Shown here: piece after piece, positions 1-64,000 of the stretch
How positions within the stretch are numbered: the first letter of the stretch is position 1
How the letters are laid out: every line of letters starts with the position of its first letter
Origin: Methanohalophilus portucalensis
GTDB lineage: Archaea > Halobacteriota > Methanosarcinia > Methanosarcinales > Methanosarcinaceae
Direction: 5' to 3'
Assembly: GCF_002761295.1 (NCBI RefSeq)
Contig: NZ_CP017881.1
Coordinates: forward strand, 495,087-559,086
DNA length: 64,000 bases
The notes under the pieces: model-generated
What the model saw: the letters and a program-made list of their open reading frames with translations, nothing else
Told to the model about the DNA's origin: nothing
The model's database searches: none
Translations under genes and position numbers: made by a program

Positions 1-547
1 CCTGATCCAGGGCTTGCCTGATTGAACCCACCATGCCGTCCATCATACCTGAAGGGGCTACCATATCTGCTCCTGCTCGGGCATGGCTTGCTGCAATCTC
101 GCCCAAAATGGGTAAAGTTTCATCATTAATCACATCATGGGTTTCATTATCAATAATGCCGCAATGGCCATGGGATGTGTATTCACACATGCAGACATCT
201 GTAATCACAATCATGTCTTCACCAAGTTCTTCCTTGATAGCACGCGTGGCCTGCTGGACAATATCTTCATCCCCGCAAGCACTGCTTCCCTTTTCATCCT
301 TGTCCGAAGGAATGCCGAAAAGCATCAAAGAACTGATACCCAGGTCTGCCACATTCCTGGCCTCATTGACAACCTCGGAAAGGGGCAGTCTCAGGACACC
401 TTCCATGGAAGGTACTTCAACTATGGATTCAGCAGTTTCGTCAACAAACATCGGGTATATGAGGTCATCAACCCCAAGGGAAGTTTCACGTATAAGATTA
501 CCTATCTTTCCGTTCCTGAGCCTGCGCATTCGAATATTTGGGTACAT
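1..547 (-). CDS. hemB: Porphobilinogen synthase (delta-aminolevulinate dehydratase), 3'-truncated by window edge
   Basis: This enzyme condenses two 5-aminolevulinate molecules to porphobilinogen, the second committed step of tetrapyrrole synthesis. About 182 N-terminal residues are visible, and the rest lies beyond base 1. The start MYPNIRMRRLR is typical of the family. The zinc-binding cysteines in DVCMCEYTSHGHCG (C119, C121, C129) are present, so this is the zinc-dependent type. It is the last gene seen in a minus-strand heme operon, with its ATG 15 bp after the hemA stop codon. The identification is secure; the C-terminal catalytic lysine cannot be seen. Confidence 0.95.
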   Translation of the reverse strand, partial: MYPNIRMRRLRNGKIGNLIRETSLGVDDLIYPMFVDETAESIVEVPSMEGVLRLPLSEVVNEARNVADLGISSLMLFGIPSDKDEKGSSACGDEDIVQQATRAIKEELGEDMIVITDVCMCEYTSHGHCGIIDNETHDVINDETLPILGEIAASHARAGADMVAPSGMMDGMVGSIRQALDQ

Positions 548-562
548 TGGTATCACAAGTCC

Positions 563-1834
563 TTATTTGCAATTTTCCTTTTCTTTTTTAGCATAGGGTT
601 TGATGTTAAAAAGCTTGCAGGCAGAATCAAGAAAAGCTTCATCATTGTATTCAGCTGCATTACGCAACACTTTGGTAGGTTCTGCCAGGACCTTGTTTGC
701 TATGGCCCTTGTCAGGTCATCCAGGACCTCGCATTCCACATCCCCAATTGTGTGATAAGCTCCCAACCTGTTCACAGCCCTATCCATTTCATGCTTTCGC
801 AGAGTATATATCTGGCTGTAAAGTTCGGACAAAAGAGCATCTGCCTTCTGTCTTTTGTACTGGTTAATGAGCATTTTGTATTCTTCATCAATTATAGTTT
901 CAACTTTCTTTGCCTCTTCCATTCTCATCTGGAGATTACGCTCATTAATTACCCTTAAGTTATCGATATTACGCAGGATAACTCCGGGAAGGCTTTCAAC
1001 TTCGGGATCTATGTCCCGGGGGCTGGCGATATCTATCAGCAGAAGATTATCGTTCCTGTTCTTAAGAGATTTTTCCACAGTTGCTTTCTTCAGGACATAA
1101 TGGGGAGCAGATGTAGCACTGATTATGACATCGGCCTGCTGTGTATAGCGATTAAGGCTCATGAAATCCACGGCCTCACCTCCCAACTCATCTGCAAGTA
1201 CTTTTGCCTTTTCATATGTGCGGTTTGCCAGATACACAACATTCATATCCCTGTGCGATAATGCCCGGGTCACAAGAGTGCCCATCTCACCGGTGCCAAT
1301 AACAAGTATATTACGTCCTTGCAGGCCTTTTAACATTTCATCGGCAAGATCGACTGCAGCAGATGCAATAGATACAGAACCTCTGTTGATGTTGGTTTCT
1401 GTACGGGCTCTTTTACCTACCTGGATTGCCTTGCTAAAAGCGGTCTCCAGGATTTTGCCCATGGTGCCTGCATTTTTAGAGATGGTGTACAAATCCTTTA
1501 TCTGTCCCAGGATCTGATCTTCTCCTATTATCATGGATTCAAGGCCACAGGAGAGTTTTAAAAGATGATATAAGGATTCTTCATGGTCATAGAATTCGAC
1601 AATGCGGGAAGAAACACCCATCTTTTTTGCAAAATGGAAAAGGACACTGCTTCCTCTGGGGGATACTACATACATTTCCAGTCGGTTGCATGTCTTAAGG
1701 ACTGCGCATTCGTACACGAGCTCATGGGAACTTAGCTGGGAAAGTATATCCTCGATTTCACCCTGCCAGGCATCTTCCATTTCCTCCACTGTTGCCTTTG
1801 CATGGGAAATAACCATGCTAGATATTTCAGTCAA
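563..1834 (-). CDS. hemA: Glutamyl-tRNA reductase
   Basis: It reduces glutamyl-tRNA(Glu) to glutamate-1-semialdehyde with NADPH, the first step of the C5 tetrapyrrole pathway. At 423 aa it is full length for the archaeal family. The catalytic cysteine is C49 in LKTCNR, and the NADPH-binding loop GTGEMG lies at residues 180-185. The start is taken as TTG at 1834: a GGAGG ribosome-binding site sits six bases upstream, and the N-terminus MTEISSMVIS matches methanogen orthologues from memory. The TTG overlaps the stop codon of the preceding dehydrogenase gene (TTGA). An ATG at 1816 is the alternative start. Sequence downstream of it encodes hemB. Confidence 0.96.
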   Translation of the reverse strand: MTEISSMVISHAKATVEEMEDAWQGEIEDILSQLSSHELVYECAVLKTCNRLEMYVVSPRGSSVLFHFAKKMGVSSRIVEFYDHEESLYHLLKLSCGLESMIIGEDQILGQIKDLYTISKNAGTMGKILETAFSKAIQVGKRARTETNINRGSVSIASAAVDLADEMLKGLQGRNILVIGTGEMGTLVTRALSHRDMNVVYLANRTYEKAKVLADELGGEAVDFMSLNRYTQQADVIISATSAPHYVLKKATVEKSLKNRNDNLLLIDIASPRDIDPEVESLPGVILRNIDNLRVINERNLQMRMEEAKKVETIIDEEYKMLINQYKRQKADALLSELYSQIYTLRKHEMDRAVNRLGAYHTIGDVECEVLDDLTRAIANKVLAEPTKVLRNAAEYNDEAFLDSACKLFNIKPYAKKEKENCK

Positions 1835-2553
1835 TGTTGTCCTCCGTTATTCGAGCAATGATCCAGATGTTCTTTTGAATTTTCATTTCCACTATTCTCG
1901 ATCTGCTCCAACATTATATCGTATGCTATATTATACGCTTTTTCATATGACTCTTCAAAAGCATCCCATATTCTATCATCTTCAAGCACATCCCACAGAA
2001 TTTGTTTCCTTAGGGGTTGGCTTTCAATTCGTTTTTTCAGGTTAGTGCGTAACTCATCCTGCAGATGTGCCATATCTGCGTAATTCGGAGTGATAGTATG
2101 TTCAAGTTTTATGCGCGTATATCTGGAAAGAGCGGGACTGTGTCCCAGAGTAGAGATTCCAACAGTTACCGGTCCTCTTTGTATCACTGACGGGACTATA
2201 ACATCTCCTCTGGAATCCACAGAATTTACAAATATATCCATACCAGCAGCAATCTGGCTTATCTTCATATTGAGTTTTTGGTCATTTGTGGCCGGGATTA
2301 CGATAAATGCCCCTTTGAGGTATTCATGAATTGCATCAGAAGACATTGCCCTGATATCTGCCTGCACTATATTTATTGCCTCAGAAGCATAAAGGGAAAT
2401 GATTTTTTCAGAAAAATCTTCACTTATAACGGTCACTTCGCCATATTTATAAAAAAGGGATGCTTTGCGCTGGCCGACATGTCCTCCTCCGAAAATCACA
2501 ATTTTCCGGGAAGATAAATCAAGAAAAAGTGGCATATATTGGCGATCATACAT
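1831..2553 (-). CDS. Precorrin-2 dehydrogenase / siroheme synthase N-terminal family (sirohydrochlorin-forming)
   Basis: The protein (240 aa) has a Rossmann NAD-binding motif GGGHVG at residues 22-27 and the NSVD segment with a conserved acidic residue (D113) used by Met8p/CysG-type enzymes. It should oxidise precorrin-2 to sirohydrochlorin, the branch point for siroheme, heme and F430. A CysG-type methyltransferase domain is absent. The C-terminal ~35 residues are hydrophilic and low in complexity. It is translationally coupled to hemA by a 4-base overlap and lies 23 bp after ahbB. Whether it also inserts iron, as Met8p does, cannot be told from sequence. Confidence 0.9.
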   Translation of the reverse strand: MYDRQYMPLFLDLSSRKIVIFGGGHVGQRKASLFYKYGEVTVISEDFSEKIISLYASEAINIVQADIRAMSSDAIHEYLKGAFIVIPATNDQKLNMKISQIAAGMDIFVNSVDSRGDVIVPSVIQRGPVTVGISTLGHSPALSRYTRIKLEHTITPNYADMAHLQDELRTNLKKRIESQPLRKQILWDVLEDDRIWDAFEESYEKAYNIAYDIMLEQIENSGNENSKEHLDHCSNNGGQH

Positions 2554-2576
2554 TCTTGGACCCTCTCATAATACAG

Positions 2577-3047
2577 TTACAGCCTTACACCTGTTTTCTT
2601 GAACTCATGTTCACTGAACAAAAGACGATAGTCATATATCCCGGTTGCATCTGCAATTTTTCCTGCAATTTCCTCACAGTCTTTTTTACTGTAAGAATGG
2701 ACCATTGTAAAAAGATTGTATGGCCAATCTGGGTATCTGGGTCGCTCGTAACAATGAGTTACTTCGCTAAAATTGGACATCACATTGCCTACGTCTTCCA
2801 CCCGCTCATCCGGTACATTCCAGATACACATAGCATTGGCAGTTATTCCGATGGTACGATGGCCTATTGATGCACCAAAACGACGTATGATCCCCTGATT
2901 TTGCATTTCCTTTAGCCGATCTACAATTTCCTGTTCACTTAATCCCGTCTCCTCTGCTATTTCCTTGAAAGGAGAATGGGTATATTCGATGCCGTGTTGT
3001 GTTACTTCCAGGATTTTACGGGAAAGAGGATCAAGTTTATCGGACAT
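2577..3047 (-). CDS. ahbB: Siroheme decarboxylase, AhbB-type subunit
   Basis: One half of the heterodimer that decarboxylates siroheme to 12,18-didecarboxysiroheme in the alternative heme pathway. The 156-aa protein has the Lrp/AsnC-like fold of the family: an N-terminal winged helix (about residues 5-60, including IIRRFGA) and an alpha/beta ligand domain with the segments HCYERPR and WPYNLFTMVH. It overlaps the end of ahbA by 11 bp and has a GGAG ribosome-binding site. The A and B subunits are paralogous; assignment here follows the gene order ahbD-ahbA-ahbB known for Methanosarcina. A pure transcription-factor role is unlikely in this setting. Confidence 0.9.
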   Translation of the reverse strand: MSDKLDPLSRKILEVTQHGIEYTHSPFKEIAEETGLSEQEIVDRLKEMQNQGIIRRFGASIGHRTIGITANAMCIWNVPDERVEDVGNVMSNFSEVTHCYERPRYPDWPYNLFTMVHSYSKKDCEEIAGKIADATGIYDYRLLFSEHEFKKTGVRL

Positions 3048-3492
3048 TGAATTTCACTCCTATCTTGAAAAGGCGTTTTGTGGGCAGGTCAAGTATAGGG
3101 CATCCTGTTTCATCCACAATCTGATTGATTATAGTGTCGAGGCGTTCTCGATTTGCTGCAGAGATGGTGAACCATATATTATACTCCGCCGGGCGCAAAT
3201 AGTTGTGAGAGACTTCCGGATGTTTATTAATGATTTCTCCGATCTCATGGGTTTGTGAATCCGGGGCTTTCAGGGCTATGAGGGTACTGGTTCCCCCAAT
3301 CTTGCGAGTATTTATCACAGGACCAATGCGCCTCAGGGCTCCCTGATTGTTAAGTCTCTCCAGTCTTTTTAACAATTCCTCTTCAGTAATTCCTATCCTT
3401 TCAGCCAGTACTGCATAGGGATTAACTGAAAGGGGAAATTCAAGCTGGATCTCATTCAATATCCTTTTGTCCATTTCATCAAGCCGGATCAT
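3037..3492 (-). CDS. ahbA: Siroheme decarboxylase, AhbA-type subunit
   Basis: Partner of the downstream AhbB. The 151-aa protein has the same layout: a helix-turn-helix-like N-terminus (about residues 5-60, with RRIGPVINTRKIG) and a ligand-binding half with SHNYLRPAEYNIWFT. The NYLR and YNIWFT segments are the counterparts of HCYERPR and WPYNLF in AhbB, so the two genes are clearly ancient paralogues. Its ATG has no strong ribosome-binding site, and a second in-frame ATG lies six codons later. The 244-bp gap before it (3493-3736) holds no recognisable gene. Confidence 0.9.
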   Translation of the reverse strand: MIRLDEMDKRILNEIQLEFPLSVNPYAVLAERIGITEEELLKRLERLNNQGALRRIGPVINTRKIGGTSTLIALKAPDSQTHEIGEIINKHPEVSHNYLRPAEYNIWFTISAANRERLDTIINQIVDETGCPILDLPTKRLFKIGVKFNVR

Positions 3493-3736
3493 GGGGAACT
3501 CACATTTATTCTTGAGAACAGAATAGGTTACGAGATGTAATCATGGATTATAATGTTTTCTTTCAAATTGTCTGAAATATTTGCAATAATAGTACTCTAT
3601 ATGGCACTCCATTCCGAAACTATAGATTCATAGGTGGAAAACATACTATATAAGCAAAAAAGTGACAGGGGGGATAAATTACCGCATCGACTATAAAAAA
3701 TAAAAGCGGAATTTTCAACCCACTTAAAATCCGTTT

Positions 3737-4798
3737 TTATTTTTGGCGCGGATGATAGATACAGTAAGGTTCTTCTTCCAGATAATCCCCGGTTGCTGCA
3801 TATGCCCGGGCACGGCACCCGCCGCACACATTCTTGTATTCACATTTGCCGCATTTTCCCTTAAGTAGACTGAAATCCCTGAGTTCATTGAACAAAGTTG
3901 AATTGTTCCATATTTCCCCGAAAGATTGGTTCCTTATATTTCCGGCTATTGCAGGAAGGTAACCACAGGGCTGCACATCCCCGGTACTTGAAACAAAACA
4001 AAAGGCAGTACCTCCCAGACATCCCCTGCTCACAGCATCAAAACCATGGGTATTGATTGAAACTTCCATACCTTCTTTTTCCGCACACTGGCGCATAATC
4101 CGGAAATAATGGGGCGCACAGGTAGCTTTGAGTTCAAGGGAGGTATGCTTTTTCTGTTCATAGAACCAGCGCAGTATCCTTTCATACTCTGCCGGAGGTA
4201 TCTCCTCATTTGCAAGGTTTTCTCCTCTGCCTGTAGGCACAAGCAGGAAAATATGGAGGGCTTCGGCGTTCAGGGAAGTAGCCATTTTAAGGATACGTGG
4301 GATCTCTCCCAGATTTCTTTTGGTTATTGTAGTATTAATCTGAAAATCCATGCCTTCTGCCTTCAGGGCATCAATTCCTTCCATGGCTTTGTCAAAGGCG
4401 CCTTCAACTCCACGAAATCCATCATGGGTTGCAGAATCTGCCCCATCAAGACTTATGCTGACCCTCTTTATTCCCGCTTCTTTGAGTTTTCTCACAGTTT
4501 CCCTTTCAAGGAGGGTGCCGTTTGTAGCAAGTACCACCCTGAGGCCTTTATTTGTGCCATAGTTGGCAAGTTCATATACATCAGGGCGAACAAGTGGTTC
4601 ACCTCCACTGAGAATTAATATCGGGGACCCAAGGGAAGCCACCTGGTCAATAAATGTTTTTGCTTCGGATGTGTCCAGTTCACCAATAGCTTTTTCGTCG
4701 GTGGATGCACCTCTGCAATGCACGCATGAAAGATTGCATCTGGATGTCAATTCCCAGGCAATTAATCTTGGAGGGTTGGGTTCTTCTGACATAGTCAT
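3737..4798 (-). CDS. ahbD: Heme synthase AhbD (radical SAM, Fe-coproporphyrin III decarboxylase)
   Basis: AhbD oxidatively decarboxylates two propionates of iron-coproporphyrin III to give heme b. The 353-aa sequence has the radical SAM cluster motif C21-x3-C25-x2-C28, a glycine-rich SGGEP SAM motif, and a C-terminal SPASM-like set of cysteines (SRGCLGG, QPCGY, KCGKCEYKNVCGGC) for auxiliary iron-sulfur clusters. It heads the operon that continues with ahbA, ahbB, the dehydrogenase, hemA and hemB, the order reported for Methanosarcina. AhbC, the preceding enzyme, is not in the window. There are two ATGs at 4798 and 4792; I kept the first. Confidence 0.88.
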   Translation of the reverse strand: MTMSEEPNPPRLIAWELTSRCNLSCVHCRGASTDEKAIGELDTSEAKTFIDQVASLGSPILILSGGEPLVRPDVYELANYGTNKGLRVVLATNGTLLERETVRKLKEAGIKRVSISLDGADSATHDGFRGVEGAFDKAMEGIDALKAEGMDFQINTTITKRNLGEIPRILKMATSLNAEALHIFLLVPTGRGENLANEEIPPAEYERILRWFYEQKKHTSLELKATCAPHYFRIMRQCAEKEGMEVSINTHGFDAVSRGCLGGTAFCFVSSTGDVQPCGYLPAIAGNIRNQSFGEIWNNSTLFNELRDFSLLKGKCGKCEYKNVCGGCRARAYAATGDYLEEEPYCIYHPRQK

Positions 4799-4825
4799 AT
4801 CACAGCCATTTCAATTTATTTAAAT

Positions 4826-4848
4826 AATGGTATACTGATTGTACCATT
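4826..4848. promoter_or_regulatory. Inverted repeat in the divergent ahbD / ccm promoter region
   Basis: AATGGTA and TACCATT form a perfect 7-bp inverted repeat separated by 9 bp. Read on the minus strand it lies immediately upstream of the A/T-rich TATA-like sequence TTATTTAAATAA ahead of ahbD, where the BRE would be. It could be an operator controlling heme genes. No protein is known for it; this is inference from position and symmetry only. Confidence 0.4.
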
Positions 4849-4938
4849 GATCGAATATATAGAATATTTGCCAGGACCACATGACACATATAAGAGATAG
4901 GTAATCTAATTAATTGTAAATGAGTTGTGGTGCAAAAC

Positions 4939-5058
4939 ATGGACTCACTGAATACAGCATTTTTGATTGTGACTATAGCAATAGTTTCATATACAATATT
5001 CCTGATTCGAAAACGTTCACAGCTTCTTCGTGAATTTGAAAGGTTAAATCCTGAATGA
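4939..5058 (+). CDS. CcmD-like membrane microprotein (39 aa)
   Basis: The short ORF starts at ATG 4939 after a GTGGTG ribosome-binding-like sequence and encodes 39 residues. An N-terminal hydrophobic helix (about residues 7-23) is followed by a basic stretch IRKRSQLLREF. That size and topology is the hallmark of CcmD, the small protein that helps release holo-CcmE from the CcmABC heme exporter. It ends 10 bp before a ccmE homologue, which supports the call. CcmD sequences are too short and variable for certainty. Confidence 0.6.
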   Translation: MDSLNTAFLIVTIAIVSYTIFLIRKRSQLLREFERLNPE

Positions 5059-5068
5059 AGGGAAACTG

Positions 5069-5449
5069 ATGGATAAAAAACAAAAACAAATTCTTGCAGT
5101 TATTACAATACTTGCCTTTGCTATCCTGGGCTTATGGGGCATAGATACCGGCCAGACTTATTACATGGTATCTGAAATCAAGGAAAATCCAGATGGTTTT
5201 GAAGGGAATGATATCAACACAATGGGCGCCATCAAGCAAGGAACACTGGATGTAAAACCCGGTAATATAACTTTCATGCTCCGGGACATAGAGCAACCTG
5301 AAAAGTACATTGAAGTTGAATATACCGGTGACCTGCCGCCCAATCTTGAGGAAGGTAAAGAACTGAGTATTGAAGGAAAAATAGACCGGCAGGGAAATCT
5401 CAAAGCTGAAAAAATTGTCATGGGTTGCCCTTCCAAATACTCCGAATAA
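5069..5449 (+). CDS. ccmE: Cytochrome c maturation heme chaperone CcmE, CXXXY variant
   Basis: CcmE carries heme from the CcmABC exporter to the CcmF ligation module outside the membrane. The 126-aa protein has one N-terminal membrane anchor (about residues 8-24) followed by an OB-fold-like beta domain containing the segment VEYTGDLPPN and EGKIDRQG. Instead of the classical heme-binding HXXXY, the C-terminus has C-P-S-K-Y, the cysteine-type motif of archaeal and some sulfate-reducer CcmE (system I variant). The ccmABC and ccmF genes are not in this window. It is the second gene of a four-gene operon divergent from heme synthesis. Confidence 0.85.
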   Translation: MDKKQKQILAVITILAFAILGLWGIDTGQTYYMVSEIKENPDGFEGNDINTMGAIKQGTLDVKPGNITFMLRDIEQPEKYIEVEYTGDLPPNLEEGKELSIEGKIDRQGNLKAEKIVMGCPSKYSE

Positions 5450-5477
5450 CCTATGGTCACATTAAAGAGGTAAATCG

Positions 5478-6356
5478 ATGGATATTGAAAAATGGGATGA
5501 ATGCCGGAGTATAAACAAAGCACTAATTGACTTTGTGGAAGAAATTGACAACGGTTCCAATATGAAGAAAGTAGTTGCCCACATATGTCAATCGGGCGGG
5601 AAAAAAACCCGTCCTGTGATCCTCCTCTTGTCATCTCGTATATGTGGCAGTGAAATTGGAAATGCCCTTGATGCTGCTCTGTCAATTGAACTTATCCACT
5701 CTGCATCCCTTATTCATGATGACCTGCTGGATAGGGGTATATTGAGAAGGGGAGCTAAGACTGCCCATGAAGTATATGGTACCCCTGCAGCAATGCTTGC
5801 GGGAGATTACTTGATATCCAAGTCCATTGAACTAATATCTGCATACTGCAAAGAAGTAGGCATGGAATTCGGCAGGGCAGGTATGGAAATGGCTGAAGGC
5901 GAGGCCATGGATGTAGATTTGCTGGAAAAGAACAGCAATAATATTGTTGAGTATTTCAATTGTATTGAAAAGAAGACGGCTTCACTTTTTGCTGCCTCGG
6001 CAGCGATGGGGGCCTATATTGCAGGAGCAGATGAGGATACAGTTTCTAAATTCAGGCTCTTTGGCAATAAACTTGGAACTGCCTATCAAATCGTTGATGA
6101 TATGCTGGAATACACCAGTAAGGTAAATAACAAGGAATCAATACACATGTCCCCATCGCTGGTAGACATATATAGGCAGGATATGACGGATGCACAAGCA
6201 ATAGAAAAAACCAGGGAAATTGTTGAACAACTAGTTTCTGAAGCACATGAAATAATCGATCATTTCCCGCCTTCTCAATCTCGAAATAGATTACATGAGA
6301 TTGCCAATTATGCCACAAAAGACCTTTTCCCTGAAGTTGGAACAAGGAAATGCTAA
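5478..6356 (+). CDS. Trans-polyprenyl diphosphate synthase
   Basis: An all-alpha isoprenyl chain-elongation enzyme of 292 aa, started at the ATG behind a GAGGT ribosome-binding site. The first aspartate-rich motif is intact (HDDLLDRG, DDxxD). The second is degenerate (VDDMLEY, so DDxxE), which suggests it may work with a partner subunit or have unusual chain-length control. Possible products are the C20-C25 chains for archaeal lipids or the side chain of methanophenazine, the membrane electron carrier of this family of methanogens. Its place next to cytochrome c maturation genes favours an electron-transport role, but that is inference. Confidence 0.8.
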   Translation: MDIEKWDECRSINKALIDFVEEIDNGSNMKKVVAHICQSGGKKTRPVILLLSSRICGSEIGNALDAALSIELIHSASLIHDDLLDRGILRRGAKTAHEVYGTPAAMLAGDYLISKSIELISAYCKEVGMEFGRAGMEMAEGEAMDVDLLEKNSNNIVEYFNCIEKKTASLFAASAAMGAYIAGADEDTVSKFRLFGNKLGTAYQIVDDMLEYTSKVNNKESIHMSPSLVDIYRQDMTDAQAIEKTREIVEQLVSEAHEIIDHFPPSQSRNRLHEIANYATKDLFPEVGTRKC

Positions 6357-6368
6357 AAAGGTGAATTT

Positions 6369-7553
6369 ATGAGAGTATATGAAAAACCCATGATTAAAGT
6401 TGATGCAAATGTGGAAGATGATAAAGTTGTACTCACCAGTGAGGGTCCCCTTTCCACCATTGCAAAACCTATTCTGAAACGTATTAACCGAATTTTTCAG
6501 GAAGAAAAACCCATTACATTTAATGATGAAGAGATTATATTTTCAACATGGGTCCCCCCAATTCCCAGCAATGCATTCAACAGGATGATAAGTTCCCAGA
6601 TTGCTGCCATTATGAAAAAACGTGTGCCTGACCAATTCTCAATAGCTATTACCGATAGATGTCCGAATAATTGTATTCACTGCGGAGCTGCGGGTTTCCT
6701 TACTGAGGAAGAACTAACTACCGAACAAATCAACAGTGCTATCGATCAGTCCCTTGATCTTGGTGCTTACCTTATCTCTTTCGATGGCGGGGAAACAATG
6801 CTTCGAAAGGACCTTCCCGAAATGGTGGGGTCAGTGGATAAAGATAGGTGCATTGCAACCTGTTTTACTTCTGGCTTTGGCCTTACACCTGACAAAGCTT
6901 TGCAGTTGAAGGATGCGGGCATGTATGCCATGAGAATAAGTATCGACAGTCCTTTCGAAAAAGAGCATGACCGCATTCGGGGCAGGGATGGGGCATACAG
7001 GGATGCTATTGCAGGTATAAAGAACACCCTGGGAGCGGACATGCTGGCAGATATGTTTGTAGTAGTGTCACCCGATAATATCGATGACCTTGAAGATTTC
7101 TATGGTCTTGCTGCAGATATGGGGATGCAGGAGATGTCCATCTATGAGATCGTTGCTGTGGGTCGCTGGCTTGAACATGAAGATGAAGTTATCACTCCAA
7201 AGGATGTGAAGTCAATGGAACGTTTCCAAAAACGGATGAACAGTGGGGCAGACGGGCCACGTGTTACTTCATTCCCGTATTTCATGGGTCCGGATATGTT
7301 TGGTTGTTTTGCCGGAAGGCGATGGATGCATGCCACACCTGCAGGTGAGGTCATACCATGTGCCTACACGCCCCTGTCATTTGGAAATATAAAAGAAGAA
7401 AGCCTCTCGTCAATATGGGACAATATGGGCAAACACCAGGCGTATCGTTCCAATTCCGATTATTGCATGATGAGAAACCCTGAATTCAGACAAAAATACA
7501 TCCATACGATACCCAAAGATGAAATATTACCATATAGAGTAAGAAATGAGTGA
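6369..7553 (+). CDS. Radical SAM/SPASM-like protein of unknown function
   Basis: A 394-aa protein starting behind a GGTGA ribosome-binding site 12 bp after the prenyl synthase gene. Residues 1-85 form an N-terminal extension; the radical SAM motif is C98-x3-C102-x2-C105 (RCPNNCIHC), followed by SFDGGET. C-terminal cysteines (FGCFAG, IPCAY, DYCMM) resemble a reduced SPASM region. Such proteins modify peptides or small molecules, but I cannot name the substrate. Operon membership with a prenyl synthase and ccmE suggests a membrane redox cofactor such as methanophenazine; this is a hypothesis. Confidence 0.75.
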   Translation: MRVYEKPMIKVDANVEDDKVVLTSEGPLSTIAKPILKRINRIFQEEKPITFNDEEIIFSTWVPPIPSNAFNRMISSQIAAIMKKRVPDQFSIAITDRCPNNCIHCGAAGFLTEEELTTEQINSAIDQSLDLGAYLISFDGGETMLRKDLPEMVGSVDKDRCIATCFTSGFGLTPDKALQLKDAGMYAMRISIDSPFEKEHDRIRGRDGAYRDAIAGIKNTLGADMLADMFVVVSPDNIDDLEDFYGLAADMGMQEMSIYEIVAVGRWLEHEDEVITPKDVKSMERFQKRMNSGADGPRVTSFPYFMGPDMFGCFAGRRWMHATPAGEVIPCAYTPLSFGNIKEESLSSIWDNMGKHQAYRSNSDYCMMRNPEFRQKYIHTIPKDEILPYRVRNE

Positions 7554-7631
7554 ATTCTGTATTATATTTCTAAAAAGTAGTCATGTTTTTCATGAATAAT
7601 TATTATAATCGGCAGGTTGCGAACCGGCAAG

Positions 7632-7665
7632 AACCGAATGGCTTATATGTAAAGTTGCTTATGGG
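7632..7665 (+). promoter_or_regulatory. Upstream copy of a duplicated aha operon promoter
   Basis: AACCGAAT, a CTTATATG TATA-like box at 7642-7649 and GTTGCT recur almost unchanged 104 bp downstream. The predicted start would be near 7671. The purine/CCGAAT block just 5' of the TATA box fits a BRE. Confidence 0.55.
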
Positions 7666-7735
7666 TACCTGCTGTTAACTTGAACCCCCTATACGAATGA
7701 TTAAACATTACAATTGTTCAATAGCAATCACCTGA

Positions 7736-7770
7736 AACCGAATAACTTATATGCGAGGTTGCTATAAGGG
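7736..7770 (+). promoter_or_regulatory. Downstream copy of the duplicated aha operon promoter
   Basis: Second copy of the BRE-TATA-GTTGCT module (CTTATATG at 7746-7753). A start about 25 bp further on would give a leader of some 40 bases ahead of ahaH. It matches the upstream copy in 22 of the first 28 positions. Confidence 0.6.
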
Positions 7771-7818
7771 GCATAAAATCACGCTGCTTAATAAATCACA
7801 GACGCGATGAGGATTCAC

Positions 7819-8137
7819 ATGGCCAAGGACAAAATCTTATCCGAGATAAAAGAAGCAGAACAAAGTGCTGCCAAAAAGGTGGAAGCAGGCCTGAAGGAGA
7901 AGGAGGACAAAATCGCCAGTGCCCGTGCAGAAGCCAGAGAAATAATTAAAGAGGCAGAATTAGATGCAGAAAAATCTGCAAATAATGCACTTAAATCTGC
8001 ACAGGAAGACCTCCAGAAAGAGCACGAAGAAATCGTCAGCAAAGGCAAAAAAGATGCAGAAGAGCTGATAAGCAACGCAGAATCTAATGTCGATAAAGCT
8101 GTTGCAACGCTGGTGGAGGAATTCGAGAGGGCGATCT

Positions 8138-8145
<8 letters not shown>
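7819..8145 (+). CDS. ahaH: A1Ao ATP synthase subunit H
   Basis: Subunit H is half of the peripheral stalk (E/H heterodimer) holding the A1 head against the membrane sector. The 108-aa product is almost wholly charged coiled coil, rich in Lys, Glu and Ala, as expected. I chose ATG 7819, not the in-frame ATG at 7807, because GAGG lies just upstream of it, whereas 7807 has no ribosome-binding site. It is the first gene of the complete ahaHIKECFABDG operon and overlaps the start of ahaI by 8 bp, indicating translational coupling. Confidence 0.9.
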
Positions 8146-10313
<2,168 letters not shown>

Positions 10314-10320
10314 GTGAAGT

Positions 10321-10355
10321 TTGAGAGCATTCAAAAATGCTCTTAAATTCTTTTT
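10321..10355 (+). terminator. Intra-operon hairpin with T-tract after ahaK
   Basis: An 11-bp stem with one G-U pair (10321-10331 with 10336-10346, loop CAAA) starts 8 bp after the ahaK stop and is followed by ATTCTTTTT. It looks like a partial terminator or an RNA-processing and stabilising element between ahaK and ahaE. Function is inferred. Confidence 0.6.
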
Positions 10356-10368
10356 AAGGTGTGAGAGC

Positions 10369-10920
10369 ATGGGACTTGAAACAGTAATCAAAGACGTTAT
10401 GGATGTTGCGCAGGCGAAGGCCTCTGAGATCAATGCAGAGGCAGATGCCGAAGCGTCCCGTATTCTAGAGGATGCAAAGCAATCCGCCAAAGAAATCAAA
10501 GGGAAACGTCTTGCCAAAGCGGAAGATGAAATTCAGCGTATGAAACGGCAAGAATTATCCAGTGCAAATCTCGAAGTCAAAAGGACAATGCTCAATGCAC
10601 GTAAAGAAGTGCTTGAAAAAGCCTATAACCAGGCATTCAATGAGATTGCAGGGTTATCTGCGGATAAACAGGAAACACTTCTCAAGAATATCATAGAAAG
10701 TCATGAATCTAAAGGCAGCCGTATCTATTCCAATAAGGAATCAGAAGATTTGGTGAAAAAACTGTCCTCTTTAGAGTATGCAGGCAACATCGATTGTGTT
10801 GGAGGTGTTGTTATAGAGAATGAGGATGGTAGTATCAGGCTTGATTATACCTATGATGGAATTCTTGACAGCGTGTATGAGCAGAACCTGAAACAGATTT
10901 CAGATATCTTATTCGGGTGA
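10369..10920 (+). CDS. ahaE: A1Ao ATP synthase subunit E
   Basis: Peripheral-stalk partner of subunit H, 183 aa: an N-terminal coiled coil (about residues 10-100) and a globular C-terminal domain that caps the A1 head. An in-frame TTG lies further upstream at 10321, but it falls inside the hairpin. I placed the start at ATG 10369 (MGLETVIKDVM), which has a GGTG-type ribosome-binding site and gives the usual family length. The stop codon is 7 bp before ahaC. Confidence 0.92.
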   Translation: MGLETVIKDVMDVAQAKASEINAEADAEASRILEDAKQSAKEIKGKRLAKAEDEIQRMKRQELSSANLEVKRTMLNARKEVLEKAYNQAFNEIAGLSADKQETLLKNIIESHESKGSRIYSNKESEDLVKKLSSLEYAGNIDCVGGVVIENEDGSIRLDYTYDGILDSVYEQNLKQISDILFG

Positions 10921-10927
10921 TATCAAA

Positions 10928-12001
10928 ATGAGGCTTTTCCAGAGACTCCGAAATAAGAGTTCCTCTGCAACAAGTAGCGGAGGATCAAATTATGCTTATG
11001 TAACTGCGCGTGTACGTGCAATGAAGAGCAATCTGCTTCCAAAAGAGACATATTCACGGCTTATGAACATGGATCTTGATGAAATTACCCGTTTTATCGG
11101 AGAAACCCAGTATAAGCAGGATGTAGACGAACTTGCGCGGAAATTTGAAGGAGTAGATCTCATCGAGCATGCATTGAACAGGAATCTTGCAGTCACATTC
11201 TCTAAATTGATTGATATTTCCGAGGGTGAACTCAACTATCTAATCACGGAATATCTGAAAAATTATGACATCTGGGATATCAAAACTATTCTCAGAGGCA
11301 AGTATTACAATGCAACTCTTGAAGAGATAAAGGATAACCTTGTTTCTGCCGGTCAATTCAAGTATAATTTCCTGTCTGAAATTGCTGAAAAGGAATCTTA
11401 TGAGAATGTTATTGAGGCACTCAGCAATACTGATTATTATCCAATTCTTAAGAATTATGACGGGACTAACCTTCCTGAAATTGAAAATCAGCTTGATAAG
11501 TTATATTATCAGAGGCTGTTCAATGCAATTGGTACACCCAAATCAAGTGATCGTAAACTATTTTCCAAGCTCATTCGTACTGAGATTGACATAAAGAATA
11601 TTAAAACAATGTTCAGGATGAAGAAAGAAGGTGTTGAAGATGGTGAACTTGAAGATCTGGTTCTAGATGGTGGTCTCCGGCTTAGTCTGAAAGAAATAAA
11701 CTCATTGGTTCCTCTGCCTTTTGCAGATTTTATAAATTCACTTGAAAAATACCCATATTGGAGTGCGATTTCAGATTTTGCATCTCCTGATATGGAGTCT
11801 CTTGTTGATCTGGAAACAAGCCTCACCAAGTACACCATAAAGTCTGCTGCCAGTTTTTCGCATGAGTATCCCCTTTCTATTGTTCCGATCATGGATTACA
11901 TGATCAGCAAGAAAAACGAGGTTAACAACCTGAGGATAATTACGAGAGGAAAGGCAGCTAATCTGGATGAAGATATAATTAAAAACCAGTTGGTGATTTG
12001 A
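10928..12001 (+). CDS. ahaC: A1Ao ATP synthase subunit C
   Basis: Subunit C (357 aa) is the V-ATPase d-like socket that couples the central stalk to the c-ring. It shows the family's three-fold repeat of helical units, for example [18 protein letters not shown] and the related [13 protein letters not shown] and [12 protein letters not shown] segments. The TGA stop codon overlaps the ATG of ahaF by one base. The first ~20 residues are serine-rich and look disordered. Confidence 0.93.
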
Positions 12002-12303
12002 TGGACTTGGCAGTTGTAGGCGATGGTGAATTTGTCACCGGTTTTCGATTGGCCGGTGTGCAGAAAGTCTATGAGATTAATGAAGAATCCAAACTGGAGG
12101 AAACAGTAAAGGGAATATTCAACGATTCTTCCATAGGCATTCTTGTAATGCACAGTAATGATTTTGATAAGCTACCGGAGACCTTAAGAGACACTCTGAG
12201 TGAATCCGTCGAACCAACATTGGTAACCCTTGGCGGAACCGGACAAAGCTCTAACTTACGGGATAAAATAAAACAAGCGGTAGGTGTAGATTTGTGGAAA
12301 TGA
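12001..12303 (+). CDS. ahaF: A1Ao ATP synthase subunit F
   Basis: A 100-aa central-stalk subunit with the CheY-like fold of the family, beginning [21 protein letters not shown] use ATG 12001 instead of the in-frame TTG at 11998, because a GGTGAT ribosome-binding site lies just upstream and the ATG overlaps the ahaC stop codon. The end overlaps the start of ahaA by 10 bp. It contacts subunits A/B and D and modulates rotation. Confidence 0.93.
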
Positions 12304-14030
12304 ATGGTGAAATTTATCGAGTGGCAGGACCTGTTGTCACAGTCACCGGTATCAAGCCGAAGATGTATGATGTGGTAAAAGTAGGTCATGAAGGACTGAT
12401 GGGTGAAGTAATCCGTATAGAGGGTGAAAAAGCTACAGTTCAGGTATATGAAGACACATCCGGCATAAAACCGGGAGAGCCTGTAGCAAATACGGGAATG
12501 CCTCTTTCAGTAGAACTGGGTCCAGGCCTCCTGGAAAGTATTTATGATGGTATACAGAGACCTCTGGAAGTTCTCCAGCAAAAAATGGGAGACTTCATTG
12601 AAAGAGGAGTAACAGCAAACGGTCTTACCAGGGAAAAGAAGTGGGAATTCACTCCTACAGTATCCAAAGGAGACAGTGTCAAAGGTGGAGATATTATCGG
12701 TGTTGTCCAGGAAACACCCAATCTCGAACACAAGATAATGGTCCCACCAAGAAAGTCAGGAACTGTAGAAGATATCAAAAGTGGTAAATTCGTAGTTGAT
12801 GAGACTGTTTGTGTACTCTCTGATGGCTCTGAACTATCTCTTATGCAGAAATGGCCTGTAAGAGATCCCAGGCCAGTAGGCAAGAAACTCTCGCCAACAA
12901 AACCTCTTGTAACAGGGCAGAGAATCCTTGATGGAATGTTCCCTGTGGCAAAAGGTGGTACAGCAGCGATCCCCGGTCCTTTCGGATCAGGAAAAACTGT
13001 TACCCAGCAGCAACTTGCAAAGTGGAGTGACACTGATATTGTGGTTTACATCGGATGTGGCGAACGTGGAAATGAAATGGCCGATGTACTGAATGAATTC
13101 CCGGAACTGGAAGACCCAAAGACCGGAAGGCCACTCATGGAACGTACAGTTCTTATCGCAAACACCTCCAATATGCCTGTGGCTGCTCGTGAAGCATCTG
13201 TTTATACAGGAATTACCATTGCTGAGTATTACCGTGACATGGGTTATGATGTATCTCTCATGGCAGATTCAACCTCCAGATGGGCAGAAGCAATGAGGGA
13301 AATTTCCTCCAGGCTTGAAGAAATGCCCGGTGAAGAAGGATATCCGGCATATCTGTCCGCCAGGCTTTCTGAATTCTATGAACGTGCAGGAGCAGTCCAT
13401 TCTCTGGCAGGTCTTGATGGTTCCATTACTGTCATCGGTGCAGTTTCACCTCCCGGTGGTGACTTCTCCGAGCCTGTTACACAGAATACCCTGCGTATCG
13501 TAAAGGTATTCTGGGCACTGGATGCAAAACTGTCCCAGAAGAGACACTTCCCTGCAATTGACTGGCTTAGCAGTTACAGTCTTTACAATGACAGGCTTGC
13601 AGGCTGGTTTACAGAAAATGTCGGCAGCGACTGGAATGAACTGAGGGATAACGCAATGGATATTCTTCAGGAAGAAGCCGAACTTCAGGAAATTGTGCAA
13701 CTTGTAGGTTCAGATGCACTCCCTGAGGACCAGCAGCTTACCCTTGAAATTGCCAGGATGCTTCGTGAATACTTCCTGCAGCAGAACGCTTTCCATCCCG
13801 TGGACACTTTCTGCCCCTTTGACAGGCAGTATAAACTTCTGAAATCTGTATCACGGTTTGGCGAAAAAGCAATCGATAAAATGGAAAATGGAGTCCCCAT
13901 CAACAAGATCATGGAAATGGAGTCCAAGGATGAACTTGCCAAGGTCAAATATGAGGAAGACTTTGATGCAGCCCTTGAAACAATCATGACAAAGATGGAT
14001 GAAGAGTTCACAAAGCTCGGAGGCAACTGA
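12294..14030 (+). CDS. ahaA: A1Ao ATP synthase catalytic subunit A
   Basis: The nucleotide-hydrolysing and synthesising subunit, 578 aa, with the Walker A loop GPFGSGKT near residue 227, the archaeal/V-type non-homologous insert at about residues 110-200, and the catalytic-region segment GCGERGNEM. The start is taken as GTG 12294 ([15 protein letters not shown]), seven bases after a GGTG ribosome-binding site; ATG 12300 is the alternative. Two to three base gaps link it to ahaB. It forms an A3B3 hexamer with the next gene product. Confidence 0.97.
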
Positions 14031-14032
14031 AA

Positions 14033-15415
14033 ATGACCAAAGAATACAAAACCATTGTAGATATTGCAGGACCACTCATATTCCTTGAAAAAACAGAGCC
14101 TGTAGGATATGGGGAACTTGTTCAGATTAATCTTCCTGATGGGACTACCAAGAGAGGTCAGGTTCTTGACACCTCCGCAGATATGGTTGTTGTACAGGTT
14201 TTCGAAGGAACTCAGGGTTTGAATGACGAATCCGGTGTAGTATTCAGTGGAGAAACCATCAAACTTCCTGTTGCAAAAGATCTCCTCGGTCGTATCCTTT
14301 CCGGATCTGGAGAACCCCTTGATGGTGGTCCAAGAATTATCCCTGAAAAAAGGGTCGATGTGAATGGGGCTTCAATGAACCCTTATTCCAGGAGGCCACC
14401 TGAAGAATTTATCCAGACAGGAATATCCACGATTGACGGTACAAACACTCTTGTAAGAGGTCAGAAACTTCCTATCTTCTCTGGATCAGGTCTGCCACAT
14501 AATGAGATTGCTCTGCAGATTGCAAGACAGGCAAAAGTACCCGGTTCTGAAGAAGAATTTGCTGTGGTATTTGCTGCAATGGGTATCACCAATGAGGAAG
14601 CCCAGTCATTCATGGAAGATTTCGAGAAGACAGGTGCTCTTGAAAGGGCGACAGTTTTCCTCAATCTTGCAGACGACCCTGCAGTAGAGCGTATCATCAC
14701 CCCGAGGATGGCACTGACAGCAGCAGAGTATCTTGCATACGAACACGATATGCATGTACTTGTAATCCTGACTGATATTACAAATTACTGTGAAGCACTC
14801 CGCCAGATGGGTGCAGCCCGTGAAGAAGTGCCCGGTAGACGTGGGTATCCCGGTTACATGTACACTGACCTTGCATCCCTCTATGAACGTGCAGGTGTAA
14901 TCAAAGGTAACAAGGGATCTGTAACCCAGTTTTCTATCCTGACGATGCCTGGTGACGATATAACTCACCCGATACCAGATCTTTCTGGTTATATTACCGA
15001 AGGTCAGATTGTGGTATCCCGTGAACTTCACAGGAAGGGTATCTACCCACCAATCAATGTGCTCCCATCCCTTTCCCGTCTTATGAATTCCGGTATAGGG
15101 GAAGGTAAGACAAGAGATGATCACAAAGCAGTATCCGACCAGTTGTATGCCGGGTATGCAGAAGGACGTGACCTTCGTGGACTGGTTGCAATTGTCGGTA
15201 AAGAATCCCTTTCCGAAAGAGACCAGAGAATCTTGGAATTTGCCGATCTTTTCGAAGACCGTTTTGTAAGACAGGCAAAAGATGAAGACAGGAATATCGA
15301 AGATACTCTGTCCACAGCATGGGAAATCCTTTCCGAGCTTCCGGAAGCACAGCTCACCAGGATAGACAATAAGTATATCGATAAATATCACCCTGCACAT
15401 CAAAAAGCAGAGTGA
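14033..15415 (+). CDS. ahaB: A1Ao ATP synthase regulatory subunit B
   Basis: Non-catalytic partner of subunit A in the A3B3 head, 460 aa. As usual for B subunits, the P-loop is not conserved ([12 protein letters not shown] in its place). The start has a GGAGG ribosome-binding site inside the last codons of ahaA. A long reverse-strand reading frame lies over its second half but has no coding support. Confidence 0.97.
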
Positions 15416-15432
15416 ACAAAGAGTGATCCACT

Positions 15433-16050
15433 ATGGGCACAAAGGATGTTAAACCAACTCGTTCCGAACTTATTGAACTGAAGAAAAAGATAAAACTGTC
15501 CCAGAGCGGCCACAAGTTGCTTAAAATGAAAAGGGATGGTCTTATCCTGGAATTCTTTGAGATTTTGAACAAGGCCAAGGGTGTACGGAACGAACTGGAT
15601 GACGCCTATGACAATGCCACTGAAAAAATAGGGATCGCTGAGGCAGTCGAGGGCAGAATGGTAATAAAATCCACTGCTCTTGCTCTCAAAGATGGACCTG
15701 AAATAAGTCTTGAAAGCCACAACATTATGGGTGTGGTGGTCCCTAAGATCGAAGCATCCAGTGTGCATAAACCCATCAACAAAAGGGGATACGGTATTCT
15801 CGGGACAAGTTCCTACATCGATGAAACTGTCGATTCATATGAGATCCTTGTTGACAAGATTATTCTTGCAGCAGAGATTGAGACCACTATGAAAAGGTTA
15901 CTTGAAGACATCGAGAAAACAAAAAGACGTGTAAATGCCCTTGAATTCAAGGTAATTCCCGAAATGCAGGAAGCAATGGACTTCATCCGTTTCCGGCTGG
16001 ATGAGATGGAACGTGAAAACACCTTCCGCTTAAAGAGGATTAAGGCATAA
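15433..16050 (+). CDS. ahaD: A1Ao ATP synthase subunit D
   Basis: The 205-aa central rotor shaft, with long N- and C-terminal helices forming an antiparallel coiled coil (about residues 8-75 and 135-205) around a short globular middle. It begins MGTKDVKPTRSELIELKKK behind a GTGATCC ribosome-binding site, a perfect complement to archaeal 16S rRNA. Its TAA stop overlaps the ATG of ahaG by one base. Confidence 0.95.
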   Translation: MGTKDVKPTRSELIELKKKIKLSQSGHKLLKMKRDGLILEFFEILNKAKGVRNELDDAYDNATEKIGIAEAVEGRMVIKSTALALKDGPEISLESHNIMGVVVPKIEASSVHKPINKRGYGILGTSSYIDETVDSYEILVDKIILAAEIETTMKRLLEDIEKTKRRVNALEFKVIPEMQEAMDFIRFRLDEMERENTFRLKRIKA

Positions 16051-16223
16051 TGCCTACTGCAGCACCTGATCGGCCAGGACTGGCCGACAGGCTTTTTTTT
16101 AAAATCACACAACCCCACAACCTTGCGCGTATTCTGCGCTGGGCATGGTTAATATCCCTTATGATGCTGGTATTTGGGTATCTTATCATTTATTTCAGGG
16201 TTTCAGAATACTTGAATATCTGA
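16050..16223 (+). CDS. ahaG: AhaG-like small membrane protein of the ATP synthase operon (57 aa)
   Basis: A 57-residue ORF starting at ATG 16050, overlapping the ahaD stop codon. The N-terminal 30 residues are polar and basic, followed by one hydrophobic helix (about residues 31-49, WAWLISLMMLVFGYLIIYF). Its place at the end of the operon, size and topology match ahaG of Methanosarcina aha operons, whose function is not established; it may help assembly. The tight overlap with ahaD argues that it is a real gene. Confidence 0.75.
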   Translation: MPTAAPDRPGLADRLFFKITQPHNLARILRWAWLISLMMLVFGYLIIYFRVSEYLNI

Positions 16224-16225
16224 TT

Positions 16226-16242
16226 ATACAATTGACTTGTAT
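16226..16242 (+). terminator. Weak hairpin after ahaG
   Basis: ATACAA and TTGTAT pair around a 5-base loop directly after the ahaG stop codon. The stem is short and A/T-rich, so this is only a possible 3' end of the aha transcript. Confidence 0.25.
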
Positions 16243-16362
16243 CATTCAGTAAAGTATATATATCTTCTTCCACTATATATGAACCGATAAATAAACAACA
16301 TGCGGTTCTATTAGTTGTGATATTTTGCTCAACAAAGGTGGTATACCTATTTAATTTCATTC

Positions 16363-16416
16363 TGCCTGCATTATTTTTTTAGCTGTGCGTATGTTCTTAT
16401 GCAATTTTTGCAGGCA
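16363..16416 (+). promoter_or_regulatory. Nested inverted repeats in the ablAB upstream region
   Basis: TGCCTGCA (16363-16370) and TGCAGGCA (16409-16416) form a perfect 8-bp outer stem. Inside lies a second stem TGCGTA/TATGCA (16386-16391, 16398-16403, one G-U pair). The element ends 43 bases before the ablA start codon. It may be a folded leader or a DNA operator for salt induction. No T-tract follows it on the plus strand, so it is unlikely to be a terminator. Confidence 0.5.
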
Positions 16417-16459
16417 AAATCATTCAATAAGTAATATAAATTAAAAATGTGGTACATTT

Positions 16460-17773
16460 ATGACACAGCACACACAAGCACAAAAAGAAATAGCTAAAAA
16501 AATCGATTCTGATACTGTTATTGCCAACTGGAAGGATTGGAGATGGCAACTCAAGCATTCTATTGGTGATATTGATACATTTGAGACTTTACTTGGCATC
16601 AAATTCAAACCCGGGGAAAAGGATAAACTCAAACAAACTCTGGAAAAATTCCCATTATCCGTAACTCCATACTACCTTTCCCTCATAGATGCCGAGGATT
16701 TCAGGAATGATCCCATATTCCTGCAGGCCTTTCCTTCACCAAAGGAGCTGGACATCGATGAAGACGATCTTGAAGATCCTCTTTCTGAGGATGAGGACAG
16801 TCCTGTTGAAGGAATCACACACAGGTATCCGGACAGGGTACTATTCCATATAAGCAACACATGTTCGATGTACTGCAGGCACTGTACACGTAAGAGAAAA
16901 GTGGGAGATGTAGATTCCATTCCTACAAAGGATGCAGTCTCTGAAGGACTGGAATACATCAGGAATACCCCACAGGTACGAGATGTCCTGCTTTCGGGCG
17001 GAGATCCTTTTATGTTGCCTGATGCTTATCTGGACTGGATCCTGGCAAAATTGCGGGAAATTCCTCATGTTGAGATTATTCGTATCGGTACAAGGATGCC
17101 CGTGGTGCTTCCTTACAGGGTAACTGATGATCTTGTAAAAATACTCAAAAAGCATCATCCGCTCTGGATCAATACTCACTTCAACCATCCACGTGAAGTA
17201 ACGGCATCTTCCAGGGAAGCCCTGCGCAAACTTGCAGATGCAGGAATTCCCCTCGGAAACCAGACGGTGTTACTTTCAGGAGTGAATGACTGCCACAGGA
17301 TTATGAAAAGGCTTGTACAGAAACTTGTGCAAAACCGTGTACGTCCTTATTATCTCTACCAGTGTGACCTTTCGGAAGGCCTGTCCCATTTCCGCACTCC
17401 GGTTGGCAAGGGTATAGAAATAATGGAACACCTCATCGGCCACACAAGTGGTTTTGCAGTTCCTACCTATGTTATCGATGCTCCCCATGGAGGAGGTAAG
17501 ATACCTGTCATGCCTTCCTATCTTATATCCTGGTCCACCAACAGGGTTATTTTGCGTAACTATGAGGGTGTAATCACCTCATATAAAGAACCGGATTCCT
17601 ATGAGCCGATATACTGTGACCGTAAATGCGAAGAATGTAAACTCCAGCTCAAACTTGACGATGCAGCTGAATATAAATCTACAGGTATTGCAAAACTGCT
17701 TGCCGATAATGATGAAGTTGTAAGTCTTGTACCGGAAGATACCGAAAGAATGGAGAGAAGGGACGTTGAGTGA
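16460..17773 (+). CDS. ablA: Lysine 2,3-aminomutase (osmolyte synthesis)
   Basis: A radical SAM, PLP-dependent enzyme that converts L-alpha-lysine to L-beta-lysine, the first step to N-epsilon-acetyl-beta-lysine, a compatible solute of methanogens at high salt. The 437-aa protein has the cluster motif C-x3-C-x2-C in CSMYCRHC, the following TRKRKVG segment, and the SGGDP loop typical of KamA/AblA. An acidic insertion ([16 protein letters not shown]) precedes the cluster domain. It overlaps ablB by 8 bp. An upstream structured region may carry salt control. Confidence 0.95.
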
Positions 17774-18596
17774 TATAATCGAAAATATAGGCAGCTCCCT
17801 GATCCAGCACGGTACGTACAACAATCGTATTTACCTTATGAAACTGGATACTGGCGATCTGCCGGATATTATACCTGAAATGGATCAGTTGGCAGAACAA
17901 CGCGGCTACAGCAAGATATTTGCAAAAGTCCCTGCAGATTCCAGAGTCGCTTTTGAAGCAAAGGGATATATAAAGGAGGCTGGTGTTCCCGGCTATTATT
18001 CCGGCAAGAAAGAAGCCCTGTTCATGTGTAAATATTTCTCAGAGCACAGACAGGAGGACACACAGGCCGAGGATGACCGGATCATCACCACTGCCAGAGG
18101 TAAGGCAGGAGACATCATGAAACCTGAATTACCCGAAGGTTTCCTTATACGGATATGTACGGAAGCGGATGTGCCTGCAATGGCAGAGATCTACGCCGAA
18201 GTGTTCCCTACATATCCTTTTCCTATCCAGGACCCGGCCTACCTGAAAGAGACCATGGAAGATAATGTTGTATATTTCGCAGTTGAAAATGAAGGTAACA
18301 TAGTTGCCCTTTCCTCCTGCGAGATCGATTTTGAAAACCGGAATGCGGAAATGACCGACTTTGCCACACTCCCTCAGTTCAGGGGAATGGGTCTGTCCAC
18401 TTATCTCCTCTCAAAGATGGAAACAGAAATGAATAAGAAAGGGATCCTTATCTTTTATACAATTGCCCGGGCCGCGTCCTATGGTATGAATACTGTTTTT
18501 GCAAGGCTTGGGTATGAATTTACCGGAAAACTTGTTCAAAATACCAATATATCCGGTAACCTTGAAAATATGAATGTATGGTACAAGCGCATCTGA
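17766..18596 (+). CDS. ablB: Beta-lysine N6-acetyltransferase
   Basis: Acetylates beta-lysine to N-epsilon-acetyl-beta-lysine. The 276-aa product has an N-terminal domain of about 125 residues and a C-terminal GNAT acetyltransferase fold; the acetyl-CoA motif is [12 protein letters not shown] chose TTG 17766 ([11 protein letters not shown]) as start because it falls at the end of ablA and follows an AAGG-type ribosome-binding site. A further upstream TTG would lie deep inside ablA. With ablA it forms the two-gene osmolyte operon. Confidence 0.92.
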
Positions 18597-18660
18597 GTAA
18601 CTCTTAAATAAACATTCCCCATATAATTATTGTTGACCAAAAGGGGAAAGATGATGTTTT

Positions 18661-20097
18661 ATGGAAGGCAGCGATAATTCAGGGAATGAAAAACAAGTAA
18701 GTATAGAAAATGAACCTATATTTCCCTGGGACGATGAACCTGCCGATGACAACAAATCCTTTTCTGAACAAACTGAAGATAAAGGTGGTCCGAATCAAAA
18801 AGAAGGGGATGTTGCCGAAAATACTGATTTTGACCACCATTTGGAAAAGAAACAACCTGATGAAAGTGATATTACTGACAGTTCTGCGGGTTTTTCCCAA
18901 AAATTGACATCAATGATAGGTCGATTGACCCGGCGCAGGGATTTCTTCCAGAATATAGATATCATTAAGGAAGGAAATCAACAGTCCAAAACAGAAAATC
19001 CTGTAAGAAAATTCTTACCTGCAGATCTACAGGTTTCAGATGAGTCTGACGATGAAGATTTTTACGATGAGAATACAGGAACCTACGGACAAAACCAGGA
19101 ATCATTTCAGTCGTACTCTGAATACGTAACAATTCCCCAATCCAATACAGAAATTGCTAAAATCAATAATCAGATAGAGAATATCAATCAGGCACTGGAA
19201 AACCTTGAGAATGAACAAAATACATTCTCTTCAGATAAAAAGGAAGTTCAGGAAAATTTGGCTTCAGAGCTTGATTCTACCGGCTCCAAAATAAACGACC
19301 TTCAGGACAAGATAGAGACTATTGAATTAAACGTTCAGTCCCTGCAGGAAGAAAAAAACGAAATCCGTGATGCACTGCAATCTATAGAACAAAATATGCA
19401 AACAATTACTTCCTCACATGCCAACCTGCAGCAATTACTGGAAAACAACAGGGAAGTTGCTCAATCAAGTATGGACTACTCCAACAAGGTTGTCCAGGGT
19501 GTTGCGAATGATCTCGATGAACTCAAGGCTTGCGGCCAAAAAAATGAACGCAAGATGGATGAAATTACAGAGGCCCTTTCTCTCCTTATGGCAGACATAT
19601 CACTTGTGAACAGCCAGAATCAGGAAGAAGGAAGTAAGGTTGAAGAGTATCGGAAGGAAAGTATACAGTTGGTTGAGGAAATGAAAAATTTTGTTGATGA
19701 ACAACTCAAAAAAACGGGCTCTTCCGGTTACTACAATGGCAGCAATGGTGTGATAATAAATAATATTGTCAAAAATTCCACCAACATAAAGCTTTGTATG
19801 GAGTGGCTTGAGTATCTCATGGAACTTGTTGGAAGGAACAATTTACAGGAAATCCTGGCTTATTATGAAGAACTCGGATGGATAAGTGAAGATGTGCGTC
19901 TGGATCTTTTGAGATATGCAGAAGGAATTGATTTCTATATCGAAAAAACCGACTGGAAAATGTCGCCCGATGAACATGTGAGGTCCATCTGGTTCATGGA
20001 AAAACTGGCAGGTTTGGAAGTTGACCGGAACAAACTTTCTGTCGTGGAAAAAGATATAAAGAAAGTCAAAAACGGCACGGAAATATACGGCATATAA
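18661..20097 (+). CDS. Coiled-coil protein with C-terminal FlaD/FlaE (ArlD/E)-type domain
   Basis: The 478-aa protein has a very acidic, low-complexity N-terminus (about residues 1-150), a long coiled coil (about 160-340) and a C-terminal globular domain (about 375-465) with WLEYLMELVGRNNL, YYEELGWISEDVR and SPDEHVRSIWFMEKL. Those segments resemble the FlaD/E domain found in the cytosolic platform of the archaellum motor. No archaellum motor genes are in the window, but a pilin operon lies convergently 12 bp away, so it may scaffold a type IV pilus machine. No signal peptide or membrane helix is seen. Confidence 0.7.
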   Translation: MEGSDNSGNEKQVSIENEPIFPWDDEPADDNKSFSEQTEDKGGPNQKEGDVAENTDFDHHLEKKQPDESDITDSSAGFSQKLTSMIGRLTRRRDFFQNIDIIKEGNQQSKTENPVRKFLPADLQVSDESDDEDFYDENTGTYGQNQESFQSYSEYVTIPQSNTEIAKINNQIENINQALENLENEQNTFSSDKKEVQENLASELDSTGSKINDLQDKIETIELNVQSLQEEKNEIRDALQSIEQNMQTITSSHANLQQLLENNREVAQSSMDYSNKVVQGVANDLDELKACGQKNERKMDEITEALSLLMADISLVNSQNQEEGSKVEEYRKESIQLVEEMKNFVDEQLKKTGSSGYYNGSNGVIINNIVKNSTNIKLCMEWLEYLMELVGRNNLQEILAYYEELGWISEDVRLDLLRYAEGIDFYIEKTDWKMSPDEHVRSIWFMEKLAGLEVDRNKLSVVEKDIKKVKNGTEIYGI

Positions 20098-20109
20098 CCA
20101 AAAAACTAT

Positions 20110-21525
20110 TCATTCTATAATATCGATATTCAGTTCATTCTGTGTTACATGTAAATAAGTGATTCCTCCGGCCTTCACATCATAGTCTATTGTCACTGAA
20201 GAAGTGTCATAATCTACCGGATCACTATTACCATGACTATTAATATTAAACACCACAGGACCATCTTTTGTCATTAGTTTCAAATAATGCTGGGTAAGGT
20301 CATTCAGCGAAAATGATGTGTTTCCGTCGTCCTCAATAACAACATCAGGAAGTTCAGTTGTATCTCCCGGGGTGTCCCATGAGAAATCCGGATCTGCACC
20401 GTTGTTGTTGGGGGGATCGTATTTCATCACAAAAGAATCATTTAGGAAATCCACTGTGCTTTCGCCCTCATTTACCTGGAATACATCCTCTCCTTCCCAA
20501 TATTCCACATAATTGCTATCCAGGGATGTATCCTTATAGGTAACCTCAATCTCCAACTGGTCATTGCCACCACTTTTGGAAAGGCTGTATATCAGAGTCT
20601 TTGTACCCGAAATTGCTTTTATTTCGTAGTTGGATGGATTCAGGTCTTGACTGCCTGCCGCTTTCAAACTCATAAAAAAATCATAGATAGGCAGAGTATT
20701 TGATGAATTCACAGCCCCTATTTTAATCTGGTTTGTAAGGGTTGTTGTTCCCATAGGGGGGATTACGTCAAGTTCAATAATTGCGGTTTTATTCACATCA
20801 TCCTTTTCTGCATTTGTATAGACCATTGACTCCGCATAATTGGCCCATGCATCATAATATTCACTTTCAATATAGATATATATCTTATCAGAGGTCACAG
20901 GATTTGTTCTTAATGTAGATATGGATGTGTTGGGATACAGGACAAAAGGCCTGTTGTCCGATGTTACGGCAATATTTACTTCTCCTTTCCCTGCTGTTGA
21001 GGAGGAGCCGTTGATCGTCATTAGGGGTAAAGTGAGTGTCTCTCCGTTGTAATGAAATTCTGGAGGTGAAACCATCACAGAACCGCCATTATCCCTGTAT
21101 TTTGACCAGACTCCACCACCTTCATAAGCAATCTTTCTTTCATCGAGTGTATATTCAAAGGTACCCAATGAGCAATTGAACTCCTCTATAGGTGTAGAAT
21201 TTGTAGTGTCCTAGATGACGATTTTTATATTACTGTTATCGGAATTTGAATCAGCATTAACACCAACTTCGCCTCCCATGAGGGAAAACGATGTAGTCTG
21301 GAGAGGAGATTCCCCGAGGGCTACTTTACTCATGCGGGAGTCAAGAATCGTAAAAGCCTGTTCTACTTTTTGCGATTTTGAATTATCCTTCAGTTCATCG
21401 ATTGCAGGGACGCTGTAGACCATCATTGCACTGATAGATATCACAGTAAGAGCAAACATGAGCAGAATCCCAATAACAGAAGAGACTGCCTTACAGGAGA
21501 CGGATAGTTTATTTCTTCGTATCAT
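20110..21525 (-). CDS. Pilin-like surface protein (DUF7289-type) with an in-frame TAG, candidate pyrrolysine codon
   Basis: One reading frame of 472 codons runs from ATG 21525 (GGTGG ribosome-binding site) to TGA at 20110, broken only by TAG at 21213-21211 (codon 105). Residues 1-40 are a basic leader plus hydrophobic helix (KAVSSVIGILLMFALTVIS) like archaeal prepilins. The part beyond the TAG aligns with the upstream paralogue at 21536-22324 (AYEGGGVWSKY against AYENTGVWARY), so both halves are one gene. The only start-like codon directly after the TAG is a TTG 14 codons later. Either TAG is read as pyrrolysine, or a nonsense mutation has made a pseudogene; the paralogue has CAG at about this position, one transition away. 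Confidence 0.7.
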
Positions 21526-21535
21526 ACGTCCACCA

Positions 21536-22324
21536 TTATTCCACTCTCACCTTCATAGGTGAATGTGTTATATACACATCTATATTTTCGGAAAAATCCT
21601 CTTTCCTTAAATTTACAGTTGTATTTGTTTCGTCTCTGTTTATTACCTTCATACCCATTGTTTCATTCAGGTAAGTTTCCCAGCCAGCATAATAGTCACT
21701 TTTAACAGTAATGTCAACAGATGAAACATTTTCATAAGAAAATACCGATGAATCCCCGGCGTCTGCAATGACCCTGATCAATCCCTCTCCAGAAATTCCA
21801 TTTGAACCCATTACTGCAGCAACCGGTATTATCATATTGTTGTCAGAAAGGACAAACTCGGGTTTTTTGACTATAATTGTACCTCCATTTCCATATCTTG
21901 CCCAGACACCTGTATTTTCATAAGCTACTGCAGTTCCTTCATAAGAATGCTTAATTTCTCGCATTTGCCTCTTGAATGTTTGATTCTCCAAACCTGCAGG
22001 CGTTGATGAAGAATTCCAGGTCTGCATTGTTACATTGATGGTACTGGTGCCGCTGGTCAGGACATTACCTCCATACATTTTTAGTTCAACTGATTGTGAG
22101 GGAGCTATACCGAAAATGACTTTATTGACATTTTCACACAGTATAATATGACTCTGCTTTATATTTTCGGTATGGCCATGCTCCTGAATATTTTGAAGAG
22201 CAGGATAACCTGCAACACCTATAATAGATATGGCTATTAGCATTATTCCAAGTATCAATATAGTATCAACTACTTCCGACACTGCCCTTTCAGACTTGAA
22301 TATTTTTTTGGGAACAATACGCAT
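21536..22324 (-). CDS. Pilin-like surface protein, DUF7289-type
   Basis: A 262-aa protein with a prepilin-like N-terminus: basic residues, then SERAVSEVVDTILILGIMLIAIS and a beta-rich outer domain with several Asn-X-Thr/Ser sites. It is paralogous to the next gene downstream over the segments SQSVELKMYGG / FSLMGGEV and AVAYENTGVW / IAYEGGGVW. It is the fifth gene of the six-gene operon, with gaps of 14 and 10 bp to its neighbours. Probably a minor pilin or pilus-associated surface protein. DUF numbers are given from memory. Confidence 0.7.
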   Translation of the reverse strand: MRIVPKKIFKSERAVSEVVDTILILGIMLIAISIIGVAGYPALQNIQEHGHTENIKQSHIILCENVNKVIFGIAPSQSVELKMYGGNVLTSGTSTINVTMQTWNSSSTPAGLENQTFKRQMREIKHSYEGTAVAYENTGVWARYGNGGTIIVKKPEFVLSDNNMIIPVAAVMGSNGISGEGLIRVIADAGDSSVFSYENVSSVDITVKSDYYAGWETYLNETMGMKVINRDETNTTVNLRKEDFSENIDVYITHSPMKVRVE

Positions 22325-22338
22325 GAGATCGCCATTTT

Positions 22339-22821
22339 TCAGTGGATTTCTATTATATCCGTAGTACTGTTGTAAAAGAAGTAATGCTCACCGGTTGCAC
22401 TGTCTATCGTAGCGGATTCTATATCTGTTGTTGTCAATTCATATGGTATCTGGACCCTGGTTTCAGCAATACCGTCAGATTCAAATATTATTTCATGTGT
22501 TTTGTTTGAAATTTGCATATAATAATATTCATCCGCGATTTTCATAGGTAACACAATATCGGATTGTATTTCTTCAACATCCCCTCCGGATTTTCTGGTA
22601 AGGTTTATTGTTGTATCAATCTTAGTAAGCTGAAGAGCAATGCTACTGCCATGTATTTCGAATTGCTCCCGCATAACGGAATGTTCATTACGATCCATCA
22701 TTACATAGGAAGAATTCATCACAAACATAAATACCATGATCGTTATTACAAATGTTAATATAAAACCAATAGCTGTAGAAACTCCCCTCCTGTCATGGTA
22801 TATTTTTTGCACATTAATCAC
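22339..22821 (-). CDS. Pilin-like surface protein, DUF7266-type
   Basis: A 160-aa protein starting with GTG directly after the upstream gene's stop codon. The N-terminus DRRGVSTAIGFILTFVITIMVFMFV is a class-III-signal-like motif followed by one hydrophobic helix; the rest is a small beta-rich extracellular domain. The operon context, not a diagnostic motif, supports a role as minor pilin. A second in-frame GTG three codons later is an alternative start with a slightly better ribosome-binding site. Confidence 0.65.
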   Translation of the reverse strand: MINVQKIYHDRRGVSTAIGFILTFVITIMVFMFVMNSSYVMMDRNEHSVMREQFEIHGSSIALQLTKIDTTINLTRKSGGDVEEIQSDIVLPMKIADEYYYMQISNKTHEIIFESDGIAETRVQIPYELTTTDIESATIDSATGEHYFFYNSTTDIIEIH

Positions 22822-23637
22822 TCACGGGACCGTTACGGGGAATGTCACATTGATTTTGTTTTTACTTGTAGCGATATCTACCGTTGCATTGATCATCTTG
22901 TATCTCTCACACCTGAATGATTCACCGGTGGAGAGTTTCCCTGATACTGAATAAAGTCCAACAATATTGCTTGAGTTTAAATATTTAAGGCTGTATTTTT
23001 TCCCTGCTGTACTGCTGTCAAACTGGTAGGTTGAATTACCTGTTATATTTATTAAGGGCGGGTTGATTTTATAGGTTTGATTTGAAACATTAGCCTCTAT
23101 ACTATTACTTCCGTCACCGTATATTTTCATAAACCAGATGGATGAACCGGATTGATCTAAGGCATGAACCTCGAAAGGTTCGGATATATTCCCCAGATTA
23201 CTGGTATTAACTTCCATTGTGAAATTATCCGTAGCATTCACATTATCGATTATCGTCCAGTTCTCCTTTCCTGACGACAAACCGTTTTTTGTAAAATATG
23301 CATCATAGAGAGTACTGTTGGTAAATGAAAACGAAACTCCACTATATGCATATAATATTGTAACTTCACGGGAATAATTTTCGAGATAGCGACTGAAGAC
23401 TGTATGATTGAAAGAAGAACCTTTAGTGGCATTGTAATAGGCTGCTTTTGTTGCTTCATCGGTCATACGGGCAATATTGGATACTTCAAAATAACTGATA
23501 TCATTATTGGATTCAGAGGCCATGTTACTCGCATAAATAATATTATTTAGCATTACAGTTGAAACTACAATCATAAATCCTATGGTAAATGCAGCAAGCA
23601 GCAACATTTGTCCTGAATCATTAGACTTATCCATCAT
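22822..23637 (-). CDS. Pilin-like surface protein, DUF7261-type
   Basis: A 271-aa protein starting at ATG 23637 behind AAGGGAG. The N-terminus NDSGQMLLLAAFTIGFMIVVSTVML resembles prepilin signal regions (small polar residues then a 20-residue helix). The rest is rich in Asn, Ser and Thr, with many potential glycosylation sites, as in methanogen surface proteins. It lies 12 bp after the preceding operon gene. Function in a pilus-like structure is inferred from context. Confidence 0.65.
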   Translation of the reverse strand: MMDKSNDSGQMLLLAAFTIGFMIVVSTVMLNNIIYASNMASESNNDISYFEVSNIARMTDEATKAAYYNATKGSSFNHTVFSRYLENYSREVTILYAYSGVSFSFTNSTLYDAYFTKNGLSSGKENWTIIDNVNATDNFTMEVNTSNLGNISEPFEVHALDQSGSSIWFMKIYGDGSNSIEANVSNQTYKINPPLINITGNSTYQFDSSTAGKKYSLKYLNSSNIVGLYSVSGKLSTGESFRCERYKMINATVDIATSKNKINVTFPVTVP

Positions 23638-23649
23638 TTTCTCCCTTTT

Positions 23650-24258
23650 TTACATACGCCACATTGTGAGTTTTACATCAACTATATTGTAGAAATCCGT
23701 TGTATTGTCCATATCTGGAATTGAAGTTCTGTTCTCAAAGGAAGAGGTATTTGCAATATCGTTATTTGAAAGTACAACTTTCCTTGAAACTATCACAGCA
23801 TTATCAGAGGGGTCACCGTTGTATATGTAAGGTGATGTGAGAGTATTCTCTGAATCCAGCCTGAATGTGAATTCCATATTGTGACCGATTCCTTTTGCTA
23901 CCAGAGTTTGTTGCAGTAATTCATTGACCGGACCACTGATAGTATCACTGCCGTTTGCCCGGGATTTATAGTGAGTAGCGTTCCAGACATATTCATCACC
24001 ACTCCAGCCTATGATCTCTTTTTTGAGTTGAGAGTCCTGATCATATTGTGAATGATCAAGTGCCATTACCATATCCTGGCCCAGGGTATATAGCTGTGAT
24101 TCAATGTGTGCATTTGCTGTAGAAGATGTCAAAGGAGTAATTGTGGTTGCCTGAACGGCAAATATGAGTACCCCGATCATCACAATTGCTGCCATTATGG
24201 CTTCAAGGGTATGAAGTTGTCCTGAATCATTATTGCGAAAATTAAATCCCAGTGCCAA
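23650..24258 (-). CDS. Pilin-like surface protein, DUF7288-type
   Basis: A 202-aa product if started at TTG 24258, which lies one base after the upstream stop codon with GGTG seven bases before it. A start at 24318 is open but would overlap the previous gene by 59 bp. The signal-like segment NNDSGQLHTLEAIMAAIVMIGVLIFAV leads to a secreted domain with a LYTLGQDMVMALDH helix. It is the second gene of the pilin-like operon. No enzymatic motif is seen. Confidence 0.65.
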   Translation of the reverse strand: MALGFNFRNNDSGQLHTLEAIMAAIVMIGVLIFAVQATTITPLTSSTANAHIESQLYTLGQDMVMALDHSQYDQDSQLKKEIIGWSGDEYVWNATHYKSRANGSDTISGPVNELLQQTLVAKGIGHNMEFTFRLDSENTLTSPYIYNGDPSDNAVIVSRKVVLSNNDIANTSSFENRTSIPDMDNTTDFYNIVDVKLTMWRM

Positions 24259-24259
24259 T

Positions 24260-24766
24260 TTACCACACCCTGACAGATATTGTGGCTGTTTGTACATCGT
24301 TGTTTTCACAATCTTCAAGAAGAACTGTTCTTTTTGTTTGTCCTATGTTTCCGACAGAAGGGAGGGTTTTTCCAGCCATGTATACTGTCGATGAACTATT
24401 CTCAATAGTTACATTCAGATCATAACTACTAAATTCCCCTTTTAACCCAAGTGAGGATAAAGTCGAAGTATAATTGCTATTTAACAATGTAAAAAATTTA
24501 TCCGTATCTTCGGTGTTAATAAGGTTGGTCGTGGTCATATCTCCAGAACTCATTTCTTTTTCTGTGATAGTTACTGACACACGATCTGCAATCAGGGTTA
24601 CTTCATCTGATTCAGAATTAAATGGCGTAAACAACCCGGAAGTATAATTGAACACAAAAAAAATTACAAATATAAAAATTGTAATTGCAGCCAGATAATC
24701 GATTGTAATCTGGCCATCTAAGCCTGTTTTAAGCGTATTATCTTTCCTTGACCTGTATGTCATCAT
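24260..24766 (-). CDS. Pilin-like surface protein, DUF7287-type
   Basis: First gene of the six-gene minus-strand operon, 168 aa. The N-terminus has basic residues, then GLDGQITIDYLAAITIFIFVIFFVF, a prepilin-like cleavage region and helix; the mature part is small and Ser/Thr-rich. A TATA-like sequence (ACATATAGTTATATT on the minus strand, around 24796-24810) about 30-40 bp upstream of the ATG probably drives the operon. No assembly ATPase or platform gene is in the window. Confidence 0.65.
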   Translation of the reverse strand: MMTYRSRKDNTLKTGLDGQITIDYLAAITIFIFVIFFVFNYTSGLFTPFNSESDEVTLIADRVSVTITEKEMSSGDMTTTNLINTEDTDKFFTLLNSNYTSTLSSLGLKGEFSSYDLNVTIENSSSTVYMAGKTLPSVGNIGQTKRTVLLEDCENNDVQTATISVRVW

Positions 24767-24941
24767 ATTTCAGTCCATTCAAAAGATGCCAGAATATAAC
24801 TATATGTTACCGATTCCTCAAGTATGTTTATTTAATGATATGAATTATAAAAATATGGCGATGAATGTTGATGGTATTGAAAGCAACTTCTGTGTGTACT
24901 AATATGTAAGACTTATGTACACAAAAAACAAAAGAAAAAAA

Positions 24942-25559
24942 TTAAAGGGGCCTCTGGACCCCTTCATTTGCATCAGATGAAGTGTCATCAACTTCTTCAA
25001 AATCTGCCACATAGGTATATGCGGTATCATTATTTTCTATCATACGATATGTGACTACCACAGATGCTATCACAACAATCGGAGTGGTAATCAGGGAACC
25101 AAAGACTACATAGCTGCCAATGCCACTGATAATCCAGAGGATAATGGAAATGATTGCTGTATCCAGGAAATTGTTTTTTCCGATCTCAATACTTTCCTTG
25201 ATGGCATCAATTCCACTGTATCCCCTGATGACAAGTAGTGGAAAAGCATACAGCAGCAGTATTAGAAGGATGATTCCCGGTATAATGAGCAGCAGGTAGC
25301 CAACTAACAATAGAAAACCCGCCACAATAGCGAAAACCCAGCTTCTCACGAAATGATCAAATCCACTGAATACATCTTTGTAATCAATAGGCTCTCCCTT
25401 TACACCCCTGACAGCCATATCTACCAGCCCATAGAACAGCGGGGCAATTGTAACAATAAGAATCGAACCGATCATAGCAACCAATGTAGCAATGATGTAT
25501 GTCACGAAGTTTTCTTTGAAAACATCCCATGTGTCTGAAAATATCTTCTCATAATCCAT
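24942..25559 (-). CDS. Polytopic membrane protein of the DUF4013/DUF7847-like group
   Basis: A 205-aa integral membrane protein with about five or six hydrophobic segments, including FVTYIIATLVAMIGSIL, GFLLLVGYLLLIIPGIILLI and TAIISIILWIISGIGSYVV. The start MDYEKIFSDTWDVFKENF and the mid-protein PGIILLI segment recall the glycerophosphodiesterase-membrane / DUF4013 style families. The C-terminus is acidic and cytoplasmic. AGGAG precedes the ATG. No function can be assigned. It is divergent from the hypothetical gene at 25743. Confidence 0.6.
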   Translation of the reverse strand: MDYEKIFSDTWDVFKENFVTYIIATLVAMIGSILIVTIAPLFYGLVDMAVRGVKGEPIDYKDVFSGFDHFVRSWVFAIVAGFLLLVGYLLLIIPGIILLILLLYAFPLLVIRGYSGIDAIKESIEIGKNNFLDTAIISIILWIISGIGSYVVFGSLITTPIVVIASVVVTYRMIENNDTAYTYVADFEEVDDTSSDANEGVQRPL

Positions 25560-25667
25560 AAATAATCTCCTGGAAATTGTGTATAATTACGAATCTAAAA
25601 TATATGAGAACTTTATTATATAAATAGATAACCTGTCGATTTATAGTCATCTATGAAAGGAGGCCAA

Positions 25668-25712
25668 ATGGATTGTTCAGGTTGTATTCTCTTGAAAAGC
25701 AATTTAACGTAA
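25668..25712 (+). CDS. Possible 14-residue leader peptide with a C-x2-C motif
   Basis: AAAGGAGG lies four bases before an ATG that opens a 14-codon frame (MDCSGCILLKSNLT) ending in TAA, 30 bp ahead of the next gene. A TATA box (TTATATAAAT at about 25610-25619) lies upstream at a distance that puts both in one transcript. It could be a regulatory leader peptide or an upstream ORF; the two cysteines are suggestive, not conclusive. Confidence 0.35.
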   Translation: MDCSGCILLKSNLT

Positions 25713-25742
25713 AACATACATAGTAAAGCCAGGAGGATAAGA

Positions 25743-26099
25743 ATGAAAAATACCATCACCAGGAGTTTTGGACTTGGGGATTATGCAATAAAAGGAGCAC
25801 AGATTGATGGATTCTCCATGATGCTGCATGATCGCGAACATTTGAGCACTGAAGTTAAATATGTGCCCGCTTGCTGTGACAGCTTTACAAAAGATCAGGT
25901 TGAGGAACTGATCCAAAGAATTATGGAAAAAGCAAGGTATTTCATGGAAAAACTTCATGAAAACATCAAATGCAAAGTCATTTTCGTGGATTTTGAAGAA
26001 ACGGGTTTTACACCTGACAGTGACATGCCATCAATAGAGGTGCGCTCCCTGGAAAAGTTACACGTAATATACAGGTTTTCGGTGGAATATTATATCTAA
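25743..26099 (+). CDS. Conserved-looking hypothetical protein (118 aa)
   Basis: I do not recognise this protein. It starts at an ATG with a near-perfect AGGAGG ribosome-binding site. It is soluble and mixed alpha/beta, with a central amphipathic helix (about residues 48-75, TKDQVEELIQRIMEKARYF) and a C-terminal beta-rich half. Two adjacent cysteines (ACCDSF, about residues 44-45) stand out. It follows the possible leader peptide and is convergent with the cupin gene 8 bp downstream. Confidence 0.6.
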   Translation: MKNTITRSFGLGDYAIKGAQIDGFSMMLHDREHLSTEVKYVPACCDSFTKDQVEELIQRIMEKARYFMEKLHENIKCKVIFVDFEETGFTPDSDMPSIEVRSLEKLHVIYRFSVEYYI

Positions 26100-26107
26100 A
26101 AAAGAAA

Positions 26108-26446
26108 TTACAGGAGTTGAGTAGATTCTTCCTGTTTTTGCATTTTCACAACCAAAAAACGCAGAGTTCCGTCACCTGCGTTAGCTACCAGATGTGGGAT
26201 CTTTGCAGGACTCTCAACAATTGCATCCTTCTCCACAATCTCGGCTTCATCGCCAATTTCAACTTTGGCCTTGCCTTCAAGTATATAGAAAAACACATCC
26301 ACCGGGGTAATATGTTTTTTCAGAGACTGCTTTGGTTCAAGGGTTATGTGCATTGCCTGACCATGGTCTGATGCATACATCTTTCGCACATCTGCACCAT
26401 GCGGATTCTTTTTTTGCTCGGCATCTTTTACGTATCTGATTTGCAT
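26108..26446 (-). CDS. Small cupin-domain protein
   Basis: A single-domain cupin of 112 aa with the conserved barrel segments HITPVDVFFYILEGKAKVEIGDE and AKIPHLVANAGDG. The usual metal-binding histidines are only partly present (H in KKHITPVD and in IPHLVAN), so metal binding is uncertain. It lies 32 bp upstream of hcp on the same strand's downstream side, that is, hcp ends beyond its start codon and is not in front of it. Substrate unknown. Confidence 0.75.
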   Translation of the reverse strand: MQIRYVKDAEQKKNPHGADVRKMYASDHGQAMHITLEPKQSLKKHITPVDVFFYILEGKAKVEIGDEAEIVEKDAIVESPAKIPHLVANAGDGTLRFLVVKMQKQEESTQLL

Positions 26447-26478
26447 ATTTGGCTCTCCTAAAGAGGGGATGTGAGGCT

Positions 26479-28167
26479 TTAGAGCAGCCTCTCCAGATCA
26501 TTTTCTACAGTTGTGTTTTTGCTGATGTTGAAATTTTCAACCAGCACGTTCAACACATTCGGGGAAACAAACGCCGGCAATCTTGGTCCCAGTACAATGT
26601 TCTTGACGCCAAGACTTAGCAGGGCAAGCAATACAAGGACTGCCTTTTGCTCATACCAGGCAATATTATAGGAAACCGGCAGATCATTTATGTCATCCAG
26701 TTCAAAGGCTTCAGCCAGCTTTTGGGCAATGACAACCAGTGAGTAGGAATCATTACACTGGCCCGCATCCAGTATCCTGGGTATACCGCCGATGTCTCCC
26801 AGATCCAGCTTATTATACCGATACTTGGCACAACCCGCTGTAAGAATTACCGCATCCTGTGGAAGTTGTTTTGCAAATTCAGTATAATATTCCCTGTCGT
26901 GCTGTCTCCCGTCACAACCCGCCATTACAATGAACCGGGATATCTGGCCGGCTTTTACTGCATCCACGATCTTGTCGGCAACTGAAAGAGCGGAATTGTG
27001 TGCAAATCCGGCAGGTATTGCGCCATTTTCCAGTTGTTCGGGTGGTTTGGATTGTTTTGCCATTTCAATGATTTCAGAGAAGTCTTTTGTACCGTCTTCT
27101 TTCTCTTCGATGTGCTTGAGTCCTTCAAATCCTACCATTGCTGTTGTGAATACCCGGTCAGAATAGGAATCCTTTGGAGGTACAAGACAGTTTGTGGTCA
27201 TAAGCACAGGACCATTGAATTTTTCGAATTCGGTTTTCTGTTGCCACCATGACCCACCATAGTTGCCCACCAGGTGTTCGTACTTTTTGAATTCTGGATA
27301 GGCATTGGCAGGCAGCATTTCTCCGTGGGTATATACGTCGACACCGGTGCCTTCAGTCTGTTTCAGTAGTTGTTCCATATCCTTCAGATCATGCCCACTG
27401 ATAAGAATTCCCGGATTGTTCCCGGTTCCGATATTAATCTCTGTGGGTTCCGGATGACCATAATTTGTAGTGTTGGCTTCATCCAGCATTGCCATTGTCT
27501 TGACACCGAAACTTCCACATTCCAGCACCAGGCCTGTGAGGTCATCTACTGATAGGGAATCATCAAGAGTGGCTACCAGTGCCCTGTCAACAAAAGCTTC
27601 AATATCTTTATCTTTGTGACCAAGTACACGGGCATGGTATGCATAAGCAGCCATTCCTTTTAGACCATATACCAGTAATTCTCTCAGGGATCTGATATCT
27701 TCATCTTCAGTTGCCAGGATGCTGACTGAATCCGTGTTTCCAAGTTCCTCCGGATTGACCGTTGCAGCCTGTGGAAGATCGCTCAGGTCCACTCCATGTG
27801 CCTGGAGTTCGGATTTAAGTTGTTCCCTTTTATCATATGCATCCTGAATCCACTTCTCGAAATCAGTAGCACTGAAGTTGACATTGGTTACTGTCGAGAA
27901 AAGGGCTTCTTCCATGAAATGGGAATCAATATAATCTTCTGGTTCTCCTTCCTCTTGCTCGTTTCCTTTCAGGGCATTTAATAATCGGGTTTTCAGTCCC
28001 GGATTTTCGGGAACTGTTTCTCTTGCTTTCTGGTTGACAGCGGCAAGCCCTTTGAGCATATAAATAAGCTGGTCCTGCAGATCTGCAACTTCATTTGATT
28101 TCCCGCATACTCCACCCTTTGTACAGGCTTCCCCTTTTGCTGTTTCTTCACATTGGTAACAAAACAT
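26479..28167 (-). CDS. hcp: Hybrid-cluster protein (Hcp/prismane), copy 1
   Basis: A 562-aa hybrid Fe-S-O cluster protein. Proposed activities of the family are NO and hydroxylamine reduction under nitrosative stress. The N-terminal [4Fe-4S] cysteines are C3-x2-C6-x8-C15-x5-C21, and hybrid-cluster regions are present ([40 protein letters not shown]). The start is ATG 28167 with GGAGG seven bases upstream, not the in-frame start at 28203. It is divergent from an HxlR-type regulator, and the promoter region holds two palindromes. No Hcr reductase gene is adjacent. Confidence 0.93.
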
Positions 28168-28216
28168 ATTTTTCCTCCACACATTATAGATATTTTGCAA
28201 CATTGATATCTAGCAA

Positions 28217-28233
28217 AGTATATTATCGATACT
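28217..28233. promoter_or_regulatory. Palindromic operator 1 (AGTAT-N7-ATACT)
   Basis: Perfect 5-bp inverted repeat around 7 bp, overlapping the minus-strand TATA-like sequence (TAATATACT) of hcp. An identical palindrome starts 18 bp further on. Likely binding site of the adjacent HxlR-family protein. Confidence 0.6.
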
Positions 28234-28234
28234 A

Positions 28235-28251
28235 AGTATTATTAGGATACT
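28235..28251. promoter_or_regulatory. Palindromic operator 2 (AGTAT-N7-ATACT)
   Basis: Second copy of the palindrome with the same arms and spacer length but a different spacer sequence, ending two bases before the TATA-like box (TTTATATAA) of the regulator gene. Its position predicts autoregulation. Confidence 0.6.
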
Positions 28252-28285
28252 GGTTTATATAATAGAAGGTTTCTAACTAGATACC

Positions 28286-28660
28286 ATGAAAGATTGTACC
28301 CTTTACAAAATGATGGACATAATTGGCAAACGTTGGACGCTGTGTATCTTACTGGAATTGCATAAAGGTGATAAATACCAGAAGCAATTCAATGAACTCA
28401 AAGCAATGTTGGGGGATATTACACCAAAAATGCTGTCCACCCGCCTGAAGGAACTTGAGGCACATGGGCTTGTTGAAAAAGAACTTGATTCCTCGGCCAT
28501 CCCTGTAAAATCCTTCTATTCGTTAAGTGAAAGTGGACAGGAATTTATCGAAATAATCAAGGAGATCAAGGGATGGGGTCTCAAATGGAAATTTGACAAT
28601 CCTCTTTGCAGTGTTTCCGATTGTAGGTATTGTGGCGTTGCAAAAGCAACCGACAACTAA
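28286..28660 (+). CDS. HxlR-family winged-helix regulator with a cysteine-rich tail
   Basis: A 124-aa dimeric-type regulator: DIIGKRWTLCILLEL starts the winged helix, and ITPKMLSTRLKELEAHGLVEK is the recognition region. Cysteines at C4 and C20 and a C-terminal C108-x4-C113-x2-C116 set could hold a metal or Fe-S cluster or act as a redox switch. It is divergent from hcp, and its TATA box lies so close to the ATG that the message may be leaderless. The likely role is control of hcp and itself in response to NO or oxidants; this is inferred from context. Confidence 0.85.
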   Translation: MKDCTLYKMMDIIGKRWTLCILLELHKGDKYQKQFNELKAMLGDITPKMLSTRLKELEAHGLVEKELDSSAIPVKSFYSLSESGQEFIEIIKEIKGWGLKWKFDNPLCSVSDCRYCGVAKATDN

Positions 28661-28671
28661 AACTGTAATTG

Positions 28672-30066
28672 TTATCGGGCGGATATTTCCAATATTCCCC
28701 TTGCCGCCAGGATTCCGGTTGCAGAAGCATTAACTATGTCTCTGGACAATCCTGCTCCGTCCCCGGCTGCAAACAGGTTCTTGATACTTGATTGCATATT
28801 CCCGTCAACCTGTATTTTCATGGAATAAAACTTAACCTCCGGAGCATAGAGAAGGGTGGAGTCACAAGCCACGCCGGGAATGATCCTGTCAAGGGTTTCC
28901 AGTCCTTCAATAATATCCATAACTATCCTGTGCGGCATGGCCATCGAAATATCCCCCGGCGTTACATCTTTCAGGGTATTCACCACCGGATTTCTTGTAA
29001 GACGCGCTTCAGTGGAACGCCGTCCTCTTCTCAGGTCTCCCATCCTCTGGAGGACAGGTTTGCCTCCTCCTATGGTGGTTGCCAGTTTTGCCACCGACCT
29101 GGCATATTTGATTGTATTCTCAATGGGTTTTGTCAGTTCGATGTGTACCAGAAATGCGAAATTGGTATTCTCAGAAACCGTGTCATGCATTGAATGCCCG
29201 TTGGTGGCAATGAATCCTTCATACTCTTCCCTGACGACAAAACCGTGTTCATTGGTACAGAAAGTGCGTATAAAATCGTCATATTTGCGGGTCTGGATAT
29301 GGAATTTCGGATCACGGTTAATTTTGGTCACAGGATCCATTATTATGCCGGGAACTTCAACACGAATCCCAATGTCCACTCCTGCATAACGGGCATCAAT
29401 TGAATGTTTATCCACTATTTCATTGACCCATTTTCCTCCAATCCGGCCCGGTGCCAGAAGCGTATAACTGGATTCTATTGTCCTGCCGTTATTCAGGAAA
29501 ATACCTTTGCAGACATTGTTTTCAACCCAGAGATCCTTTACATCAGTATTCAGGAGAAAATCAACTCCACTTTCATCCAGTTTCTTTTTAAATTTCCCAA
29601 TAACATCAGGTGCGTTATCAGTTCCTATATGCCTTTGTTTTATATCGATGAATTTTGCTCCCACCGACGCAGCCCGGCGTTGTAGTTGCTCTACATCTTC
29701 TCCCTTTGGTGAGATCATTTTTTTTGTGGCACCACACTGCAGGAATATATTATCCACATAATCCACAAGTTCCCATGCCTTCTCCTGATCATGAGTGAAT
29801 TCTAAAAGGTCTCCTCCGATATCCGGTCTTAAATTCAGGGTCCCGTCAGAAAATGTCCCCGCTCCGCCAACTCCACACATGATATTGCAGGGGGTACAGT
29901 GCATACAGTGTTGAACGGATTCCATGGGACAATGTCTTTTTTCGACATCTCTGCCCTTGTCAATTACCAGGATTTTCAAACCATGACCGGAAAGTTCATT
30001 GGCTGCAAACATCCCGGCAGGTCCGGCTCCGATAATAATTACATCGTATCGATTGTTTACTGCCAT
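28672..30066 (-). CDS. FAD-dependent oxidoreductase of the COG2509 type with a Cys-rich insert
   Basis: A 464-aa flavoprotein with the Rossmann motif GAGPAGMFAANEL at residues 13-25 and a C-terminal FAD-contact segment NLFAAGDGAGLSRDI. After the first beta-alpha-beta unit comes an unusual cysteine cluster C46, C54, C57, C60, C64, which could bind an iron-sulfur cluster. It ends 11 bp from the HxlR gene, convergently. It may share the redox-stress theme of the neighbouring hcp genes, but substrate and electron partner are unknown. Confidence 0.75.
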   Translation of the reverse strand: MAVNNRYDVIIIGAGPAGMFAANELSGHGLKILVIDKGRDVEKRHCPMESVQHCMHCTPCNIMCGVGGAGTFSDGTLNLRPDIGGDLLEFTHDQEKAWELVDYVDNIFLQCGATKKMISPKGEDVEQLQRRAASVGAKFIDIKQRHIGTDNAPDVIGKFKKKLDESGVDFLLNTDVKDLWVENNVCKGIFLNNGRTIESSYTLLAPGRIGGKWVNEIVDKHSIDARYAGVDIGIRVEVPGIIMDPVTKINRDPKFHIQTRKYDDFIRTFCTNEHGFVVREEYEGFIATNGHSMHDTVSENTNFAFLVHIELTKPIENTIKYARSVAKLATTIGGGKPVLQRMGDLRRGRRSTEARLTRNPVVNTLKDVTPGDISMAMPHRIVMDIIEGLETLDRIIPGVACDSTLLYAPEVKFYSMKIQVDGNMQSSIKNLFAAGDGAGLSRDIVNASATGILAARGILEISAR

Positions 30067-30396
30067 AATGCCATTTTTCTCCCCATAAAACTGGATTTTT
30101 TATGATTAAATAGTTGTCCTTGTTTTCATCCGGCATTTGATGTAATATAGATAACCTGCTAATGATAATGACTAGTGTTTCTAACCCGGCGTCCAAAATT
30201 AATATAAGGTATTTAGATAGAGTATTCCATAACAAATTTAGGAAGAAAAAGCCAATTTGTACAATTTAAAAGGGGGTCCAATTTTAACAAGTGAAATATG
30301 ACAACTTGTGGATTATTTCCTTTCAGGAGACGAGTATTGTTGAAGATAGATCGTAAATCGGAATAATTGTAAAAATTTATGAAAAGGAGGAGTTTC
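30067..30396. other. Divergent intergenic region between the flavoprotein and TM2 genes
   Basis: 330 bp without a convincing gene. It is A/T-rich and contains a small inverted repeat ACAAGT-N11-ACTTGT (30287-30309) and TATA-like sequences, consistent with two divergent promoters. Nothing else is recognised. Confidence 0.5.
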
Positions 30397-30630
30397 ATGG
30401 AGGAAAATAAACAGAAAAACCCGATAGTAGCACTTATTCTTTCCTTTATATTTCCGGGACTGGGACAAATCTATATCGGCCAGCAACAAAAAGGTGTTTT
30501 ATTCGTAGTTATCGGAATATGCCTGTTCCTGATGATCTACATACTTATCGGAATTGTCCTTTATCCTTTGTTCTGGTTGTATTCAATGTATGACGCTTAC
30601 ACGTCGTCCGCCAAACTCAATATGGCATAA
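30397..30630 (+). CDS. TM2-domain membrane protein
   Basis: A 77-aa protein with the TM2 pattern: PIVALILSFIFPGLGQIYIGQ, a GVLFVVIGICLFLM helix and a C-terminal YSMYDAYTSSAKLN tail. I chose ATG 30397, preceded by AAAGGAGGAG at the right spacing, instead of the ATG at 30379. Function of archaeal TM2 proteins is unknown. It stands alone between the flavoprotein and the second hcp gene. Confidence 0.8.
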   Translation: MEENKQKNPIVALILSFIFPGLGQIYIGQQQKGVLFVVIGICLFLMIYILIGIVLYPLFWLYSMYDAYTSSAKLNMA

Positions 30631-31387
30631 ACTGTAAAATATAGGACGGAGCAATTCTAATCAGAATCTTCTATGGGAAGGGTGAATAAAGTTGATATTA
30701 AAAAGAAGTTGGATATATGGTGGTGGTATGATGCAAAGGCTACTTTGAACTTTTTCACCTATAGTTTAGTAAATTTCTGTAATACATATAAATTTGGTGA
30801 ACAACACAAAACCATCCAATATCCCTACTCAGGGCCAATACTTTTTGGCATAAGTAATTAGTAGGGTAACTCATTGTTATAAAAGCGGATTTATAGTAAT
30901 ATTAGATTGCCAATTATACTTCATCTTTTTCTGGAATCCAATTCTTATAAAAAAACTCTATCCAGAACTGGCCACAATATTTCTATAATTATATTTTCCA
31001 ACAATATTGGGAAAGAGCTTGGAACATAGAATATAAATAAAATTTTTAAAAGCACAATAATGCACAATAAATACATTATATAATTTGTATATATTGGATT
31101 TGGACTAAAATATTCCAGTAGAAACTATAGGGGTTATTATAGAACGAAACATAAGAAAATAAAATCACATCTGATTTTTGTCACTAGCATTTTAAGTAGA
31201 TGTGATAGCATATCTTATAGAGGAGTGGGTTTTAGCAGTATTCGTTTTTGAGTATCGAAGTGGAAACTATCTCTATAAATAGTCATATCTCAGATATATC
31301 AGTGTTAACTTACAAGATGGCGACCACAATCTCATACGAATAAATGGTTGCATACCTACATTCGCAATTAAAAATAAAGGTGATAAA
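30631..31387. other. 757-bp A/T-rich intergenic region upstream of the second hcp
   Basis: No gene is supported. A 62-codon frame at 30673-30861 has no ribosome-binding site and no recognisable similarity. A plausible hcp promoter is the TATA box CTATAAATA at 31273-31281, which gives a leader of about 85 bases. It lies within an inverted repeat ACTAT-N8-ATAGT (31266-31283), different in arm sequence from the AGTAT palindromes at the first hcp. The length and base composition suggest either complex regulation or decayed DNA. Confidence 0.45.
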
Positions 31388-33007
31388 ATGTTCTGTTATC
31401 AGTGTGAAGAAACAATGAACGGAGAAGGTTGCACTAAGAATGGTATGTGCGGTAAGAAAGGGGAAGTTGCAGACCTTCAGGACGATCTTATCTATGTGCT
31501 TAAAAGCATTTCATTCTACAACCAGAAAGCAAGAAAGGCGGGTATTTCTGAAAAAAGCACTGATGATTTTATGTTCGATGCATTGTTCTCAACCATAACA
31601 AATACCGATTTCAGAGCAACCGGTATTCAGAAACGTATTGAAAGGGGATTCGAACTTCAGAAGGAGATAAAGCAGCAACTCCTGGATAACAATGCACTTG
31701 ATGAGAACAATTTGCCCGAGATAGCAACTGTGACCCCGGAAAACCTCAAGGACAGGAATACCGGCATACTTGCAACAGAGGATGAAGATATCCGGTCATT
31801 AAGAGAACTGTTGATCTTTGGTATCAAAGGAATTGCAGCATATGCACATCATGCTATGATGCTTGGGCATACCAATAAAAAGGTCAATTCATTTGTTGAG
31901 GAAGGCCTTGTGGCAACCACGGATGACAGCCTGACTGAAAAGGAACTCATCTCGCTGGTCCTGAGATGCGGGGAAAAGGGTTTTGATGTGATGGCAGCAC
32001 TTGACATGGCAAATACCACTACATTCGGGCATCCGGAATCGACTCAGGTCAATATCGGAACTAGAAACAACCCTGCAATTCTCATAAGCGGGCATGACCT
32101 GAATGACCTGAAACAATTATTGGATCAGACAGAGGGAACCGGTGTTGATGTATATACCCACGGAGAAATGCTGCCTGCCAATGCCTATCCAGAATTCAAG
32201 AAGTACGAACACCTGGTGGGCAACTATGGTGGGTCATGGTGGCACCAGAAGCAGGAATTCGAGAGTTTCAACGGACCAATATTATTGACAAGCAACTGTA
32301 TAGTTCCTCCGAAGAAGACCTACATTGACAGATTATACACTACAGGAGCCGTAGGTTATGATGGTGCCACACATATAGTACCTAAAGATGGTAAGAAAGA
32401 CTTCTCTGCCATCATCGAGCAGGCAAAAGCCTGTGAACCTCCTGTGCAACTGGAAGAAGGTACCATTACGGGTGGGTTTGCCTACAACACCGTATTGTCC
32501 AATGCAGACAAGATTGTTAATGCTGTCAAGGCAGGCAAAATTAAGAAGTTCATTGTAATGGCAGGGTGTGACGGACGTCACAAGGACAGGCAGTACTACA
32601 CAGATTTTGCAGAGGCACTGCCCGAAGACACTGTCATACTTACCGCTGGATGTGCAAAATATCGCTACAATAAACTTAATCTGGGGGACATTGACGGAAT
32701 TCCCAGAGTACTGGATGCAGGACAGTGCAATGATTCATTTTCACTGGTAATCATTGCACAGGGACTTATGGCCAGACTTGGATTTGAAGATGTCAATGAT
32801 GCACCTATCTCCTACAATATCGCATGGTATGAACAAAAGGCAGTCCTTGTATTGCTTTCCCTCCTGAGACTTGGAATAAAGGATATCACGCTTGGACCAA
32901 GACTTCCTGCTTTTGTTTCCCCGAGTGTGTTGAACGTGCTGGTGAATAAATTCAACATAACACCGAACACTACTGTAGAAGAGGATATGGAAAGATTATT
33001 AAATTAA
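31388..33007 (+). CDS. hcp: Hybrid-cluster protein (Hcp/prismane), copy 2
   Basis: A second Hcp of 539 aa on the opposite strand, 3.2 kb from the start of copy 1. The N-terminal cysteine pattern C3-x2-C6-x8-C15-x5-C21 is the same, and long stretches such as [20 protein letters not shown] are identical to copy 1, while the region about residues 45-100 is shorter and diverged. It starts behind a GGTGAT ribosome-binding site. It is an ancient duplication, not a recent one, judging by the many differences spread over both sequences. The lack of the AGTAT palindromes suggests separate control. Confidence 0.93.
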
Positions 33008-33028
33008 ACTCTTAAAAAGTGAAGACAG

Positions 33029-33052
33029 GACCCTTCCGGGTCAACTGTTTTT
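33029..33052 (+). terminator. Terminator after hcp copy 2
   Basis: GACCC-TTCC-GGGTC hairpin (33029-33042) followed after five bases by TTTTT, 22 bp downstream of the hcp stop codon. Confidence 0.65.
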
Positions 33053-33303
33053 AAATTCTTCCTAATATGAGGAATTTCTCCTCCCGGCTCATCAATAGTA
33101 GTGGACAGCAAAAAATAGGACTAAATTGCTGATTTTCATGTCACCAACACAATAAAAGTACAATGCATTTTCTCTCATATTCCTGACACTATCTAACCTG
33201 TGTTTAAAATATCCTATTCAAGGTCTGCATGCTAAAAAGACAAATATTTTATTACTAAAAACCTTACTAAGGGCGGAATACTTCAGATAATCGGGAATTT
33301 AAA

Positions 33304-33711
33304 ATGGAAAGGATAATTGCTGTAGATATATCAGGGCGGCATCGGCATAATTCCAGATACCTGATGGTATGTGCCGCTGTATCCCTTTCGGTGTCAGGAG
33401 GGCATGTGAAACAGATACATGGTGTAAATATCAAACCATTTGTGAGTGACAACCCTCCCGAGGTTGTGGATGTTGTACAGATGATTGAAAGAACAGTTGA
33501 AGGAATGGGAGGAGTTATCATAGTGGCAGAGGAAGGGGATCTTTTCAACCAGCCTGAATGGCTTTCAAACAGTATGTTCACCGCATCTTTCAAATATCCA
33601 GAATCTCTGAGTGAAAGGATGGGTATTGAAATCGCTCACCATATATCCCTGAGCAGTCGCAATTTACTTCTTGATCCCCGGTCATGGGAACCAATCAAAG
33701 ATAATCTATAA
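33304..33711 (+). CDS. Conserved archaeal protein, probably DUF2209 (RNase H-like fold)
   Basis: A 135-aa protein beginning MERIIAVDISGRHRHNSRY; the IAVDISG opening recalls RNase H/actin-like beta hairpins with a catalytic aspartate. I associate it with the archaeal DUF2209 family from memory. It lacks membrane segments. The gene lies 30 bp upstream of hflX on the same strand and may form an operon with it. Function unknown. Confidence 0.6.
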   Translation: MERIIAVDISGRHRHNSRYLMVCAAVSLSVSGGHVKQIHGVNIKPFVSDNPPEVVDVVQMIERTVEGMGGVIIVAEEGDLFNQPEWLSNSMFTASFKYPESLSERMGIEIAHHISLSSRNLLLDPRSWEPIKDNL

Positions 33712-33741
33712 TCTATATTTCATAATCCAGAGTTAAACCAT

Positions 33742-34998
33742 ATGAAAGATGTCATTCTTGTACAGAGGAGAATTCCCCGTTGCAGTGAGTCGGAAAACCA
33801 ACGCAAACTCGCTGAATTAAGGGAACTTGCCAGGGCTGGAAATTATAATGTAGTCTCTGAAGTGATCCAGACCCGTAATCCTGACAGGCAATACCAGGTA
33901 GGTAAAGGTAAGGCAGAAGAGGTTGCAGAGCTGGCCCTGTCAGAAAAACCTGCAAAAATAATATTCTACAATCCCCTTTCTGTAACCCAGGTCTATAACC
34001 TCTCCGAGATGTGCAAGTGTGAGGTAATAGATAAGTTTCAATTGATCCTGGAAATTTTTGCAAGCCGGGCCACCACCAGGCGTTCTCGTATGCAGGTTGA
34101 ACTTGCCAAGCTGGAATATGAACTTCCCAGAGCCAGGAAAATCGTATCCCTGCTTAAAATGGAAGAGCGTCCCGGGTTTATGGGTTTGGGAGGCTATGAG
34201 GACTCCTATGAGCAGGATGTCAAGAAACGTATAAGTCGCATTAAAAAAGAACTCAGCACAGGACAAAGGGACAGTGAAAACCTGCGTGGTTACCGGCATT
34301 CCAAAGGTTTTTCCCTGTTGTCCCTTGCGGGTTATACCAATGCAGGAAAAAGCACATTATTCCGGAGTCTGGTCGATGAAAATGTGGAGGTGGAAAATAT
34401 GCTTTTTACCACCCTTTCTCCCACCACCAGATATCTGAACATTAATGGCCGATGGACCCTCCTCACAGACACCGTGGGATTTATAGAAGATCTTCCCCAC
34501 TTTCTGGTGGATGCATTCCGCTCAACCCTGGAAGATGTATTCAGGGCGGATATTATACTGCTTGTGGTGGATATCAGTGAGCCGGTAGATGTTATTAGGA
34601 AAAAACTCGCCGTATCCCATGAAATATTCTGGGAACAGCTAGAAAAAGCCACAATCATCTCCGCTATCAACAAGGCTGACAGGCTTTCCCCCGAAGAACT
34701 CAGCTCCCGGCTCAAATCGATCGCCTACCTGGCTCCCAATCCAGTGGTGGTCTCTGCAAAGACAGGTGAAGGGCTGGATGAACTCAAGGATATTATTTAC
34801 TCCCATCTGCCTGAATGGAAACGGTTTACCCTGGAGTTGCCTATGTCAGGTGAAAGCATGTCTGCTGTTTCCTGGCTTTTTGAGGAAGGAATCGTGCACA
34901 GTATAAATTATGGTAATACTGTTGTCATGGACGTGGAGGCCAGAAATGAGGTCTATCACAAAGCCAGATCTCTCGAAAAAAGATTAAGTTTCCGTTAA
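33742..34998 (+). CDS. hflX: GTPase HflX
   Basis: A 418-aa ribosome-associated GTPase of the Obg-HflX superfamily that in other organisms rescues or recycles stalled ribosomes under stress. It has an N-terminal HflX domain (about residues 1-180, with the family segment SRMQVELAKLEYELPR), then G1 GYTNAGKST, G3 DTVGF and G4 NKAD motifs, and a C-terminal extension. No clear ribosome-binding site precedes the ATG. Confidence 0.93.
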   Translation: MKDVILVQRRIPRCSESENQRKLAELRELARAGNYNVVSEVIQTRNPDRQYQVGKGKAEEVAELALSEKPAKIIFYNPLSVTQVYNLSEMCKCEVIDKFQLILEIFASRATTRRSRMQVELAKLEYELPRARKIVSLLKMEERPGFMGLGGYEDSYEQDVKKRISRIKKELSTGQRDSENLRGYRHSKGFSLLSLAGYTNAGKSTLFRSLVDENVEVENMLFTTLSPTTRYLNINGRWTLLTDTVGFIEDLPHFLVDAFRSTLEDVFRADIILLVVDISEPVDVIRKKLAVSHEIFWEQLEKATIISAINKADRLSPEELSSRLKSIAYLAPNPVVVSAKTGEGLDELKDIIYSHLPEWKRFTLELPMSGESMSAVSWLFEEGIVHSINYGNTVVMDVEARNEVYHKARSLEKRLSFR

Positions 34999-35022
34999 TA
35001 CGGCTGAAACCACCTCCAAAGA

Positions 35023-35030
35023 TTTATAAA
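35023..35030 (+). promoter_or_regulatory. TATA box for a leaderless PHP-phosphoesterase transcript
   Basis: TTTATAAA is centred about 28 bp before ATG 35055, so transcription would start at or next to the start codon. No ribosome-binding site is present, which agrees with a leaderless message. Confidence 0.5.
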
Positions 35031-35054
35031 TTCAGATTGCATAGCCTTTATTGT

Positions 35055-35714
35055 ATGTTAATCGATCTGCATGTGCACTCCTGTTTTTCAAAAGATAGTG
35101 ATTCTCAATTTGATTCCATCCTGGAATGGGCTAAAAAAAACGGGATGGGTGGGGTTGCTATATGTGATCATGACAGTGTTGAAGGTGGTTTTGCCTGTGC
35201 CAGACGGGCTTTAGAAATTGCATCGGATATACTGGTAATCCCCGGGCAGGAAGTAAGTTCTGCTGAAGGCCATGTGCTTGTGCTGGGTGCATCGGAAAGT
35301 GTGCCTGCGTCAATGAGTGTCCATTCCACCATCGAATATGCACACGATCGTGGTGGCCTTGTAATTATTCCTCATCCCTACAAAAAAACCTCTCACGGGA
35401 TCGGGTACCTGAAAGGTCTGGATGTGGATGCGGTTGAAGTTTTCAATTCCCGTTGTTTAACTCCTTATGCCAATACAAGGGCAAAGATAGTTGCCGAAAG
35501 GCTGGGATTGCCGCAAGTAGGAGGCAGTGATGCTCATGAGCCATGTATGGTTGGCCGGTCCTATACTGACATCGATGTTGAAGATGAATCGGTGGATTCT
35601 GTCCTCTCCGCGATAAAAGCAGGCCGTGTAAAACCGGGGGGTAAGCTGACACCTCAGAAATATGTGGTAGGGCAGATGTTCAGGGGCATCAGGAAAAAAA
35701 TAAATATTAATTGA
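35055..35714 (+). CDS. PHP-domain metal-dependent phosphoesterase
   Basis: A 219-aa PHP-family protein. Metal ligands are visible in DLHVHSCFSKDS, CDHDS, GQEVSSAEGH, IPHPYK and GGSDAHE, the full set for a trinuclear site. Relatives hydrolyse small phosphoesters or nucleotides. The ATG at 35055 is preferred to the TTG at 35037 because the HVH motif then sits near the N-terminus, as in relatives, and the TATA box spacing fits. Substrate is not known. Confidence 0.85.
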   Translation: MLIDLHVHSCFSKDSDSQFDSILEWAKKNGMGGVAICDHDSVEGGFACARRALEIASDILVIPGQEVSSAEGHVLVLGASESVPASMSVHSTIEYAHDRGGLVIIPHPYKKTSHGIGYLKGLDVDAVEVFNSRCLTPYANTRAKIVAERLGLPQVGGSDAHEPCMVGRSYTDIDVEDESVDSVLSAIKAGRVKPGGKLTPQKYVVGQMFRGIRKKININ

Positions 35715-35717
35715 AAA

Positions 35718-36731
35718 TCAGGTTTTGATGTAATCCTCATGGAACATTCTTAACATCAGCAGGAAGGAAGAAAGAACTAGTGGCCCAACCACGATACCGA
35801 CCAGTCCGAATAGGTATATTCCTATGAAAATTCCCAGCAGGGAAACAAAGGGATGGATTGCACCTACCTTTTCCTGAATATAAGGACGCAGGAAATTATC
35901 TATATTACTGATTATCATTCCTGCTATGAAAATGCCCCCAGCAGCAAAGAAATCTCCTTCTATAGCTTTGAAAATGATTGCAGGGACCCATACAAGAGGG
36001 GCACCTACAACAGGCATTATTGAAAGAATCAGTGTGACAAATCCCCATAGTACTGCTCCCTGGATGCCAAGCAGATAAAAGGTGAACGCAAGTAATCCGC
36101 CCTGCATGGCTGCTATGAAAAAGGTGGCTATTATTGTGGAATGGATGATATTCTTCATTTCCCTCATCAATTTATCCTTGTTGCTATCACTGAAAGGGAT
36201 TATATTGGAAGTCATGTCCCTAAGTGTCTTATCATCCATGGTAAACAGGTAGTACAACAGGAAAACCATTATAATCAGGCCAATAAGCTGATTTCCCAGG
36301 TTTTGAATGGTTCCCAGCACAAGCTGGCTTACGAATCCCCCAATTGTTGTGACGATATCCGATGCTTTCTGTTCCAGGTCCAGAGCCGGAGCCAGTTCAT
36401 TTATTTTTTGTAAATCCCCGTAGACAATATCCATATTTGCTGTTACTATGTCCAGCACCAGGCCTACCTGCTGGGATAGAAGGATTATAAGGTAGTACAG
36501 GGGAATTATTATAATTACAATAGATAGCACTATCAATACAACAGAGGCAACCCGGTTATTGATTTTCAGCCTTTTTGTCAGTAAATCATGCGCGGGTTTC
36601 ATTATTACATAAATAATAAGGGCAGCAAAAAAAGCTTCAATATAAGGGTACAGTGCATAGGTAATTGCAATTGCAAGTATTGCTATAAAAAGCAGGGCGA
36701 TTGCTATTTTTGCATCCTTTTCATTTTTCAT
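35718..36731 (-). CDS. AI-2E family transporter (PerM-like permease)
   Basis: A 337-aa integral membrane protein with about eight hydrophobic segments and the family pattern: paired N-terminal helices, a soluble loop rich in charged residues (about residues 90-150), and C-terminal helices including GFVTLILSIMPVVGAPLVWVP and SNIDNFLRPYIQEK. Members are exporters or antiporters of diverse or unknown substrates. It converges with the PHP gene 3 bp away. Sodium or salt-stress function is possible but unproven here. Confidence 0.85.
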   Translation of the reverse strand: MKNEKDAKIAIALLFIAILAIAITYALYPYIEAFFAALIIYVIMKPAHDLLTKRLKINNRVASVVLIVLSIVIIIIPLYYLIILLSQQVGLVLDIVTANMDIVYGDLQKINELAPALDLEQKASDIVTTIGGFVSQLVLGTIQNLGNQLIGLIIMVFLLYYLFTMDDKTLRDMTSNIIPFSDSNKDKLMREMKNIIHSTIIATFFIAAMQGGLLAFTFYLLGIQGAVLWGFVTLILSIMPVVGAPLVWVPAIIFKAIEGDFFAAGGIFIAGMIISNIDNFLRPYIQEKVGAIHPFVSLLGIFIGIYLFGLVGIVVGPLVLSSFLLMLRMFHEDYIKT

Positions 36732-36806
36732 CTTATACCCACGTTTGAGGTTTGTTCCCGTGATCTGAAATAGACTCGCCTTTTTTTTGGCTTGGTTTTC
36801 GGACCT

Positions 36807-37859
36807 TTACATTTTCACACGTGTAATATCAATATGACGTATTTCATCGGCTTCTATTGCAAAGAGCATTTTTTTACGCACACTGTTGGCCAGCCTGATT
36901 GCCCTTGACATAACCGGCAGGGAAAATTCATGTTGTGTGCCAATCGAATGGGTCAGGTATTCGGAATGGGGAATCTTTGATGAGGACTTCACTTCGCTGT
37001 ATACCCTGAAATGAGTACCGAATTTGAATCCGGTTTTAGGTACGAGTTTGCGGTTCCTGAGGTCTTCGTATACCCTGTATTTCCTCTGGAAAAGCGGCTC
37101 GATATGCGCGGCTTTTTCGCAGAAATCATCAAAATTGAGTTTATTGTCATCTTTTCGTGTGGTTACTTCAATTATGTTGTTCTTTAGCAGGAAAGCACCT
37201 TCTACAAGGGACAGCTGTAGTCTTTTTTGATCCAGAGGCTTTCCATAAAAACCATTTTCGTATAGTTTACCGGAAGCTTCACCGTCCCAGACAATGACAC
37301 GATCCTCAAGCATAGTTGCAGGAGTATGCAGTGAAGGGTACAGCTGTTCCATATTACCTGCAGGGTCTGATTCCTGCACTTCATAATAGGTAATGTCACT
37401 TTCCTCGTCTACAACTGCAATTATGAGCTGTTTACGCACGTTACAGGCTGATTCCAGATTTTTCAAAAGAACGGACAGGGGAAGGGCAACTCTCTCCGAA
37501 TGGACATACACATAACTTCTGGATGAGGATTTTCCGGGTTTGCCGCCCCGTGGATATACCCTGAAGTCCGCAACTCCCGGCTGAACGTAAAAACCACGCT
37601 CTCGAAGGTCCTTATATACAATATATTTGAGTTCAAAATTGGGGTTTAACAGGGATGCACTCTTGAAATATTCTTCAAATCCAAGTGATACGCCTTCAGT
37701 TTCAATTTCGAGTTTCTCACGGTAAAGCAGGTGTGCTGCTTCAACCAGAGTGAGTATTAAATTGCCTTTTTTGGGTCTGCCGTAATAACTGGTTTCATAT
37801 ATCTCTTCAATTGCCTCTTTGCCGGCAACAACCCTGTCTTCTTTCAATTTTCCAATCAA
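36807..37859 (-). CDS. endA: tRNA-splicing endonuclease, two-repeat (homodimeric) type
   Basis: It cuts introns from pre-tRNA and rRNA precursors at bulge-helix-bulge motifs. The protein is a tandem duplication: an inactive N-terminal repeat (about residues 1-165) and a catalytic C-terminal repeat with GTHFRVYSE, the histidine in HSEYLTHSIG and the RKKMLFA lysine, typical of the alpha2 form. I chose TTG 37859 (350 aa) because GGTG lies seven bases before it and a TATA box at 37911-37918 would start transcription near 37890, downstream of the alternative GTG at 37895. Confidence 0.88.
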   Translation of the reverse strand: MIGKLKEDRVVAGKEAIEEIYETSYYGRPKKGNLILTLVEAAHLLYREKLEIETEGVSLGFEEYFKSASLLNPNFELKYIVYKDLRERGFYVQPGVADFRVYPRGGKPGKSSSRSYVYVHSERVALPLSVLLKNLESACNVRKQLIIAVVDEESDITYYEVQESDPAGNMEQLYPSLHTPATMLEDRVIVWDGEASGKLYENGFYGKPLDQKRLQLSLVEGAFLLKNNIIEVTTRKDDNKLNFDDFCEKAAHIEPLFQRKYRVYEDLRNRKLVPKTGFKFGTHFRVYSEVKSSSKIPHSEYLTHSIGTQHEFSLPVMSRAIRLANSVRKKMLFAIEADEIRHIDITRVKM

Positions 37860-37926
37860 GCCGAGCACCCGGTAAACAGTAAATAGCGATGGCACAATGA
37901 GATTTACTTTTATTTATAGGTTGTTT

Positions 37927-39372
37927 TCATTCAATTATAGAATCCACAAAGGATCTGGCAAATTCACGATAGGAGACACCTTCAAGGTGTGCATAGGATC
38001 CCAGTGTATTTTCTACTGTCATCCCGTCCCATTCACCTTTGATTCCGATGCCCCGGGAAAGTTTAATGGCAAAATCCGTGCTATCCGGGATGTCCCTTAT
38101 TTCGGAGTGATGGAATTCATGGCCCCTGAATGTATTACCCTTTTTGCCTATTATCGCATCCTTTACGATTTGGCCGTTATTGTAACTAACCACACGGGTA
38201 TGCCCCATAAGGGTGTGGCCGGGTAATGCTCCCACCATTTCGGTGGTGGCTTCGGGCATTTCTGCCATATGGTATGTGCCTTTACCCTTTACGCCAGTGG
38301 TGAGTTTTTCTGTAAGGTACATAAGCCCGCCGCATTCTGCATAAATGGGCATTCCTGATCTGGATGCTTCCCGAATCTCCAGGCGCAGGGATTCATTGTC
38401 CTGAAGCTGGGGGGCAAAAAGTTCGGGATATCCTCCTCCGATATACAATCCATCAACATCGGGTAACTTACTATCATGGACCGGGCTGAAATATTCCAAA
38501 TCTGCACCTGCAAGCTGGAGCAATTCGATGTTATCATGATAATAAAAATTGAAAGCCTCATCCAGTGCCACGCCGATTTTAGGCCTCTTTCCTTTTATAT
38601 CACGGGATGTGAACATGGTTTTTGGAGGTTTTTCGACAGGTTCTGCAGAGTTTGCAATTTTAAGTATCTCTGCAATATCCACTCCTTCATCCACCCTGTC
38701 CCGGATAGTCCCGATTCGCTGGTCCAGGTCACTGATACGGCTGCGTCCTTCAAGGGCGGGGATCAGTCCCAGATGGCGCATGGATATCTGCATTGCATTA
38801 TCCCTGCGGATGGTTCCAAGTACGGGAATCCCGGTGTAGTGTTCAATGGCTTCACTGGCCTTTTTTGCATGACGGGGATTTCCGATATTATTCAGGATCA
38901 CCCCTGCAATGTTTATACTTTCATCAAAAGAGGTGTAACCTTTCACAAGGGCCGCGGCTGAACGTGTGATGCTGCGGGCATTGATTACCAGCACTACGGG
39001 GCAGTTGAGTATCTTTGCTATCTGGGCAGTACTGCCTGTGTCGGTGAAACTATCAAAGCCTTCATAGAGGCCCCTAACGCCTTCGATGATGGCAACATCT
39101 GCCTTTCCATCAGTTTCACATCCATGGGTGAATACATCACGAATTCCTTCCTCGTCCATGAGGTAGCCGTCTATATTGCGGGCATTCCGACCTGTGATTT
39201 CAGAATGATAACTCGGATCAATGTAGTCCAGGCCTACCTTGAATGGCTGTACCCTGTATCCCTTTGCAGTAAGGGCTGCCAGCATTCCGGCAACAATTGT
39301 CGTTTTACCGGAAGAGGAACGATCTGCGGATACCAGGAGACGGGGCATTTCCATAAGATTTTGATCGGGCAT
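37927..39372 (-). CDS. cfbB: Ni-sirohydrochlorin a,c-diamide synthase
   Basis: It amidates the a and c acetates of Ni-sirohydrochlorin with glutamine and ATP in coenzyme F430 synthesis. The 481-aa protein has the CbiA layout: N-terminal dethiobiotin-synthetase-like P-loop domain (DRSSSGKTT) and C-terminal class I glutaminase domain with nucleophile cysteine in YAECGGLMYL and the histidine region GHEFHHSE. CobB/CbiA of the B12 pathway is the close paralogue; position in the cfb operon decides for CfbB. It is the last gene of the operon. Confidence 0.92.
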   Translation of the reverse strand: MPDQNLMEMPRLLVSADRSSSGKTTIVAGMLAALTAKGYRVQPFKVGLDYIDPSYHSEITGRNARNIDGYLMDEEGIRDVFTHGCETDGKADVAIIEGVRGLYEGFDSFTDTGSTAQIAKILNCPVVLVINARSITRSAAALVKGYTSFDESINIAGVILNNIGNPRHAKKASEAIEHYTGIPVLGTIRRDNAMQISMRHLGLIPALEGRSRISDLDQRIGTIRDRVDEGVDIAEILKIANSAEPVEKPPKTMFTSRDIKGKRPKIGVALDEAFNFYYHDNIELLQLAGADLEYFSPVHDSKLPDVDGLYIGGGYPELFAPQLQDNESLRLEIREASRSGMPIYAECGGLMYLTEKLTTGVKGKGTYHMAEMPEATTEMVGALPGHTLMGHTRVVSYNNGQIVKDAIIGKKGNTFRGHEFHHSEIRDIPDSTDFAIKLSRGIGIKGEWDGMTVENTLGSYAHLEGVSYREFARSFVDSIIE

Positions 39373-39380
39373 ACAATTCC

Positions 39381-40178
39381 TTACCGGGTAAGTTCCCTGA
39401 GCCGCTCATCTGTCAGTGCCCGGGGATCGACCGCACAATCGCTGGCCATTATATTTCTTGCAAGGGTGCGATACACTTCGGCAATATCTGTATCTCCCGC
39501 CTTTTCAAGAACTGAATAGCCATCCCTTTCGCAGTCCTGAACTATCTGCTCCTTTGGTATAAAGGCCACCAGATCACTTCCAATCTCATTTGCAAATTTG
39601 CTAACTATCTCCTCTTCCCGGCTGACACTGCGTGAGTTGCAGATTACACCGCTAAGTTTCGTATTTATACGGGACAGTCCCTTGCAAATGTTATTGGCTG
39701 CATACAGGGGCATGTATTCCCCGGATGTAAGGACGTAGGCCTCATTGACCAGTCCTTTCCTGATCGGGGCTACAAATCCGCCACAGACGATATCACCGGG
39801 CACATCGTAAATGATAAGGTCCATTTCTTTCATGGATTGGGATATCTTCTTGAGTTTCTGGATTGCAACAATGATTCCCCTCCCGGCACAACCTATACCC
39901 GGTTCCGGTCCGCCGACCTCTACACATTTCACTGCCTTGTATCCCTCAAAAACCACGTCTTCTTCCTTTTCTATTTCCATACCTTCCCTGAGTAGGTCCA
40001 GGATAGTGGGGATACGTTTTCCTCCCAGCAGGGTTATGGATGAATCACTTTTGGGGTCACATCCGATGATCATGACATTATAACCCTCATCGGCACACGC
40101 AGCGGCTACATTGGATGCAGTACTTGATTTCCCGATGCCGCCTTTACCGTAGATTGCAATCCTTTTCTGTGGATTCAT
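39381..40178 (-). CDS. cfbC: Ni-sirohydrochlorin a,c-diamide reductive cyclase, NifH-like component
   Basis: An Fe-protein-like ATPase (265 aa) that passes electrons to CfbD for the six-electron reduction and ring closure in F430 synthesis. It has the P-loop GKGGIGKSS and two cysteines for the shared [4Fe-4S] cluster (GIGCAGRG and DIVCGGF). The start is ATG 40178, six bases after GGAGG and one base beyond the cfbD stop codon; an open frame continues upstream to 40196. Nitrogenase nifDK, nifE and nifN are not here, which supports CfbC over NifH. Confidence 0.95.
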
Positions 40179-40179
40179 T

Positions 40180-41289
40180 TTATTCCTCCAGGGCAAGCTG
40201 TCTCAAGGTAGCTCCGAATTCGGATTCCACGATATTTGTCACGCCCAGTGTTTTTGGATGGAGGTCTATCTCCACAAGCACATGTTCATGACCCATATCT
40301 TTCAGGGGATGAACCTGCCTGGGTCCATTTGTGATTGATATAAGTTCCATGCCTTCAAGCGCTTCCATCGGTATTGCATGGGGTACACCGGCGATCACGG
40401 CAAAATCAAAATCTTTGTATTTTGATTCTATAAGTTGCCTGACCTGCTGGCCTGCAATGGGATATTCATCCAGTCCGCCTATTATTTCATCTATTTTTAC
40501 GTTATCATGCATATCTGCAAGAATATGTTCTGCATGCTGGCGTACCCGGGGTAATCCAAGCTCGGTATCAAGATTTGCGAAATTGACAATATTGTCCTCA
40601 ACACCAAGTTTTACGGCTACTTCCTGCAGGGCCACCGTTATATCAGCAAACATGTAGGCGGTTTCTTTTTTGGCATTGAGGATGCAGATTCCTTTCTTGC
40701 CTGCTTTGAGCATTTCTATGACTCTTTTTGCCACAGTATATTTTACATCACCCCGAGAAGGTTCAAGATACTCCTTGCTGGCGGCTCCGTATTTTTTTTC
40801 GACATTTGTGGCTTCATTGAGAAGATGTTGCTGTCTTTCAAATTCCTGCCTGTCGATTATTCCTACATCAAGGGCGGATTCCAGAGCAAACAATACTCCT
40901 TTGGTGTTATCATTGTAGCCTGCATGGACCTCTACTTCGATCACAGGGGCATCCAGATTTGCTTCCATGACCGCTTCATGGAGTTCCTCGCCGATTATCA
41001 TGCTCACACATGTCCCGACGACACCGATGCGTTTCGGGCTGAACCTTTCTTCGACTTTCTGTAACATATCTACAAGTCGGTCATGTCCCCCGAATACGAA
41101 ACCGTTTTCGTCCAGGGCAGTGGTCACAACCCGGATTCCGTCCTCTTCCAGCAACCTTGCGTGCTTGAAAGAACAACCCGGTGGCCCGTGTAGGATTGCG
41201 ACTTCTACATTAAGGTCTCTCAAAGTGTACAGCGCCGCGACTATGGAACTCGGGCGGGGATGCATGATAGAAAGGTTCTTCTGCTGCAT
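40180..41289 (-). CDS. cfbD: Ni-sirohydrochlorin a,c-diamide reductive cyclase, NifD-like component
   Basis: The catalytic partner of CfbC, 369 aa, a minimal NifD-like homodimeric protein. Cluster-binding cysteine regions are [11 protein letters not shown] and [17 protein letters not shown] ribosome-binding site precedes the ATG. It lacks the FeMo-cofactor ligands of nitrogenase. Gene order cfbD-cfbC with almost no spacing implies joint synthesis of the complex. Confidence 0.95.
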
Positions 41290-41304
41290 TTTTTCTCCTC
41301 TTTT

Positions 41305-42639
41305 TTACCTGAAACATTTAACGCAGGATATAATGGTGTCGCCGCTGTCGGTTAACGAAAGGGCACATTCCAGGCCTTCCTGCAGATTTTTTCTGTGAAT
41401 GATATTCTGTGAACTTAAGTTTTCCATGCGTTTGCCTATCAGGATCACATGGTCAAGGAACGGTTTGTATTCTGAAAGCAGAATCTGGACGTTTTCCGGA
41501 GGAAAGCCTTCGCATACCTGTGCGGCATGTTCTCCGATAATCAACACATTCTTTGCCGATCTATTCAGTCCCATTTCAATGGCCGATCTTGCAGAATCAA
41601 TACCCAACCCCGAACTGGAGTTATCAATTAGTCTCCTTTGTTGAAACTCCACCTGCCGCATTCTTCCTTCTAAACCACTAAATCCTTCAAAGGTTCTCTT
41701 TATGTCGTGCGGGTCTGCTCCTGCCCGCAGGCCGGCACATGTGCTGGCGGCAAAAGAAATTGCATATTCTTCAGGATTGTAACCTGGTTGGAGTTTGCAG
41801 TCGATGGTCTTCCCATCAGATACGATACTGATAGTTTCTCCGGATATTCTGCTGATAAGATCGGCTTTTTGACTGTCGTTAGAAAATGTTATGATCTCAG
41901 TCTTTGTGTTATTTTCTATGAGCCTGGTATCCTGATGATTCATTATCACAACAGAATGTTGCATAATCTGCAATTTGGCTTCACTTGCCCATTTGCTGTC
42001 TGAAGCGATCCTGTAGTCAGGGGTGAGGGTTGTGAGTATGCCCATTTCTCCCGTGCCAGTTGTGCCCAGCGATTCTTCCAGCACATAAACCGATGGCTCA
42101 ATTTCCTGCTCTTTGACAATATTAACAACTTCAAGTATGCTTGCGGGAGTTATACTGAGACCTTTATGGAGCATGATGTGTTGGTTTTCTGATAGGTATT
42201 CTATGCCCCGGGTAGTATGTAGTATGACTTTATCTTTAAAGGATAGTATCCTGGCCAGAAGGGTTGCAGTACTGGTCTTGGCTTTAACCCCGGTGATCTC
42301 GATTACTTTTGCTTGACTGAAGATGCCTTCCTCACGCAGGATCTGGCCGGTGATGTAATGGTGAGAATAGATGATATTTCCCTGCGATATGGCTTTTGCA
42401 AGAACAGGATAGGTGGGGTCAAGATGAACAGGTGTGATTATAATAGCGTTTTTGTCTGGCAGAGGTGGCTTACTAACCACCTCTACTTCAGCAGGCAGGC
42501 CAGAGAATTTTTCTTTGGGTAGTGTGCCGTAAACATCCACTGCGGTTACTCTGTATCCGTGGCCTGCAAGTTTACTGCTTATCAACAGGCCACCGTGATT
42601 CAGGTCAAGCACTATGAAATGTCTCTGCCCTGCTGTCAT
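41305..42639 (-). CDS. cfbE: Coenzyme F430 synthetase (Mur-ligase-like)
   Basis: The last F430 step: ATP-dependent ring closure of seco-F430. The 444-aa protein is related to MurD/MurF ligases, with the ATP loop ITGVKAKTSTATLL and the central DNSSSGLGIDSARSAIEMG segment that replaces the typical Mur substrate region. It lies 18 bp downstream of cfbA and 15 bp upstream of cfbD. The ribosome-binding site is weak (GAGACC). Confidence 0.93.
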   Translation of the reverse strand: MTAGQRHFIVLDLNHGGLLISSKLAGHGYRVTAVDVYGTLPKEKFSGLPAEVEVVSKPPLPDKNAIIITPVHLDPTYPVLAKAISQGNIIYSHHYITGQILREEGIFSQAKVIEITGVKAKTSTATLLARILSFKDKVILHTTRGIEYLSENQHIMLHKGLSITPASILEVVNIVKEQEIEPSVYVLEESLGTTGTGEMGILTTLTPDYRIASDSKWASEAKLQIMQHSVVIMNHQDTRLIENNTKTEIITFSNDSQKADLISRISGETISIVSDGKTIDCKLQPGYNPEEYAISFAASTCAGLRAGADPHDIKRTFEGFSGLEGRMRQVEFQQRRLIDNSSSGLGIDSARSAIEMGLNRSAKNVLIIGEHAAQVCEGFPPENVQILLSEYKPFLDHVILIGKRMENLSSQNIIHRKNLQEGLECALSLTDSGDTIISCVKCFR

Positions 42640-42657
42640 GTGGTCTCAGTAATTATT

Positions 42658-43053
42658 TCAGATAACTTCCTTTGCCCTTTCAAAGACAAGGTCTGCAAGC
42701 ATTTCGTGGTTACCGAGGGGTTTTCCATAGACAACGGGAACTTCATTGCCATCGACCTCAAATTTTCCTTCATTTGTTTGGGGATCGAGTTTGAGAATCT
42801 CAGGAATGTCTTCGGTGATATGTACGCCTGATGCCAGAAATACCGGTACTGCTGCAATCCTGGTGACGCCGGTTCCCTCGAATTCTTTCATGGCTTCTTG
42901 CACGGAGGGGCCGCAGTTTTCCATGAAACCTGTACGGATTACATATTCAGGATGTTTTTCTGCGATGGTGTTGGCGATGTTTGTCACTACTTCTTTGTTG
43001 TAAGGTAATCTGCTTCCATGTCCGATTGCTAGAATTCCTATTTTTTCACTCAT
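42658..43053 (-). CDS. cfbA: Sirohydrochlorin nickelochelatase
   Basis: A short CbiX-type chelatase of 131 aa that inserts nickel (and can insert cobalt) into sirohydrochlorin, opening the F430 path. The metal-binding histidines are in [11 protein letters not shown] (H12) and [10 protein letters not shown]. The start is ATG 43053 ([15 protein letters not shown]) with GAGGT eight bases upstream; the frame is open further but gives an implausible extension. It heads the cfbA-E-D-C-B operon. Promoter and a palindrome lie just upstream. Confidence 0.93.
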
Positions 43054-43078
43054 GTGGAATACCTCTTTTTTTGTCAGT

Positions 43079-43110
43079 GTAAGACACATATAAAAAAACA
43101 CCAGTCTTAC
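43079..43110. promoter_or_regulatory. Palindrome flanking the TATA box of the F430 operon
   Basis: GTAAGAC (43079-43085) and GTCTTAC (43104-43110) are perfect inverted repeats 18 bp apart; between them, on the minus strand, lies the TATA-like sequence TTTTTTTATATG. The predicted transcription start would be near 43070, just upstream of cfbA. Arm length and spacing recall nickel-dependent NikR operators, but the sequence is not the E. coli one. A specific regulator is not shown. Confidence 0.5.
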
Positions 43111-43231
43111 TTTAGTGGGGTGTTTGTGTTACTCCCTATGAATGAGTGATTGCATAAAAATAATTCGGATCGATTTTGCAGGGTGAACTTTTAGTAAAAA
43201 TAAGGGTGGAGGGGATCAAAAAGGTTGGAGT

Positions 43232-43858
43232 TCAGACAACGTCGTATTCTCCATCGTCTTCCTTGTAACTGTCAGTACCTACCATTGCGGCTTCTATGGA
43301 ATCAATTCCATCCATCCATTCGGCAACAATGCCATAGGGCATATCTTCCATTTCTTTGCCAGGAAGTTCCTTGCCATCCAGTACAAGGGCACCTATCCTT
43401 GCAACATATCCCAGGGCAGCCTCGAAATCTTCATCCTGTTCGGCTTCGACTGCACCTTTTATGAGGTCGGATATTTCTGATTCCTGATCAAAGTCCCCGT
43501 TCAGGTAGCATTCAAAGGAGACGAATGTTGCCAGTAAGGAATTCTGCAGCGATTCGATCATCATATCAGTGTCTTCGGATATGGAATCTACCTTTTTCAG
43601 AACTATTTCTTCGATGCTGGAGAGGATATCAAGGGTTTCTTCTACAGAATTTTCTCCACGCTGGTAGGTAGCTATGACCTTCAGGCATGCCAGAATAACA
43701 TCATCCTGCATGTTCACAAAAATAGCGCTATCCTTCTCGGGAGTATCCCCGGATTCTTCAAGTTTGAAATTACTTTCTCCAACTTTTTGAAGCCAGTTGT
43801 TCCATCGCTTTTCCGTATAAAATTCATGAAATATCTGTTTATCACTAGTTTCTGGCAT
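43232..43858 (-). CDS. DUF2150-family archaeal protein
   Basis: A 208-aa acidic, largely helical soluble protein. I place it in the uncharacterised archaeal DUF2150 family from memory. The start is ATG 43858 (MPETSDKQIF), preceded by GAGGGG at five bases; an in-frame ATG at 43873 has no ribosome-binding site. It is the third gene after egsA and the UPF0179 gene on the minus strand. No catalytic motif is visible. Confidence 0.65.
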   Translation of the reverse strand: MPETSDKQIFHEFYTEKRWNNWLQKVGESNFKLEESGDTPEKDSAIFVNMQDDVILACLKVIATYQRGENSVEETLDILSSIEEIVLKKVDSISEDTDMMIESLQNSLLATFVSFECYLNGDFDQESEISDLIKGAVEAEQDEDFEAALGYVARIGALVLDGKELPGKEMEDMPYGIVAEWMDGIDSIEAAMVGTDSYKEDDGEYDVV

Positions 43859-43897
43859 TCTAGCCCCTCGCATTATAAATATATCGGGATTTCCTTT

Positions 43898-44341
43898 TCA
43901 AAACTTAAGTTTGACTTTCTTATGTCCGCTGCATTGGTCACTTTCAATATTTCCCATGACTTCTGCAACTGTACATCTATCACCATTTTTTATTCCTGCA
44001 GGGTGGAACAGGTCGTATAATTCCTGGTCATCTGTGTCACATTTTGGTTCCTTATAGCTGATAGTGGAACCCTGGACAGCGTTGCGTGAATCAATGGCAG
44101 CAACAATCGGAGCTTTTGCCACATCAACTACGTATGCTCCTTGTTCATGAACAAAACATTCGTGCAGGGTATTTGTCCTTATTTTCCGGACTACATACTT
44201 GCGTCCCTTTTCCAGATTCATGCATGTATTCCTGAGTTTGCATTTTTCGCATTCAGGAGCTTCCCCTTCAAATATGAACTCTTCCCCTTCCCGGGCAAGT
44301 TGAGTTCCGATGAGTGTAATCATGGTATCTTCTTCATCCAT
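43898..44341 (-). CDS. UPF0179-family cysteine-rich protein
   Basis: A 147-aa protein of the methanogen/archaeal UPF0179 family, with an N-terminal four-cysteine-type cluster C-x2-C-x5-C (CEKCKLRNTC) and further cysteines near HECFVHE, PKCDTD, DRCTV and DQCSGH, suggesting an Fe-S cluster or zinc site. I used ATG 44341, preceded by GGTGAT; ATG 44323 (MITLIGTQLAREG) is an alternative that matches many family starts. Function unknown. Confidence 0.75.
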   Translation of the reverse strand: MDEEDTMITLIGTQLAREGEEFIFEGEAPECEKCKLRNTCMNLEKGRKYVVRKIRTNTLHECFVHEQGAYVVDVAKAPIVAAIDSRNAVQGSTISYKEPKCDTDDQELYDLFHPAGIKNGDRCTVAEVMGNIESDQCSGHKKVKLKF

Positions 44342-44366
44342 AAGCATCACCTGTAATGACCAATAA

Positions 44367-45428
44367 TCATGAAATTACTCCGGTGGTCCTTGCCACCACC
44401 TCGGCTGCGTCAGGTGTTATCCCGGTCCCGAGTATTGTGTACCTTTCCGGCCTAATTTTATGAGACTCAACAAGCGCTTGTAATATATATTTATCTTCGA
44501 TTCCCAATTCATGGGCGGTTGTGGGAGCACCAATTATCCTGAGGGCATCCCTTATTTCCTTCCAGTCCCCGCCATGCAGGTACATCATTAGGATCGTCCC
44601 GATACCACATTGTTCTCCATGCAGGGCCGGATTTGGAGCTATGCGGTTTAATGCATGGCTGAACATGTGTTCCGAGCCCGAAGCGGGCCGGGATGAACCG
44701 GCGATACTCATGGCAACTCCACTTGATACAAGGGCTTTGACAACGATGCGGACCGAGCTTTCAAGTTCAGGCTTAATGGAGTCAGCAGATTCTATGAGAA
44801 TGTTTGCGGTCATACTGGCTAAAGCTGCCGCATACTCACTGAATGTAACATTCTGTAATCTGTGTGCCAGTTGCCAGTCAAGTACTGCCGTACAATTGGA
44901 GATAATATCCCCGCAGCCTGCTGCAAGTAACCTGAATGGTGCTTTTGCGATGACTTCGGTGTCGGCGATTACTGCCATGGGTGCACTTGCCTGAATGGAG
45001 GTTGTTTCTCCATTATGTGTTATGGAAGCCCTGGAAGAGACGATGCCATCATGGGAAGCTGCTGTGGGTATGCTCAGGAAAGGTACATTATGTCTGGTAG
45101 CAGCCAGTTTGGCTACATCTATGGATTTGCCGCTGCCAACTCCCAGCAGGAAATCTGTATCCATTTCTCTGGCAATTTCCATGACATTTTCCACTTCTTC
45201 CATGGAAGCACTGCTTGATACATGGATCTGGACAATCCTGCCGGTCTCTTCAAGTTCTTCTGCGACCTTTATACCTGCGATACCCCGGGTTTTCTGGCCC
45301 GTTACGATAAGCGCATTGCGACCGAGTTGAAGGTCGCTGCATACATCGGCCACCTTCCCTAACATGTCGCTGCCGACCAGAACGTCCCGGGGCAGTTGCA
45401 TCCATTTGTTGCTCTTGAGTTCGTTCAA
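44367..45428 (-). CDS. egsA: sn-Glycerol-1-phosphate dehydrogenase
   Basis: It reduces dihydroxyacetone phosphate to sn-glycerol-1-phosphate, the step that sets the archaeal lipid stereochemistry. The 353-aa protein has the NAD(P)-binding [15 protein letters not shown] loop and zinc ligands in [10 protein letters not shown] (Asp), SEHMFSHAL (His) and ALHGEQCG (His). The start codon is TTG at 45428 ([16 protein letters not shown]), with GGGT upstream; ATG 45401 is an alternative. It begins an operon with UPF0179 and DUF2150 genes and is divergent from the DUF63 gene. Confidence 0.95.
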
Positions 45429-45552
45429 TTGAATTACCCTGCTCTTATTTGTGAAAACACTTATATTATATCTATCTCTTCTATAATTGTGTTTTCCGCC
45501 GCACTCTTCTGTATTTTAGCCCCAACGGGATTTTTCGGATTGTGATTTATAT

Positions 45553-46404
45553 ATGAATACGTTTACTGATAAGATTTTGCAATTTGTAAATAAGTATTAT
45601 ATTGATCCCATTATCTATGATAGTGGTTACAACCCGGTTAATACACTAACATGGGCCCTGATACTTGGTGCATGTGTTTTTGGTGTTATAAAGTTGCTTG
45701 ACCGGATGAAAGTTGAAGTGGATGAACGCTTCATTTTTTCCATAATTCCTTTTGTCCTGGCAGGTTCGTCCCTCAGGGTGCTTGAGGATGCCAATGTATT
45801 CAGTGCTCCCCTGAAATATCTCTTTATTACTCCCAACATCTACTTCGTGGTTTTTGTTGTGACACTTGCCTGTCTGGTAGTATCCAAAAAACTCTATGAT
45901 CTGGATGTTGTAGGCGACTGGAAAAAGACATTTGCCGCTGCAGGAGGATTGTGGTTTTTATCCAACCTGTACGCCCTGCTCTATTTTGAGGATATTGTAA
46001 GACCCGATGCGCTTGTCATGATTCTGGTGATAGGAACATTGGTTGCTTTTTCCATCTACGGCCTGGCACGCTGGCAGGGAATCGGCCTGATCACAGACAG
46101 GCTCAATTTCACCATTCTCTGGGTTCATTTAATGGATGCATCTTCCACATTTATCGGTATTGATATGCTGGGATATTATGAAAAACATGTTGTGCCTGCC
46201 TACCTGATCGATCTGACAGGCACGGCACTTGTGATGTATCCCCTCAAACTTGCGATATTCATCCCGGTGATCTATGTGCTGGATTCCCAGTTTAACGATA
46301 GCGAGGAATCAATATCTTTAAGAACTTTCGTAAAGATGGTTATTATTGTACTGGGATTGTCTCCTGCTACGAGAAACACACTGAGGATGGCACTGGGTAT
46401 CTGA
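45553..46404 (+). CDS. DUF63-family membrane protein
   Basis: A 283-aa polytopic archaeal membrane protein with about seven or eight helices and the family segments YYIDPI, GYNPVNTLTWALIL and LFITPNIYFVVFVV. GTGAT precedes the ATG. Function of DUF63 is unknown. It ends one base before the SpoIIM-type gene, so the two are an operon. Confidence 0.85.
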   Translation: MNTFTDKILQFVNKYYIDPIIYDSGYNPVNTLTWALILGACVFGVIKLLDRMKVEVDERFIFSIIPFVLAGSSLRVLEDANVFSAPLKYLFITPNIYFVVFVVTLACLVVSKKLYDLDVVGDWKKTFAAAGGLWFLSNLYALLYFEDIVRPDALVMILVIGTLVAFSIYGLARWQGIGLITDRLNFTILWVHLMDASSTFIGIDMLGYYEKHVVPAYLIDLTGTALVMYPLKLAIFIPVIYVLDSQFNDSEESISLRTFVKMVIIVLGLSPATRNTLRMALGI

Positions 46405-46405
46405 A

Positions 46406-47020
46406 ATGAAACGCAATAATATTTTTCCCGGCTCTCTGGTTGCTGAAGACCTGCAGAGATACTTTATTTCACTGAAAAGCCTTTTTGTCCTGTCCGTTGC
46501 TGTATTTTTCATCTCGGCACTGGCCGGTTACATTTATACTTCCATGAATCCTGCCTCAGCTGACATGTCCCTGCAGGAGTTACAAAGCCTGGTGGATATC
46601 ATCAAGGAACTTTCTCCCCTGCAGATAATGCTCTTTATTTTCCTGAACAATGCCCTGAAAAGCCTGGCGGTTATCCTGCTGGGTGTGAGTATAGGTGTCA
46701 TTCCGCTTTTGTTCCTGGCTTATAACGGTTATGTGCTGGGTGCAGTGGCTTATGTGACCGGTGCCGAGGAGGGCCTTTCATTTGTTTTACTGGCGATAAT
46801 TCCCCATGGCTTGATCGAGCTGCCGATGATATTTATCTCGGTTGCTATCGGAGTACGTATAGGATTGACCACTCTTGCCAAACTGCGGGGCCAGACAGTA
46901 TCGGTAAAACAGGAAATAACAGCAGGTGTGGCTGTTTTCATACGTTTTGTAGCCCCTCTCTTGCTGGTGGCATCAGTGATCGAGACATTCGTTACACCCC
47001 TTTTCATTGCCCTTGTCTGA
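46406..47020 (+). CDS. SpoIIM/DUF95-family membrane protein
   Basis: A 204-aa membrane protein with about five helices. The family signatures are the FLNNALKSLAVILLGVSIGVIP block and the YNGYVLGAVAY and LLAIIPHGLIELP segments, with the conserved PHG-E motif. Archaeal members have unproven roles, possibly in membrane remodelling or transport. It is translationally linked to the DUF63 gene. Confidence 0.85.
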   Translation: MKRNNIFPGSLVAEDLQRYFISLKSLFVLSVAVFFISALAGYIYTSMNPASADMSLQELQSLVDIIKELSPLQIMLFIFLNNALKSLAVILLGVSIGVIPLLFLAYNGYVLGAVAYVTGAEEGLSFVLLAIIPHGLIELPMIFISVAIGVRIGLTTLAKLRGQTVSVKQEITAGVAVFIRFVAPLLLVASVIETFVTPLFIALV

Positions 47021-47087
47021 GGGCTTACAACAAATCTTTTATTCCAGATTCCTATTATGTTCAAGAAAGATTCACGAGGATTTTCCC

Positions 47088-48245
47088 ATGATTGACAGGA
47101 AAGAGATCATCGATATAGTTAATGATTATAATACAGACAATATTCGGATAGGTACAGTAGCTTCCCACTCGGCTCTTGATGTTTTTGACGGGGCTATCGA
47201 GGAGGGTTTTCACACTCATGCCATATGCAAGAAGGGCCGTGAAAAGACCTATACAGATTATTTCCGCGCCCAGAGGGATCAGAATGGCAACGTTGTACGT
47301 GGTGTGGTCGATGATTATGTGAACTATGATAATTTCGATGAGGTCATGCTTGAGAAAAACCAGAAAAGCCTTGTGGACAATGATGTGCTTTTCATTCCCA
47401 ACCGCTCCTTTACTTCCTACTGTGGAATCGATGAGATAGAGAATGATTTTGCAGTTCCGCTTGTGGGTAGCAGGAATATGTTGCGCAGCGAGGAAAGGGG
47501 ACTGGAAAAGGATTATTACTGGCTGCTGGAAAAAGCGGGAATGCCTTTCCCGGAGAAGATCGCTGATCCACAGGATATCGATGAACTCTGTATTGTCAAA
47601 TTGCCCCATGCTGTGAAAAAACTGGAGAGAGGATTCTTTACGGCTTCAAGTTATGAGGAGTATCTTGAGAAATCCGAATCCTTAATCAAGCAGGGAGTCA
47701 TCACCCGCGAAGCGCTTGCAGAGGCGCGTATTGAGCGCTATGTTATCGGACCGGTGTTCAATTTTGACCTGTTCTATTCACCTCTTGAAGAGGAAATGAA
47801 CCCTATCGAGTTGCTGGGCATTGACTGGAGGTTTGAGACAAGCCTGGACGGCCATGTGAGGCTGCCCGCTCCCCAGCAGATGGCCCTGGCAGAGCACCAG
47901 TTGACACCCGAGTATACGGTTTGCGGGCACAATACTGCAACCCTGAGGGAATCCCTGCTGGAGAAGGTTTTCGAACTGGCAGAGATGTACGTAGATGCTT
48001 CCAGGGAATACTATGACCCCGGTGTAATCGGCCCATTCTGCCTGCAGACCTGCGTGGACAAGGACCTGAACTTCTACATCTACGATGTGGCACCGAGGGT
48101 TGGCGGCGGTACCAATGTGCACATGTCCGTGGGCCACCCTTATGCCAATACCCTTTGGAGAAAACCCATGAGCACGGGACGCAGGGTAGCTTACGAGGTC
48201 AGAAGGGCCATCGAAACAGAACAGCTGGATAAGATAGTAACCTGA
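47088..48245 (+). CDS. purP: FAICAR synthetase PurP (formate-dependent)
   Basis: PurP formylates AICAR with formate and ATP, the archaeal replacement for the formyltransferase half of PurH. The 385-aa ATP-grasp protein shows GTVASHSALDVFDGA, FIPNRSF and a C-terminal VAPRVGGGTNVHMSVG nucleotide/metal region. The start is ATG 47088 (MIDRKEIIDIV), behind GAGGA; an open frame extends upstream into the preceding gene but is unlikely to be used. Confidence 0.92.
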   Translation: MIDRKEIIDIVNDYNTDNIRIGTVASHSALDVFDGAIEEGFHTHAICKKGREKTYTDYFRAQRDQNGNVVRGVVDDYVNYDNFDEVMLEKNQKSLVDNDVLFIPNRSFTSYCGIDEIENDFAVPLVGSRNMLRSEERGLEKDYYWLLEKAGMPFPEKIADPQDIDELCIVKLPHAVKKLERGFFTASSYEEYLEKSESLIKQGVITREALAEARIERYVIGPVFNFDLFYSPLEEEMNPIELLGIDWRFETSLDGHVRLPAPQQMALAEHQLTPEYTVCGHNTATLRESLLEKVFELAEMYVDASREYYDPGVIGPFCLQTCVDKDLNFYIYDVAPRVGGGTNVHMSVGHPYANTLWRKPMSTGRRVAYEVRRAIETEQLDKIVT

Positions 48246-48269
48246 TCTGAAATTTAGTTGACAGGATAA

Positions 48270-48287
48270 TGCGGCGAAGCTGCCGCA
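48270..48287 (+). terminator. Terminator-like hairpin after purP
   Basis: TGCGGC and GCCGCA pair around a 6-base loop 25 bp after the purP stop codon; a T-rich stretch follows (ATATCATTTTATTTAT). Confidence 0.5.
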
Positions 48288-48424
48288 ATATCATTTTATT
48301 TATACCTTTGTATTCTTTTTTCGACCCCCTGTTTAGCAAGACTCTTATAGCATAATTCCATTATAATAATTATGAGAAGGGGACTAATCCTATACTCACC
48401 ATTTATATATTGGGAGTGTTATAA

Positions 48425-48625
48425 ATGAAAATTGTACATGCTCAAACTGTACTGACGGACGAGCAACTCGAAGCACTGAAGAAGAAAAGTAATGAATCTT
48501 CTACCAAGGACGCGCTCAGTATTGCAGTGCAACATTACCTCGAGTGTGAGTATACCGACATGAATGATGAAATGTGGACTCGCAAGCTAGAGAAGGTCGT
48601 ACAGAAAAAGAACCAGAAATACTGA
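48425..48625 (+). CDS. Small hypothetical protein, probably DUF5371
   Basis: A 66-aa soluble protein (MKIVHAQTVLTDEQ...) with a ribbon-helix-helix-like pattern: a short beta strand, then helices TDEQLEALKKKSNE and STKDALSIAVQHYLE. I assign it to the Methanosarcinales DUF5371 family from memory. GGGAGTG precedes the ATG. It is 14 bp upstream of a pilin gene and could regulate it, given its DNA-binding-like fold; that is speculative. Confidence 0.6.
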   Translation: MKIVHAQTVLTDEQLEALKKKSNESSTKDALSIAVQHYLECEYTDMNDEMWTRKLEKVVQKKNQKY

Positions 48626-48639
48626 AAAGGAGAGTTTTA

Positions 48640-49140
48640 ATGCAGATTCCAGAAATGTTTAAAAGAGACGATGCAGTATCCCCGGTCATCGGTGTCATTC
48701 TGATGGTCGCCATTACTGTCATCCTCGCAGCGGTTATAGCAGCGTTCGTATTCGGAATGGGTTCCCCAGAAGTATCCCCACAGGCAAGTTTGATGACAGA
48801 TGACATTAAATTTGATAACTCCAACGATAACGCTTCAATCTATATCGACCATCAAGGTGGAGACAAAATTGATTTGTCTGAAGCAACCTTGACTGTAACT
48901 CAGGGAGATGAAATTGCCAAATTTTCCAAAATGAATGACTCTGAAGTTTTCTTTGAGGCAGGGGACTTGTTGATAGTCAATGTTAACACCACCAATAGTG
49001 GTATTATTTTGAATGGAGATGATCAAAGCCCTGTAGTTGATACTCAGTTTGAGATCGATTCTGAAGGAGACGATGTCAAGGTTTCGGTATCACATACACC
49101 GTCCGGTCAGCTTATTGCTGATATGAACTACGATGTATAA
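48640..49140 (+). CDS. Archaeal type IV pilin
   Basis: A 166-aa prepilin: short basic leader (MQIPEMFKR), then DDAVSPVIGVILMVAITVILAAVIAAFVFG, the classical archaeal PilA N-terminal helix (DUF1628/PF07790 type), followed by an acidic beta-rich domain, as expected for a halophile surface protein. The start is ATG 48640 with AAAAGGAGAG upstream; the frame is open to 48574. Cleavage is expected by the EppA/PibD-type peptidase just before the DDAVSP or VSPVIG segment. An 87-nt repeat follows 19 bp downstream. Confidence 0.9.
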   Translation: MQIPEMFKRDDAVSPVIGVILMVAITVILAAVIAAFVFGMGSPEVSPQASLMTDDIKFDNSNDNASIYIDHQGGDKIDLSEATLTVTQGDEIAKFSKMNDSEVFFEAGDLLIVNVNTTNSGIILNGDDQSPVVDTQFEIDSEGDDVKVSVSHTPSGQLIADMNYDV

Positions 49141-49159
49141 ACCTTAACCTAAAACACTA

Positions 49160-49246
49160 CACCCGCCGCAGCACTTGCGGCACCACTTTTTCTCTTTTTC
49201 CCAACAAACCCTGTTTTGCGTATGCCATGAATCCAATGGGACTCAT
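49160..49246 (+). repeat. 87-nt structured repeat, copy 1
   Basis: This 87-bp block shares roughly 80% identity with 55167-55253. It starts with the stem GCCGCA-N5-TGCGGC (49165-49181), continues with a pyrimidine tract CACTTTTTCTCTTTTTCCC and ends with a well conserved 33-nt tail. One stem pair covaries between copies (C-G here, T-A in copy 2). It may be a small RNA, a terminator or a conserved 3' UTR; it lies 19 bp after the pilin gene. Confidence 0.65.
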
Positions 49247-49368
49247 GTTGTCATGTAACTTCGATTTATTAAGTCATTAATCGCCTCGGTTTGTGCCACA
49301 GCAAGGGCGTGGAATATAACTTCGAATTCAGATAAGTCGAACTTTAAATTGTTTCGTTTTGCGTAAAT

Positions 49369-50727
49369 TCAATAGACTGGTGTGATCGCAGGAACCAACC
49401 AGACTAAAGAAAGTATAGTAAAAGTCAGCAGGCTCTTAAACGGAATTTTAGTATAACTCATTGCCAAAATTGGGATTGAAACCAAAAAGGAAACCATCAG
49501 TCCGATGGCAACCTGGGTAACAATTTGGAACTGGGCTAATTGAGTGTATACAAGAGTAAATAAGGAAATTGAAATTCCTATTAAGACAATATCCAGAATT
49601 AAGGAAACCCTGTTGTTCAACTCAATCTTTTCATTAAGTTTAATCAATCCGGCCCCGGCAATTATCGTGATGAAAGCCATTATGATATATTGCTCAAATC
49701 TATAGGGAACAGGTCCCAAAAACCTCAGATATTCGGATATGGTGGTTGAGAGGATTAGGTAAAATAGAAGGAAATAAATTGCAGGAAGGCAATTTTGGAT
49801 TGTTTTACTGTAATCTCCGGATCTGATATAATCACTGGCCAGGAAGATAAATGAAACTAAAAATAAAAGGCCTGCAGCTAACTTTGAAAGCACGGAATCT
49901 ATTGTAATAACATTAATTTGAGAATTAATTGGTTCTTTTTGTAAACTTGCAAGTGTAAAGTTTATGCATTCTTGCATAATATTTTCATCAAAGGTTTCGA
50001 GTAGGTGGCTGGAATTTTCGGAAATAACTAGTTTTTTAGCTGTATTGTCTTCAAAATTTCCATAAAGAACATTTTCTTCCAGATCTTTCCCGGTAAGCTG
50101 GAGTCCTACTTCTTTAAGTTTACCCGGGGGTACTATTGTGTCTTTAGCACCTGTTGCAAGAAGAAGATTTGTTGGAAAGATCTCAGGATTTTCTGGAGGA
50201 TACCTGCCAGCAATAGCAAAAACCCCGTTTACATCCCTTTTTTCATAAGCCAGGTGATATGCAGTGTTCGCACCTCCGGAATGCCCGCCTATGACAATTT
50301 TTTCTGAATCGATTTGAGGTTGTTCTTTCAGGTACTCCAGAATAGTGCTAAACTGATCAACTTGCTCTTTTAGAAGGATATCTTTATCGTTGATTATTTC
50401 CCACTCGGGAACTCCTCCCTCAGATTTTCTATATGTGGGGCCTACTATAAGTATGGCAATATCCTCTTTTACAAAGCTTTTACCCCAATTCGTGTACATG
50501 GCCGGATCTGTACCGGAACCTGCACCAAAAAGGACACCTGGAAATTGGCCTGCATCATCTGGAACATATAAAGTTGCCACTACTTTACGCTCTTCTCCTG
50601 TAGAAAGAAGTAAGTGTTCAACTTCAAAGTCAGCTTCTGTATCCATTTCATTGGCAGTGAATCCCAGCCAACCTATTAATCCAATTAGTGCAAAGGTTAT
50701 GAGTAAAATTTGTTTTTTATTAGCCAT
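49369..50727 (-). CDS. Secreted/membrane alpha/beta hydrolase with C-terminal membrane domain
   Basis: The 452-aa protein has an N-terminal signal anchor (about residues 7-25), an alpha/beta-hydrolase domain (about 35-265) with nucleophile elbow GGHSGGANT and the acid/histidine regions GAKDTIVPP and NSSHLLETF, and six or so membrane helices from about residue 280 to the end. The fusion of a dienelactone-hydrolase-like domain to a membrane module is unusual. The catalytic domain should face outside. Substrate unknown; it converges with the pilin gene. Confidence 0.75.
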   Translation of the reverse strand: MANKKQILLITFALIGLIGWLGFTANEMDTEADFEVEHLLLSTGEERKVVATLYVPDDAGQFPGVLFGAGSGTDPAMYTNWGKSFVKEDIAILIVGPTYRKSEGGVPEWEIINDKDILLKEQVDQFSTILEYLKEQPQIDSEKIVIGGHSGGANTAYHLAYEKRDVNGVFAIAGRYPPENPEIFPTNLLLATGAKDTIVPPGKLKEVGLQLTGKDLEENVLYGNFEDNTAKKLVISENSSHLLETFDENIMQECINFTLASLQKEPINSQINVITIDSVLSKLAAGLLFLVSFIFLASDYIRSGDYSKTIQNCLPAIYFLLFYLILSTTISEYLRFLGPVPYRFEQYIIMAFITIIAGAGLIKLNEKIELNNRVSLILDIVLIGISISLFTLVYTQLAQFQIVTQVAIGLMVSFLVSIPILAMSYTKIPFKSLLTFTILSLVWLVPAITPVY

Positions 50728-50967
50728 TTAATCATCCGGAGCAATTTACAAAGGGTGCAAATGGAAAAAAGATATATTTATGCTTTGTGTGATAGATTTT
50801 ATATTTTTATAGAATATTGTTTAATTAAGTTATAATAATCAATTTATAATTGGCAGTCTTGTGACGGCAACTTTCATACTGGCTGCAGGGTTGAAGGAGA
50901 AGCTTGGAGTGGTCTGAAGCTAAAACACAAAGTACATTACAAATTATTGAGTTTAAACCATTGAAAC

Positions 50968-51612
50968 ATGGCAGGGATACAAGAAATTGATAAAGATCTA
51001 AAAGGTGACCTGGTACGCAAATCCATACATATACTATCCGGTCTGCTTTACATACCGCTTATTTATATTTCGGGACCTTTTGCATTTGAAGTTCTGGTTT
51101 TACTTGCATTAATTTATGCTCTTGTGATCATGTCCCTTTTAGTCCTTCATAGAATGCATTACCGGCCGGTTCTTGAAATGATTAAATGTTGGGGTCGGCA
51201 AAATGAAAATTATATCCCTCTAAAACCAACACTTTTGTTGCACACCGGAATTGGTATATCGGTATTGCTTTTTCCCGCCCACATTGTTTATGCATCTATA
51301 GCTATAACTGCCATGGGAGACGGGATCGCAACAATTTCGGGCAAAAAGATCGGTAAACATAAATTACCCTATTCCAAAATGAAATCTGTCGAAGGAACAA
51401 TTGCAGGATTCGCAGCCGCCTTTTTAGGAGCAGCCCTTTTTGTCCCTTATCTGCAGGCACTTGTAGCAAGTGCAGCAAGTATGCTGCTGGAAAGTGTAAT
51501 AGGGAGGGATATAAAAACGGATTCCTCGATAAAAACGGCATTCAACCTGTTAAAAAATGACAACTTGTTATTGCCTGTATTTTCAGGTTTTTTGATGGTT
51601 CTAACAGGTTGA
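50968..51612 (+). CDS. Dolichol/phytol-kinase-like membrane protein
   Basis: A 214-aa polytopic protein of the polyprenol kinase (SEC59/VTE5/CDP-archaeol-like) superfamily. It has about six helices and the family motifs DLVRKSIHILSGL near the start, and ITAMGDGIATISGKKIGKHKLP with KMKSVEGTIAGF. Members transfer phosphate from CTP to isoprenoid alcohols. In archaea this could feed dolichol-type glycan carriers for the S-layer. There is no clear ribosome-binding site. The product specificity is not shown by sequence. Confidence 0.8.
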   Translation: MAGIQEIDKDLKGDLVRKSIHILSGLLYIPLIYISGPFAFEVLVLLALIYALVIMSLLVLHRMHYRPVLEMIKCWGRQNENYIPLKPTLLLHTGIGISVLLFPAHIVYASIAITAMGDGIATISGKKIGKHKLPYSKMKSVEGTIAGFAAAFLGAALFVPYLQALVASAASMLLESVIGRDIKTDSSIKTAFNLLKNDNLLLPVFSGFLMVLTG

Positions 51613-51677
51613 ATGATATTTATTTCCAATTGGCATCAATGGCAAAAAAGAATTGATGAAGGATCTCATCTGCCCTT

Positions 51678-53051
51678 TTAAAACAAACCTCGATAAAATT
51701 CATCAATTTCCCCAATGATTTCAGAATACATACTCATGTATTCATCAGTTGGTTTCATTTCGTATTTCGAATTCACATCATAGCATGATTCGAAATCTTT
51801 TCCTTCAGGGGCATCTGAAAGTCGATCTGCATATTTAGAATAGAGCATTTCAATAATTTCATTTGCCTCTGCCAGATCCAGATTCAGGGCCATCTTGCTC
51901 ACCTCGCCCATAAATCTTGATTCCAGGCCAGTCGAATGATCAACTTTCTCTCCTTTGCCTCCAAGAGGTCCGATCAGCATTTCTCTGCCACAAACCGTAT
52001 CACTTATGGCCTGAGCCGCGGTTTCATAAAACATCATATCGGTACAGCACCCTGCAATGTTGTGGAAGTATTTTGCTGTAGAATGTTGCATATTACGCGA
52101 AACCGCAAGGGAAGAAATATTTGAAGCCCACAATATTTCTTTTGTAGATGAAGAGTTTGTAGCCGAATCAATTGCTCCGCAGGCATGTATGCTTGCACTT
52201 GTAACCAGCCGGGATTGTATGGTTTCAGCAACATCAATAATAGCCAGTGCTTCTGGTGAATCTATAGCATCTTTTCCCAGAATGGGACATTGGCCGCTTA
52301 TGAAATTATTCCCGTGCTCCTGATGGAATATGGATTTATGAAAAGTTTCAAAATCGGTTTGCAGATTATCGGATTGATAGACTTCATGAATATCATTCTT
52401 TGAATATAGCTCATTTGAAGATACGACCATATGTGCCTGTGAGGTATTTGGTGTTGCCGGACCTACAAGGGTCAACCCCTCCCTGCCGGCGATTTTTGTA
52501 GCCAGTCTTTCAAGTCTTGCTTCTTCTAAAGCTACAAACATTTCCTCTGGAGTATTGGTTCTTATAGGACCGTCATTGATTGTTTGCATGCATCCGGGAT
52601 AGATCCCCTGGACTATAGGCTCAATCGCAGAACTGATATGGATATTCAGGAAATTTTTTTCAGAAACCTTCCCACCCATTGGTCCTCCTATAATTACAGG
52701 GGGCTTGCAATCCATTTCTGTCCTGCTGACAACATTTATTTTTTCCTTGAATCTCCCGATATCCACAGCGTTGGGTGTTCCAAGAGACTTCAATATTTCA
52801 TCGTTATTTACCTGGATAGTTCTGCCTGTATCAGTACAGTATATTCCTACATTTGTCAGAAGTTCGATAGCGGCTGAAAAAACAGCATCTGCCATATCAA
52901 GTTCGTATGGTATGAATTCTTCGCCATCATTTATTATATCATAATCAGCAGCCAGTTCATTGGATAATTTTAAAACATCTTCATTATGTGTATCTTCACT
53001 TTTTTCTTCACCTGAAAAAGAGTTTCTTAGATATTTATATATGTCTGACAT
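51678..53051 (-). CDS. MtmB-family corrinoid methyltransferase homologue without pyrrolysine (Val196)
   Basis: At 457 aa it matches monomethylamine methyltransferase MtmB (458 aa) along its length: EFIPYELDM, LTNVGIYCTDTGR, GGPMGGKVSE, CCTDMM, DTVCGREML, STGLESRFMGEV and the C-terminal SAPEGK-like DAPEGKDFE. MtmB has an in-frame TAG for pyrrolysine at the motif GVOGPETS; here the frame has no TAG and the aligned motif TLVGPATP has valine (V196, codon GTA at 52466-52464). The start has AGGAGGT. It is divergent from a BCCT carrier. It cannot use pyrrolysine chemistry on methylamine, so the substrate may be a quaternary amine; that is inference. Confidence 0.85.
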   Translation of the reverse strand: MSDIYKYLRNSFSGEEKSEDTHNEDVLKLSNELAADYDIINDGEEFIPYELDMADAVFSAAIELLTNVGIYCTDTGRTIQVNNDEILKSLGTPNAVDIGRFKEKINVVSRTEMDCKPPVIIGGPMGGKVSEKNFLNIHISSAIEPIVQGIYPGCMQTINDGPIRTNTPEEMFVALEEARLERLATKIAGREGLTLVGPATPNTSQAHMVVSSNELYSKNDIHEVYQSDNLQTDFETFHKSIFHQEHGNNFISGQCPILGKDAIDSPEALAIIDVAETIQSRLVTSASIHACGAIDSATNSSSTKEILWASNISSLAVSRNMQHSTAKYFHNIAGCCTDMMFYETAAQAISDTVCGREMLIGPLGGKGEKVDHSTGLESRFMGEVSKMALNLDLAEANEIIEMLYSKYADRLSDAPEGKDFESCYDVNSKYEMKPTDEYMSMYSEIIGEIDEFYRGLF

Positions 53052-53466
53052 GTAGTATACCTCCTATATTTCTATTACTTATTCCCTTATATCAATAACT
53101 GATAATCTACAAACAACATTCAAAATATTACTAAACAAAATTAATTGTTTACAAAGTTATAGAATACAAGGTTTAGGTAATAAATATTTTAAAATAATTA
53201 TTTTAAATATATTGCCTTAAATAAAAGTAAGAATAATTTGAACTTTTTTCATGTAAAGTCTCTACTTCTAAAAGTTAGATATATAATGGAAGGATACTTT
53301 ATAGTTTAATTAAGGCGTAAAATCAAAGTGTTTTTGGTCACATTTGATATAAAATAATGTAAATCAAACACTTTTGTTATTGTTAGTTTAAACAGAACCT
53401 TTACGACTAAATATATGAAAATTTAAATTTGTTCATGGTTCTTATCATTATCAAAGGAGGCATGTA
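53052..53466. promoter_or_regulatory. 415-bp divergent control region between the MtmB homologue and the BCCT gene
   Basis: This A/T-rich stretch carries the ribosome-binding sites of both genes. It holds a 9-bp inverted repeat AAAGTGTTT (53325-53333) / AAACACTTT (53366-53374), with a second repeat TTTGAT/ATCAAA (53343-53348, 53363-53368) nested inside. TATA-like sequences occur on both strands. The repeats could be operators or a folded leader for the transporter. No additional gene is seen in it. Confidence 0.5.
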
Positions 53467-55071
53467 ATGAGAAAAATGCAAAAAGGGCTTACAGACTTTT
53501 CAGACACTTTAAAGACACCGACACTATTGGTATCGTTATTTTTAGCTTTTGCATTTGTTTTAGCCGGGACGGTCTTTCCGGAGCGTTTCGGAGTTTATAT
53601 GGATTTCACCTTTAATTGGATGGTCGCAAATCTTGGCTGGTCTTTCTTATTTGGTGGCAGTATTTTTTTATTGCTTATTGTATATTTGATGCTAAGTCCG
53701 CTTGGGGATATAAAACTGGGTGGGGACTATGAAAAACCTGCTTATTCCAATCTATCATGGTTTGCCATGCTTTTCAGTTGCGGAATGGGGATTGGCCTGC
53801 TTTTCTGGGGTGTTTCAGAACCGATATGGCATTATATGTGGCCACTCTATGAACAACCCAATACATCTGAATCCCTGCATGCCGCCATGAGGTATTCTTT
53901 CTTCCACTGGGGCTTCCATCCGTGGGCAATCTATTCTGTGGTTGCGGGCTCCTTAGCATATTTTTCCTACAGGAAAGGATTGCCAATGTTATTGAGTTCT
54001 ACACTGGAACCTATACTGGGAAGAGAAGGTATTGATGGAAAATGGGGTATTGCTGTTAATACCATTGGTGTCCTTGCAACCCTGTTTGGTATTGCGACAA
54101 CTCTTGGTTTAGGGGTTATGCAGATAGGCGCCGGGCTTGAGGAATTATTTGGTTATTCCAGCGGACCTACATTATGGGTAATGATAATTACTGTTGTTAC
54201 GATTCTTGCGATAATGTCCACAGCATCCGGTATTGACCGGGGCATTAAATGGCTGAGCCAGATCAATCTGGGTGTGGCAGCTCTTTTAATGATTCTGATA
54301 TTCATTCTTGGACCAACGCTATTTACCCTTGAGCTGTTTACTCATTCAGTAGGAGGATATTTGCAAAACTTGCTCCAGATGTCCTTTGGAACAGATCCTG
54401 CCGGAGTAGGAGCTGAAGGCTGGGGGGATTCCTGGACTATCTTCTACTGGGCATGGTGGATTGCCTGGGCACCATTTGTTGGATCCTTCATTGCCAGGGT
54501 TTCAAGGGGCCGGACAATCAGAAGTTTTGTTGTAGGGGTAATGCTTGCTCCTACAGTTGTCAGTATGGTATGGTTCAGTATATTTGGAGGATCTGCTCTG
54601 TTCATCGAGCATTTCGGAGCCGGTGGAATTGCTGGAGCTGTTGAAGTTGATTCTGCACTGGGCTTTTTCAGCATGCTTAGTTTTTTCCCTTTCTCTGATA
54701 TCCTTATTGCAGTTGCAATGTTCTCAGTAGCCATCTTTTTCATAACTTCATCTGACTCGGGTACTTATGTCATAGGAATGCTGACCTCTAAAGGCAACCC
54801 CAATCCTCCGCTTCCACTGAGGATTATATGGGGTAGTCTTGAAGGAGCTGTTGCAGCAGTTCTTCTACTCGCTGGCGGACTGGGTGCCCTCCAGACAGCT
54901 TCAGTAGTCGGAGGATTCCCCTTCATGATAGTTATGCTTTTGATGCTCTATTGCTTATTGAAAGCATTATTTATGGAACTGCAGGAAGAGTCGCTGCCGT
55001 TGGAGAGGGCTAAATTAAGGGCAACAATTAATGAAATTAGAACACGGGACAATCAAAAGGACAAAGAGTGA
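53467..55071 (+). CDS. BCCT-family betaine/carnitine/choline-type transporter
   Basis: A 534-aa sodium- or proton-coupled carrier with about 12 helices. BCCT signatures are GMGIGLLFWGVSEPIWHY and WTIFYWAWWIAWAPFVGSFIAR, and the C-terminus is charged and cytoplasmic, as in osmosensing members. Glycine betaine uptake is the likely role in a salt-adapted methanogen, for osmoprotection or as carbon source. The start has an AAAGGAGG ribosome-binding site. It is divergent from the non-pyrrolysine MtmB homologue. Confidence 0.93.
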   Translation: MRKMQKGLTDFSDTLKTPTLLVSLFLAFAFVLAGTVFPERFGVYMDFTFNWMVANLGWSFLFGGSIFLLLIVYLMLSPLGDIKLGGDYEKPAYSNLSWFAMLFSCGMGIGLLFWGVSEPIWHYMWPLYEQPNTSESLHAAMRYSFFHWGFHPWAIYSVVAGSLAYFSYRKGLPMLLSSTLEPILGREGIDGKWGIAVNTIGVLATLFGIATTLGLGVMQIGAGLEELFGYSSGPTLWVMIITVVTILAIMSTASGIDRGIKWLSQINLGVAALLMILIFILGPTLFTLELFTHSVGGYLQNLLQMSFGTDPAGVGAEGWGDSWTIFYWAWWIAWAPFVGSFIARVSRGRTIRSFVVGVMLAPTVVSMVWFSIFGGSALFIEHFGAGGIAGAVEVDSALGFFSMLSFFPFSDILIAVAMFSVAIFFITSSDSGTYVIGMLTSKGNPNPPLPLRIIWGSLEGAVAAVLLLAGGLGALQTASVVGGFPFMIVMLLMLYCLLKALFMELQEESLPLERAKLRATINEIRTRDNQKDKE

Positions 55072-55091
55072 GAACTGATATCCGATCGTTT

Positions 55092-55136
55092 AAGGGATGA
55101 TTTGATGGAAGTTACATCATCCCTTTAATTTCTTGT
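55092..55136 (+). terminator. Terminator after the BCCT gene
   Basis: AAGGGATGAT (55092-55101) pairs perfectly with ATCATCCCTT (55116-55125), then a T-rich tract (TAATTTCTTG). The stem is 10 bp, starting 21 bp after the stop codon. Confidence 0.7.
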
Positions 55137-55166
55137 TTTTCATTTCATCATAAATCTTTATCTATG

Positions 55167-55253
55167 CACCCGTTGCAGCACATGCAGCAACCACTTTTCT
55201 CTTTTTCCCCGAAACCTCAGTTTTGTGTATGCCCTGAATTCAATGCCACTCAT
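55167..55253 (+). repeat. 87-nt structured repeat, copy 2
   Basis: Second copy of the element at 49160-49246, same length. The stem is GTTGCA-N5-TGCAGC (55172-55188): relative to copy 1, pair three has changed from C-G to T-A and pair two from C-G to T-G, keeping the fold. The pyrimidine tract and 33-nt tail are conserved (28 of the 33 tail bases identical). It lies between the BCCT terminator and the LamG pilin gene, 70 bp ahead of the latter. Confidence 0.65.
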
Positions 55254-55323
55254 TTTTTATTGACAATATTGCTCGACCGAGGAAATATATTTATGTAATC
55301 TAATTATTTGTTATTAATTGTAC

Positions 55324-56148
55324 ATGTCTTTTAAAAACAATCTTTGCAATGATGCGGATGGCCTTGCTCCGGTAGTTGGTACAATCCTGATGGTCGGGAT
55401 TGTAGTCGTACTGGCTGCGGTTATTGGCACACAGGCTCTTTCTGTTGATACGCCTGATGACCACTACGAGCGGTTCAAGGAGATTACCGAGCAGGACATA
55501 AATTCCGAAACCCTTCCTGATGGCCTTGTGGCCCGCTGGAGTTTTGAAGGCAACTATGAGGATGTTACTGGTAATGGGAATGATGGTTCTGCTGTTGATG
55601 ATGTCAGTTTTACTGATGGGATCTCCGGTCAGGCAATCCAGCTGGATGGGGATAGTTATGTGGAAGTGCCTTCTTCGGAATCACTGAATATCACGGATGA
55701 GATCACGCTTGTGGCCTATGTTAAGTGGACGATTGATCCGGCAGACGGGGATAAATGGGCAAACATTGTTTGCAAAGATGTCATAGGTGAGTGGAATGCT
55801 GCATATAGGCTTCAGCATGGAAATTCTCTTCTTTCTCCAAATACTGATTTTGAATTTGCAATTGATCGAGGGGGCAATAAATATGTTCAATCTGATGATG
55901 GTCCTGCTATAAACGATTGGTACAAGATTGCAGGCACATATAATGGTTCTGAAATGATTCTTTATATTAATGGAAATATGGTGGGTTCTGATGAGTTATC
56001 AGGCCCTATCACGGCAAGTAATGGAGGGAAACTATACATTGGTACAGATACTCCCTCTAAAGCCCGTAAATTCATCGGCTGCATCGATGAGGTGCAGATA
56101 TACAACCGTGCCCTTTCACAGGCCGAGATTCGGTCCATAGGAAACTGA
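55324..56148 (+). CDS. Pilin-like protein fused to a LamG/concanavalin-A-like domain
   Basis: A 274-aa protein: short leader with LAPVVGTILMVGIVVVLAAVIG, the archaeal pilin helix, then (about residues 60-270) a jelly-roll lectin-like domain with LVARWSFEG, GNDGSAVDD, FTDGISGQAIQLDG and a C-terminal FIGCIDEVQIYNRALS, typical LamG features. It could be an adhesive minor pilin that binds glycans. I prefer ATG 55324 to the TTG at 55318. A TATA box (AAATATATTTATG at about 55283) lies upstream. It converges with gatD. Confidence 0.85.
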   Translation: MSFKNNLCNDADGLAPVVGTILMVGIVVVLAAVIGTQALSVDTPDDHYERFKEITEQDINSETLPDGLVARWSFEGNYEDVTGNGNDGSAVDDVSFTDGISGQAIQLDGDSYVEVPSSESLNITDEITLVAYVKWTIDPADGDKWANIVCKDVIGEWNAAYRLQHGNSLLSPNTDFEFAIDRGGNKYVQSDDGPAINDWYKIAGTYNGSEMILYINGNMVGSDELSGPITASNGGKLYIGTDTPSKARKFIGCIDEVQIYNRALSQAEIRSIGN

Positions 56149-56164
56149 TAGCCTGTAACTAATT

Positions 56165-56190
56165 TAAAAAAAAACCGCCTTGTGGGCGGC
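56165..56190 (-). terminator. Intrinsic terminator for gatD
   Basis: On the minus strand CCGCC-CACAA-GGCGG is followed directly by a run of nine T, 13 bp after the gatD stop codon: a textbook hairpin-plus-T-run. It may also help end the convergent pilin message. Confidence 0.8.
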
Positions 56191-56202
56191 AACCTGTTGT
56201 CT

Positions 56203-57447
56203 TCACCCAAGACTGCAATCCGCAATCTCGTTCGCCATTTTTTCCTGCATCAATTTTCGCACTTCTGACAGGTCGGATGTCTGGCCCAGTACACACATAA
56301 GTTTTACAAGGGCAACTTCTGATAACATGTCTTCGGCTTCGATTGCTCCGGCTTTGAGCATATCCGTGCCGGTGTCATAGACACGGTCACAGACACGTCC
56401 GTGCAGGCACTGGGATGCGATCACTATCGGTATGTTTGCTTGTGTTGCACGCTTGATCTCAGGGACCCAGTCGGTGGACACATGACCCAGCCCGGTTCCT
56501 TCTATTACAATGCCCTTGTATCCTGCATCGATATAATTGCCCAGGATTTCGGGTCTTGCACCGGGTGTGAACTTGACAATAGCACATTCGGGCTCGATCT
56601 TATCCCTGAGAGCCAGTTCTGTCTCTCCGCGTGCGGTGTATTCTGATTCTGTGGTGATCTGTCCTGTGGCATAATCCACAAAACCAATCGGGCGGGAATT
56701 GATGGACTGGAAAGCATCCCTGCGTGAGGTGTGCATTTTCCGGACTCTGGTAGCATAATGTATGCCGCAGCGATCATCGGAACTGCTCTCATGCATGACC
56801 GTGCAAACTTCTGCAATATCACTGACAGCAACCTTTGTTGCACAGATTGCATTCATCACATTGTCACTGCTTGGCCTGTCTGCACTGCGCTGGGAACCTA
56901 CAAAAACAACAGGCACCGGTGTGTCAAGCATGAATGCCAGAGCTGCTGCGGAATACATCATCGTATCGGTACCATGAGCAATCACTATGCCGTCTGCTCC
57001 GTTGTCAATTTCTTCATATACGGCCCGGGCAAGCTCTGTCCAGATCTGTGGTGTCATGTTCTCGGACAGGATATTCGCAACAACCCGTCCTCTTATATTG
57101 GCAATATCATCAAGTTCAGGGATTGTACGGACAATATCATCTGCAGAGCACTGTGAGCTCACAGCACCGCTACGGTAATCGATCTTACTGGCAATGGTAC
57201 CTCCTGTGGAGATAAAAACTACATTTTTAAGTCCTTTATTTTTGGTTACCTTGCCCTGCTTTTCTGGCTTTTGTATTTCTTTTTTAGGCTCCAGGAAAGT
57301 GATCTCTGTACCATCCGGCTCTATTCCTACATTGTATCCACTGACCATCTTCAGCACAATATGGCCGGTGACACTGGGCATTACAACCCCCTCATAGGCA
57401 GTTCCGCCCTTCTCGACCCTTATCCTGTCTCCTTCTTTGTAATCCAT
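56203..57447 (-). CDS. gatD: Glutamyl-tRNA(Gln) amidotransferase subunit D
   Basis: The asparaginase-like ammonia-producing subunit of archaeal GatDE, which makes Gln-tRNA(Gln). The 414-aa protein has a short N-terminal SH3-like region (residues 1-75, [14 protein letters not shown]) and then the asparaginase core with catalytic threonines in STGGTIAS and HGTDTM and the downstream lysine region. GatE is not in the window. The stop codon is followed by a strong terminator. It lies 27 bp downstream of argH on the same strand. Confidence 0.95.
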
Positions 57448-57474
57448 AATTATCCCTGCAATGAATTTATCATC

Positions 57475-58953
57475 TTATTTTTGCTGTATGTAATCTTCAA
57501 CAACCTGCATCAGCTTTTCAATGGAATCTGTGGTATGGTCCCTGATCCTTTCAACCTCTTCGGTCCACATTCCTGTTTTCGTACCAAAATTGTCGATTGA
57601 TGTTTTCATGGCTTCTGGGGCAGGTCCTCCAGTGATTTTTCTTTTCTGTATGTTGAGCATTGGGTCCAGAGCCTGTTTTACCATATCCTCATTCAATCCC
57701 TTTTCTGTCAGGCTTTCCCCGAGGACCGTGCGTCCCACGGCTTCTACGTCTTCCAGGGTCGGTTCGACATCTCCTTTTGCCAGGATCCCCACAATCTGGT
57801 GTGCGGTCCTGAAAGGTATCCCGCATTCCCTGACCAGCGTGTCAGCAAGTTCGGTGGCGGTAGTAAATCCGGTTGAAGCCTGTAATTCCATAGTATTATT
57901 GTTAACTTTCATGCTATCCAGCATACCTGCCATGATCCTCACCGATGCACGTGTGGTTTCCACGGACCTCCAGATATGAGGACTGGCGTCCTGCATATCC
58001 CTGTTATAACTCATTGGCAGGGATTTGCAGACCGTGAGTAATGACATCAGGCTTCCCACAGCGATCCCGCTTTTGCCTCTCACAAGCTCTGCAGTATCAG
58101 GATTCTTTTTCTGTGGCATTATTGATGAGGTGGATGCATATTGGTCGGACAATTCAATAAAACCAAACTCCGTAGAAGACCACAGGACCAGTTCCTCTGA
58201 TATCCTGCTCATCTCGATCATAATGTTTGCAAGTACAGAAGCCGTTTCCAGCAGGAAATCCCGGCCACTGACTGCATCCATGGAATTTTGCATTACTTCT
58301 TCAAACCCGAGCAACTCTGCAGTCCTGTTCCTGTCGATCGGAAAACCCGTGGAAGCAAAAGCCGCAGCTCCGAGGGGACAGCGGTTGATCCTGTCAAGAC
58401 ATCCAAGTATTCTTTCCACGTCTCTTCCCAGGCTCTCCGCGTGGCCCATGATATGGTGGGCCAGTGTGGTAGGTTGGGCATGCTGCAGGTGTGTATATCC
58501 CGGCATGATGGTATCATGGTTCTCAGATGCAATCTTTGCCATAGTGTTAACAAGCTGCAACATCTCTTCTGCCAGTTCCAGTACTTCTTTGCGCAGTCTC
58601 AAACGGATACAGGTGGCCACTTCATCATTGCGGGAGCGGCCGGAATGCATCCTTCCACCTACGTCTTCTCCTGCCATATCAATAAGTCTGGCTTCCAGGG
58701 ATATGTGTATATCTTCGTAACTATGATCAAGGGAATCGATACCCTCTTCGCGGATGCGTTTCAATCCATCCAGGATTTTGGCACAATCATCTGCGGGGAT
58801 GATTCCCTGCTCTTTCAGCATGACCGTGTGGGCAAAATCCACCAGGACATCAGAATCAAATATCCATTTATCGTCTTCCATGGATGAAGTATAACGCATT
58901 ATTTCCTCGTCCGGGAGAGAATCAAGGCGTCCTCTTCTTAAAATATCACTCAT
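57475..58953 (-). CDS. argH: Argininosuccinate lyase
   Basis: It cleaves argininosuccinate to arginine and fumarate. The 492-aa protein is of usual length and has the superfamily signature SSIMPQKKNPD, plus GRSRNDEVAT and TPGYTHLQHAQPT-type active-site segments (PGYTHLQHAQP). The start is ATG 58953. Several long reverse-strand frames cover it but have no features of genes. It stands upstream of gatD and may share its transcript; argG is not here. Confidence 0.96.
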   Translation of the reverse strand: MSDILRRGRLDSLPDEEIMRYTSSMEDDKWIFDSDVLVDFAHTVMLKEQGIIPADDCAKILDGLKRIREEGIDSLDHSYEDIHISLEARLIDMAGEDVGGRMHSGRSRNDEVATCIRLRLRKEVLELAEEMLQLVNTMAKIASENHDTIMPGYTHLQHAQPTTLAHHIMGHAESLGRDVERILGCLDRINRCPLGAAAFASTGFPIDRNRTAELLGFEEVMQNSMDAVSGRDFLLETASVLANIMIEMSRISEELVLWSSTEFGFIELSDQYASTSSIMPQKKNPDTAELVRGKSGIAVGSLMSLLTVCKSLPMSYNRDMQDASPHIWRSVETTRASVRIMAGMLDSMKVNNNTMELQASTGFTTATELADTLVRECGIPFRTAHQIVGILAKGDVEPTLEDVEAVGRTVLGESLTEKGLNEDMVKQALDPMLNIQKRKITGGPAPEAMKTSIDNFGTKTGMWTEEVERIRDHTTDSIEKLMQVVEDYIQQK

Positions 58954-59081
58954 GATTATTCCTCAAATGAACAATTTTAAAGGGTCTGCCCACATGAAAA
59001 GTGGTTTAATGGGACTTTCTGGCTGCCCTTCTATTTAAGGTCTTATCAAATAAAAGTAGCTGTTCTGATAAATTTAATTCT

Positions 59082-61892
59082 TTAATTTTCGGCTACAGGA
59101 AGTTTAATATGCACTTCTGTTCCCTTTCCTTCACCTTCACTTTCCACCCAGATTTCTCCATCGTGTGCCTCTACTATGGTTTTGGAGATATAGAGACCAA
59201 GCCCTGTACCGCCATATTTACGTTTCTGGGAAGAATCTATCTGGTAAAATCTCTGGAATAAATTGTCTATCATATCTTTCGGTATGCCGATTCCCGTATC
59301 TTTGATATTTATATGTATGTATTCATCTTCTTTGTTTGCAAAGATAGTAATTGAACCGCCCTTTGGAGTGAATTTGATAGAATTATCTATTATATTGGTA
59401 AACATATCAGTAAGTTTGTCCCGATCTCCTTTTATTGAAGGAAGGTCCGGTTCGATTTTCTTAATCATTTCCAGGTTTTTCTCTTCTGTCTGGATTTGCA
59501 GGTCCTCTATAATCTGATCTGTCAGTTCGGATATATTCAAGGTTTCAAAATCATACTTAACAGTGCCTGCCTGTGTGCGACTGAGGTATAGCAGTGAATC
59601 CACGAGTCTCTGCAGCCTTTTTGTATTACGCATCACGGTTTCTTCTGCATGTTTCTGTTCTTCTCCCAGTTCACCGAGGCTGCCGTCATTTAGAAGTTCT
59701 GTATAACCCATGATCGATGTGAGGGGTGTTTTCAATTCATGGCTCACATTGGAAAGGAATTCATCTTTCATTTTATCCAGTGACTTCAATTCCTCATTTG
59801 CCTTTGCCAGGTCTTCTGCATATTTCCTGAGTTCTTCTTCGGCCCTTTTACGTTCGGTAATATCACGGGCCACAACCAGGATTGTAGGTTTATCATTATA
59901 TTCTATGACACGGGCACTGATTTCCACAGGAATTGTAGTATCATCCTTGCGTCTGTATGTAGCCTCAAAGATGGCATGCCCCTTTTCTTTGACCTCTTTG
60001 ATCCTTTGGGGTATCTCTTCCATAGAAAGACTGGTGTTTATTTCTTTTGTTTTCATGCGGAGTAATTCATCCCTGCTGTAACCCACGGTTTCACAGGCCG
60101 CCTTATTAACTTCCATGATGTTGCCTTTAAGGTCGTGCATAAAGATCGCATCATTGGTGCTGGCAAAAATTGTGCGGAACTTCTCTTCTGATTTTTCAAG
60201 TTCCTTTTCAGCTTTGCGGCGCTGTACGATTCTCCACATTCCCTGCATAAGGAGGGTAAGCTGTCTTACATCAGAACTGTCATAATTTTCATTCTTATTC
60301 CCCACACCTGCAAGGGCTACAATCTTACCTCGCTCAAAAATAGGTACATCCATATGGCGAATCAGTTCCACATGGTCCTTTGGGTATCCACTTTTCCTGG
60401 CATGTGGTTTTTTGTAATCGTTATTTATAAATGGTCGTCTTTGTCGTATACTTTCTCCCCAGAGTCCCACATCTTCGATCTTGTATTCTATCTTTTTGTC
60501 CTTAATTTTACAACGATTCATTGGGGTGTCGGACCAGGATTTCAGTTGTATGCTACCTATATCTTCATCTACAAATGCAAGATAGCCAATCTTGCTTTCT
60601 GTAAGTCTAACTCCCTCAGCTCTTGCAAAATCGATGATTTCTTCCAGGGAGGCCTCTGTCATCTGGTTAAGCTTTACAAGGGTTTCCAGGCGAGATTCAT
60701 CCAGGTGGAGGGCTTCTTCGGCCTTCATGCGGTCACTGATATCTTCAACAATCCCGACTCCTCCCAACAGCTCGCCATCTTCTGATATATAGGGGCTGTA
60801 ATCGGCTTTTATGGGGGTTACTTTTTCACTTGTGGTGGAATGATAATTTCCCTCATAATGACCGGAGCGTCTCTGGAATACAGATTTTACGGCTTCATAC
60901 ATCTTTTTGTCTTTTAAGTCCTTGAGTATGTTGAAACCGATTATTTGTTCTCTGGTCACCTCGAGTATTTGCATTATATTCTCGTTGCAGTGAGTTATTA
61001 CCCCATTTTCATCAAAATGGAATATTCCTAGGGGTGAATTCTCAAAGATCAATCTGTATTTTTTTTCAGATTCCCGCATAGCCTCTTCGGCCATTTTACG
61101 GTCTGTAATATCAATTATGATCCCCTGGTAGTAAGAAGGTTCTCCAACTTCATCTCTTCCTATAAAGGACCGCTCGATCACCCAGCGTATATCTCCGGAT
61201 TTGGTGAGTATGCGGTATTCCTTGGAAAAAAAGATCTTGCCTTCAATTTCATGTTCGTTGACCTCGCTGCGTACCATATCAAGGTCCTCGGGACATATTA
61301 TGTCTCCATAGACAAGTTTGCCGGAAGTGAAATCTTCGGGCGTATAACCAAACTGGGAAATGTTTCCGGATACGAATTCCACGGGCCAGTCTTTTTCTGC
61401 AGTCCACAGGAAAGCCACTACAGGACTGTTTTTATAGATTTCTTCGAGTTTCCTGTCCGAACGGAGTCTTTTACGTAAGGTTTTCTGGCTTATCTTCTGC
61501 TCGCTAACGCTTTCTACAGTACAGATCATCCCGTCATAATTTCCTTCCTTGTTGAGTAAAGGAATCAATCTGCCTGTCTGGAAACTTAAATTGCCACCCT
61601 TTGTAATGATTGGCATAGTTTTGTAGGGAATGGGTTTAAGAGAATCTCTCGCTCTCAGGAACATTTCCCTGAAATGGGCTTCATCACCAACGCTGTGGCG
61701 GGAAGCAGACATATATTGTTCCAGTTTATTCCCCACTACTTCTTCGCTTTTGATACCGGTGATTTCTTCCATTCCTTTGTCAAAATAGATGAAAACCTCG
61801 TCTTTGTCAACGGCCCACATGCCTTTGCAAATAGTGTCAAGTATCCTTTCCAGAAGATTTTCCATTGTAGTACCCTTTGTCATCTCGCCCAT
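59082..61892 (-). CDS. Soluble multi-sensor histidine kinase (PAS-PAS-PAS-GAF-PAS-HisKA-HATPase)
   Basis: The 936-aa kinase has PAS domains at about residues 10-130, 145-270, 275-395 and 565-685, a GAF domain at about 400-560, and the phosphoacceptor H718 in NVSHELKTPLT with ATP-binding motifs DNSIKF, DTGIGIP and GGTGLGL. No membrane helix is seen, so it senses inside the cell. The GAF segment WSDTPMNRCKIKDK has a cysteine (C461) at a place I associate with heme-binding GAF domains of methanogen kinases of the MsmS type; unproven. No response regulator is adjacent. ATG 61892 lacks a ribosome-binding site; 61865 is an alternative. Confidence 0.9.
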   Translation of the reverse strand: MGEMTKGTTMENLLERILDTICKGMWAVDKDEVFIYFDKGMEEITGIKSEEVVGNKLEQYMSASRHSVGDEAHFREMFLRARDSLKPIPYKTMPIITKGGNLSFQTGRLIPLLNKEGNYDGMICTVESVSEQKISQKTLRKRLRSDRKLEEIYKNSPVVAFLWTAEKDWPVEFVSGNISQFGYTPEDFTSGKLVYGDIICPEDLDMVRSEVNEHEIEGKIFFSKEYRILTKSGDIRWVIERSFIGRDEVGEPSYYQGIIIDITDRKMAEEAMRESEKKYRLIFENSPLGIFHFDENGVITHCNENIMQILEVTREQIIGFNILKDLKDKKMYEAVKSVFQRRSGHYEGNYHSTTSEKVTPIKADYSPYISEDGELLGGVGIVEDISDRMKAEEALHLDESRLETLVKLNQMTEASLEEIIDFARAEGVRLTESKIGYLAFVDEDIGSIQLKSWSDTPMNRCKIKDKKIEYKIEDVGLWGESIRQRRPFINNDYKKPHARKSGYPKDHVELIRHMDVPIFERGKIVALAGVGNKNENYDSSDVRQLTLLMQGMWRIVQRRKAEKELEKSEEKFRTIFASTNDAIFMHDLKGNIMEVNKAACETVGYSRDELLRMKTKEINTSLSMEEIPQRIKEVKEKGHAIFEATYRRKDDTTIPVEISARVIEYNDKPTILVVARDITERKRAEEELRKYAEDLAKANEELKSLDKMKDEFLSNVSHELKTPLTSIMGYTELLNDGSLGELGEEQKHAEETVMRNTKRLQRLVDSLLYLSRTQAGTVKYDFETLNISELTDQIIEDLQIQTEEKNLEMIKKIEPDLPSIKGDRDKLTDMFTNIIDNSIKFTPKGGSITIFANKEDEYIHINIKDTGIGIPKDMIDNLFQRFYQIDSSQKRKYGGTGLGLYISKTIVEAHDGEIWVESEGEGKGTEVHIKLPVAEN

Positions 61893-61947
61893 AAAAAATT
61901 ACAATAAATGGTATCTGGCTGATTCAATTAATATTTTATCATTAGTT

Positions 61948-62760
61948 TCATGCTGTCTTTTTATTTTTTCCCTTGAATGGGAAATGCAGCATATAACCTG
62001 CTGCCATTGTTAGTATTATAGTGGCTCCGGAAGGTACGTCTAAGTAGTAGGATAAAAACAGGCCTGTAAAAGTAAATACCGTGCCGAATATTACGGCAAG
62101 TATCATCATCCTGTCAAGTCTGTCTGTAAACTCACGGCTCAATGATGCCGGTATTGTTAACAGGGCGATCACAAGGATCAATCCTACAACTCTGATCATG
62201 ACTATTATAGTAAGGGCTATCAGGCAAAGCATGTACAGACTAAGTTTTTCAACCGGTAGTCCTGAGACCTGTGCAAATTCTTCATCAAAACTTATGGCCA
62301 TGAATTCTTTGTAGAGCAGATAGACACTTACAATGATCAGGGTATCAATTAATATCATCAAATAGAGGTCATTTATAGGAACTGTCAGTATATTGCCAAA
62401 AAGGTAGGTCATAAGATCCGGTGCATATCCCGGTGTAAGGCCTATGAATAGGACTCCCAGTGCCATACCTACAGACCATAGTATTCCGATTGCGGTATCT
62501 TCGGCGATATTGGTACGTCTGTTGACAAGGCCTATTACAAGTGCAGAAAGCAGACTGAAGGGCAGGACACTGAAAAGGGGATTCATTCCCAGGTAATAAC
62601 CCAGGCCAATTCCTCCAAAAGAGGCATGTGCGATTCCTCCGCTTATGAAAACGATTTTCCTGACAACCACATATACCCCGATAATCCCGCACGCTATGCT
62701 GGCCAGCAGGCCTGCAACGATAGCATTTTGCATGAATGTGAATTGTAAGATATCCAGCAT
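61948..62760 (-). CDS. Metal ABC transporter permease (ZnuB/MntB-like)
   Basis: A 270-aa permease with about eight membrane helices and the family segment GGIAHASFGGIGLGYYLG (the conserved ASFGGIGLG EAA-like region). The start is ATG 62760, seven bases after GAGGAG; an open frame continues upstream but overlaps the ATPase gene. It completes an operon SBP-ATPase-permease for zinc, manganese or a related divalent metal. Substrate within this family cannot be told here. Confidence 0.9.
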   Translation of the reverse strand: MLDILQFTFMQNAIVAGLLASIACGIIGVYVVVRKIVFISGGIAHASFGGIGLGYYLGMNPLFSVLPFSLLSALVIGLVNRRTNIAEDTAIGILWSVGMALGVLFIGLTPGYAPDLMTYLFGNILTVPINDLYLMILIDTLIIVSVYLLYKEFMAISFDEEFAQVSGLPVEKLSLYMLCLIALTIIVMIRVVGLILVIALLTIPASLSREFTDRLDRMMILAVIFGTVFTFTGLFLSYYLDVPSGATIILTMAAGYMLHFPFKGKNKKTA

Positions 62761-62771
62761 ATTCGATCTCC

Positions 62772-63539
62772 TCAATGGGCTTTCAATACCCTGTGGGGTA
62801 CACCATGTGCTATCATTTCCACGGGGCACTTATAGGCTTCTTCCAGGTCTTCTGGTTTCAATTCTTTAGTACCATGGTAGTAGAGTTTCTGGTTTAGACA
62901 GGCCACTTTATCAACATATACTGAGACCGCACTTATATCATGGGTGACCATAATGATTGTTACACGGGATTTGAGTTCTTCAAGTATTTCATAGAACTCT
63001 TTTTGCATAGTTGTATCTATTCCGGCCACAGGTTCATCAAGAAGTAACAGTTTTGGTTCTGTGGCAAGTGCCCGGGCTATGAAAACCCTTTGCCTCTGCC
63101 CGCCGGAAAGTTCGGCAATATGGCGATCCCTGTATTCATACATTTTGACCTTTTCCAGGGATTCCTTCACCACTTTCCTGTCATTGGGATTGTATTTCCT
63201 GAAAAGGGATTTCTTTCCAATGCGTCCCATCATAACAACATCCCATACATTGATCGGAAAATCCAACCTTGATGCACTGTGCTGGGGAACATAACCTACA
63301 ATATTCCTCCCTTCCTTCGGTTTTTTACCGAATATACGTACATCGCCACTGTCTGGTTCTATCAGGCCGAGAATTACTTTTAATAAAGTACTTTTTCCCC
63401 CGCCGTTAGGTCCAATGATCCCCAGAAAAGTACCTTCCTGCACGTCAAGGTTTATCTCTTTGAGGGCAGGCACATCGTGGTAGTACGACCACACATTTTT
63501 TATTTCCACTGCATGCGGATGGTTATTTAAGTCCTTCAC
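62772..63539 (-). CDS. Metal ABC transporter ATPase (ZnuC/MntA-like)
   Basis: A 255-aa ATPase with Walker A GPNGGGKST, Q-loop VPQHS, ABC signature LSGGQRQR, Walker B LLLLDEP and the H-loop VTHD. The start is GTG 63539 behind GAGG, overlapping the end of the binding-protein gene by 17 bp. It energises the permease encoded 11 bp downstream. No in-window zinc-uptake regulator site was found. Confidence 0.95.
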   Translation of the reverse strand: MKDLNNHPHAVEIKNVWSYYHDVPALKEINLDVQEGTFLGIIGPNGGGKSTLLKVILGLIEPDSGDVRIFGKKPKEGRNIVGYVPQHSASRLDFPINVWDVVMMGRIGKKSLFRKYNPNDRKVVKESLEKVKMYEYRDRHIAELSGGQRQRVFIARALATEPKLLLLDEPVAGIDTTMQKEFYEILEELKSRVTIIMVTHDISAVSVYVDKVACLNQKLYYHGTKELKPEDLEEAYKCPVEMIAHGVPHRVLKAH

Positions 63540-64000
63540 GGAAAGCCTCTGTTACTTTATACATATTGTCTGTATAATTGCGTGCAAGGGGGTCCACTTT
63601 CACAACTTTGCCGTCCATTTCTTCTGCAACGGCTTCTGCACTCTGTGTACTGAATTGGGACTGCACAAAGATAACAGTTATGTTTTCCTGCTTTGCAAAA
63701 GTTATGATCTCACTGAGCTGTCTTGCACTTGCTTCCTTACCTTCGGTTTCGATGGGTACCATATTAAGGTCGTACCTTTCTGCAAAGTATCCCCATGCAG
63801 GATGATAGACCATGAAACTATTCCCTGACTTATTTTCAAGTGTTTCCTGGATCTCCATGTCAAGCGATTTAAGTTCCTTGGTGTAGGAATCCCGGTTTTG
63901 TGTATATGTTTCTTCGTTGGATGGGTCAATTTCAACCAGGGCTTTGTATATGTTATCGACCATTATAATTGCATTATTGGGATCATTCCATACATGAGGG
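63523..64000 (-). CDS. Metal-binding substrate-binding protein (ZnuA-type), 5'-truncated by window edge
   Basis: The C-terminal part (about 159 residues visible) of a cluster A-I metal-binding lipoprotein-type receptor. The first visible residues PHVWNDPNNA belong to the family motif DPHVW-DP, and HPAWGYFAERYDL and VQSQFSTQSAEAVA are the later metal-binding/helix segments. The visible histidines in PHVW and YHPAW are two of the expected zinc ligands. The N-terminus and His-rich loop lie outside the window. It leads the ABC importer operon. Confidence 0.9.
   Translation of the reverse strand, partial: PHVWNDPNNAIIMVDNIYKALVEIDPSNEETYTQNRDSYTKELKSLDMEIQETLENKSGNSFMVYHPAWGYFAERYDLNMVPIETEGKEASARQLSEIITFAKQENITVIFVQSQFSTQSAEAVAEEMDGKVVKVDPLARNYTDNMYKVTEAFREGLK

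Follow-up and report, generated by a model that had tools for sequence, protein, structure and literature searches.

The window, the whole 64,000-nucleotide stretch of the Methanohalophilus portucalensis genome that was analysed, carries a gene for a homologue of the monomethylamine methyltransferase MtmB (mtmB-A1) and, divergent from it, a gene for a BCCT carrier (BCCT-2). The reading frame of mtmB-A1 is open from ATG to TAA on the minus strand, stops being abundant on the plus strand of the same segment, and a Shine-Dalgarno-like GGAGG precedes the gene. No Rfam element was found around the mtmB-A1/BCCT locus. The features of the locus, and an unlinked corrinoid protein of the same genome (G000; 2.08 Mb in a single contig), are collected in Table 1.

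Table 1. Features of the mtmB-A1/BCCT locus (positions in the window) and the unlinked corrinoid gene (position in the genome).
Feature	Position	Strand	Evidence
MtmB homologue without pyrrolysine (457 aa), of the BCCT-linked subclade A1 in clade A	51678..53051	-	ORF; Pfam MtmB; tree; AlphaFold model; dN/dS
Val196 codon GTA, at the Pyl202 position of M. barkeri MtmB	52464..52466	-	alignment; Val in both same-genus orthologues
Divergent intergenic region, 415 bp, 22% G+C, GGAGG ribosome-binding sites on both sides, a TATA-like stretch conserved ahead of mtmB	53052..53466	.	six-region alignment; RBS sequences
BCCT-2 carrier (534 aa) with intact GMGIG motif and aromatic box	53467..55071	+	Pfam BCCT; tree; TmaT/BetP alignments
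Orphan MtqC-group corrinoid protein	G000:C1:1900222-1900875		58% orthologue of the L082 corrinoid protein; tree

The predicted protein was matched in Pfam by the MtmB family alone (PF05369), over residues 3 to 451 and profile positions 2-447 of 450, with an E-value of 2.8e-141 and a score of 471.9 bits against a cut-off of 25. An AlphaFold model built from 51 related sequences had a mean pLDDT of 94.6, and Foldseek superposed it on the MtmB crystal structures 1TV2, 1L2Q and 1NTH with a TM score of 0.94 and an rmsd of 1.4 Å. By comparison, MttB and the glycine betaine enzyme MtgB gave TM scores of about 0.55-0.58 at 10% identity, and the window protein therefore belongs to the MtmB family and is no hidden MtgB. 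The full-length MtmB relationship proposed by the initial annotation is thus confirmed, and a placement outside the family, in the MttB/MtgB superfamily (COG5598, PF06253), was rejected on both the Pfam and the fold searches. The likeness to MtgB is one of concept, that of a Pyl-less homologue which would take a quaternary amine as substrate and work with a corrinoid partner. The sole MttB of the genome is the pyrrolysine form.

When the window protein was aligned with the solved MtmB (1L2Q), the segment LTLVGPATP fell on MGVXGPETS, placing Val196 at Pyl202. The valine codon in place of pyrrolysine was thus read correctly at the outset, the sole correction concerning the strand of the gene, which is the minus one. 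Same-genus orthologues in two other species, 97% and 93% identical, both have valine at this position, so that Val196 is no sequencing slip. Identity to MtmB is 32%; Glu229 and Gln260 are retained, but Glu259, invariant in 56 Pyl-MtmBs, is replaced by glycine (Gly253), Gln333 by tyrosine (Tyr328) and Tyr335 by histidine. The change of the neighbouring segment from MDEQMP to ISGQCP, noted earlier, is accordingly real and includes the loss of Glu259. The gene also differs from those of the Pyl enzymes in lying outside any mtmC-mtmB operon. The genome has in addition two UAG-containing mtmB copies, both broken by stretches of some 100 N (L098:7504-7603, L212 ~5604-5703 and L099 ~9650-9749); these stretches are assembly gaps in near-identical copies and not deletions, and gene loss was rejected as the reason for the truncated copies.

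Relatives were searched among 112 Methanosarcinaceae genomes, in which non-Pyl MtmBs proved frequent. The MtmB tree comprised four groups, namely the Pyl-MtmBs, a small MtqB-like group, a divergent third group, and a group of 38 Methanosarcinaceae proteins with 100/100 support, here called clade A, which includes the window protein. Since this tree was rooted at midpoint only, the direction of the pyrrolysine change (lost or gained) is not readable from it, and the "loss" of the residue in the initial annotation goes beyond what the tree says of the ancestral state. Position 202 is usually methionine in clade A, and Val196 is itself a late change there. Leucine or phenylalanine sometimes replaces this methionine in clade A outside the BCCT-linked proteins, where V261 and I340 mark a group linked to mtbA. 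The subgroup of the window protein, A1, contains the two same-genus orthologues, a protein of Methanolobus bombayensis (74% identical), those of two Methanolobus genomes from metagenomes (70%) and a pair from Methanosalsum. The whole mtmB-A1 gene is under purifying selection (dN/dS 0.06-0.11), which together with the orthologues excludes a decaying pseudogene, the loosening of constraint being confined to the catalytic face. An isolated decaying paralogue, which would have been fatal to the original proposal, is therefore not what was found: the gene belongs to a sizeable clade and keeps its BCCT linkage.

The neighbours of other clade-A genes are mtbA in Methanolobus, coding for the methylcorrinoid:CoM methyltransferase (NF041608, 672 bits against a cut-off of 600), and a corrinoid protein at loci L082 and L055. 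In most Methanococcoides, the clade-A mtmB (L071, L074, L075, L076, L078, L095) is followed by Cdc6/Orc1-like and hydantoinase/oxoprolinase-type genes, and a Cdc6-like gene also adjoins the L082 locus. Clade-A relatives with 50% identity occur outside the Methanosarcinaceae set in a Methanosarcinales metagenome genome from Guaymas and in Methanomicrobia archaeon JdFR-19 (L205, L209), and no corrinoid protein was recognised beside these two genes. Methanococcoides vulcani SLH33 reportedly uses betaine, choline and dimethylethanolamine; its genome (G026) contains a clade-A MtmB (L045), and the genome search found no MtqB-type gene in it.

The BCCT carrier noted beside the gene is a conserved neighbour. 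A divergent BCCT gene adjoins six A1 mtmBs, all those outside Methanosalsum, across a gap of 380-480 bp and in three unlike flanking contexts. In the BCCT tree the linked carriers form a clade of their own, and each of the six genomes has a second BCCT in another clade (at G000:1321973 in M. portucalensis). BCCT-2 matches the Pfam BCCT domain with an E-value of 6.1e-183 and has the TM4/TM8 aromatic box of carriers of trimethylammonium compounds. All seven residues described as binding the substrate in TmaT (PMC11708041) are conserved, namely W, W and Y, then W, W and W, and the methionine of GMGIG. These residues fit a cargo of the trimethylammonium type; however, the other BCCT of the genome has the same ones, so that they do not name the cargo of BCCT-2. 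Likewise, the likeness of BCCT-2 to the trimethylamine carrier TmaT was uninformative as to substrate, the other BCCT being even closer to TmaT. BCCT-2 thus resembles the BetP/TmaT/BetT group in its aromatic box and GMGIG motif, but falls below the NCBIfam betaine-equivalog cut-off (602 against 650 bits), and its own clade adjoins an mtmB-type gene. The two families are paired independently at L092 (G005:C115), where a very divergent non-Pyl MtmB gene is divergent from a very divergent BCCT gene, next to an mtbB cluster. A long PAS histidine kinase lies a few genes from the locus (59082-61892 of the window, minus strand), and a related kinase directly adjoins the A1 mtmB of M. bombayensis (L067:10888-13917).

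The initial annotation had taken MtmB homologues without pyrrolysine to be hardly described at all, but such proteins have been known for a long time. The function of one of them was published in March 2026: MtqB of Methanococcoides methylutens Q3c demethylates tetramethylammonium and choline without pyrrolysine, retains a low monomethylamine activity, and has a close homologue in Methanococcoides sp. AM1 (PMC13044021). We recognised putative MtqB genes by their context in two genomes, G025, which is very probably that of strain AM1, and G021; the MtqB-like group of our tree, with its adjacent corrinoid gene, fits the published description. That the window protein is itself such a tetramethylammonium/choline methyltransferase seems very improbable to us. 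Both are Pyl-free members of one superfamily with tyrosine at 333 and without Glu259, and MtqC falls in the same corrinoid group as the candidate partner described below, to which it is 46% identical. However, the window protein is only 28-30% identical to the putative MtqB proteins and stands in a separate clade, each with 99-100 support; it has its own residues at 202, 229 and 259-261, the Cys-Met-Cys of the MtqB type at 259-261 being Gly-Gln-Cys and Leu229 being glutamate. The neighbourhoods differ too, MtqB having its corrinoid gene adjacent and no BCCT neighbour, and no MtqC gene adjoins mtmB-A1. On the tree and the residues we rejected its classification as MtqB.

We then compared the pocket across clade A at positions 228, 229, 259, 260, 294, 300, 324, 325, 333, 334 and 335 in MtmB numbering; Glu229, Glu259, Gln333 and Tyr335 are those which, from the MtmB structures, we take to lie around pyrrolysine. 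Nearly all clade-A proteins without a BCCT neighbour have Q, E, G, Q, H, H, R, N, Y, Y and W at these positions, the L082 protein and two Methanohalobium-type proteins being exceptions at a few of them. The six BCCT-linked proteins differ even among close orthologues, with V/V/V/I/L/F at 202, E/E/E/K/K/K at 229, G/G/C/D/S/S at 259 and H/H/R/R/W/W at 335. Among 40 positions selected objectively at the C-terminal tips of the barrel strands, taken as the catalytic face, 21 vary in the BCCT-linked group (44% in the rest of the protein) against 3 in a comparable Methanococcoides set (35% in the rest; p=1.5e-4 for fewer). The three same-genus orthologues gave a dN/dS of 0.2-0.4 for the face against 0.04-0.08 elsewhere, and other clade-A pairs gave 0-0.03 for the face. 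The catalytic face is thus the fastest-evolving part of the BCCT-linked proteins and almost frozen in the other members. As its dN/dS stays below 1, these values indicate a constraint that is specifically loosened or redirected, and not positive selection.

Such a pattern could mean that the BCCT-linked MtmBs no longer transfer methyl groups, the fold being kept for the binding, sensing or regulation of the compound carried by BCCT-2, or of corrinoid-protein traffic, with the face free to drift. The variability and the dN/dS of the face agree with this, as does the replacement of Glu229 by lysine in three of the six, this residue being constant in Pyl-MtmB and throughout the remaining clade-A members examined. 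Against it, every BCCT-linked member retains Gln260, His294, Arg324, Asn325 and the Cys340-Cys341 pair, and Pfam found no DNA-binding or signalling domain in the window protein. The absence of a corrinoid protein nearby would again speak for an enzyme out of use, but the genome-wide distribution of the candidate partner, given below, speaks against it, and on the whole we regard this explanation as rather unlikely.

Ten proteins of the genome have a B12-binding cap domain, and none of their genes is near mtmB-A1; the nearest, about 75 kb away, is not of the MtqC type. One of the ten, encoded 1.35 Mb from mtmB-A1, shares 58% identity with a corrinoid protein of M. bombayensis (L082) whose gene is in one operon with a clade-A mtmB. 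In the corrinoid tree it groups with MtqC, apart from MttC, MtbC, MtmC and MtaC, with 100/100 support. Its DxHxxG motif is intact (DTHDLG), and its gene is followed by one for a DUF1638 protein, a family for which fitness data and proteomics point to a role in B12 reactivation (PMC5764234, PMC12478193). With orthology set at an identity of at least 58%, the corrinoid protein occurs in G000, G032 and G034, each time adjoining DUF1638. We take G032 to be M. halophilus and G034 to be M. mahii. DUF1638 is also found near the clade-A gene of M. bombayensis and divergent from the clade-A gene of strain AM1. The corrinoid/DUF1638 pair lies beside a PAS histidine kinase gene (L231:7222-8697, G000:C1:1900222-1901697), and an inverted-repeat-like stretch upstream of it, ACATGTAAACAGCGTTATATGT, is conserved across these three species of the genus. 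No operator or promoter motif shared between the mtmB/BCCT locus and the corrinoid locus was found.

Within the genus, the corrinoid protein is present in all three genomes with an A1 MtmB and a second BCCT and in none of five others (Fisher p=0.018, the genomes being related and the probability thus not clean); G033 has merely a 45% relative. Within the family, 22 genomes have a clade-A MtmB that is not of the mtbA-linked group, and 10 of these encode the corrinoid protein, against 0 of 90 others (Fisher p=1.1e-8, with the same qualification for relatedness). The retention of a dedicated corrinoid protein and DUF1638 in exactly those genomes of the genus that have the gene counts for catalysis and against a retired enzyme. 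The partner was not found in the A1-group genomes G048, G054 and G073, Methanosalsum being among those without it, nor in the Methanococcoides clade-A genomes G022, G023, G024 and G026, so that the pairing is not universal.

Taken together, these observations make it fairly probable, in our judgement, that the locus belongs to a split, Pyl-independent and corrinoid-dependent demethylation system for a quaternary or betaine-type amine imported by the BCCT carrier, with mtmB-A1 as the substrate-specific methyltransferase. BCCT-2 would import the quaternary ammonium or betaine-type compound, which the MtmB-fold TIM barrel would hold in a pocket that has Val196 in place of pyrrolysine and Gly253 in place of Glu259. 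In such a pocket, the positively charged N-methyl group would need no pyrrolysine adduct and could be transferred straight to Co(I) in a corrinoid protein dedicated to the system, for which the orphan MtqC-like protein is the likeliest candidate. The adjoining DUF1638 protein may help to keep the corrinoid cobalt reduced or active, and MtbA would move the methyl group to coenzyme M. Of this scheme, the family, the fold, the altered residues, the conserved BCCT linkage and the co-occurrence with the corrinoid protein are observed, and the catalysis, the pairing with that protein, the cargo of BCCT-2 and the final methyl acceptor are inferred. The kinship with the Pyl-free MtqB (PMC13044021) makes demethylation without pyrrolysine plausible. 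Counting against catalysis are the loosened pocket, the partner missing from some A1 genomes, and the narrow substrate range reported for M. portucalensis, which is methanol and mono-, di- and trimethylamine only (PMC4928046).

The same narrow range, with no growth on quaternary amines reported, would suit a slow demethylation of an imported or surplus compatible solute such as glycine betaine, adjusting pools or salvaging methyl groups without growth. The named members come from halophilic or haloalkaliphilic genera, where the BCCT-2 clade also occurs, and betaine is a compatible solute that the genus synthesises (PMC7530209, PMC4928046). However, nothing ties the gene to osmotic control and the second BCCT already offers osmolyte uptake, and such housekeeping appears improbable to us.

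As to the substrate of the proposed demethylation system, for which the initial annotation had inferred a quaternary amine or betaine-related compound from the carrier, position 229 or 335 is occupied by a basic residue in all six BCCT-linked proteins and in no other clade-A protein examined. This feature, noticed after looking at the alignment, might serve to hold the carboxylate of a betaine. One could then imagine, tentatively and with more doubt than conviction, a second functional class of Pyl-free MtmB in halophilic methanogens that demethylates a zwitterionic betaine-type compound, having arisen within the MtmB family, independently of MtgB, by this remodelling of the face, and working together with an MtqC-type corrinoid protein encoded elsewhere and with a BCCT importer of its own.

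A literature search, which left most subscription journals outside, found no paper on the BCCT-linked subgroup, the evolution of its pocket, or the unlinked corrinoid/DUF1638 pair. What is new here is the BCCT-linked pocket evolution and the candidate unlinked partner, non-Pyl MtmBs and one function among them being already published. Non-Pyl MtmBs are a large group, whose sole assigned function dates from 2026, and to one of their clades a transporter can now be assigned, along with candidates for the corrinoid partner and the activation protein, which leads to a short list of substrates. As the pocket is nearly frozen in the rest of clade A, the A1 proteins offer a natural series for following a Pyl-type active site under substrate change. 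If the enzyme is active, it would add a quaternary amine or betaine to the substrates of Methanohalophilus, a genus thought to be limited to methanol and methylamines, and would bear on methane formation in brines and fractured shales.
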